Assembly (NCBI GenBank): GCA_025361065.1
Contig: JANYAY010000004.1
Coordinates: 1-35,305, forward strand
Direction of reading: 5' to 3'
Length of the DNA stretch: 35,305 nt
From: Deltaproteobacteria bacterium
Lineage (GTDB): Bacteria; Desulfobacterota; Syntrophia; Syntrophales; Smithellaceae
The notes beneath the pieces were generated by a model. It made no database searches. It saw only the letters and a program-made list of their open reading frames with translations, and had not been told where the DNA came from. The position numbers and the translations under genes were made by a program. Shown one piece after another: positions 1-35,305 of this stretch (positions within the stretch are counted from its first letter, which is position 1; each line of letters opens with the position of its first letter).

Positions 1-141
1 GCAAGGGGGTGGATGTTTTTTAAGTGGCTGTAATATTAATAATTTACACATTGGCACTCCTTAGTCCACCTCCGTCACTCCGTGACACCTCCGCCAGCGG
101 AGGACACGAAATGGCAATTTATCCTATTACGACACAGTCTC
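1..141. repeat. MR1 long-variant element (right part, cut by window edge)
   Basis: This is the right part of a small inverted-repeat element ending in CGACACAGTCTC. Its body matches the complete 205-bp copies at 24242-24446 and 30128-30332 almost base for base. By that comparison about 64 bp are missing to the left of the window. The right flank starts TTTC, as at the right edge of the 30128-30332 copy. Confidence 0.8.
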
Positions 142-175
142 TTTCGTCGGGACGACGTCTGGATGCCGGTTTTCA

Positions 176-194
176 TAACCTGAAGGTTACAAGA
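176..194. repeat. m19 micro-insert
   Basis: A 19-bp unit, TAACCTGAAGGTTACAAGA, interrupts a hairpin that reads GGTTTTCACCGGCATG elsewhere in the window. Removing exactly 19 bp restores the uninterrupted hairpin. It is the reverse complement, with a few substitutions, of the unit at 16290-16308. Confidence 0.65.
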
Positions 195-289
195 CCGGCA
201 TGACGGTGTTGATGGTTTTATCTGCTATTGTGACACGGACTCAAGCGCCGGGTAAACTGTTCACTTTCATGAACTCGCAACGACAGAAT

Positions 290-411
290 GAAATTAAAAT
301 ATTATTATCGATGATTGAAGAATCCAAGATTTCTCTCTTTGCCCAGGCATTCAAAACGCCCTACCCTATTTCACCCAAAAACGCTGGATGATCTGGTAAA
401 ATATTTAAATA
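290..411 (+). pseudogene. possible gene remnant, unidentified
   Basis: Between repeat elements lies a short A+T-rich stretch of protein-like sequence. One frame ends with a peptide containing HPKTLDDLVKYLNK before the stop at about 411. The frame that precedes it reads EIKILLSMIEESK, so a frame change would be needed to join them. I recognise no family. It may be the 3' end of a decayed gene, or chance. Confidence 0.2.
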
Positions 412-421
412 AATGATAGTT

Positions 422-753
422 GATGGTCTCGTAAAAAGTCGGAAAAGCCTCAGACTTGTCATTCCGGCGAAAAAGACTGTGTCATAATTACCATTTCGTC
501 ATTCCGTGCAAGCGCAGCGCGACGAAAAGTTTGCCCCGTACTCGATACGGGGGAATCCAGTATTCTCATTGTATCTGGTTCCCGACTTTCGTCGGGACGA
601 CGTCTGGATGCCGATTTTCATCGGCATGACGGTGTTGATAGCACTTTTGCTATTGCGACACAGTCTCGAAAGCCGGAATCCAGATATTTCAAAGACTGAC
701 AAAACGCTGGACACCGGTTTTCTCCGGTGTGACGGCTTTTTTACGGGGTCATC
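422..753. repeat. MR2 element interrupted by an MR1 element
   Basis: The left end reads GATGGTCTCGTAAAAAGTC and the right end is its approximate inverted copy, CTTTTTTACGGGGTC plus ATC. It is the same element as 11181-11310, in opposite orientation, and an MR1 element (473-667) is inserted in it. The flanks are similar 9-mers (ATGATAGTT and ATCATAGAT, 7 of 9 alike), consistent with a decayed 9-bp target duplication. Confidence 0.7.
473..667. repeat. MR1 element nested in MR2, GAAA duplication
   Basis: A 195-bp element with ends AAGACTGTGTCATAAT and ATTGCGACACAGTCTC (the first base has decayed from G). It is flanked on both sides by GAAA (469-472 and 668-671). Removing the element and one GAAA restores the hairpin loop GGCGAAAGCCGG of the host MR2 element. 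Confidence 0.8.
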
Positions 754-785
754 ATAGATGAGTTGTCGAAAAACCCCATGCTTGG

Positions 786-962
786 GGGCTGTTCAAATAC
801 CCTAATGACCTAAAGGTCACAAGAGGGCACGCGAACGTTCAGATGCAAGGCGCTCGAAAACACGAACCGCGAGGCGTATTTGGATATACGTTGAGCGGTG
901 CGTTTTGCAGCGCAACACAGCAGATGAGCGTTCGCGTGCCCTATAGGGTATTTCAACAGCCC
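786..962. repeat. MR3 element, 177-bp inverted-repeat element
   Basis: The ends are GGGCTGTTCAAATACCCTA and its inverted copy TAGGGTATTTCAACAGCCC. Inside them a second pair of arms, AGGGCACGCGAACG and CGTTCGCGTGCCCT, would allow a long cruciform or RNA hairpin. It stops 29 bp before the start codon of the AspT-type gene, so that gene's promoter lies in or beyond the element. I see no clear target duplication. Confidence 0.7.
806..824. repeat. m19 micro-insert in the left arm of MR3
   Basis: The left arm carries TGACCTAAAGGTCACAAGA, which the right arm lacks. It is the reverse complement of TCTTGTGACCTTTAGGTCA, one substitution from the unit at 16290-16308. This shows the 19-mer occurring in a second repeat family. 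Confidence 0.55.
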
Positions 963-991
963 ATCGTGATTGCTTTACAGGAGAGCATATT

Positions 992-2674
992 TTGGATTGG
1001 TTGGTAAAACTATTAACGGCGGAATCAATTGCCCATACATTGATTATTTTAGGCATAGTTATCGGCCTGGGGTTAGTGATCGGTCAAATTAAGGTCTTTA
1101 AAATAGGGCTGGGAATTGCCGGCGTTTTATTTTCCGGCCTGTTGATCAGTTACCTGGGATTTTCCATTGGGAATCAGGAAATTCTCCAATTTATTCGCGA
1201 ATTCGGGTTATTGCTTTTTGTTTATTCCATAGGTTTACAGGTTGGTCCCGGCTTTTTGAGCGCCTTATACAGCCATGGACTAAAGCTCAATATACTCGCG
1301 GCAATCATTGTCATCCTTGGTGTCCTTGTTACGGTGGCAATTCACTTCGGCGCCGATATTCCGATGTCGGTCGCCGTCGGGCTCTTTTCCGGAGGCACAA
1401 CAAACACTCCCTCTCTGGCGGCGGCACAGCAAACGTTATTAAACATGCCGGGAGCGCCTGCCAACATCGGTGATTTGACGGCGACAGGATACGCCCTGAC
1501 CTATCCTTTCGGGATTATGGGCATCATCATTACGATGCTGCTGGTAAAATTTGTCTTCCGGATCGATCCGGTCCGGGAAAGTGAAATATTTACTGAAGTG
1601 CAGGCCGGGAAAAACGACTTGCCTGTTTATGAAGACATGGATATTCAAAATCCCGGCCTGGACGGTTTGACACTCGGCAGTATCACTGCCCTGCAGGATG
1701 CCGGCGCTCTGGTTACCCGGATCAGGCAGGGGCAGCAAATTCATGTAGCTAAAGCCGATACTATTTTGAGAACAGGTGATTCCATCCGTGTCGTGGCATC
1801 AAAGGAAAAAATGAACGACCTGCGCCTGTTCATCGGGTGTATCTCCCAACATAACCTGCATGAGGAAACCCGGATTATTGCGCGAGAAGTTCCGGTAACT
1901 CAGAAAAACCTTCACGGAAAAACAATTGAACAATTACAGAAGCAGTTCAATGTCATCATCTCCCGGGTCTGCCGGACCGGTGGTGTTGCCTTTATCCCCA
2001 AGGGCGGGTTGCGGCTTCATTTTGCCGACCAATTAACTATAGTTGGGACTGCGAATGATATTCAGCTTTTGACGGAAAGCATCGGCAATTCCCCGGAAGC
2101 ACTAAACCATCCCGATGTGCTGCCCATTTTTATCGGGATTATCCTGGGCGTTATCCTGGGTAGCATTCCCATCCCCATTGGAGCGACACCCATCAAGCTT
2201 GGCCTGGCGGGCGGACCTTTGTTGGTGGCTATCATCCTGGGCGCAAAGGGGAGTATTGGTCCTTTATCGTGGTATTTACCCAAAAGCGCCAACCTTGTCT
2301 TAAGAGAAGTGGGTATCGTTCTTTTCCTGGCCGCCGTCGGCTTGAGTGCCGGGCCTAAGTTCTTCCATGCCCTTTCTGCGGGCAACGGCTTTTACTGGAT
2401 GGGTTTGGCGGTTCTCATTACGCTTATTCCCCTGGTTGTCGTTGGTATAATCGCCCGTGTTTTCTTTAAAATGAACTTTATGACCCTGTGCGGTCTTCTC
2501 TCCGGCAGCATGACCGACCCGCCGGCATTGGCGTTTGCCAATACAATTGCCACCAGCACTGCGCCTTCCATCGCCTATGCGACAGTTTACCCGCTGGTGA
2601 TGATTATGAGGATCCTCTCGGCGCAGATTTTGGTTCAACTCTTTACAACCGGTCAGGACTTTCTTTTGAAGTAG
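992..2674 (+). CDS. AspT/YidE-type antiporter family membrane protein
   Basis: A 560-residue inner-membrane transporter of the aspartate:alanine exchanger family (AspT, YidE, YbjL). Two homologous membrane halves (about residues 10-185 and 375-560) flank a soluble middle with two TrkA-C/RCK-C-like regions (about 200-360). The first half contains GLFSGGTTNTPSLAAAQ and the second GLLSGSMTDPPALAFAN, the duplicated signature of this family. Length is normal. The start is a TTG at 992 preceded by CAGGAGAG at a good distance; no better ATG lies upstream because an MR3 repeat ends at 962. The substrate cannot be told from sequence: family members exchange aspartate/alanine or other carboxylates, and many YidE/YbjL members are uncharacterised. 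The MFS gene follows 118 bp downstream. Confidence 0.85.
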   Translation: MDWLVKLLTAESIAHTLIILGIVIGLGLVIGQIKVFKIGLGIAGVLFSGLLISYLGFSIGNQEILQFIREFGLLLFVYSIGLQVGPGFLSALYSHGLKLNILAAIIVILGVLVTVAIHFGADIPMSVAVGLFSGGTTNTPSLAAAQQTLLNMPGAPANIGDLTATGYALTYPFGIMGIIITMLLVKFVFRIDPVRESEIFTEVQAGKNDLPVYEDMDIQNPGLDGLTLGSITALQDAGALVTRIRQGQQIHVAKADTILRTGDSIRVVASKEKMNDLRLFIGCISQHNLHEETRIIAREVPVTQKNLHGKTIEQLQKQFNVIISRVCRTGGVAFIPKGGLRLHFADQLTIVGTANDIQLLTESIGNSPEALNHPDVLPIFIGIILGVILGSIPIPIGATPIKLGLAGGPLLVAIILGAKGSIGPLSWYLPKSANLVLREVGIVLFLAAVGLSAGPKFFHALSAGNGFYWMGLAVLITLIPLVVVGIIARVFFKMNFMTLCGLLSGSMTDPPALAFANTIATSTAPSIAYATVYPLVMIMRILSAQILVQLFTTGQDFLLK

Positions 2675-2792
2675 GTGGAGAATCATCCGGGAAACAGCTG
2701 AGGCACTGCGCGACCGGAACATCACGTAATTCGGGGTCACTGCAATTCGTACACAAAACCTGTTGTCCTAATTTTGTTTTGGAAAGTTGATA

Positions 2793-3956
2793 ATGATCAG
2801 TCCCGCAAAGTTCTTGTTTTACATAATTGAATTAATTAATTGTTACGCCGCCGTTTACTATTCCAATTTTCTTTTCTTTTACCTGCGACGCACATTCGGC
2901 TTCGGGGAAGTGGAGAATCTACTGACGGCGGCCATCGGCGGATTTTTCTATATTATCGCAGCCTGGCAGGGCGGCAAATTGGCCCAACGCTATGGGTACG
3001 TGAGGATGCTTTACCTGGGCTCCTGCGGTGTCATTTTGTCCCTGGCCTTAGGCATGGTCTTGGCTACCCCGACGGCGCAGGTAATCGTGTTTTGCCTCTG
3101 GACAATCGGGATTTGTTTTATCTGGCCGGCCCTGGAAGCGCAGATCTGCGACCGGGCCGGCGGAGAGCTCGCGAAGATGGTCGGCATCTATAATGTCACC
3201 TGGGCTGCCGGCGGTGCGCTGGGATACTTCACGGCGGGCATTCTGATCGAGAAATTGGGTATGATAAGCCTGTTCTGGCTTCCCCTTGGGCTTACCGTCG
3301 TCGAGCTGGCCATACTGCCATTTGCCGCAAGATGGCTTAAAAAAGAAAATGACCGTCAATGTCCTGAGGAACCCCTGACCCCGGCGGTCCCCCCGGCAGA
3401 CGCCCAACGGTTCCTGCGTCTGGCCTGGATCGCCAACCCTTTTTCCTATGTGGCGATCAACACCGTGATCCCGTTGGTTCCCTCCATTGCGGAAAAACTT
3501 GACCTTTCCACAAGCATGGCCGGCATTGTATGCTCCGTCTGGATGTTTGCGAGGCTGGCTGCTTTTGCGGCATTTTGGCGATGGACGGGTTGGCATTACC
3601 GTTTTCGGTGGCTTATGGGATCTTTTCTCACGATGATCGTCTGCTTTTTCGGATTTCTCACGGCACAATCGCTGGGATTGCTTTTGGTCGCGCAAGTTGG
3701 CTTCGGCTTGTCGATCGGTCTCATCTATTACTCATCCCTCTACTATTCCATGAACGTCACGGAGAATCATGGTTCCAATGCCGGCCTTCATGAGGCAATG
3801 ATCGGGGCGGGCCTGTTTATCGGTCCGGCTTTCGGCGCCGCCACCCTCTATCTCGTTCCGACCGCCGTCGGCATCGGTGCCTGGTCTGTGGGCGGCCTGC
3901 TTTGTTTAGGATTTTCCGGCTTGCTCTTTGTGAAATATTACCGGAAAAAGTTATAA
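2793..3956 (+). CDS. MFS transporter
   Basis: A polytopic inner-membrane protein of about 387 residues with roughly twelve hydrophobic segments and a charged loop near the middle (about residues 183-205, rich in K, E, D and P), as usual between the two six-helix bundles of the major facilitator superfamily. The cytoplasmic stretch GGKLAQRYGYVRML after the second helix fits the superfamily loop motif. The ATG at 2793 is preferred to the in-frame TTG at 2787 because GGAAAG lies 6 bp before it. The substrate is unknown. It is on the same strand as the AspT-type gene but separated by 118 bp, so co-transcription is possible, not shown. No terminator with a T run is visible downstream. Confidence 0.8.
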   Translation: MISPAKFLFYIIELINCYAAVYYSNFLFFYLRRTFGFGEVENLLTAAIGGFFYIIAAWQGGKLAQRYGYVRMLYLGSCGVILSLALGMVLATPTAQVIVFCLWTIGICFIWPALEAQICDRAGGELAKMVGIYNVTWAAGGALGYFTAGILIEKLGMISLFWLPLGLTVVELAILPFAARWLKKENDRQCPEEPLTPAVPPADAQRFLRLAWIANPFSYVAINTVIPLVPSIAEKLDLSTSMAGIVCSVWMFARLAAFAAFWRWTGWHYRFRWLMGSFLTMIVCFFGFLTAQSLGLLLVAQVGFGLSIGLIYYSSLYYSMNVTENHGSNAGLHEAMIGAGLFIGPAFGAATLYLVPTAVGIGAWSVGGLLCLGFSGLLFVKYYRKKL

Positions 3957-4091
3957 GACCAGGCCGGGAGAATTCGGGGAGATAATGTACGTCCCCAATA
4001 TGCTTCAATATGCTTAAACCCCTGTTTTTCAGGACGGATTAATTATAAACTGCCAACCTGTCAACAACAATCGCCGTGATAAAAATATTCC

Positions 4092-4120
4092 TTGACAAGC
4101 AAGAGCAGTTTCCCTATCTT
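4092..4120 (+). promoter_or_regulatory. sigma70-type promoter of cluster A
   Basis: TTGACA (4092-4097) and TATCTT (4115-4120) are separated by exactly 17 bp. They lie 77 bp upstream of the first gene of the operon, in A+T-rich sequence. This is the best consensus promoter I see on the + strand of the window. Confidence 0.65.
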
Positions 4121-4196
4121 TTCGCTGATCTAAAGCAATACCTTGCCAGCACAAGGCATTTCACAATCAGAGATATTGTCCAGTGGGAGGTATAGT

Positions 4197-4781
4197 ATGG
4201 AGCGCTCCATCAGCACAGCGGACTGGGAAAACATCAAGGGCGTGAAGCTCCCGAAGGTCAATCAAATCGGCATCGTGGTGCCGGACATCGGAAAAGCGGT
4301 ACGCTATTATTCAAAAATCCTCAACATCAAACCATGGTTCCGGTCGAAAACGGCATCAAACAATGCCGTTTTCCAGGGAGAATCCTTTTCCCTGGAGCTG
4401 GACATCGCCCTCGCCTTCAGCGGCGGCCTGGAAATCGAACTCATCCAGATGCTGACGGACCGGAAATGCATTTATTCCGCTATCATGAAAAATCAGGGCG
4501 GGGGTTTGCACCACATCGGCACCATGGTCACGGGGTTCGACAAAAAGATCGAGCAGCTCAAGACGATGGGGATCGGGGTGATACAATCCGGCATCATCAA
4601 AACCGTCGGCGGAGCCGTGACGAAGTACGCCTACATGGATACGATATCTACCTGCGGAATCATCTCGGAGATTATAGAAAGCAAACTCGCCGGGATGCCG
4701 GTCTTTCATAACAATTTCATGATGCACGTCGGCAGACTAACCGGCGATATTGATCTCATACCTTTAAAGGATTCTCCATGA
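4197..4781 (+). CDS. VOC-superfamily (glyoxalase/methylmalonyl-CoA epimerase-like) protein
   Basis: A 194-residue protein of the vicinal-oxygen-chelate fold. It starts with a paired beta-alpha-beta module containing KVNQIGIVVPDIGKAV and has a second module with GGGLHHIG, the usual metal-ligand histidine site. LEIELIQM and SEIIES supply the other likely ligand positions. The first ligand position, His in methylmalonyl-CoA epimerase, is Gln here, so the metal site is unorthodox and the reaction cannot be assigned. The start at 4197 is chosen because GGGAGG lies 7-12 bp before it; an in-frame start at 4143 would lack a ribosome site. It is the first gene of cluster A. The stop overlaps the next start as ATGA, so translation of the SDR gene is probably coupled. 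A role as epimerase or isomerase on an acyl-CoA is possible. Confidence 0.7.
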   Translation: MERSISTADWENIKGVKLPKVNQIGIVVPDIGKAVRYYSKILNIKPWFRSKTASNNAVFQGESFSLELDIALAFSGGLEIELIQMLTDRKCIYSAIMKNQGGGLHHIGTMVTGFDKKIEQLKTMGIGVIQSGIIKTVGGAVTKYAYMDTISTCGIISEIIESKLAGMPVFHNNFMMHVGRLTGDIDLIPLKDSP

Positions 4782-5755
4782 ACGCAATGGTCACCGGAGC
4801 CACCGGTTTTATCGGTTCGCACCTCGTGAGGCAGCTGGTCAGAGAAAAACACAAAGTCAGAGCGCTTGTTCTGCCCGGTGAAGACATAGCGGCGCTGGAA
4901 GCGCAAGGTGTGTCCGTATGGCGCGGCGACCTCTCGAAGCGGGAGAGCCTGCGCGGCAGCTGCGACGGCATGGACGTGGTGTTTCATCTGGCAGGAAGGG
5001 TCACCGACTGGGGCACGAAAAAACAGTTCTATGATGCCATTTACACCGCGACTGACAACCTCATGGAAGAGGCATCAGGCAAAGCTGCGCGGTTTGTTTA
5101 TATAAGCTCTGTCGCGGCGCTGGGATGCAACCGCAACCTGAAGGGGGTAAAGGAAACCGACCAGCCGCTAAAATCGGGCATACCTTACAACGATGCAAAA
5201 CTGGATACGGAAAAGTTGGTGAAAAGTTGCCATGACTCAGGCAGGATCGCATGTACAATCGTGCGACCGGCCAATGTGACCGGTCCGGGGAGCGTGTGGG
5301 TGCGCGACCTTCTCGACAAGATGAAGGGCTTTCTTCCTGTCGTCGGCGGGGGCGCGCAGAGCAGCAGTTTTGTCTATATCGACAACCTCGTGGACGGCAT
5401 TATCCTCGCCGGCACAAAGGACATCGCCAAAGGGAATATATATCACTTTCGCGATGACTGGAATGTAAGTTGGAAACAGTATCTCTACGATCTGGGATCG
5501 TTTATAGGAAAAAAGCCCTCGGGCAGCATTCCCTTCCGACTGGCACTGGCAATTGCCTGGGTGTGCGACATGGTATTTACTCCGCTGCACCTGCGTCCGC
5601 CGTTGTCGCGCTTCGGCGTTTATATTATGGGGCTAGACTATGATGTGGAAACAGCCCTTACACAAAAGCAATTGGGTTGGAAGACAAGCGTGTCGTACAA
5701 GAAGGCGATGGAAAAGATAGGTGTGTGGGTAAAGGAAGTGTATTCTAAACAATAA
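4778..5755 (+). CDS. extended SDR (NAD-dependent epimerase/dehydratase or 3-beta-HSD-like)
   Basis: A 325-residue Rossmann oxidoreductase. The nucleotide motif is GATGFIG (residues 7-13), followed by VVFHLAG (about 67-73). The active site has Ser110/Ser111 in YISS and Tyr137-x-x-x-Lys141 in YNDAK, so it should be catalytically competent. VRPANVTGPG is the usual extended-SDR substrate-side motif. The C-terminal third contains a hydrophobic stretch (about 248-265, FRLALAIAWVCDMVF), common in sterol-type 3-beta-HSD relatives, which suggests membrane association or a hydrophobic substrate. It overlaps the VOC gene by 4 bp and is followed after 44 bp by the SCP2-like gene. With these neighbours it plausibly oxidises or epimerises a hydroxyl on a lipid-like or CoA-linked substrate; the substrate is unknown. 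Confidence 0.75.
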   Translation: MNAMVTGATGFIGSHLVRQLVREKHKVRALVLPGEDIAALEAQGVSVWRGDLSKRESLRGSCDGMDVVFHLAGRVTDWGTKKQFYDAIYTATDNLMEEASGKAARFVYISSVAALGCNRNLKGVKETDQPLKSGIPYNDAKLDTEKLVKSCHDSGRIACTIVRPANVTGPGSVWVRDLLDKMKGFLPVVGGGAQSSSFVYIDNLVDGIILAGTKDIAKGNIYHFRDDWNVSWKQYLYDLGSFIGKKPSGSIPFRLALAIAWVCDMVFTPLHLRPPLSRFGVYIMGLDYDVETALTQKQLGWKTSVSYKKAMEKIGVWVKEVYSKQ

Positions 5756-5799
5756 ACTGCGCTGCGGCATCGGGCGCTCAATACACACCGGGGGTGGCG

Positions 5800-6162
5800 A
5801 TGAAATTTACACTGCTTCTTTTCATTCTGTCAAAAAAGTTGAAAGCTGCCGCGAAAAATAATACCATTTACAAGAAACATCTGGGTGTCATGCAGATCAA
5901 AGTACTTATTAAAACTGCCGACGGTAAAAAGGGACGTCTCTTTATCTTCGACAAGGGTACTTTTGCTTCCGCAAGCGGCGCGGATCATCAATGTGACGTC
6001 GCGCTTATCTGGGCCGACGCGGCAACGGCCTTCCGGGTGATGACGTCAAAAACCGGTGATGCCGATACCTTCAGGGCGGCAGCGGAAGGAAAAGTGCGTG
6101 TTGAAGGCATGGTCCCCTACCTTCAGTGGTTTACCGACGGCATAAAGCTGACGATGAAATGA
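5800..6162 (+). CDS. SCP2 sterol-carrier-like protein
   Basis: A small protein of about 120 residues. The second half (VALIWADAATAFRVMTSK, then AAEGKVRVEGMVPYLQWF) matches the last strands and helices of the SCP2 fold: the helix after the D-V-A-L-I strand, then the G-K-V-R-V-E-G strand. Such domains carry fatty acyl chains, acyl-CoA or sterols in a hydrophobic tunnel. The N terminus MKFTLLLFILSKKL is hydrophobic but too short and too charged afterwards to be a sure signal peptide. I prefer ATG 5800 over GTG 5794. It sits between the SDR and the TPP enzyme of cluster A, and a second SCP2 domain appears in cluster B fused to a dehydrogenase. Inference: it presents a hydrophobic substrate to the cluster enzymes. 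Confidence 0.6.
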   Translation: MKFTLLLFILSKKLKAAAKNNTIYKKHLGVMQIKVLIKTADGKKGRLFIFDKGTFASASGADHQCDVALIWADAATAFRVMTSKTGDADTFRAAAEGKVRVEGMVPYLQWFTDGIKLTMK

Positions 6163-6227
6163 TTGCCCCCTTAATCGGGACTGTTGGAACTATAGACAAA
6201 AACATAATCTCTCCAAGGAGGAATCTC

Positions 6228-7895
6228 ATGGCTATCAAAGGCGGTCATCTTGTAGCAAGGTATCTCAAGGAGGTTGAAGGCATTGAAACGGTTTTCGCAC
6301 TCTCCGGCGGACACATTGAGGCGATACTGGACGGGTTCACGCAGTACCACATCCGCGCCATCGATGTTCGTCACGAGCAGGTGGCGGCGATGGCGGCACA
6401 CGCATGGTCGGTCTATGCGGGGCAGACGGGTGTTTGCCTGGTAACCGCCGGTCCCGGCTTCACCAACTCACTTACCGGAATTGCCAATGCGTATCTCGAC
6501 AACGCCCCGCTGGTGGTGCTGTGCGGGAAGCACCCGCTCAAGGAGGACCTCAAGGGCGCTCTCCAGGAGATGAACCAGATAGACATGGTCAAGCCCATCA
6601 CGAAATGGGCCGCCACCTGTTATGAGACGAAGCGCATACCCGAATATCTTGCCCTGGCGTTTCGCTACGCCACCATGGGCAGGCCGGGGCCTGTATTCCT
6701 CGAGCTCCCGCCCGATATTCTGAATATCAGCATACCCGAGGAGGATGCACCGCTGCCGCAGCGTCCCACGCGGAAATATACGGTACACCCTGACGATGTC
6801 GACCTGAAACAGGCGGCGAATCTCATCAACAGTGCCAAACAGCCGCTGTTCCTTGGAGGAAGCGGCGTGGGATTCAGCTGCTGCAGCCTCGCATTGCAGC
6901 AGTTCGTGGAGAAGACGGGCATCCCCTTCATCCTGATGAATTATGGAAGGGGTGAGCTTCCGGACAACCACCCGCAGTCTATCTGGGATATAGGCAACAT
7001 AGGACTGATGGTAACAATGGCTCAGGCCGATGTGATTGTCATCGCCGGTCTGCGGCTCAATTGGCTCATGCAGTTCGGGGGGGCAATTCCGGCAACAGCA
7101 AAGATCGTGAGGATCGACATAGACCCACACGAGATAGACCGCAATAGGCAGGCCGACGCGGGTCTGGTAGGCGACATCAACTCGGTGCTCAACGAGCTTC
7201 TTCCCCATGTGAAAAAAAGCGATCACAGCGCCTGGCTTAAAACGCTGCGCGCCGCATCGGCCGCATTTATCGATTCCGAGCTGAAGGCCCGGGAGACGCC
7301 GTCCGATCCCATCCATCCCATACGTCTTGCCGCCCAGATACAGAAAGTCGTGGGCGATGACGCGTACTATGTGACGGACGGCGGTGACACGGTTTACTTC
7401 GGACTGGTCCATTTCACATCGAAATTGAAAGCCGGCGTGGTGGGCACTGCTTCCGGCCTGCTCGGCTGCCTGGGCACGGGCATTCCCTTTGCCATGGCCG
7501 CGAAGATCGCCCATCCCGAAAAGAAGGTAATCCTGTTCAACGGCGACGGTTCCTTCGGGTTCAACGCCATGGAGTTCGACACCATGCTTCGCCACAACAT
7601 CCCCGTAGTCTGTGTCATCAACAACGACTGTGCCTGGGGCATGGTCAAGCACGGGCAGGAGCTGTCGATCGGCAAGGACAGGCTCCAGTGCACAGAGCTG
7701 GAACTGCGGCGTTACGATAAAATGGTGGAGGGACTCGGGGGCCATGGTGAATTCGTTACTAAAGACGAAGAAATCATTCCTGCTCTAAAGCGGGCGCTGG
7801 AATCCGGAAAGCCGGCCTGCGTCAACGTGATGACTGATCCGACCGCGATGAGTCCGGCGTCGGTAATTTTCTATCAGGCGCTTAAGATGGAGTAA
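6228..7895 (+). CDS. thiamine diphosphate-dependent enzyme (acetolactate synthase/2-hydroxyacyl-CoA lyase-like)
   Basis: A 555-residue TPP enzyme with the standard three-domain order. The N-terminal pyrimidine-binding domain has the catalytic glutamate Glu50 in DVRHEQ. A central domain (about 185-325) follows. The C-terminal diphosphate-binding domain has NGDGSFGFN (437-445) and NND (464-466), the GDG-to-N motif that holds Mg-TPP. The start at 6228 has AAGGAGG just upstream; an in-frame upstream start at 6126 would overlap the SCP2 gene and lacks a site. The central domain resembles that of acetolactate synthase, oxalyl-CoA decarboxylase and 2-hydroxyacyl-CoA lyase, so C-C bond cleavage or acyloin formation is expected. 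I cannot distinguish these from sequence alone. It is 65 bp after the SCP2-like gene and 14 bp before the zinc dehydrogenase. Confidence 0.8.
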   Translation: MAIKGGHLVARYLKEVEGIETVFALSGGHIEAILDGFTQYHIRAIDVRHEQVAAMAAHAWSVYAGQTGVCLVTAGPGFTNSLTGIANAYLDNAPLVVLCGKHPLKEDLKGALQEMNQIDMVKPITKWAATCYETKRIPEYLALAFRYATMGRPGPVFLELPPDILNISIPEEDAPLPQRPTRKYTVHPDDVDLKQAANLINSAKQPLFLGGSGVGFSCCSLALQQFVEKTGIPFILMNYGRGELPDNHPQSIWDIGNIGLMVTMAQADVIVIAGLRLNWLMQFGGAIPATAKIVRIDIDPHEIDRNRQADAGLVGDINSVLNELLPHVKKSDHSAWLKTLRAASAAFIDSELKARETPSDPIHPIRLAAQIQKVVGDDAYYVTDGGDTVYFGLVHFTSKLKAGVVGTASGLLGCLGTGIPFAMAAKIAHPEKKVILFNGDGSFGFNAMEFDTMLRHNIPVVCVINNDCAWGMVKHGQELSIGKDRLQCTELELRRYDKMVEGLGGHGEFVTKDEEIIPALKRALESGKPACVNVMTDPTAMSPASVIFYQALKME

Positions 7896-7909
7896 ATACC
7901 GGAGGTTAC

Positions 7910-9127
7910 ATGAAAGCACTACAATTTTCCGCGTCTGCGGCGAAGTTTATTGTTCTCAAGCCTCTGGGCGCGCTGTTCCCGTCACTGTTTTACAGAGGGC
8001 CGCTGGCGACGGTCAAATATATTGATATCAAAGAACCCACCCTGCCGGGGCCGGATTGGGTGAAGCTGCGGACACTGATGTGCGGATTCTGCGGCTCTGA
8101 TCAGAATCTGATTTTCCTCAAAGATTCCCCCACCGCCTCGCCTTTTACATCCTTTCCCTGCGTGCTCGGGCATGAGTTGTGCGCCGAAATCGTCGAGGTC
8201 GGCAAAAAGGTGATTAATTTCAATGTCGGTGATCGTGTCACAATAGCACCCGACCTGACCTGCACGGCCAGAGGGATCGATCCGGCCTGTCCCGGATGTC
8301 GGGCAGGCCGTCCCGGCTGCTGCGAAAACACGGCTAAGGGCCGTCTGGCTCCGGGCATGTTTGCAGGGATATGTAAGGATGTAGGCGGCGGTTTTGCTCC
8401 GTACCTTGTGGCGCATAAAAGTCAGATATACAAGCTGCCGGCCGGAATGTCTCTTGAAACCGCCTGCATGATAGAGCCTCTGGGAGTAACTCTTCAAGCC
8501 GTCTTGGATAACCGGCCGACGGCCGATGATAAAGTGCTTGTCATCGGAGGCGGGGTCATCGGCAACCTGATCGTGCAGTCCATCCGGGCACTCGAGATCC
8601 CCTGTTCAATAACAGTAGCCGAACTTTCGCGGTTTCATGCTGAACTCGCGGCCAGGGCCGGCGCCGACCATATCGTGACGGACGGCGATATTCCCGGCGC
8701 CGCCTGTCAGATCACAGGCGCCGAATCCTATAAACCACTTCTGGGGAAAAGCATTCTCATGGGCGGTTTTACGAAGATCTTCGACTGTGTCGGGCATACG
8801 GACACACTGCGTGCGGCGATGCGGGCCATGGCCGGAGGTGGAACGCTGAGCGTTGTGGGTATCGGGAACGAGGTCAAACTGGATCTGACGCCGCTGTGGC
8901 TAAAGCTCCAAACGATCAAAGGGGTCTATGCGTACGGTATTAATCTTGTCGACGGCCGGCGCGAACATGTCTTCGAGACGGCTATCCGGTTTGCCGCCAC
9001 GGGCAAAGTACACCTCCACGAAATGGTAACACACACATTTCCGCTTACGCGGTATCAGGACATGATCGAAATCAACATGCGCAAATCAGCGAACCGGGCC
9101 GTCAAAACGGCAGTGTCCTTCACCTGA
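7910..9127 (+). CDS. zinc-dependent alcohol dehydrogenase (MDR family)
   Basis: A 405-residue medium-chain dehydrogenase. The catalytic zinc site is CGFCGSD plus GHE. The structural zinc lobe is cysteine-rich (CPGCRAGRPGCCENTA), and the coenzyme motif is VIGGGVIGN. The lobe is longer than in typical members and there is an N-terminal extension of about 35 residues (FIVLKPLGALFPSLFYRG) before the usual first strand. GGAGG precedes the ATG by 5 bp. It is the last gene of cluster A. Its likely role is oxidation or reduction of an alcohol/aldehyde or acyloin made or used by the TPP enzyme immediately upstream. The substrate is unknown. No terminator hairpin is evident in the 140 bp that follow. 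Confidence 0.8.
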   Translation: MKALQFSASAAKFIVLKPLGALFPSLFYRGPLATVKYIDIKEPTLPGPDWVKLRTLMCGFCGSDQNLIFLKDSPTASPFTSFPCVLGHELCAEIVEVGKKVINFNVGDRVTIAPDLTCTARGIDPACPGCRAGRPGCCENTAKGRLAPGMFAGICKDVGGGFAPYLVAHKSQIYKLPAGMSLETACMIEPLGVTLQAVLDNRPTADDKVLVIGGGVIGNLIVQSIRALEIPCSITVAELSRFHAELAARAGADHIVTDGDIPGAACQITGAESYKPLLGKSILMGGFTKIFDCVGHTDTLRAAMRAMAGGGTLSVVGIGNEVKLDLTPLWLKLQTIKGVYAYGINLVDGRREHVFETAIRFAATGKVHLHEMVTHTFPLTRYQDMIEINMRKSANRAVKTAVSFT

Positions 9128-9267
9128 CTCAAGATGATTTTTTCAATATTACACCGTTAGTTGTATTTACATACCCATTACATTTCGATAGTTATGTAGC
9201 CTTTTTAGAGGACGATAAACTTTACGGACAATTAATCTCTCTTTACAGATCATAGAAGGGAGAGCAT

Positions 9268-9578
9268 GTGAAGAAAATACTGTATTCCTGGTTGTCGCTG
9301 TTGTTTTGTCGGGATGTGCTAATAAATCAGTCTATATTCCGTTGAATGATAAAGGTCATAAAGACGCAGTTTATGAATGGGCTCCCCATGATAACGGAGT
9401 AGAGTGGTGGTACCTTACCGGTTATACAACTGATCAGAACAACAAACTATATCTTTATCAATTTACAATATTCCACGGATATAAGACTCGTGACTTGCTA
9501 CCCACGATGGAAGGGTATTCTCTCCATTTGTCTTTTACAGATTGCTCCACCGGGCAGCATGTATCCACTTTGTCGTAA
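9268..9578 (+). pseudogene. broken lipocalin-like/CrtC-AttH-type lipoprotein gene
   Basis: A GTG start at 9268 opens a signal-peptide-like start, MKKILYSWLSLLF. The lipobox LSGC, followed by ANKSVYIPLND, is in another frame (TTG at 9306 onward), so at least one frameshift separates signal and mature part. The mature part has NGVEWWYLTGYT and a following beta-hairpin, matching the N terminus of the CrtC/AttH lipocalin-like hydrolase family. It then stops after about 90 codons, whereas the family is normally over 300 residues. The gene is therefore frameshifted and lacks most of its C-terminal part. It lies between cluster A and abfD, on the same strand. A sequencing error could explain the frameshift but not the missing C terminus. 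Confidence 0.6.
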
Positions 9579-9706
9579 ATCAATATACAACGGCGAAGGC
9601 CGAAGCAGGACAATTTAGGCAATACTTTTGGCGCATTTTCTGCTATGTAGACCGTCGTAGCTCAGAAAACTGCTTGCTGATACAGATCAATCACAGGAGG
9701 AAACAA

Positions 9707-11167
9707 ATGGCACTGAAAACACCCGAGCAGTATGAAGAAAGTCTGCGCAGGATGAATTTCAAAATTTATCTGATGGGGGAACTGGTAAAAAACCCGGTGG
9801 ACAACCCCATTATCCGACCGTCGATGAATTCAGTAAAAATGACCTATGCCCTGGCGCTAAAACCGGAGCATGAAGACTTGATGACCGCAAAATCTCACCT
9901 GACGGGGAACAAAATCAACCGTTTCTCCCATCTGCACCAAAGCACCGACGATCTTGTAAAAAAAGTTAAGATGCAGCGTCTTTTGGGACAGCAAACAGCT
10001 TCCTGTTTTCAGAGATGCGTGGGTATGGATGCCATTAATGCCGTGGACAGTACAACCTTTGAGATGGATGCCAAACTGGGAACAAAATATCATGAACGGT
10101 TTATAAAATTTCTGAAAATGGTCCAGGATGAAGATCTCACCGTTGACGGAGCCATGACGGACACCAAGGGCGACCGGGGTTTGGCGCCCCATCAGCAGGC
10201 TGATCCGGATATGTTTGTCCGTATTGTGGAACAAAATGATAAAGGCATTGTTGTGCGCGGAGCAAAAGCTCATCAAACCGGTGCAGTCAACTCCCATTGG
10301 ATTCTGGTCATGCCGACCATCGCCATGGGGAAAGACGATGCGGATTATGCGGTGTCCTTTGTCTGCCCGGCAGATGAAAAGGGAGTCTTTTATATTTACG
10401 GACGCCAGTCCTGCGACACCCGGAAATTGGAAGGTGGTTCCATCGATGTCGGTAATTCTCAATTCGGTGGTCATGAAGCCCTGATGGTTTTCGATAATGT
10501 ATTTATCCCCTGGGAAAATGTCCTGATGTGCGGCGAATATGAATTCAGCGGTATGCTGGTGGAACGATTTGCCGGATACCACCGTCAGAGCTATGGCGGC
10601 TGCAAGGTAGGTGTAGGTGATGTTTTAATCGGGGCCGCAGCGCTGGCTGCCGACTATAACGGAGCAGCCAAAGCCTCTCACGTTAAAGACAAATTGATCG
10701 AAATGACGCATCTGAATGAAACCATTTATTCCTGCGGCATTGCCTGTTCATCGCAGGGACACAAAACCGCTTCCGGAACCTATCTGATTGATCTTTTACT
10801 GGCGAACGTCTGCAAACAAAATGTTACACGATTCCCCTATGAGATTGCTCGTCTGGCCGAAGATATCGCCGGCGGTCTCATGGTGACGATGGCCTCGGAG
10901 CAGGACCTGAAACACCCGGAAATCGGCAAGGTTTTGGATAAATATCTGCGGGGTAACGCCAATATCTGCACGGAAGACCGCGCGAGAATTATGCGTTTGA
11001 TAGAAAATCTCACCCTGGGCACGGCGGCAGTAGGTTATAGGACGGAATCCATGCACGGCGCCGGTTCTCCTCAGGCGCAGCGCATCATGATAGCCCGCCA
11101 GGGCAATCTGGAACAAAAGAAGAAACTGGCGAAAAACATTGCCGGCGTCAAAGAAGAAAAACAGTAG
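9707..11167 (+). CDS. abfD: 4-hydroxybutyryl-CoA dehydratase/vinylacetyl-CoA delta-isomerase
   Basis: A 486-residue enzyme of the AbfD family, which removes water from 4-hydroxybutyryl-CoA to give crotonyl-CoA by a radical mechanism using FAD and a [4Fe-4S] cluster. All four expected cluster ligands are visible: Cys100 and Cys104 (ASCFQRC), His292 and Cys299 (GYHRQSYGGC), with the 7-residue His-Cys spacing of the Clostridium enzyme. Glu257 (GGHEALM) and Tyr296 are also present, so the enzyme should be active and oxygen-sensitive. The start is set by CACAGGAGG 7 bp before the ATG. It stands alone here: no 4-hydroxybutyrate CoA-transferase or 4-hydroxybutyrate dehydrogenase is next to it. In anaerobes it serves 4-aminobutyrate or succinate-semialdehyde fermentation, or runs in carbon-fixation cycles in archaea. 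An MR2 repeat follows directly. Confidence 0.9.
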   Translation: MALKTPEQYEESLRRMNFKIYLMGELVKNPVDNPIIRPSMNSVKMTYALALKPEHEDLMTAKSHLTGNKINRFSHLHQSTDDLVKKVKMQRLLGQQTASCFQRCVGMDAINAVDSTTFEMDAKLGTKYHERFIKFLKMVQDEDLTVDGAMTDTKGDRGLAPHQQADPDMFVRIVEQNDKGIVVRGAKAHQTGAVNSHWILVMPTIAMGKDDADYAVSFVCPADEKGVFYIYGRQSCDTRKLEGGSIDVGNSQFGGHEALMVFDNVFIPWENVLMCGEYEFSGMLVERFAGYHRQSYGGCKVGVGDVLIGAAALAADYNGAAKASHVKDKLIEMTHLNETIYSCGIACSSQGHKTASGTYLIDLLLANVCKQNVTRFPYEIARLAEDIAGGLMVTMASEQDLKHPEIGKVLDKYLRGNANICTEDRARIMRLIENLTLGTAAVGYRTESMHGAGSPQAQRIMIARQGNLEQKKKLAKNIAGVKEEKQ

Positions 11168-11180
11168 CATAATCAGGAGT

Positions 11181-11310
11181 GATGGACTCGTAAAAAGTCC
11201 GTCGCACCGGTGAACACCGGTGTCCAGCGCTTTGTAAGTATTTGATATATCTGGATTCCGGCTTTCGCCGGAATGACGATTCTGAGGCTTTTTCCACTTT
11301 TTACGAGGTC
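11181..11310. repeat. MR2 element, uninterrupted 130-bp copy
   Basis: The ends are GATGGACTCGTAAAAAGT and the inverted ACTTTTTACGAGGTC. The middle holds two hairpins (CACCGGTGAACACCGGTG and TTCCGGCTTTCGCCGGAA). The flanks share CAGGAGT (11174-11180 and 11313-11319), 7 of the 9 bp expected for the target duplication. It serves as the empty reference for the disrupted copies at 422-753 and 30043-30379. Confidence 0.8.
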
Positions 11311-11400
11311 GGCAGGAGTTACTACTGATATTTTTATGTTATGTTGCATTGAGGATTTTATAAATTCCCCATCTCGTCGAGGATGTTTAGGGCTGAAAAT

Positions 11401-11429
11401 GACTTCTCCCCTGCGGCAAGGGAGAAGTC
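11401..11429. other. intergenic hairpin
   Basis: GACTTCTCCC and GGGAGAAGTC form a perfect 10-bp stem with a 9-nt loop, in the 376-bp gap between abfD and the M19 gene. No T run follows on the + strand, so it is not a classical terminator. It could be an mRNA end stabiliser or part of another dispersed repeat. Confidence 0.35.
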
Positions 11430-11485
11430 AACTCAAGTAAGAACGCGTCCGGCCAATCAGGCGCAACTCCCCGTCAACTAATCTC

Positions 11486-11512
11486 TTGACATGCAAAAAC
11501 GTTTCTTATATT
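11486..11512 (+). promoter_or_regulatory. possible promoter of the M19/racemase pair
   Basis: TTGACA (11486-11491) and TATATT (11507-11512) lie just upstream of the M19 gene. The spacer is 15 bp, shorter than ideal, so this is moderate evidence only. Confidence 0.4.
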
Positions 11513-11543
11513 TTCCCTGAAAAAAGGGAGTCTTGATCAATTG

Positions 11544-12563
11544 ATGAACAGTGATCCAAAACGCGTACACAAGGAGTCTATCGTAATCGACGGGACCTGT
11601 CCCCTGCTCAGCCACGCCGATTCATTCGAGATGTGGCTGGCCGGCGGAGCCACGGCCGCCTGCGCCACAGTGGGCTACGGCCAGCCCGAACTGGGCAACG
11701 TGACCGCTGCCACCAAGATCATGGGGGGCTGGCTGCGCAAGATCAAAGACAACCCCGATAAACTAATCCTCGTGGAGACCGTCGAGGACATCCGCCGGGC
11801 CAAGGCCCAAGGCAAGCTGGGCATCATCTTCCATTTTCAGGGCAGCTGCAATATCGGCGACAACCTCAATACTCTGGACTGCTTTCACCGCGCCGGGCTG
11901 CGGATGCTGCAACTTTGCTACAACGTCGAAGACAAGATAGGCTGCGGCTGCACGGTGCCCGAGGACAAGGGCCTCAGCGATTTCGGGCGCGAAGCCATAG
12001 TAGAACTGAACCGCCTGGGTATTGTGATCGACTGCGCACACACGGGCCTGCGCACCACCAGCGAGGCCATCGCCGCCTCTAAAAATCCCGTGATCGTTTC
12101 CCACGCCAACGCCCGGAAGTTGTGCGGCAACAGCCGCAATCTGCCCGACCATATGATAAAGGCGATCGCCGATAACGGCGGCGTCATCGGCTTGAACGGT
12201 TATCCGGCCTTTGTGTCCGCCAAGGAAAGACCCACTCTGGATGACCTGCTGGACCACGCGGTTTATATGGCTGATTTGGCAGGTCCTCAGGCTGTTTCGG
12301 TGGGTGTGGATTACTTTGAGTATCAGGCGGGAGTCGTAGACGACGCCACCGCCGGGATCGTTTATGATTATCTGCTCAAATCCGGCACCTGGGCGCCCGG
12401 TGAATATCCGCCGCCGCCCTGGTACTACCCCGAGGGCATGGAACTGCCCGACAAGCTGCCCAATCTGACGGCGGGCTTACTGCGGCGCGGCTTTGCCGAA
12501 GAAGATGTTAAGGGAATCATGGGCGGCAACCTGATGCGCGTTTTCGGACAGGTATGGACGTGA
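11544..12563 (+). CDS. peptidase M19 (membrane dipeptidase)-family protein with altered metal site
   Basis: A 339-residue TIM-barrel protein of the renal dipeptidase family. Family landmarks are present: IDCAHTG and IVSHANAR supply the two C-terminal metal histidines (about His166 and His187), and GVDYF is the later Asp region. However, the N-terminal H-x-D pair that normally follows 'DG' is replaced (IDGTCPLL), and the bridging glutamate of the usual EGG motif is glutamine (FHFQGS). Three of five zinc ligands are thus missing. It may bind one metal, or work on something other than a dipeptide. The start is ATG 11544 (an in-frame TTG at 11541 is possible), with GGGAG 13 bp upstream. It overlaps the racemase gene by 10 bp, so the two are probably made together. 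Confidence 0.7.
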   Translation: MNSDPKRVHKESIVIDGTCPLLSHADSFEMWLAGGATAACATVGYGQPELGNVTAATKIMGGWLRKIKDNPDKLILVETVEDIRRAKAQGKLGIIFHFQGSCNIGDNLNTLDCFHRAGLRMLQLCYNVEDKIGCGCTVPEDKGLSDFGREAIVELNRLGIVIDCAHTGLRTTSEAIAASKNPVIVSHANARKLCGNSRNLPDHMIKAIADNGGVIGLNGYPAFVSAKERPTLDDLLDHAVYMADLAGPQAVSVGVDYFEYQAGVVDDATAGIVYDYLLKSGTWAPGEYPPPPWYYPEGMELPDKLPNLTAGLLRRGFAEEDVKGIMGGNLMRVFGQVWT

Positions 12564-13606
12564 GTGGATTTTGCACGCCAAGCTTTGACCGGACCGGGCG
12601 CCAGGTTATATTCGCCGTGGATACCCACACAATGGGCGAACCGACCAGGGTCGTCATCAGCGGATACGGCCGGCTGGACGGAACCACGTTGCGGGCTCGG
12701 CGAGATGATATGGCCGCGAGACTGGATTATGTGCGAACAGCACTGTTGCATGAACCCCGGGGCCACAGCGACATGTTCGGCGCGGTAATAATGGAGCCCA
12801 CCTCCCCCGAAGCGGATTTGGCTGTGCTTTTCATGGACGGTGGCGGTTATCTGGACATGTGCGGCCACGGCATCATCGGCGCCACGGTGGCGGCCCTGGA
12901 GCTGAAGCTGTTAAAACAGCCGCCCGCCGGCGGGCACCTGTGCATTGAAACCCCGGCCGGGTTGGTGCAGGTTGAGGTGAGCGGTCCCGACGACCGGGAG
13001 ATCACCTTCCGCAACGTGCCCGCCTTTGTCGAGCAGCGAGGCGTGGAGGTGGAGGTACCCGGCCTGGGCCGGGTAAGTGCTGATATCGCCTACGGCGGCA
13101 ATTATTTCGCCCTGGTCGACGCCGGGGCGTTGGGCTTTTCATTGTGTGCCGCCGAACTGCCGCGCCTTTGCTCCCTGGGAATGACTCTGCGCCAAAAACT
13201 GCGCCGGGTCTGCGCGCCGGTGCACCCCCTGACCGGGCCGCGTTCCATTGACTTGGTGGAGTTTCACGCCCCGGCTCACTCACCTGCGGCCCACGGCCGC
13301 AACGTGGTGATCTTCGGCGAGGGACAGTTCGACCGCTCGCCCTGTGGGACCGGCACCTGCGCCAGGATGGCCAGTCTGTACGCCGAAGGATTGCTGGGCA
13401 TAGATGAACCCTATATGCATGAAAGCGTCATCGGCACAACCTTCACGGGCAGGCTGCGGGGACTAATCGACATGGACGGCCGCGCTGCTGTGGTGCCGGA
13501 GATAACAGCCAGGGCTTACGTCACCGGTTTCCAGCAATTCGTTATTGATGCGGACGACCCCCTGAAATACGGCTTTAAAACATCCTCTGCAGATGCAGAC
13601 CAATAA
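12554..13606 (+). CDS. proline racemase/4-hydroxyproline 2-epimerase family enzyme
   Basis: A 350-residue protein with both catalytic cysteines of the proline racemase fold: Cys103 in MCGHG and Cys264 in SPCGTGTCA. Having both argues for a racemase/epimerase rather than the 3-hydroxyproline dehydratase branch, where one Cys is replaced by Thr. FAVDTHTMGEPTRVV is the usual N-terminal family motif. The substrate (proline or trans-4-hydroxyproline) is not settled by these residues. The gene starts inside the end of the M19 gene (10-bp overlap). Inference: the pair acts on an imino-acid peptide or derivative, the upstream protein releasing or modifying it and this one inverting the alpha carbon. 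No D-hydroxyproline oxidase or other downstream enzyme of that pathway is nearby. Confidence 0.8.
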   Translation: MDVSGFCTPSFDRTGRQVIFAVDTHTMGEPTRVVISGYGRLDGTTLRARRDDMAARLDYVRTALLHEPRGHSDMFGAVIMEPTSPEADLAVLFMDGGGYLDMCGHGIIGATVAALELKLLKQPPAGGHLCIETPAGLVQVEVSGPDDREITFRNVPAFVEQRGVEVEVPGLGRVSADIAYGGNYFALVDAGALGFSLCAAELPRLCSLGMTLRQKLRRVCAPVHPLTGPRSIDLVEFHAPAHSPAAHGRNVVIFGEGQFDRSPCGTGTCARMASLYAEGLLGIDEPYMHESVIGTTFTGRLRGLIDMDGRAAVVPEITARAYVTGFQQFVIDADDPLKYGFKTSSADADQ

Positions 13607-13719
13607 AATAGATTAAAGATCACCCGGGTATATCAGGATTGCCTGTTCTGACCATTCTCAAGCAATAGACCAGGCCCTGATCCAGGAAACCACAAAATTG
13701 TTTTTGGAAAGGCGAAAAG

Positions 13720-14904
13720 ATGAAAAAGAGAAAAGCTCAATGCCCCGGCAAATTAAAATATCTTGCCGGCAAGAGGATTCTTCCTGAACCAATCTCAGCA
13801 AAGACTGGTATCGTACAATTAATTGACAACATGGATGCCTACAATGGCGGCAGATTGAGAGCTGCCTGTCATCTGCTGAGAGACAAATATTCCCAAAGTG
13901 ATGTCACCGTGGGGCTAAGTCTGGCCGGGGCGTTAACCCCGGCTGGTCTGGGACCTTCCGCTGTCATCCCGCTGATGAATCACGGGTTTGTGGACTGGAT
14001 AACCGCTACCGGCGCCAATATGTACCACGATCTGCATTTTGCCTTCAACCTGCCGATGCATCGGGGCTCTCATCTTGTCAATGATGTTGATTTGCGGGAC
14101 AAGGGAGTGACCAGAATCTACGATATCCTGTTCGATTATGAAGACGTGCTGATGGAAACTGATCGCCAATTGAGAAAAATAATTCTCCAGCCGGAATTCC
14201 AGAAAGAAATGGGAACCCGTGAATTCTATTACCACCTGGGAAAGGTAATGAATGAATATGAAGAGAAAAACAAGCTGGGTGAAGTAAGCATTGTTGCAGC
14301 CGCCTACAGAAACGGGATTCCCGTTTTCACCTCTTCTCCCGGTGATTCTACCATCGGCATGAATATCGCCGGTCTGGAGCTTCTGGCCCAAAGCGCCGGT
14401 TTGCTCAATAAATTCAAATTAAAAATCAATCCGAGTATCGATGTCAATGATTCCACCGCCATCATCTTGAATGCCAAACGCTATGAGCAGGGAAAAACCG
14501 GTGTTATTCTCATCGGCGGCGGCAGCCCGAAAAACTTCATGCTCCAGACGGAGCCGCAGATTCAGGAGGTCCTCATGATCCCGGAAGTGGGACAGGATTA
14601 CGACATCAATATCACCGACGCCCGACCGGATACTGGGGGATTATCGGGGGCTCCACCCAGCGAGGCGGCAAGCTGGGGAAAGATCGATCCGACCAAGCTC
14701 GAAGAAGCCGTCACGGCCTATCTTGACGTCACGGTGGCCCTGCCGCTGATGGTCGCCTATGTCCGCCATACGACCAAACCGAAAAAGCTAAAAAGGCTCT
14801 ATACCCGCGGTCAGGAACTGCACGAAAAACTGGTTGCTTCCTATCTGGAAAACAACAAAGAAGTGGAGCAGCTGAAAAGACTGATGAAAAAGCTCCGGGA
14901 GTAG
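13720..14904 (+). CDS. deoxyhypusine synthase-like protein, probable homospermidine synthase
   Basis: A 394-residue NAD-dependent enzyme of the deoxyhypusine synthase family. The active-site lysine is present (Lys321 in ASWGKID, preceded by SGAPPSEA), as are the NAD-side motifs TGANMYHDLH and VILIGGGSPKNF. Bacteria lack eIF5A, so bacterial members do not make deoxyhypusine; characterised ones transfer the aminobutyl group to putrescine and make homospermidine. This fits the neighbour: the next gene is an ornithine decarboxylase, which supplies putrescine. GGAAAGG precedes the ATG. The C terminus ends in a lysine-rich helix. Agmatine-using variants also exist, so the acceptor is inferred. Confidence 0.75.
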   Translation: MKKRKAQCPGKLKYLAGKRILPEPISAKTGIVQLIDNMDAYNGGRLRAACHLLRDKYSQSDVTVGLSLAGALTPAGLGPSAVIPLMNHGFVDWITATGANMYHDLHFAFNLPMHRGSHLVNDVDLRDKGVTRIYDILFDYEDVLMETDRQLRKIILQPEFQKEMGTREFYYHLGKVMNEYEEKNKLGEVSIVAAAYRNGIPVFTSSPGDSTIGMNIAGLELLAQSAGLLNKFKLKINPSIDVNDSTAIILNAKRYEQGKTGVILIGGGSPKNFMLQTEPQIQEVLMIPEVGQDYDINITDARPDTGGLSGAPPSEAASWGKIDPTKLEEAVTAYLDVTVALPLMVAYVRHTTKPKKLKRLYTRGQELHEKLVASYLENNKEVEQLKRLMKKLRE

Positions 14905-14962
14905 AATTGAAAAACAACGGGTATGGTCCCATACCCTCCGCGGCGTGGGATTGTTCACCTTG

Positions 14963-14994
14963 CCAATTCCAACGCGCTGCGCTTTTAGAATTGG
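14963..14994 (+). promoter_or_regulatory. hairpin overlapping the ribosome site of the decarboxylase gene
   Basis: CCAATTC (14963-14969) can pair with GAATTGG (14988-14994), enclosing a smaller GCG-CTG-CGC hairpin. The 3' arm contains the first half of the GGAG ribosome site (14993-14996) of the gene starting at 15005. It could limit translation initiation, a plausible device in a polyamine gene, but no switch mechanism is shown. Confidence 0.35.
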
Positions 14995-15004
14995 AGTATC
15001 ACCA

Positions 15005-16150
15005 ATGAAAATGAAAAAACAGATTGTCCAATTGATTGAGCAGCATGGTACTCCCTTGTTTGTTCTGGATCACAACAAGCTGAGACGCAATTACCGAACC
15101 TTCAAGAAAAATCTGCCCAGGGTTCAATGCTATTATGCGGTAAAGGCCAATACCCATCCGGAGATCATCAAAACCCTCTTCCTGGAAGGATCGAGTTTTG
15201 ACGTCGCTTCCTACAATGAATTCATGCAGATTTACGAATATATCAAGCATTTCGGAGAAGAAGATAAGGATTTTTTCATCTGGGATAAGATTATTTTTTC
15301 CAATACCATCAAAGACAAAGATACACTGAGCAAGATAAAAAGATACCGGCCCCTTGTCAGCTTCGACAACAGCGATGAATTGAAGAAAATAAAAACCTAC
15401 TGTGATACGGCCGGCTTGATTCTGCGACTGAAGGTGCCCGATACCGGTTCACAGGTGGAGATGAGTTCGAAATTTGGAGCGGAGCCCGGAGATGCCGCAT
15501 CGCTTATTAGTCAGGCCAGCGATGCGGGACTCAGGGTTGAAGGATTAAGCTTTCATGTCGGAAGCCAGTGTACGAATTTTGACAATTATTCGGCAGCGCT
15601 GGCCATCACATCGGAAATACTCAATGATGCCAGGTCCAAGGGATACGATATGAATATCGTAGATATCGGCGGAGGCTTTCCGGTGCCCTATGACGCTCAG
15701 GTTCCCGAATTTGCCAAGCTGGCAAAACTCATTAATTCCGAATGTCAAAGACTCTTCCCCGCAGATGTCGAGATTATAGCGGAACCCGGAAGATTTCTCG
15801 CCGCAACTGCGGCAACTCTGATCACCGAAATCATCGGCAAATCCAGAAGGGACGGGAAGATTTTCTATTACATCAATGACGGCGTTTATCATACCTTTTC
15901 GGGTGTGATTTTTGATCATTGGCTTCCCAATTTCACCGCATTCAAGAGCGGCGAAATAGAGGTATGTGCCGTGGTCGGACAGACCTGCGACAGTTTTGAC
16001 AAGATATCCCTATCTATTCAACTTCCGGTAAATCTGGAAATCGGGGATTATCTTCTGACAGAAAATATCGGCGCCTACAGCATTGCCTCTTCGACAAATT
16101 TTAACGGTTTCACCGGTGCCAAAATAATTCATACAAATCCCAGCTGTTGA
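15005..16150 (+). CDS. ornithine decarboxylase-like (fold III PLP decarboxylase)
   Basis: A 381-residue PLP enzyme of the alanine-racemase-fold decarboxylases. The PLP lysine is Lys47 in YYAVKANT. The phosphate loop is IDIGGGFP (220-226), EPGRF (260-264) binds PLP, and the C-terminal active-site cysteine is Cys328 in GQTCDSFD. The shorter length and GQTCDS fit ornithine (or ornithine/lysine) decarboxylase better than diaminopimelate decarboxylase or arginine decarboxylase. It converts ornithine to putrescine in the cytoplasm. The ATG at 15005 has GGAG 8 bp before it; the in-frame start at 14945 would run through a hairpin and has no site. It follows the homospermidine-synthase-like gene by 100 bp on the same strand, and the two form a polyamine unit. 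Confidence 0.8.
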   Translation: MKMKKQIVQLIEQHGTPLFVLDHNKLRRNYRTFKKNLPRVQCYYAVKANTHPEIIKTLFLEGSSFDVASYNEFMQIYEYIKHFGEEDKDFFIWDKIIFSNTIKDKDTLSKIKRYRPLVSFDNSDELKKIKTYCDTAGLILRLKVPDTGSQVEMSSKFGAEPGDAASLISQASDAGLRVEGLSFHVGSQCTNFDNYSAALAITSEILNDARSKGYDMNIVDIGGGFPVPYDAQVPEFAKLAKLINSECQRLFPADVEIIAEPGRFLAATAATLITEIIGKSRRDGKIFYYINDGVYHTFSGVIFDHWLPNFTAFKSGEIEVCAVVGQTCDSFDKISLSIQLPVNLEIGDYLLTENIGAYSIASSTNFNGFTGAKIIHTNPSC

Positions 16151-16188
16151 ACATTACCGATGATGAGACAGTGTTGTAATTACCGTTC

Positions 16189-16223
16189 GAGACTTTGCAT
16201 AAATCCTTTATACATCATTCCGG
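16189..16223. repeat. MR5 left end
   Basis: GAGACTTTGCATAAATCC followed by CATTCCGG matches the left end and, inverted, the right end of the MR5 element at 34473-34869. No matching right end is visible before the SulP gene, so this copy is truncated. Confidence 0.5.
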
Positions 16224-16260
16224 TCTTGTGACCTCGCGTGACCTTCAGGTTATTAGGTTA
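16224..16260. repeat. m19 inserted in m19
   Basis: The hairpin CATTCCGG|CGAAAGCC is split by 37 bp. The outer parts, TCTTGTGACCT and TTAGGTTA, together make the 19-mer. Between them sits CGCGTGACCTTCAGGTTA, an 18-bp variant of the same unit. The unit has therefore apparently inserted into itself. Confidence 0.55.
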
Positions 16261-16289
16261 CGAAAGCCTATATCCAGATGTCGTCCCGA

Positions 16290-16308
16290 TCTTGTGACCT
16301 TTAGGTTA
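16290..16308. repeat. m19 micro-insert, reference copy
   Basis: TCTTGTGACCTTTAGGTTA lies exactly between CCCGA and CGAAAG. The same hairpin without it (CCCGACGAAAG) occurs at 16482-16492 and elsewhere. Confidence 0.7.
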
Positions 16309-16357
16309 CGAAAGTCGGGAACCAGAACTTATTAATAATAATGGATTCCGGCCTGCC

Positions 16358-16712
16358 AGGATGTGTTACAATAGCAAGAAGCGCTGTAAAAGCAGTCATA
16401 CCGGCGAAAGAGACTGTGTCGCAATAGCAGATAGAACTATCAATAACGTCATGCCGGTGAGAACCGGCATCCAGACGTCGTCCCGACGAAAGAGACTGTG
16501 TCGTAATAGAAATAGTTATATCAACAGCGTCATGCCGATGAAAATCGGCATCCAGAACATACTGATAATACTGGATTCCTGGTCGCGCTTCGCTTGCCCG
16601 GAATGACCAAAAAGTAATTGCGACACAGTCTCGAAAGTCGGGAACCAGATATAACTTTACTGGATACCGGCTTTCGCCGGTATGACAGACATAATAATTA
16701 TGACACAGTCTC
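16358..16712. repeat. triple-nested MR1 elements
   Basis: A decayed MR1 left end at about 16358 leads to GGCGAAA. There a second MR1 element (16410-16712) is inserted after GAAA (16406-16409); its right flank is GAAC. Inside that second element a third copy (16492-16632) is inserted with a perfect GAAA duplication. The 16151-16743 gap otherwise holds only MR5 and m19 fragments and no gene. Confidence 0.75.
16492..16632. repeat. innermost MR1 element, 141 bp, GAAA duplication
   Basis: The ends are GAGACTGTGTCGTAAT and ATTGCGACACAGTCTC, flanked by GAAA at 16488-16491 and 16633-16636. The body has two hairpins, one near CATGCCGATGAAAATCGGC and one near the GGTCGCGCTTCGCTTGCCC stretch. It is nearly identical in plan to 23912-24053. 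Removal restores CCCGACGAAAGTCGGGAACC. Confidence 0.85.
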
Positions 16713-16743
16713 GAACCGGAGGATTTCGAGACGCCGAAATTGG

Positions 16744-18975
16744 CTATCGATCCTCCAGTGCCTGCAGCTCCGAGTCCGCCTGGCGCAGTCTCTCCGCGAT
16801 AGCCTGGGCGAGGCGGGCAAAGACCATAACACCGAGGGTGGCATCGACACGGGATTGTTCGTTGAACCGACTCCGCGAAAGGACATAGAGATCAGTCGGC
16901 ACCTTCGCTTCAACATCGGCAGAACGGACGCCGCGATCAAGAAAGGAAAGTTCGCCAAAATAATCGCCCTGCCCGATTGTGGCCACGTGATGGCGTTTCC
17001 CACGCTCGAGCGGCAGCATTATCCGCACCCGCCCCCGGCGGACCAGAAACAACTCGTCACCCATCTCTCCTGTGGAACATACGTGCTCGCCCTGGGCAAT
17101 TGAAATTTCGCGCAGACAGGAAGAAAGCGCCCCGATCTTGGTTTCATCGAATTCCCGAAAAAGTTCGAACTCGTTTACCTGCAACATTTTGTCTTCCTCA
17201 CCTCCCTGAACAAGTGCGGTATCGAGTATCCGCTCCTCCATCCATTCCAGTGCCCCGTCCAGCGTTTCCGCTATCATCACGCCGCCTCCCTCCCGGACAA
17301 CCCCGAGCTGCGCCAGATAGTGTTCGAAATTCCTCTGATCTAGCAACCCTGAGGGCATGCCGCAAAACAAGAGGGAGCCGCCACGCTCCGCCAGTTGCTC
17401 ATGCATCTGTTCACAGAGGTGTGCCGCTGTGTAATCCATCGACTGGACACGGCGCATATCGAGCAGAATGAATCGTTTCGTTCGCAGGTCGCTTTCCAGC
17501 TGGGAGAAGAGCTGATCGGTGGTGCCGAAAAACAGATTGCCCTTCAGCTCGCAGAATACCGCCTGATCGCCGTGCCGATTCAGCATCTCCCGTTCGCAGG
17601 CCAGACGGTGCGTCTTTGAGGAAATCTGGTTCAGATAAAGCTTGCGATGGATAATCGAGCCCTTGATCTGATCCCGGATAAAGAGCAGGATCGCCAGGGC
17701 GACTCCGACCCCCGATGCCGCTATCAGGTCCACCGTTACGGCAACAATGACCACGCACGCAATGACTGCGAAATCCTGTCGCCCGGCGGGATAGCGAAGA
17801 AGATGGAAAGCACGCCAATCAAACATCCTCCAGGCGATGACGAGCAGTATGCCCGCCAGGGCGCTGATCGGCACCCAGGCGATGAGCGCACTCAGGAGCA
17901 GCAGGGCCAGAACCACAAAGCCCCCTTCGATGACGCCCGATCGATAAGTACTGCCTCCACTATTGATATTAACGAGCGTTGGGCCCATGGTGCCTGCGCC
18001 CGGCATTCCGCCGACCAGGAAGGAGGAAATATTTCCGATTCCCTGGCCGATAAGCTCCCGATCCGACTTATGCCGGCTGCGGGTTAGCGCATCGAGTCCC
18101 ACACAGGTTTTGAGCGTATCGATGGACAGCAATACCGACAGGGTGACGGCCGGAATAAAAACAAGCCCGACGGAATGAATATTGAAATGTAACAACGAGG
18201 CCAGGCGAAAGGTCAGTGAATCGAGAAAAGAACCCGACATAGCGATTGGTCCGATGACGAGCGGATTGTTCTGCAGTGTTAACAGTTGCGGTGAAAACAG
18301 GGCAATCAGGAAATAGGCGGCAATACCCCCGAAGAGACCAATAATTGCAGCGGGAATTTTTTTTGTCAGGCGCGTTGCTGCTTCCATCAGCACGATAGTG
18401 GCAATGCCGACCGCAATCCCCTCCCACTTCCACAGATGAGGAGAGAGCAGCCCGAGCGAAAGTGCCGTACCTTTCGACAGGCCCAGCAGTTTCGGCAACT
18501 GGCCGAGCGAGATCAGTACCGCCACGCCGGACAGGTACCCGCTGACAACCGGGTAAGGAATAAATTTGATCAGCCGGCCGCCGCCGATGACACCGTAGAT
18601 GATCTGCAAGACCGCCGCAATCAGCGCGGTAAGCGCCAGAAGCGGCAGTATATCGGCCGCCGTGAGGCCTCCTCCGCGGGCGCCGGAAATCAATTCAACA
18701 ATCAGAGCCGACAAAACGGCTGCAGCCGGCGCACAGGGAGCCGAGATTAATCCGCCGGTCCGGCCGAAAAGAGGCGCCATCACACCGAGGGCGGCAGCGC
18801 CGAGAATTCCCACCATGGCACCGATGCCGGCATATTCCGGTCCTATCACAGTATAAGTCAGGACCCCGAACGCAATCGACGAAGGGAGGGCCACCAGCAT
18901 TGCCGCCAGGCCTCCCCAAAGGTCTCCGATTAATACGGATGATTCCGACCTTTTATTGGTGGTATGGGCGTTCAT
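16744..18975 (-). CDS. SulP (SLC26-type) transporter with STAS and cyclic-nucleotide-binding domains
   Basis: A 743-residue inner-membrane anion transporter. Residues about 15-435 form the SulP membrane core, including LISAPCAPAAAVLSAL and GMPGAGTMGPT. Residues about 470-585 form a STAS domain (LLDMRRVQSMDYTAAH). Residues about 600-715 form a cAMP-receptor-type domain whose phosphate cassette is intact (GDYFGELSFLDRGVRSADVEA: Glu675 and Arg684). Ligand binding is therefore likely and could gate transport. Family substrates are sulfate, bicarbonate, dicarboxylates and other anions; the sequence does not say which. It starts 100 bp after the end of cluster B on the same strand, so it could be read from the same transcript. 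A cation-diffusion or kinase partner is absent. Confidence 0.85.
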   Translation of the reverse strand: MNAHTTNKRSESSVLIGDLWGGLAAMLVALPSSIAFGVLTYTVIGPEYAGIGAMVGILGAAALGVMAPLFGRTGGLISAPCAPAAAVLSALIVELISGARGGGLTAADILPLLALTALIAAVLQIIYGVIGGGRLIKFIPYPVVSGYLSGVAVLISLGQLPKLLGLSKGTALSLGLLSPHLWKWEGIAVGIATIVLMEAATRLTKKIPAAIIGLFGGIAAYFLIALFSPQLLTLQNNPLVIGPIAMSGSFLDSLTFRLASLLHFNIHSVGLVFIPAVTLSVLLSIDTLKTCVGLDALTRSRHKSDRELIGQGIGNISSFLVGGMPGAGTMGPTLVNINSGGSTYRSGVIEGGFVVLALLLLSALIAWVPISALAGILLVIAWRMFDWRAFHLLRYPAGRQDFAVIACVVIVAVTVDLIAASGVGVALAILLFIRDQIKGSIIHRKLYLNQISSKTHRLACEREMLNRHGDQAVFCELKGNLFFGTTDQLFSQLESDLRTKRFILLDMRRVQSMDYTAAHLCEQMHEQLAERGGSLLFCGMPSGLLDQRNFEHYLAQLGVVREGGGVMIAETLDGALEWMEERILDTALVQGGEEDKMLQVNEFELFREFDETKIGALSSCLREISIAQGEHVCSTGEMGDELFLVRRGRVRIMLPLERGKRHHVATIGQGDYFGELSFLDRGVRSADVEAKVPTDLYVLSRSRFNEQSRVDATLGVMVFARLAQAIAERLRQADSELQALEDR

Positions 18976-19075
18976 AGAATAGCGTCTTTGATTCGAGTAG
19001 ACCGGATGATTAACCGGTAGAGCAATTTTTTCATTTTATTATCCTTTGGAGATTCCTATAACTGCAAAGCTTTGA

Positions 19076-20566
19076 TCACAGCCCAAAGGCGGCCTTGAGT
19101 TTGAGCGCCTCTTCCGTCTTACCCGAAATCTTCAGTTTGCCCTGGATAAAAGCGGTTTCGACCTTTTTCTTTTTTAAAAGGATTGCCGCCCATGTGCCGG
19201 CGGGTGCGGATATCGTAAACACGGCGTTATCGGGAAGCGAGCCTTCTGTCAGGAATGCCTTGCCGTCTTTAACCGTCATAGTGAATTTCATGGAGGGCGC
19301 GCTTCCTTCAGGTGTCAACTGCAGCCCCATTTCGGTTTCCCATCCTTCAGCTGCCGCCGCATCGAACTGCCCGGACAGTTTTTCCGTCAACTCTTTGGCC
19401 TGAGATGCATACTGTTCGGTATTCCCGCCTATGCCCAGCAGATCGAAAATATTTTTCCTGGGCATCTTGGCAAAAACATGTCTTGCCCTGTGGCAACAGG
19501 CGACGAGCACCGGGACATTGGAGTCGAGTTCCGCAAGATAAACCTCCCTGTGTCGCCTGTTGGATTTTTGCAGGGCAATGCTGAATTTCAGAATATAACG
19601 GCCTTCTATGTCACTTAAGTGCGGCTCTTCTTTACCGGAAATCGCCCCAATGAAATTGATGGTTGATCCCTTGAATCCCTCCACCCAGTCGTCATTGTCC
19701 ATGTCGAAATGCTTCCACCGGCCGTTGAACAGACTTACAGCAGGGCCTTCTTTTAAAAGTCCGGTGCAGCGGTTGATAATAATGACTCCTTTTGTTCCCG
19801 TGATTTCCATCCATTCGTCGTTGCCGTAATACTTTGAGGGCAGATTAAGTTCGGGGCAGTGGGAGTATTCGCACATGCCGTATTTCATGCCGTCGGAATA
19901 CTTCCACATGATTACGGAGGGACTGTCCACAATGCCGTCAATATGATCAATCCAGGAAACCACTCTTTCAATGTTGCCCAACAGGAACCAGGATGTCGCC
20001 CAGAGGTGGTGTCCGTGATCGAATGTCTGAAGCCCGCGACCGTCAAGGCTTTCCTTGACGCGCCACGCCCATGACGCTGCCGGCACTTCCCAGCCGCCGG
20101 AACCACCGCTGATAAGTTTTATTCTGATGTTGGTCGGTGTTCCGATTTCATTTTCCGCAATAAGTTTCTTGGCCAGAAGTATCGGCGGATAAAAAATATA
20201 GTTATCCGATACTTTGAGAATTTTACCGGCTTTTTTTGCCGCCGCAATCATAGCGTCGGCCTCTTTCAGGGTATTGGCCATGGGTTTCTGCACGGAAACA
20301 TGCTTGCCTGCTTTGAGTGCCTGTATTGTCATTGCGGCATGCATCATGGTCGGAGTCAGAATTTCTATCGCATCGATATCCCTGTCTGCCAGCACATCTT
20401 CGAACTTCGTATAATGCCTCTCGATGCCCCACTCGGCCTTGCGCCTCAGAGCGGTTTCCTCATGGACGTCGCAAACGGCAAGAATCCTGGCCTCATTATT
20501 GCCGATATAACCGGGATAATGAACATCCGCTATCCTGCCCAGTCCTACAAGTGCCACGTTTATCAT
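19076..20566 (-). CDS. Gfo/Idh/MocA dehydrogenase fused to a C-terminal SCP2 domain
   Basis: A 496-residue two-part protein. Residues 1 to about 375 are a Gfo/Idh/MocA oxidoreductase: Rossmann motif VGLGRIADVHYPGY (7-20), catalytic-loop lysine Lys94 in VQKP (the usual EKP has Gln for Glu), and FDHGHHLWA (182-190) at the active-site histidine position. Residues about 388-496 form an SCP2 domain, ending in the typical ETAFIQGKLKISG strand and helix. Family members oxidise sugars, inositols or biliverdin-type substrates with NAD(P); SCP2 domains bind acyl chains or sterols. I do not know this fusion from described enzymes. It is the last gene of cluster B, 12 bp after the TPP gene, with AAAGGAG before its ATG. 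The fusion suggests the substrate is lipid- or CoA-linked. Confidence 0.8.
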   Translation of the reverse strand: MINVALVGLGRIADVHYPGYIGNNEARILAVCDVHEETALRRKAEWGIERHYTKFEDVLADRDIDAIEILTPTMMHAAMTIQALKAGKHVSVQKPMANTLKEADAMIAAAKKAGKILKVSDNYIFYPPILLAKKLIAENEIGTPTNIRIKLISGGSGGWEVPAASWAWRVKESLDGRGLQTFDHGHHLWATSWFLLGNIERVVSWIDHIDGIVDSPSVIMWKYSDGMKYGMCEYSHCPELNLPSKYYGNDEWMEITGTKGVIIINRCTGLLKEGPAVSLFNGRWKHFDMDNDDWVEGFKGSTINFIGAISGKEEPHLSDIEGRYILKFSIALQKSNRRHREVYLAELDSNVPVLVACCHRARHVFAKMPRKNIFDLLGIGGNTEQYASQAKELTEKLSGQFDAAAAEGWETEMGLQLTPEGSAPSMKFTMTVKDGKAFLTEGSLPDNAVFTISAPAGTWAAILLKKKKVETAFIQGKLKISGKTEEALKLKAAFGL

Positions 20567-20578
20567 ATAACGCTCCTT

Positions 20579-22450
20579 TTACAGACCGAGACGGTGGTGT
20601 TCTTTCTGAACACGTTCACACCAGTTGCCCACGTTCCAGTCGCCGAATACGCCCATACCGGCGAGTTCATGCTCGCCGAAATAAACCGGCACATGAATCA
20701 GGGAAAGGCCTTCGTGGGAATATGCTTCCCGGAGCGCTTTTTCCAGCTGCCGGACCGTTGTGCCGCCGAATATCCCTTTAACGCCCTTGACCGATTCAGC
20801 CATGGCCGCATAATCGACAACAACCGAATCGTTAGTCTTGTAATCCATCAGGTATTGAGCGTTTTGCAGTCCGCTGATGGCCGCCATCCGGCGATTATCG
20901 AAGACAACGATACAGCCTTTCACTCCGTGCTCCCTGCCGTCGATAAGGATCTGAGGATTCATCATGAAACTGCCGTCTCCGCAGAAGGCAAACGCATACC
21001 GGGATTCGCAGGCCAGCGCGCCGGACAAGAGCGCGGACTGGGCAAAGCCCATGTAAGATGCACCGGTATCAGTGTATGTCTCGCCTTCCATTTTGTCCTC
21101 AACGATTTGAAAACCGTTGGCCTGCACATCGCCGGCGTCAAAATATTTGACGGCGCCGATGCTGTCCGCAAAATCGCAAACTGTCTTTATGGCAACAGGC
21201 TGAGTCAACACCTTCATTTTCCATACTATGTCCGCAAGAGGTGCGCAGTCATAGCGTTTTTTCTTGAATTCCTCCCACTCCAACTTTTTCGTTTTTATTG
21301 TCATAAACCAGGCGGAAGCCGACTTGGATCGCTTCATCCTTTTCTTTTTCAGTGTCTCGATCAGTTTTTGCAGATTGGGTTTGGCGTTTCCGACTACGGC
21401 AACGGAACGGTTATAATGGCAGGCATCAATTGTTTCGGTATTGAAGTTGATTATGTGGCGGGCATTCCTCCAGGCAGTGCCGGAGCAATCCCATTGGCAG
21501 ACGGACCTGGCGCCTATCAGGATTACAAGGTCAGCCTCGTTCATGGCATAGTTTCCACAGAGTGATCCCTTGGATCCGCCGACCGTCATGTATCTGGGCT
21601 CTGCATAAGGGACAATGCCTGCGCTGGATGGACCCGATACCACGGCCGCATCAATCAGGTTTGCCAGTTCGATTATCTCTTTTCCACATCCTTTAGCCCC
21701 GTTGCCGATTTTTATTGTTATTTGTTTTGCCCCGCTGATCAGCAGGGCTGCCTTGTTGAAGACCTGCGCAGCCGCGCAGGCAAGTTCCATCCCTTCATAT
21801 TCCCCGGCAAATTCGAGAAGATTGCAGTCCTTGATAATGGCAGGCTGGACATTCATCGGCGCCAGCAGAAAGAACGGGCCGCTGAAGCCCTTTTTACCGG
21901 TCTGGGCGGCACCTCTGCGGAGCGCGGTAAATATCGAATACGGATCATAGAGCGCATAGGCTGTTCCCATCACTCCGAACAGCCTAAGAAAAAGTCCCTG
22001 CTCGCTTTTAGGAATCTGCTGCATATTATGACCTTCGTCCTGGGTCGTTTCATCGCCGTAAATATGATAGACGCCGATGCCGTTCGCTGCGGCGGTAAGA
22101 GAGCCGGCAAATGCCTGTAGGGCTCCCGGACCGATTGACGTTAAGACGGCGGCAGTTTCTCCCGTCCTCATTTTTAAGGCGGTAACTGCATGGGCGGCCG
22201 CGGTCTCATGCCGGACATTATAGGTTTTCACCAAACCGTACTTTTCGTAAACCCGGAGCACTTCGGCAATCTGTGTCGAGCCGTGGCCGAGTACGGCGAC
22301 ATATTTGGTAACCTTCTGGTTATAAAGACCGAGCACAATGGCCTCGGCTACCGTCATATCCTGAAACTGCGGCAGGGCGCCCCGGGCGATAGCCTTACTT
22401 AAGGATGAATATTTCGCAATTATCTTTGCCCTATCTTCCACTGACCCCAT
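20579..22450 (-). CDS. thiamine diphosphate-dependent enzyme (IolD/acetolactate synthase-like)
   Basis: A 623-residue TPP enzyme. The catalytic glutamate is Glu82 in VRHET. LTSIGPGALQAFAG marks the pyrimidine-domain loop. The Mg-TPP motif is CGDGSFMMN (490-498) with Asp518-Asn519 (VFDNRRMAA). Length and the extra N-terminal 30 residues are closer to the inositol-ring hydrolase IolD (about 640) than to acetolactate synthase (about 560), and an IolG-like dehydrogenase lies next door. However, the C terminus (ELAGMGVFGDWNVGNW) looks different, so a cyclitol or 2-oxo-sugar substrate is only a hypothesis. It is one of four genes separated by 11-12 bp each. It shares only fold-level features with the cluster A TPP enzyme, so the two are not a recent duplication. 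Confidence 0.75.
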   Translation of the reverse strand: MGSVEDRAKIIAKYSSLSKAIARGALPQFQDMTVAEAIVLGLYNQKVTKYVAVLGHGSTQIAEVLRVYEKYGLVKTYNVRHETAAAHAVTALKMRTGETAAVLTSIGPGALQAFAGSLTAAANGIGVYHIYGDETTQDEGHNMQQIPKSEQGLFLRLFGVMGTAYALYDPYSIFTALRRGAAQTGKKGFSGPFFLLAPMNVQPAIIKDCNLLEFAGEYEGMELACAAAQVFNKAALLISGAKQITIKIGNGAKGCGKEIIELANLIDAAVVSGPSSAGIVPYAEPRYMTVGGSKGSLCGNYAMNEADLVILIGARSVCQWDCSGTAWRNARHIINFNTETIDACHYNRSVAVVGNAKPNLQKLIETLKKKRMKRSKSASAWFMTIKTKKLEWEEFKKKRYDCAPLADIVWKMKVLTQPVAIKTVCDFADSIGAVKYFDAGDVQANGFQIVEDKMEGETYTDTGASYMGFAQSALLSGALACESRYAFAFCGDGSFMMNPQILIDGREHGVKGCIVVFDNRRMAAISGLQNAQYLMDYKTNDSVVVDYAAMAESVKGVKGIFGGTTVRQLEKALREAYSHEGLSLIHVPVYFGEHELAGMGVFGDWNVGNWCERVQKEHHRLGL

Positions 22451-22461
22451 ACTAGCTCTCC

Positions 22462-23091
22462 TTAATCCATCTTCCCGGATATCGCTGCGGCAAGTTTTTT
22501 ATCCGCCAGGCTGTTCAAATCCAGAACTTCCCTGACTCCCGGATAATTCAGGGCCGGAATTAATATCTCATCATCCAGGGCTGCGATGATTTTATCAAAG
22601 CTCAGATGGGTCCTCGCAGTTATCTTGGCGAACTTGCGCCTGCTTTCCTGCTGTGATTCCTCGCGATGAGGCGGGTACCCTATTCCGGATTCGGCAATAA
22701 ACAGCTTGTCGAAAATGTATTGAAGATTTATTTCGCCTGCCCAGCCATAACCGTAATTGAGCGCCAGTGATATGGCATTGCCGCCGAGTATCCGGGCAAA
22801 CAACCAGGCCTCCAGAGGAGAGGCTATGAGGCCGCAGCAAACATTGGGATATTGCATGATCGAGTTCAAAAAGCCCTGACCCGTGCCGCAGCCTCCGACC
22901 ACGAAATCGACCCTGCCCGTATTCAGTAAGAGTCCTGACAGAAAACCGGTATGCAGATAGGTTAATTCCGGCTTCGCAAAATTCTTTTTCATCCCGACAT
23001 TGAATATTTCATGGCCTCTATTTTCGAGTGCGGCCAGGATATCCGCATTCCTGTCGGCAGCGCTTGTTTCGTTGATTACCGCTATTTTCAT
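22462..23091 (-). CDS. RpiB/LacA/LacB-family sugar-phosphate isomerase-like protein
   Basis: A 209-residue protein with the RpiB-type aldose-ketose isomerase fold. The N-terminal strand MKIAVINE is followed by ENRGHEIFNVG. GGCGTGQGFLNSI (66-78) carries the catalytic-base cysteine Cys68 and the anion loop. EAWLFARILGGNAISLA replaces the usual RxHNxAN region. The protein is about 60 residues longer than classical RpiB (about 150), with a C-terminal extension. It may act on a sugar or sugar acid rather than a pentose phosphate. GGAGG precedes the ATG. It is in the middle of cluster B and probably isomerises the carbohydrate part of the substrate handled by the neighbouring dehydrogenase and TPP enzyme. 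Confidence 0.7.
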   Translation of the reverse strand: MKIAVINETSAADRNADILAALENRGHEIFNVGMKKNFAKPELTYLHTGFLSGLLLNTGRVDFVVGGCGTGQGFLNSIMQYPNVCCGLIASPLEAWLFARILGGNAISLALNYGYGWAGEINLQYIFDKLFIAESGIGYPPHREESQQESRRKFAKITARTHLSFDKIIAALDDEILIPALNYPGVREVLDLNSLADKKLAAAISGKMD

Positions 23092-23102
23092 TTTAGCCTC
23101 CG

Positions 23103-23528
23103 CTATCTCTTTTTTATACCGAGTATTTCCCTGGCCTCTTCCGGTGTTGCTTTTTGAATTGCGTCACTGATATAATCAGGATCAAACGGCGGAACAAAAA
23201 CGCAGATTATAGTCAGCGGTTCGTCGCCTGTATTCATTGTCTTGTGAATTTTACCGGGGGGGGCAAAAAGAGCAACACCGGGTTTGAGCTCATATTCGAC
23301 GCCTTCGAGCCAGGCCTTACCTTTTCCGCTGGTAAAGATCATGAGCTCGCCGGATTTTTCATGCGCATGGAAATCCGTACAGCCGCCACGGGGAACAAGG
23401 GTAGAAACCAATAAGGAAAAATTATTGACATCCTCATGGGTTTCGGGAGTCATGATTGTTTTGAGTTCCCGCTCAAAAGGCTTCGGCACCTGTCTGCCGG
23501 CAATCAGAGAAAAGTCAACATAGGCCAT
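23103..23528 (-). CDS. cupin-domain protein
   Basis: A 141-residue single-domain cupin. The first metal motif is visible as GGCTDFHAHEKSGELMIF (two His and a Glu) and the second as APPGKIHKTMN (one His). A mononuclear metal site is therefore likely. Cupins of this size serve as sugar isomerases, oxygenases, epimerases or small-molecule sensors; nothing decides between these here. It is the first gene of the - strand cluster B, with AAAGGAG before the ATG, and the next gene starts 11 bp after its stop. An isomerase role in the same pathway is the simplest inference. Confidence 0.75.
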   Translation of the reverse strand: MAYVDFSLIAGRQVPKPFERELKTIMTPETHEDVNNFSLLVSTLVPRGGCTDFHAHEKSGELMIFTSGKGKAWLEGVEYELKPGVALFAPPGKIHKTMNTGDEPLTIICVFVPPFDPDYISDAIQKATPEEAREILGIKKR

Positions 23529-24241
23529 AAACGCTCCTTTTTTGATTCTATGAGAGATTCGTATAACTGAATAAAACCAAAAATATTGTCATTCCCGACG
23601 AAGATAACCTTCAGGTAATGCAGGCGGGAACCAGTTCATAGTTACTGGATACCCCCGGCATTCGCCGGTCTTTGGGCCGGAGTAAGACCCGGTGCATGAG
23701 ACTGTGTCGTAATAGCAAAAAGTGCCATTAAAGTCGTCATGCCGGTGAAAACCGGCATCCAGACGTCGTCCCGATCTTGTGACTTTTAGGTTACGAAAGT
23801 CGGGAACCAGTTCAAAGTTACTGGATACCGGCTTTCGCCGGTATGACAGACTTATTAATTGCGACACAGTCTCTTTCGCCGGGCTTTGGGCTGGAGTAAG
23901 ACCCGGTGCATGAGACTGTGTCGTAATAGCAAAAAGTGCCATTAAAGTCGTCATGCCGGTGAAAACCGGCATCCAGAACTTACTGATAATACTGGATTCC
24001 GTGTCGCGCTGCGCTTGCACGGAATGACGAAAAGGTAATTACGATACATTCTCTGCGCCAGCATGAATCATTTTACATATATCAAACATATTGAAAAGAA
24101 CAATAATTATTTCGGCTGGGAATGATGGATTTTCCTGGATACCGGCCTGCGAGACTGTTTCGTAATAGCATATAAACCGTCAACACCGTCATGCCGGTGA
24201 AAGTCGGGATCCAGATATAATTTTACTGGATTCCGGCGTTC
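23529..24241. repeat. repeat block with a 214-bp-offset duplication
   Basis: No gene is supported here. The block contains MR1 elements at 23698-23873 (176 bp) and 23912-24053 (142 bp). The segment 23670-23763 recurs at 23884-23977 with near identity, covering the short region before each element plus the element's first half. Left-over single MR1 ends lie at about 24150. Short reading frames here translate the hairpins (peptides such as RRKPVSS) and are not genes. Confidence 0.7.
23775..23793. repeat. m19 micro-insert
   Basis: TCTTGTGACTTTTAGGTTA lies between CCCGA and CGAAAG, the same junction as at 16290-16308, inside the MR1 element 23698-23873. Confidence 0.65.
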
Positions 24242-24446
24242 GATACTGTATCGCAATTGACAGATGCTGATTGCAGTCTATTCGTAATGTCCCCCGTTGG
24301 CGGGGGCAAGGGGGTGGATGTTTTTTAAGTGGCTGTAATATTAATAAGCTACACATTGGCACTCCTTAGTCCACCTCCGTCACCCCGTGACACCTCCGCC
24401 AGCGGAGGACACGAAATGGCAATTTATCCTATTACGACACAGTCTC
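24242..24446. repeat. MR1 long-variant element, complete 205-bp copy
   Basis: Ends are GATACTGTATCGCAAT and ATTACGACACAGTCTC. It has the same length and body as 30128-30332, including CCCCCGTTGGCGGGGG and CCTCCGCCAGCGGAGG hairpins. The left end carries two substitutions. The flanks (GTTC and TGCG) do not match, so the duplication has decayed or been recombined. Confidence 0.8.
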
Positions 24447-24668
24447 TGCGCCGGTATGACAGACTTATTAATTGTGACACAGTCTCGATAGTTAGATATC
24501 CATTGCAATGTCCGGGAAAATATTTTGTTCTTTAAAATCATATATGATAAAAGAATCCATATTACAACGACACTCGGCGTAATTCTTACCGGGAAACGCT
24601 GATCTGATTTTTTCCCCGGCAGCAAAATACGTCAATCCGGAAGTTCTGTAAGTTATGGTGCAGAAAGA

Positions 24669-25634
24669 ATGAGAATAAGCGATTTTCTGAAAATCAGGTG
24701 GCAGGAGGGCGATCAGCCCCTTATTCAGCCGCCTTTTTTTTCCCCCATCATTGCCGACCCGAGCTTTCTGTTTCCCGAGGAATGCCCTAATGGAGCATGG
24801 ACTCTGTATGCCCATTCGGCATGGGGCCTGCATGAATACACCTCCCCGGACGGGAAGTCCTGGAGTGATTTGGGTCTGAAAATACGCAATGCAATGCGCC
24901 CTTTCCTCAGACTGCTGCGCAACAATAATTATGCTTTACTGTATGAAAAATACCAACCTCTGGCTTTGCCGCTGCAAGTGCTCCCGGGTCGGCGAGTCTG
25001 GAAATCACACCTGGAAATGAGGTTGAGTGCGGATCTTTCCCATTGGGCTGATCCTGAGGTCATTTTGCAACCCCAGCTTGCCTGGATGAGCGATACCGTT
25101 TGGGGAGATTCTGTTTCGAATCCCTGTCTCGTGGAAGATGATGACGGCCTTCGTCTGTTTTTCTCTGCATCTCTTACGTGGATCGACGATTGCGGCTTTT
25201 GCGAACCGCGATATATTGGTCTGGCCAAATCAGCGGCATTGGGCTCCCCTTTTATTATTCTGCCGCAGCCGATAATCGATCCCCGGGATGATGAGCTTCC
25301 CGGCGCCCTGGGCGCCGGTTCTCTCAAGGTAATCAAGCTGGACGACGGATGGATAGGACTGCAAAATAAGATATATCGCGATCAGGGAGGTTGTTCGCGC
25401 TCGGCTATTTTTTTGTTGCGATCAGCGGACGGAATCACCTGGTTCGCTGCTCAACCGGAGCCGCTGGTGTCTCCCGATTTAGGCTGGAAAAAATCCCACG
25501 TTTATGCCTGCGATTGCCGCTTTCGGGAAGCTGACGGCCGATGGTATCTGTACTTTAACGCCCGGGACGACTGGAAGATTACCGCGGGCAGGGAGCGGAT
25601 CGGCCGGTTGGTGGGATTTATGGCTGGTCAATAG
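24669..25634 (+). CDS. glycoside hydrolase GH43/GH32-like five-bladed beta-propeller protein
   Basis: A 321-residue protein with blade-like repeats typical of the GH43/GH32/GH68 or GH130 propellers. SPIIADPSFLFPEE has the aspartate of the first-blade general-base motif. GDSVSNPCLVEDDDGLRLFFSA and SHVYACDCRFREADGRWYLYFNARDD are two further blades with aromatic-rich strands. No signal peptide is visible, so it is probably cytoplasmic. The start has only a weak purine-rich site (AGAAAGA), and an MR1 element ends about 220 bp upstream. It may hydrolyse or phosphorolyse a glycoside, but the acid catalyst cannot be placed with confidence. It is isolated, with a repeat block on each side. Confidence 0.6.
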   Translation: MRISDFLKIRWQEGDQPLIQPPFFSPIIADPSFLFPEECPNGAWTLYAHSAWGLHEYTSPDGKSWSDLGLKIRNAMRPFLRLLRNNNYALLYEKYQPLALPLQVLPGRRVWKSHLEMRLSADLSHWADPEVILQPQLAWMSDTVWGDSVSNPCLVEDDDGLRLFFSASLTWIDDCGFCEPRYIGLAKSAALGSPFIILPQPIIDPRDDELPGALGAGSLKVIKLDDGWIGLQNKIYRDQGGCSRSAIFLLRSADGITWFAAQPEPLVSPDLGWKKSHVYACDCRFREADGRWYLYFNARDDWKITAGRERIGRLVGFMAGQ

Positions 25635-26176
25635 CAGCGAACATCGCACGCCGGGATGAGTAACGAAGTGGCAACCGGTCCCGGAAAAATGTCCTGATGA
25701 ATTGACGGAAATCAAACGACTTCCGGTCGAGAGCTTTGCACAACCACTCAGATTGTCATACCGGCGGAGGAGACTGTGTCGCAATAGCAGACAAAACCAT
25801 TAACACCGTCATGCCGGTGGATACCGGCATCCAGACGTCATCCCGACGAAAGAGACTGTGTCACAATAGCAAGAAGCGCTATAAAAGCAGTCATACCGGC
25901 GAAAGCCGGTATCCAGAACTTAACGAAAATACTGGATTCCCCCGTATCGAGTACGGGGCAGGCTCTTCGTCGCGCTTCGCTTGCCCGGAATGACCAAAAA
26001 GTAATTGCGACACAGTCTCGAAAGTCTGGATCCAGATATAATTTTACTGGATTCCGGCGTTCGCCGGAATGACCATCTTAACAGTTCTTTACCTAATTAC
26101 GACACAGTCTCTTTCGCCGGTATGACAGACTTATTAATTACGACACAGTCTCTTCGCCGGAATGACGAAACGGGAA
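25635..26176. repeat. repeat block between the propeller and acyl-CoA reductase genes
   Basis: No gene is supported. An outer MR1 composite (25770-26111) contains an inner MR1 element (25852-26019). A second right-end variant with ATTACGACACAGTCTC lies near 26137. A fragment like the MR5 left end (GAGAGCTTTGCACAACC) lies at about 25730. AATCAAACGACTTCCGG at 25710-25726 is an exact copy of the last bases of the acyl-CoA reductase gene at 26175-26191. Confidence 0.7.
25852..26019. repeat. MR1 element nested in MR1, GAAA duplication
   Basis: The 168-bp element has ends GAGACTGTGTCACAAT and ATTGCGACACAGTCTC, with GAAA at 25848-25851 and 26020-26023. Removal restores CCCGACGAAAGTC, the hairpin of the outer copy. 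Confidence 0.85.
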
Positions 26177-27745
26177 TCAAACGACTTCCGGGCTGAGCTT
26201 TCCCTTTACCGGAGAAATATTTATGGCGCCGACCACTTCGGGAACCTCCAGTCGGACTGACTTCCGATCCTTCAGCGCATAGCGGTTCAGACCCGCCAGA
26301 TGGATTGGTCCCATATAACGCTCCCACTCAATCAGCCGTGCATCAACGGGGAACATCTTTTGATCCGCAGGAAGAAACCGCGAGACAAGATCCATCAGTC
26401 CTTCATTGTGGAAAATGCATCGGGGTGAAGCATAGAAAGAAAAGGTAATAGCCAGTTTCATCGAGGTGTTTACAAATTCCGTCACTTTCCGGATCATGTT
26501 CCTCATTCCTGTCTTGCGGCAAATCCCGTCGTATGCCGTAACGGCAACTTTAAGCCCGGACATCGCCATCATGAAAAGCCTCCGATCGATGATCCGGAAG
26601 TCACGCCTTGGTTTGCCTTTGGGAAACAGCCGATTGTAGGCGGCATGATTGAGGTTGGCCTCTGACTGAAGCAGATGTTTCATCCGTCCGACCGTGATTG
26701 GATTGGAAGATCCGGTGGAGCATTGATAGAGTCTGTGCCTGCCGGGAAGAACAAGAGCCTCGGCGGCGGCGAGGATTAAACTGTTCGCCACGAAATCCGC
26801 CGGAATGATATCGATAACGCCGTGAGTGAGAGCCGGAAAGAAGGGAGTTCTCTCCCGGGCATAAGCCAGAATAATGGCATCGGCTACTTTGACGCCTTCC
26901 ACCCATCCGGGGACCGGTTCCCGATAAGTGCTTTCAATAATTGCCGGTCGAACGATTGTCAGTGTCGAGCCCTGCAGAGCCTCCGTGATGAGCTGCTCGC
27001 CAATCCATTTGGTGAATGTATATGTGTCGTTCCAGCCATAGCGCTGTGACTCTTTCACGCCCAACTCGACAAAACGTTCAGCCAAATGATCAGGCGAGAT
27101 ACAATCTTCTTTAACTTTTTTTATTTTTTCCTGCAGGCGGGCAATAAGAGGCCGCACCTCATAAAATCCCCGGGAGCTGCGCGAAACTGCTTTACGGGCC
27201 GGAATCACAACTTTTTCCCGGCAATCCCCTTTGTTAAAACCATGCACATAACAGGTAGAAACATGGACCAGGGGAATATTTCCCGCCGCCTGAACCAGGT
27301 CCGCAATATTGAGCAGGCTCAGGACATTGATTTGCAGCGCCCTGGGCAGTTCATCGCGAAAATCTACACAGGCGGCCGCATGGATCACAATATCAACCCG
27401 GGAGGCCAATTGCGCAAACCCTTCCCGTCCCAAACCAAAATTCTTTTCCGTAACCTCCCCAGTTATACAGTCAATCTTGTCCCGGCAGAATTGATGGAAA
27501 TACGAGGAACTCTCCTCCTTGAGCCGATCAAAAATGGTGGCCGCAAGAATTTCCTGGTCAAAGCGCTCCTGCGCCGTGCGACAGCATTTGTTGCCCCGGA
27601 TCAACAGGACAATCTTTCCGACATCCGGTATTTCGCGAATCAATTTTTCCACAAGCACCTTGCCCAGGAATCCTGTCGTGCCTGTAATTAAAATCCGTTT
27701 ACCTGTTAATTGCTGACTCACCGAAATTTTATCTTGTGCGATCAT
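26177..27745 (-). CDS. fatty acyl-CoA reductase (alcohol-forming, SDR type)
   Basis: A 522-residue reductase of the FAR/male-sterility family. The NADP motif is GTTGFLG (22-28), then HAAACVDF, HVSTCYVHG with Ser163, and the active-site Tyr242-x-x-x-Lys246 in YTFTKW. The insert between VSTCYVHG and the active site (VIPARKAVSRSS, GFYEVRPL) fits my recollection of bacterial wax-ester-type reductases such as those of Marinobacter. The C-terminal 150 residues form the 'sterile' domain. It reduces long-chain acyl-CoA with NADPH to a fatty alcohol, for wax esters or ether lipids. AAGGAG precedes the ATG. It follows the 612-residue gene by 32 bp, so they form an operon. No wax-ester synthase is in the window. 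Confidence 0.8.
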   Translation of the reverse strand: MIAQDKISVSQQLTGKRILITGTTGFLGKVLVEKLIREIPDVGKIVLLIRGNKCCRTAQERFDQEILAATIFDRLKEESSSYFHQFCRDKIDCITGEVTEKNFGLGREGFAQLASRVDIVIHAAACVDFRDELPRALQINVLSLLNIADLVQAAGNIPLVHVSTCYVHGFNKGDCREKVVIPARKAVSRSSRGFYEVRPLIARLQEKIKKVKEDCISPDHLAERFVELGVKESQRYGWNDTYTFTKWIGEQLITEALQGSTLTIVRPAIIESTYREPVPGWVEGVKVADAIILAYARERTPFFPALTHGVIDIIPADFVANSLILAAAEALVLPGRHRLYQCSTGSSNPITVGRMKHLLQSEANLNHAAYNRLFPKGKPRRDFRIIDRRLFMMAMSGLKVAVTAYDGICRKTGMRNMIRKVTEFVNTSMKLAITFSFYASPRCIFHNEGLMDLVSRFLPADQKMFPVDARLIEWERYMGPIHLAGLNRYALKDRKSVRLEVPEVVGAINISPVKGKLSPEVV

Positions 27746-27777
27746 AGAAGAGCTCCTTGCTGCTCATATTTCTTTGG

Positions 27778-29616
27778 TTAAATTTTCAACCGGGCATTTT
27801 CGGCGACCACAAAATCAGCTATCCAGCCCGGGATAAAGGCCCAGGCACGATTTCCGTTTTGCGTCTTTCCCAGATCCAGAGTACCGAACAACCAGATTTT
27901 TGATTTATAAAACAGTGTCGCCCCCTGTCCCTGAAGCCTTTCGGCAAAGCTCAGAATACCGGGCTTTTTCAATGAGCCGTCTTCCAGAACGCAATAACCG
28001 GCATTGTGGCCGTCGCTGTCGGGCCAGACTGTTGTGTAGTGGGAAGCCAGAGCCTTACCGATGGACATGAACCGGACAAAATCGGCGAGGCTGTGCAACT
28101 TCAATCCGAAGCGCACCCGCAAATAAATTGCTATCAACCAGTGCAGGGGTTCTTTCTCGTCTTCCCGCTCTGCACATCCGTGCAAGACTCGCAGATACTC
28201 CCGGCCCCATTTCCCCGTATCCTTGAGGAACGCCGAAAGACGCCACATGGGTGACGAAAAATCGACGGCATAGACCTTCCAGCACTGATTAAACATCTCA
28301 TCGGCCATCGCATGCGCCACTGTAGTGCCATCCGGAAGCGTGATATTATCGAGGGCGCCGATCGTATATGAGGTCATACCGAGATAGATGGGATTTGACG
28401 ACATTGCACTGCTGAATTTCTTTTCCAGGGCACTGATGTTCTGCTCACTGAGCGGTTTGGTAACATCGCCTTGCAAAAATATGATCCTGTCGTATATTCC
28501 TTCATACCGGGGCTGTTTTCCCAACTGCACAAAGCGATTTTCACCCCCCGCCAGCTGATCACCGGCAATATCGATGACCGCAAGGCGCACCCTTTCCAAT
28601 AAAAGTTTTTTCAGTTTTGCATCCGGATTATCGTAAATCTTCCTAAGGAGAAGTTCGGACATGTTGCCGACACCGCCGGCATAATCGATCACGATGACAT
28701 TCCGGTTGCCGGTCTTTTGCAGGGCATGAACGATATCTTCAATGATTCGCTGGACAATGGCTTTGCGTCCCAGTTGATCCTGGGATACAAACGGTGAATC
28801 CATTGTTACCTGATCCGGCGGCACTTCGGATACAGGATACAGGCCGAGGAACCTTCCGCGACCATCAATACTTAATCTGCCGATACCACGGACTCCCCGG
28901 GAATCTATAGTGCTGTCCAGCAACTCCTCCAGGTGATCGCCTACATAAACAGGCACCTGCCCCGTAACCCGTGCATGAAAGGCCGGATACAGTTCCCTCA
29001 GGATCCCATAGAGATTGACGCCGGCCGGCCAGAGCGTACCGAAACACCGGGTAGCGATTTTCACTTCATCCGGTGAGCCCACCATGGTTTGGATTTTATT
29101 TTTTCTAAACAGATTTCCGATACTCCGCAGAAAATTCAGGATATCGATCGTTTCTTTCATGATCCGCTTCGGAATCCCGAAACCCGGAACATCGCGGCAC
29201 TCCGGATGCGACGTGATAGCTTTCATGAATGGGGCCTGAAGAATGTGCCTGGCCTGTTTTCGTATCAGCCTGCCGGTTACGTCCTGGTGCGATAACTCTT
29301 CCGGAATATAACCGTCGGCAACGGTCAGCGTATTGATTTGCTGAATGGAACGCGGGAGTTCGTTTACCGCTTCATAGCCTTTGAGCAGATTGTGATATTC
29401 CTGCAAGCTTCTCCACGATTCCCTTTGCGGAAAAACTTCAGCGGCGGCGACACTCTGGCGCTCAACCTTCAATACATTCATCGCAGATGTATCCAGAATG
29501 CCATCTTCCCTGTTTGTAAAAGGAGACATTCTGGGGCGCCTGACCGCTTTTTCTGCGTCGGCCAAGGATGCGCCCGCTACCTGATCCATTGTTCTGTCTA
29601 TAACCGCAGCTTTCAT
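27778..29616 (-). CDS. methyltransferase-like protein of unknown function
   Basis: A 612-residue protein with no family I can name. Residues about 300-460 read as a SAM-binding Rossmann domain: VIDYAGGVGN (309-318) looks like motif I, LAVIDIAGDQ (345-354) has an acidic residue at the end of strand 2, and LQGDVTKP (381-388) resembles the later Asp motif. The N-terminal 300 residues are helical and charged with no known motif, and the last 150 are mixed. No signal peptide or membrane span is seen. It is co-directional with the fatty acyl-CoA reductase 32 bp downstream, with AAGGAG before its start, so it may modify a lipid or an acyl precursor; this is guilt by association. A palindromic operator-like site lies 70 bp upstream. 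Confidence 0.5.
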   Translation of the reverse strand: MKAAVIDRTMDQVAGASLADAEKAVRRPRMSPFTNREDGILDTSAMNVLKVERQSVAAAEVFPQRESWRSLQEYHNLLKGYEAVNELPRSIQQINTLTVADGYIPEELSHQDVTGRLIRKQARHILQAPFMKAITSHPECRDVPGFGIPKRIMKETIDILNFLRSIGNLFRKNKIQTMVGSPDEVKIATRCFGTLWPAGVNLYGILRELYPAFHARVTGQVPVYVGDHLEELLDSTIDSRGVRGIGRLSIDGRGRFLGLYPVSEVPPDQVTMDSPFVSQDQLGRKAIVQRIIEDIVHALQKTGNRNVIVIDYAGGVGNMSELLLRKIYDNPDAKLKKLLLERVRLAVIDIAGDQLAGGENRFVQLGKQPRYEGIYDRIIFLQGDVTKPLSEQNISALEKKFSSAMSSNPIYLGMTSYTIGALDNITLPDGTTVAHAMADEMFNQCWKVYAVDFSSPMWRLSAFLKDTGKWGREYLRVLHGCAEREDEKEPLHWLIAIYLRVRFGLKLHSLADFVRFMSIGKALASHYTTVWPDSDGHNAGYCVLEDGSLKKPGILSFAERLQGQGATLFYKSKIWLFGTLDLGKTQNGNRAWAFIPGWIADFVVAENARLKI

Positions 29617-29685
29617 AATAGCTCCTTATCAAATCAAAAATCTTCATCTGATCACCAAGAGGATTCTCTTGCCTGGAAGTTGATG

Positions 29686-29702
29686 AAACTATGACATAGT
29701 TT
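29686..29702. promoter_or_regulatory. palindromic operator-like site
   Basis: AAACTATG-A-CATAGTTT is a perfect 8-bp inverted repeat with a 1-bp centre, 70 bp before the start of the 612-residue gene. A dimeric repressor is the natural reader. The DNA around it is A+T-rich, as expected for a promoter region. The cognate regulator is not identifiable. Confidence 0.45.
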
Positions 29703-29756
29703 GCTTTTAATATCTTGCGTGTTTACTCACAGCATACTACGAGCCTATCCCTTGTA

Positions 29757-29996
29757 CTATGAGCAAACACTGCCTCGCAGTGCGAAAATAATCCGAGATT
29801 TCTGCAAAACATGGATGACAGGATTGGTGAAAAGAACTACCCAGCTTCTATAAAGGGCAAAGGCACCAGCTACTTCTACCGCGGACAGTTTGTCAAATTT
29901 TCTCTTTAAAGAAACAATAATCAACCCGCCGACGATTAAGCAGCCCAATTGGAAATATGGAAAGTCAGTTGTGCCCGCTGCTGCGTATTCTACCAA
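29757..29996 (-). CDS. possible small hydrophobic protein or gene fragment
   Basis: A 79-codon frame with a hydrophobic segment (LGCLIVGGLIIVS) followed by KRKFDKL. The only start near its head is a TTG without a clear ribosome site, and the frame is open further upstream, into the DNA where an MR2 element is inserted. I recognise no family. It could be the end of a membrane-protein gene that was cut, or chance. Confidence 0.2.
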   Translation of the reverse strand: MVEYAAAGTTDFPYFQLGCLIVGGLIIVSLKRKFDKLSAVEVAGAFALYRSWVVLFTNPVIHVLQKSRIIFALRGSVCS

Positions 29997-30042
29997 AAGA
30001 AAGTTCGTGTTCTCTTGGAAGACATCAAAAGAGTTATTGGTG

Positions 30043-30379
30043 ATGGTCTCGTAAAAAGGCCTTCACACCGGTGAAAACCGGTGTCCAGCGTTTTGTAAGT
30101 CTTTGAAATATCTGGATTCCGGCTTTCGAGACTGTGTCGCAATTGACAGATGCTGATTGCAGTCTATTCGCAATGTCCCCCGCTGGCGGGGGCAAGGGGG
30201 TGGATGTTTTTTAAGTGGCTGTAATATTAATAATTTACACATTGGCACGCCTTAGTCCACCTCCGTCACCTCGTGACACCTCCGCCAGCGGAGGACACGA
30301 AATGGCAATTTTTTCTATTACGACACAGTCTCTTTCGCCGGAATGACGATTCTGAGGCTTTTCCGACTTTTACGAGGTC
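30043..30379. repeat. MR2 element with nested MR1, perfect 9-bp duplication
   Basis: The ends are GATGGTCTCGTAAAAAG and CTTTTACGAGGTC. GTTATTGGT flanks it exactly on both sides (30034-30042 and 30380-30388). A complete MR1 long-variant element sits inside. Without the nested 205 bp and one TTTC it is 128 bp, close to the 130-bp copy at 11181-11310. Confidence 0.9.
30128..30332. repeat. MR1 long-variant element, complete 205-bp copy, TTTC duplication
   Basis: Ends are GAGACTGTGTCGCAAT and ATTACGACACAGTCTC. TTTC flanks it on both sides (30124-30127 and 30333-30336). The empty site GGCTTTCGCCGG is present in the uninterrupted MR2 copy at 11260-11271. Confidence 0.9.
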
Positions 30380-30479
30380 GTTATTGGTAATAGAATTCGT
30401 GAATTAAGAAAACAAAGAGTATTATCCCAGGAGGAGTTTGGTTATGAAGCAGGTTTGCATCTCATACTTATCGCGGCAA

Positions 30480-30588
30480 AGCAACCACCTCGCGAGCTCG
30501 CGGTCGAGGTATGAAATGAACGTCATTATATCGTGAGCTTACTGCGGAGAATTATCGCTCGTCCCGCGTGAGCGGGATTGAAAAGTGA
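30480..30588. repeat. MR4 structured repeat, copy 1
   Basis: Begins CAACCACCTCGCGAGCTCGC. The hairpin CCTCG...CGAGG is followed by the conserved stretch GTATGAAATGAACGTCATTA and a second stem around CTCGTCCCGCGTGAGCG. A second copy is at 34929-35035. The stems differ between copies while remaining able to pair, suggesting the structure matters. No transposase or target duplication was seen. Confidence 0.6.
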
Positions 30589-30695
30589 GAAAATAACTGG
30601 TCAATAGATACAATAGTCAAGGTGGCAAGTCGATATCCAGGATCTTTTCGATTATCCCTTTGATCCTACGGAACCGTTTATATGCGTTGTTATGG
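30589..30695 (-). other. gap with a possible C-terminal coding fragment
   Basis: On the - strand, directly after the stop of the DUF5615 gene, a short frame reads NNAYKRFRRIKGIIEKIL and DIDLPP before a stop near 30621. It looks protein-like and could be the tail of a decayed gene, but it is too short to identify. Nothing else is seen here. Confidence 0.2.
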
Positions 30696-31070
30696 TCAGT
30701 TCTTGATTTTCTTTCTGATTCGCGCTCTTCCAGGCTCTAAAACAGTAAAGCTGCCTTCAATTTCTGCAGCATGTCCTTCAATCAGATCGATCACGGCTGC
30801 AACCATTGAGGAGCGTGTACTCGCCGGATAGCGAAGCAGCAGTATGCCCGTAATCGCATGTTGATGCGCAAAAACCCACTCACCAAAGTCCTTGTCTTCT
30901 GTCAGCAATAGCCGGTTTTCCGCCACTGCCAATTCCAGTACATCTTCATCTGGTAGTGATGGGGAAATTTCAGTGATGGCGTTGACGGAATAGCCTGCCT
31001 GCCTTAGTACTCGAACGACGGAGAAATCACAACTTTCATCTGCCAAAAAAATCAATCGTTTTGCGCTCAA
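30696..31070 (-). CDS. DUF5615 PIN-like protein (probable toxin component)
   Basis: A 124-residue protein with the Mut7-C/DUF5615 PIN-like fold. Acidic residues sit at the expected places: LADESCDFSVV near the N terminus, DEDVLELA, and LLLTEDKDFGEW in the middle. These would form a metal-dependent nuclease site. It starts within the last 4 bp of the DUF433 gene (ATGA overlap), the arrangement seen for DUF433-DUF5615 pairs that have been predicted as type II toxin-antitoxin modules. RNase activity is not demonstrated for most members, so 'toxin' is by family and context. The C terminus is basic (RARIRKKIKN). Confidence 0.75.
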   Translation of the reverse strand: MSAKRLIFLADESCDFSVVRVLRQAGYSVNAITEISPSLPDEDVLELAVAENRLLLTEDKDFGEWVFAHQHAITGILLLRYPASTRSSMVAAVIDLIEGHAAEIEGSFTVLEPGRARIRKKIKN

Positions 31071-31309
31071 TTGGCAGTTCCTGTTTTCAGATAGATTGTT
31101 GTTTCATTGTGGATCATATCGGCCGCGTAAATCAAAGCCGCCTGGATGGCTTCTCGCGACAGATTCGGATAACCATCGATTAAATCTTCGAAAGAGGCAC
31201 CTTCGCCCAATTTGCGCAAAATGAGGTCGACAGGTATCCTTGTCCCTTTGATGACGGGTTTTCCCAGCATCACTTCCGGCTTGGTTTCGATCATTTCGTA
31301 GGCAGTCAT
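31067..31309 (-). CDS. DUF433 protein (probable antitoxin, winged/HTH fold)
   Basis: An 80-residue protein with the DUF433 signature: PVIKGTRIPVDLIL followed by a helix-turn-helix segment containing DLIDGYPNLSREAIQAAL. It is the first gene of the pair and its stop overlaps the PIN-like gene by 4 bp, giving coupled translation. Family members are DNA-binding-like antitoxins, so autorepression is expected; a palindrome lies between its own -35 and -10 (31333-31346). GGAGGG precedes the ATG at a good distance. Confidence 0.75.
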   Translation of the reverse strand: MTAYEMIETKPEVMLGKPVIKGTRIPVDLILRKLGEGASFEDLIDGYPNLSREAIQAALIYAADMIHNETTIYLKTGTAN

Positions 31310-31329
31310 AACAATCCCTCCACTATTGA

Positions 31330-31358
31330 ATTTTATGGTACCATAATTTTAGATTCAA
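31330..31358 (-). promoter_or_regulatory. promoter and operator of the DUF433/DUF5615 pair
   Basis: On the - strand TTGAAT (31358-31353) and TAAAAT (31335-31330) are 17 bp apart. The perfect palindrome TTATGGTACCATAA (31333-31346) overlaps the -10 box and spacer, so a bound dimer would block RNA polymerase. This fits antitoxin autoregulation. Confidence 0.6.
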
Positions 31359-31511
31359 GAAAGTTTTTTCTTTGGTGAAAAAAACAGATATTCGTGTTCT
31401 TCCTATTTTAACTTTTCTTAAAATGGTTATTTCTCTTTTTGCTAATTCTAAATCTGCTTTGGGAGCCTACAACACCTTCTTAATAAATCAATATTGACAC
31501 GACTTGATCAT

Positions 31512-33215
31512 TTAAGACAGGGACAGCAGATAAGTGCGGAGGTTTTTTCTGGATTGGTTCAGGCCGAGCTTCCGGCGAATATTGTTCCGGTGAAACTCAA
31601 CGCCCCGCTCGGAGACGTTGATCAGCGAGGCGATTTCCTTTGATGTTTTGCCTTCCTTGACGAGGCCGGCCACCTGTATCTCCGCCGGGGTGAGGTTCAG
31701 ATAGTGGCCCGACAGGCGCTGCATGAAAGGCGAAATGATTTCCTGAAGATTGGTATCCAGGATGTCCACATAGATCCGCTGACGGTCATTGAGGCGGCAC
31801 CCCCGCAGCCGTTCCAGGCCCGGCAGCAGCAGCCCCCGGACATTAGCCAGGACTTTTTCCTCTAAATCATTCTTGTCCTTTTCCCGCTGGTTGAGCAGAA
31901 CCTTCAGGGCGGTGTTGGTTTCCTCGAGATGCAGGGCGTTGAGCTGAAGTTCCCGTTCCTTCTGACGGAGTCTCCGCTCGGCGACCTTGCGTTCCTCAAT
32001 CTCCCGGCGCAAATTGGTGTTGGCCTCAGTCAACTCCCGCGTCCTTTCGGCCACCCGATCTTCGAGTTCTTCCAGGGCTTGCCGGAGGGCCTTCTGGGCA
32101 AGGTTTTTCTCCGTCACATCCACGAAGGAACACATCAGGCAAATCGGCCGGCCCCCATCGTCGGTGACGAGGTGAGCGGATAGCTGAACAGTCAGGACGC
32201 GACCATCCCGGGCCATGCCACTGATCTCGCCCAGCCAGTTTCCGTTTTGCAAAACGCTCCGGATGATGGCCTCGGCCTCCTGCTCCGACTGGGCAAAGGT
32301 TGTGACGGAGCGCCCGATGATCTCGGTGGGATCATCGTTACCCCAAAGGCGGAGCACGGAATCATTCACATAGGTAATGCGTCCATGAAGGTCGCCGAAA
32401 GCGATGGCGTTGATGGATGAAGTGATCGCATAGTCCTTGATCCGCAACTCCTCGAAGGCCTGCTTGGAGCGCGTGACATCGATGAAGGAGCATAGGGTGC
32501 ACACGGGCTCGCCATCATCATCGCGAATCAGACTGGCCGACAGGTGGACGACGATCGGCGATCCATCCTTCTTCCTCCCGGTTATTTCGCCGGTCCAGCT
32601 TCCCTGCTCTAAGACAATGGCGAAAATGGCCGAAGCCTCCTCCTGGGAGTCGGCGAAGGACAGTATGGACGAGCCGAGGACCTCCTCCAGGGTATAACCT
32701 CCGAAAAGGGCGAGGGCAGCAGCATTGCCGTCAGTCAACCGGCCTTCGAGATCACCGAAGACCATACCGTTGACGGAGGAGGCGATGGCGCTGCTCTTGA
32801 TCCGCAACTCCTCGAGGGCCTGCTTGGAGCGCGTGACATCGATGAAGGAGCACAGGGTGCACACGGGCTCGCCATCCTCATCGCGAATCAGACTGGCCGA
32901 CAGGTGAACGACGATCGGCGATCCGTCCTTCTTCCTCCCGGTTACTTCGCCGGTCCAGCTTCCCTGCTCTAAGACAATGGCGAAAATGGCCGCCGCCTCC
33001 TCCTGGGAGTCGGCGAAGGAAAGGACGGACCAGCCCAGGACTTCATCCAGGGTATAGCCACCAAACAGGGCGAGGGCAGCAGCATTACCGTCAGTTATCC
33101 GGCCTTCGAGATCGCCGAAGGCCATGCCGTTGACGGAGGAGGCAATGGCGCTGCTCTTGACGAGCAATTCTTCCAGCAGGCGAGCGCTGCTTTTACGGGC
33201 AGTCGATTTACTCAT
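31512..33215 (-). CDS. triple-PAS LuxR-type transcriptional regulator
   Basis: A 567-residue soluble protein. Three PAS domains lie at about 20-139, 140-259 and 260-385, each ending in the PAC-type motif LCSFIDVTRSK or MCSFVDVTEKN. A coiled coil (about 385-455, rich in E, R and L) follows. The C terminus (about 505-567) is a LuxR/GerE helix-turn-helix: LTPAEIQVAGLVKEGKTSKEIA and NVSERGVEFHRNNIRRKLG. There is no kinase or receiver domain, so ligand or redox sensing by PAS is probably coupled directly to DNA binding. The first two PAS units are nearly identical, at protein and DNA level, with a period of exactly 360 bp. GGGAGA precedes the ATG. No target operon is evident; it stands alone. Confidence 0.85.
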   Translation of the reverse strand: MSKSTARKSSARLLEELLVKSSAIASSVNGMAFGDLEGRITDGNAAALALFGGYTLDEVLGWSVLSFADSQEEAAAIFAIVLEQGSWTGEVTGRKKDGSPIVVHLSASLIRDEDGEPVCTLCSFIDVTRSKQALEELRIKSSAIASSVNGMVFGDLEGRLTDGNAAALALFGGYTLEEVLGSSILSFADSQEEASAIFAIVLEQGSWTGEITGRKKDGSPIVVHLSASLIRDDDGEPVCTLCSFIDVTRSKQAFEELRIKDYAITSSINAIAFGDLHGRITYVNDSVLRLWGNDDPTEIIGRSVTTFAQSEQEAEAIIRSVLQNGNWLGEISGMARDGRVLTVQLSAHLVTDDGGRPICLMCSFVDVTEKNLAQKALRQALEELEDRVAERTRELTEANTNLRREIEERKVAERRLRQKERELQLNALHLEETNTALKVLLNQREKDKNDLEEKVLANVRGLLLPGLERLRGCRLNDRQRIYVDILDTNLQEIISPFMQRLSGHYLNLTPAEIQVAGLVKEGKTSKEIASLINVSERGVEFHRNNIRRKLGLNQSRKNLRTYLLSLS

Positions 33216-33676
33216 GGATCTCCCTTCTCTTTCACCTTAAAATAAGACCTTTTAATAACTCCATCATTCGTCATTCCGGCGAAGAGACTGTGTCACAATT
33301 ATTATGTCTGTCATACCGGCCCGGCATGCGCCGGGTCTTACTCCAGCCCAAAGCCCGGCGAATGAGACTGCGTCGCAATTATTATGTCTGTCATACCGGC
33401 GAAAGCCGGTATCCAGTAAAGTTATATCTGGTTCCCGACTTTCGTCGGGACGACGTCTGGATACCGATTCGCGTGCCCTCTCGTGACCTTCAGGTTATCA
33501 GGGTATTCATCGGCATGACGCTGTTGATAGAACTATTTCTATTACGACACAGTCTCTTTCGCCGGAATGACAACATTGAGATATATTGTTGACGGAGTAA
33601 TAGCTGATGCAAGATATCTCCCTTTGGTCGATGTGAAAAAATAGTACTGATATACAACAATACTTCACGGATAAAT
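33216..33676. repeat. repeat block with MR1, MR3-fragment and m19
   Basis: No gene is supported. An MR1 composite runs 33284-33556, with another left end near 33363 (GAGACTGCGTCGCAAT). A piece of MR3 (TTCGCGTGCCC...AGGGTATT, 33469-33509) sits in the loop of an MR1 hairpin. The flanks are GAA and TTTC, not a direct duplication, so two elements have probably recombined. Confidence 0.6.
33479..33497. repeat. m19 micro-insert in an MR3 fragment
   Basis: TCTCGTGACCTTCAGGTTA interrupts GCCC...TCAGGGTATT at the position where the MR3 arm at 786-962 carries the same unit. Confidence 0.55.
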
Positions 33677-34411
33677 TTAAAATGAAAATCTTGCTCCGAG
33701 ATAAATATTATGGCTTCCGTAATGTAATATTGTATCTCCCAGCCGTGGATTTGATGTGGCAAAATATCTATATTTAAGATCTATGGTAAATCTTGGAGTC
33801 ACAGCATAACCGACACCGGCGCCAAACTGGTACGCAAATACCACCACATCATTGCTTTCTGTCGTAAAAACGCCTCCGCTTAAAACAGGCATTGCGCTTA
33901 TGCTGTACCTGGCAGCCCCCACACCGGCACTAAGGTATGGTGTCACGGCAGTTTTATTTTTCATGTCGAGGTAGCCGTTGAATAACAAGGCCAGAGTCGA
34001 AATTTCACCGGATGCACCGGGGTCGATTACCCCAATGCGTACTTTACTTAAGTCATTTTTTTGGTAGGAGATCTCCGCTTCGCACCTTCCATAATCGAAA
34101 CCAAACCCCGCTGCTGCTCCCAGGGCAAATCCGAGAGCTGTTTCCATATCTCCGTGCATCGCAGCGTTGCCGATATCAGTACTTTGCGTCCTGGCGAGAC
34201 CTAAATTAGCACTGATATAATTGAAATCATCTTTTTTTTCGCTGATAACCTGATCACTTTTGGCTTCTATTGCTTTAGCAGGAATAACCGTTCCCCCGGA
34301 AAGTTGATCCTTCTTCGAATCTTTCAATTCCTCCGCAAACAAAATTGAATTAAATGATAAAAAAAAGATACCGATTAAGAGACAAAAAATAATTTTTGCA
34401 GTTGTTTTCAC
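33677..34411 (-). CDS. outer-membrane beta-barrel protein (OmpW/OmpX-like size)
   Basis: A 244-residue exported protein. The N terminus KTTAKIIFCLLIGIFFLSF is a signal peptide with likely cleavage after ILFA. After a charged linker (about residues 28-60), alternating hydrophobic strands make up an eight-stranded-type barrel, with ISYQKNDLSKVRIGV and YLSAGVGAARYSI among them. It ends in YLGARFSF, the terminal aromatic residue that barrel assembly recognises. The start is GTG 34411, preceded by GGGGAG with a 6-bp gap; a longer frame to 34513 exists but reads through an MR5-type repeat and has no ribosome site. It is isolated by repeats on both sides. Function is unknown. Confidence 0.75.
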   Translation of the reverse strand: MKTTAKIIFCLLIGIFFLSFNSILFAEELKDSKKDQLSGGTVIPAKAIEAKSDQVISEKKDDFNYISANLGLARTQSTDIGNAAMHGDMETALGFALGAAAGFGFDYGRCEAEISYQKNDLSKVRIGVIDPGASGEISTLALLFNGYLDMKNKTAVTPYLSAGVGAARYSISAMPVLSGGVFTTESNDVVVFAYQFGAGVGYAVTPRFTIDLKYRYFATSNPRLGDTILHYGSHNIYLGARFSF

Positions 34412-34472
34412 AATAATCTCCCCTGAAGAATTTTGATTCGAGTATACCGGTTTCTCCCGCATATCATGATTG

Positions 34473-34869
34473 GAGACCTTGGCAAAACTGCATAAAACAA
34501 CCAAGTATGTCATACCGGCGGAAGCCGGTATCCAGTAACTTTGAGCTGGCTCCCGGCTATTTTAACCTGCTGGTTACAAGTCCGGGACAATCCCTGGATT
34601 CCGGCTTCCTAGACTGTGTCGCAATAGCAAATAAAACCATCAACACCGTCATGCCGGTGAAAACCGGTATCTAGACGTCGTCCCGACGAAAGTCGGGAAC
34701 CAGATATGACAATACTGGATTCCGGGTCGCGCTTCGCTAGCACGGAATGACAAAATGGTAATTACGACACAGTCTCTGCCGCCGGAATGACAATCTTAGC
34801 GGTGTTTTGCCTAATTGCAACACAGTCTCTTTACCGGAATGACGAATAAAGGAGTTATGCAAAGGTCTC
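34473..34869. repeat. MR5 element with nested MR1 copies, perfect 5-bp duplication
   Basis: The ends are GAGACCTTGGCAAAACTGCA and the inverted TGCAAAGGTCTC. GATTG flanks it exactly (34468-34472 and 34870-34874). Inside are MR1 ends at 34611 and 34776 and a further MR1 right end near 34827. It separates the outer-membrane gene from the end of the window and may hold that gene's promoter. Confidence 0.8.
34563..34581. repeat. m19 micro-insert
   Basis: TAACCTGCTGGTTACAAGT interrupts a CCCGG...CCGGG hairpin inside the MR5 element. The orientation is as at 176-194. Confidence 0.55.
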
Positions 34870-34928
34870 GATTGCTACGGTGTCTCCTTTTACTGCTTGA
34901 TTTCCTGACGGTGCCATAATATTGCAAC

Positions 34929-35035
34929 CAATCAACCACCTCGCGAGCTCGCTGTCGAGGTATGAAATGAACGTCATTATACCGCGAGCTCGCTCACGAG
35001 AATTAACACTCGTCCCGAGTGAGCGTGATTAACGT
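34929..35035. repeat. MR4 structured repeat, copy 2
   Basis: TCAACCACCTCGCGAGCTCG and GTATGAAATGAACGTCATTA match copy 1 at 30480-30588. The second stem here is CACTCGTCCCGAGTG. The two copies share an orientation. Confidence 0.6.
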
Positions 35036-35305
35036 TTGTAATCTTGCATATTTTGCCAGAATTTTCAATCACCGAGAAGAACTAAACACAAATTCGTTGA
35101 CTAATTTTTAAATCGCCGCCCGGCTCCGCAACTTTCTCTGTCCGAAAGAATAATGTTTCTCCATAACCGGGAAGGGACTTGAAGTCTTGCGGGAAAATCA
35201 GCGGTGAGCAACTGCTCGCCCGCCGGATTGGCTCGTTAGACGAGGATTTGTTTTTGATTTTAGCGGGTATTTCGTTGGATTTTCGAGGTTGTCAATTTCC
35301 AAATC
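35036..35305. other. gap at window end, nothing identified
   Basis: I see no supported gene. A - strand frame entering from the window edge gives about 36 codons (DLEIDNLENPTKYPL and onward) before a stop. It could be the 3' end of a gene beyond the window, but I cannot identify it. Confidence 0.25.

Follow-up and report, generated by a model that had tools for sequence, protein, structure and literature searches.

We describe an 18-bp DNA unit, better put as CNNGTGACC-TTYA-GGTTA with C1 and A18 as its ends, whose mobility is well supported. At several independent sites exactly 18 bp have been inserted without a detectable target duplication, and the insertion often falls within a hairpin loop right after its 5' edge, the unit's own loop included. 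REPs and the palindromes of organelles have been on record for decades, and the multiplication of single short hairpins is an old question about them. Fixed ends, exact empty sites, covarying sister types, nesting in one direction only and presence in genes and phages make this question testable: which enzyme makes the cuts at both ends, and is the hairpin loop the true target? The unit would also be a mobile sequence far below the usual size that can add six codons to a gene in frame.

The consensus of the unit is CTTGTGACCTTTAGGTTA, plus variants. It opens on the 5' side with the tetranucleotide CNNG (mostly CNYG), which is followed by a 5-bp stem with a loop that is mostly TTYA, and it terminates exactly at the base of the stem. 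The main stem type is TGACC/GGTTA. Two sister types have the stems TGCCC/GGGTA (in full, CGCGTGCCC-TTYA-GGGTA) and CCACC/GGTGG. A preliminary description of the same DNA had rightly noticed a palindrome inside the unit; its arms, given there as AACCT..AGGTT, have to be corrected to GTGACC/GGTTA(C/T) flanking TTYA, and in the main type they contain a G.T wobble. The length of 19 bp proposed there is valid as the gain in hosts with a GAAA loop (CCGG^NGAAAN'CCGG and CCCGA^CGAAAGTCGGG), because an extra T, a leading base seen only in such hosts, stands before the unit. In the remaining host types with a readable empty site the gain is 18.

Copies lie where the preliminary description had placed them in the window, that is, the whole stretch of 35,305 nt that was analysed (Table 1). 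An approximate search of the window gave six matches at three mismatches or fewer, where 100 shuffles lead one to expect 0, and the sequence at 34563-34581 is a decayed copy on the minus strand. The right flank (C/T)GAAA reported for four cases holds as well. Insertion "immediately before GAAA" is too narrow a rule: for the copies at 806 and 33479 the host is the TTYA loop of a sister unit.

Table 1. Copies of the 18-bp unit, sister units and host hairpins in the window
Feature	Positions	Strand	Remark
18-bp unit CTTGTAACCTTCAGGTTA	176..193	-	extra T at 194; fully Watson-Crick arm variant TAACC/GGTTA
Host hairpin MR1 (GTCATGCCGG^TGAAAACCGGCATCCAG) with unit	159..204	-	uninterrupted form e.g. 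23736-23762
Sister unit (CGCGTGCCC..GGGTA arms), split by 18-bp unit	798..833	-	uninterrupted sister at 933-950
18-bp unit CTTGTGACCTTTAGGTCA nested in sister unit	806..823	-	compensated arm pair TGACC/GGTCA
Uninterrupted sister unit CGCGTGCCCTATAGGGTA, loop TATA	933..950	+	
MR1-like host hairpin with nested units	16216..16277	+	
Outer unit CTTGTGACCT[...]TTAGGTTA, split after first loop base	16225..16260	+	nested gain 18
Inner 18-bp unit CGCGTGACCTTCAGGTTA	16235..16252	+	
Host hairpin MR3 (GTCGTCCCGA^CGAAAGTCGGGAACCAG) with unit	16280..16325	+	empty MR3 at 34677-34703
18-bp unit CTTGTGACCTTTAGGTTA (consensus)	16291..16308	+	
MR3 host hairpin with unit	23765..23810	+	
18-bp unit CTTGTGACTTTTAGGTTA	23776..23793	+	
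Reverse MR1 hairpin (TTTC loop) holding sister unit, which holds unit; three levels	33455..33519	+	
Sister unit CGCGTGCCCT[...]TCAGGGTA	33470..33505	+	
Innermost 18-bp unit CTCGTGACCTTCAGGTTA	33480..33497	+	
Decayed unit CTTGTAACCAGCAGGTTA in MR3-like host	34563..34580	-	5 mismatches by eye; beyond the search at three mismatches or fewer

Parts of the window (16400-16700, 23600-24500 and 33260-33560) are intergenic and consist of dense mosaics of further repeats, with gagactgtgtcg modules and several hairpin types.

The two arms of the unit covary. In a set of units gathered from listed arms in any combination, 97.7% of cells are paired, against 91.2% after shuffling; the covariation score is 0.251 against 0.117, and the signal is lost when the arms are slid against each other. 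One stem pair occurs as G.T, A-T, G-C and C-G, and the next as A-T and C-G. In a set gathered by pattern only arm combinations are informative. The alignment of 43 distinct units was obtained with a pattern that fixes C1, G4 and CC-TT.A-GG and adds the list of arms, so that its invariant columns prove nothing, and loop and tetranucleotide were recounted with free positions. With both loop and tetranucleotide left free, the fetched DNA (841 kb) contains 129 distinct TGACC/GGTTA contexts; the loop is TTNA in 122 of them and C..G precedes the stem in 120, the first base never being G. A mirror-image control pattern gave 3 contexts in the same 841 kb. Since most of this DNA was fetched by unit searches, a free-loop scan of the genome from which the window comes (below, the source genome) is the fairer test of the loop: by hand count, TTNA is present in 57 of 61 GTGACC....GGTTA places among those listed (100 of 108 places). 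The sister type TGCCC/GGGTA is less strict, with TTNA in just 10 of 15 matches. When CC/GG beside the loop and three further pairs are required, TTYA loops number 73 in DNA of the source genome and 85 in the other fetched stretches, and six control loops occur 0 to 2 times each. The isolated 19-mer has a weak DNA fold (-1.2 kcal/mol), and when two nests were folded their energies were equalled by 19 and 44 of 200 shuffles.

Covarying arms might also belong to a static functional motif, a protein-binding site or RNA element that is kept by selection and does not move, and a position after a terminator that is common to two genera (L323, L330) would agree with this. As a complete account, such a motif is already contradicted by the exact gains read against empty sites, both orthologous and paralogous, and by the existence of tandem and nested copies; Rfam, too, gives no match within the window at the gathering threshold. 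We regard it as hardly credible. The protein-binding site mentioned in the preliminary description is possible as a function of the unit, but it leaves the movement unexplained.

The gains themselves can be read in four independent ways: in an orthologous gene, in a phage gene, in host repeats and in units that stand inside units. An OmpH-like gene (PF03938, Pfam) contains ATGAA[TAACCTGAAGGTCACACG]AAAGAATATTTA, intact or after drift, in four of four species of the genus. In the homologs from other genera of the family the 18 bp are absent in 14 of the 14 shown, and ATGAA runs into Lys/Arg codons (L299, for example, has ATGAA-AAAGAATATTTA; L306 and L309 were left out of the count). The gain is exactly 18 bp, in frame and without duplication. 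By parsimony it took place in the ancestor of the genus; it is therefore old and non-polymorphic among the four species. A second pair comes from a Mu-like phage gene (Phage_Mu_F). Between L115 and L116, whose proteins share 80% identity, the difference at GAG^TAAGATC is exactly TAACCTGAAGGTCACAAG, an 18-bp gain over an empty relative. Here the insertion restores the stop of the portal gene that lies upstream (Portal_Mu). Its position is ambiguous by TAA, three bases, hence a 15-bp unit with a 3-bp duplication is possible at this one site; at OmpH there is no target-site duplication.

Paralogous repeats provide further pairs. L078 has two tandem copies of one repeat, one filled (TTCCAA[unit]TGCGC) and the other empty (TTCCAA^TGCGC). 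The host repeat GTATGTACAA^TACGC is known empty, filled in L347 and, in a slightly diverged form, filled in L083. For the prophage copy in L033/L107 the alignment with L195-L199 is unusable and insertion is read from context alone. Two insertions at gene starts, L070:2533 and L032:5932, each lie exactly five bases into the frame (ATGAA^ and ATGAG^). One genome per species was compared, those named being metagenome assemblies, and the gains are thus gains between genera, phages and paralogous repeats. These exact pairs of empty and filled sites, in an orthologous gene, in a gene of a phage and among paralogous repeats, support the suggestion that a mobile unit this small enters hairpins, even itself, without target duplication; the unit is not an integral, never polymorphic part of one ancestral repeat.

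A loop swap by recombination had also been considered in the preliminary description. In this case the unit would have entered one hairpin once, and the composite would then have spread by recombination or amplification. Such a history agrees with the 19-bp form common to GAAA hosts, with the recurrence of composites such as TCTTGTGACC-TCGCGTGACC, and with a unit-bearing repeat of ~140 bp in the source genome that is missing at the orthologous site of three relatives. However, there are 30 context groups to be explained, and the OmpH and phage insertions, which have no flanking repeat, are left without any account. It is quite possible that the 19-bp form was spread by recombination from one GAAA hairpin to another. 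Alone, a loop swap is already insufficient, and as the explanation of the whole it is quite improbable. The locus of the ~140-bp repeat is L057 ~6973 (C142 of the source genome, near a tRNA-Met gene); this repeat, the first of two, bears the unit, the other is about 127 bp long, and both are missing in G003, G001 and G002.

What does the unit choose as its target? The 137 distinct contexts were reduced to 30 groups by greedy grouping, which was used in place of a single-linkage clustering that over-merged them; the 30 groups include six unverified viral contexts (L215, L219, L222, L244, L272 and L288). By eye, the contexts comprise TTYA, TTTC, TTGA and CTTGA loops, so that GAAA is one target among others, and some sites are without an evident hairpin. 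The site is mostly W^Y: an A or T precedes the unit (position -1) in 26 of the 30 groups, and the base at +1, which can pair with G4, is T or C in 26 as well. This preference is all that was found by way of a fixed target tetranucleotide. Guide pairing between the unit's own tetranucleotide and the target was tried and rejected, as there is no pairing signal (p 0.69). Of the 30 groups, 10 have a stem of at least 6 bp at the joint, compared to 7.6% of random positions, hence hairpin tips are favoured yet dispensable; the stem at the OmpH site is 1. In sampled DNA of the source genome 18 GAAA hairpins are filled and 33 empty, and 8 TTTC hairpins are filled and 9 empty, a sample that is biased since this DNA was chosen for its units, and in which the 9 empty TTTC hairpins are on the opposite strand and may recur among the 33.

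When a unit receives another unit the gain is 18, between the first and second base of the loop, and nesting reaches four levels in L045:1687. Insert and host have the same orientation in 25 of 25 distinct contexts (seven apparently reverse matches are the other strand of same-orientation nests). As there are 15 distinct pairs of host and insert, nesting is not one copied event. Tandem neighbours are arranged head-to-tail in all 14 cases and never head-to-head, in arrays with an 18-bp period that slippage could lengthen. This bias in orientation fits a strand-specific reaction on a single strand. Unbalanced nests with an excess of left or right arm, a form that simple insertion does not yield, occur at L054:6985, L044:2546 and L037:2472.

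It is conceivable that no enzyme is involved. A stalled nascent strand could switch template to another hairpin, copy it and return, and tips would then land in loops. The preference for stems at the joint agrees with this, and units are present in genomes that have no match to Y1 transposases or reverse transcriptases; in addition, the organelles of Volvox have nested short palindromes with TTTA loops, whose mobility is unexplained (PMC2670323). Template switching is harder to reconcile with 18-bp boundaries that are identical at the OmpH gene, at the phage gene, in host repeats and inside units. No hairpin of another kind has been inserted, though such hairpins abound, and the OmpH site offers a stem of a single pair. 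We consider the enzyme-free route rather unlikely.

To the reading that we prefer we would give an even chance, namely that the unit is an 18-bp mobile hairpin moved by an enzyme of the HUH/Y1 type and that composites spread later. The inserted form would be a single-stranded hairpin, cut at both ends of the unit and joined into exposed single-stranded DNA. The agent might be a strand-specific transposase that recognizes hairpins and acts in trans, of the HUH/Y1 kind, either TnpA-REP or IS200-like. The combined forms, the 19-bp GAAA form probably among them, would have spread later, through recombination, through tandem growth or because composite hairpins were copied. In favour of a HUH enzyme, the unit obeys the TTNA loop rule of the group-3 REP Mb. 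This REP/REPtron of Marinomonas sp. MWYL1 has a 5-bp stem and a TTTA loop and is a single-strand substrate of TnpA-REP; T, T and A are needed in the loop while the third base is free, and activity falls with stem mismatch (PMC8266576). The unit resembles Mb in its very small size, 5-bp stem, T-T-N-A loop and 5' tetranucleotide. In contrast to Mb, where a GTAG tag and two spacer bases are described and a perfect stem is favoured (same source), CNNG of the unit abuts the stem and a G.T wobble is usual. This wobble weighs against the HUH reading, as do the missing GTAG tag, the lack of a fixed target tetranucleotide and of guide pairing, the looser sister type, the weak fold of the isolated 19-mer and the distribution of Y1 genes given below.

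A more radical version can be suggested tentatively. The 18-nt single-stranded hairpin might itself transpose strand-specifically into hairpin loops, its own included, via undescribed machinery, and possibly on a principle that is common to the nested TTTA palindromes of algal organelles. We see this as possible, though on the doubtful side.

As a simple marker of the unit the Y1 transposase was rejected, since it does not correlate with unit presence. Units occur without a PF01797 match in G004 (1 place), G014 (22) and G016 (8), and a PF01797 match is found in 11 of 16 genomes of other families, all without units (this search was for the Y1 family as a whole and not for a single RAYT group). 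The unit-bearing genomes that lack Y1 could be due to incomplete MAGs or to later loss. Among 25 stretches around Y1 genes, four of which end at contig ends, none has the gene flanked by two units; a unit stands on one side only in L020, L353 and L356. The nearest one seen is at L353:1510 (G008 C57), ~180 bp past the 3' end of a Y1-like gene (1702-2394), and as it is one-sided it is not a REPtron. In the source genome an IS200-like tnpA is directly followed by CCACCTTCAGGTGG (L018:1439-1452), the core of the third unit type. Five of nine related tnpA genes elsewhere have a CC-TTYA-GG hairpin at the stop or within ~10 bases of it (L373, L374, L375, L379, L380), and in L381 it lies ~30 bases past the stop; in L376 and L377 the hairpin after tnpA has a different loop, and L378 has no complete hairpin. 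The CC-TTYA-GG hairpin after tnpA is probably a terminator of that gene rather than an element end.

Retro-insertion is another route by which a short hairpin could multiply. An RNA hairpin or a fragment of tRNA-Met would be reverse transcribed and then inserted. In agreement with this, CTTGTGACCTTCAGGTTA matches tRNA-Met genes of viral contigs, read as their complement, at 17 of 18 positions, CCTGTGACCTTTAGGTTA (the CCTG variant) reaches 17 of 18 with tRNA-Met of G005, G023 and G051 from the same family, and the tRNA bears the same G.T asymmetry. But the best tRNA-Met of the source genome matches the consensus unit at 15 of 18 positions and the CCTG variant at 16 of 18, and no RVT_1 match was obtained in the unit-bearing genomes G001, G008, G014 and G022 (17, 154, 22 and 41 places). 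A resident reverse transcriptase as a requirement was rejected on account of such unit-rich genomes, and we find retro-insertion improbable. The resemblance of the unit's complement to tRNA-Met begins in the anticodon loop and extends to the T stem. Judging by this likeness, a tRNA origin would explain the G.T wobble of the main type, which is a lead and not a result. The unit complement is matched at 17 of 18 positions by a common segment of tRNA-Met in the viral contigs L200-L292, which is apparently an attachment site of phages. By eye, most of 95 viral stretches resemble tRNA-Met genes or attachment sites, and ARAGORN finds tRNA-Met in eight of eight tested. About 15 others (L215, L218, L219, L222, L230, L244-L246, L259, L260, L272, L273, L281, L283, L288) may be due to chance, roughly 20 chance hits being expected.

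A genome-wide search, proposed in the preliminary description, found the unit at 60 places of the source genome (3.95 Mb) at two mismatches or fewer, and a reversed-pattern control at 0. A looser pattern of the arms with a free loop gave 108 places versus 36 in the control. With the first of these patterns (two mismatches or fewer), 39 relatives were searched: the unit is present in 19 of 23 from the same family, with 154 places in G008, and in none of 16 from other families of the order; the reversed control was empty apart from a single place in G014 and another in G018. The exact 18-mer is confined to five of 395 genomes of the phylum, the source genome included. All five belong to the family, a group of uncultured anaerobes of which eight members were sampled, and the other 387 genomes have none. 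In a genome collection, the unit before a GAAA loop is found in named relatives, Syntrophaceae and other deltaproteobacterial MAGs (9 stretches). A plasmid search with 212 bp of the window and a search of phage records with one prophage protein gave no match. At L323:1504 and L330:1504 the unit stands directly after the T-run of a terminator, at the same locus in two genera of the family, hence some copies are old.

We file the unit as a small mobile palindrome that is REP-like. It is placed outside the GTAG and CGTC REPs because their tags are absent. With GTAG REP/RAYT systems it shares the TTNA loop, as in the group-3 REP Mb, a resemblance of sequence only; the differences are that it has no GTAG tag, that in the 25 stretches no Y1 gene lies between two units and that transposase does not track its abundance. 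We found no prior description, and four forms of the 15-bp core are absent from the open-licence literature searched. IS200/IS605 elements insert without target duplication, recognize hairpins and are strand-specific. The unit is like them in being free of a target-site duplication (the phage site being ambiguous by 3 bases) but has no transposase gene, no pair of ends and no fixed target tetranucleotide. Unlike a MITE, it is a single hairpin without terminal inverted repeats and without duplication (none at OmpH). The attC sites of integrons have R'/R'' boxes and a G^TT crossover by IntI.

CGTC-tagged REPs include dRS3 and RPE-4/RPE-6; they are said to be without a dedicated transposase and to be found inside genes (PMC3733652). 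The MR1 host hairpins (CGTCAT..CCGG-GAAA-CCGG..ATCCAG) match that description of the superfamily, whereas the 18-bp unit lacks both the CGTC tag and the CCA tail, which are present around the MR1 hairpins, and has such hairpins among its targets. Volvox organelle DNA has palindromes of 11-79 nt, frequently with TTTA loops, that are inserted in one another, with the plastid motif TCCCCTTTAGGGA (PMC2670323). The nests and the TTTA-type loop are a resemblance, not evidence of common descent; these are algal organelles, and the sections of that report consulted here give no fixed-length unit with exact empty sites. The GC clusters of yeast mitochondria are likewise short mobile palindromes, which merge and shuffle, but they are longer (GC42), and a putative target-site duplication is ascribed to them (PMC4478555). 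Rickettsia palindromic elements are inserted in genes in frame, as is the unit in OmpH and a composite in HypF; they are ~150 bp long compared to 18 bp. The composite hairpin of the hypF gene (L055:279-2720) is in frame, lies towards the C-terminus and includes a decayed unit.
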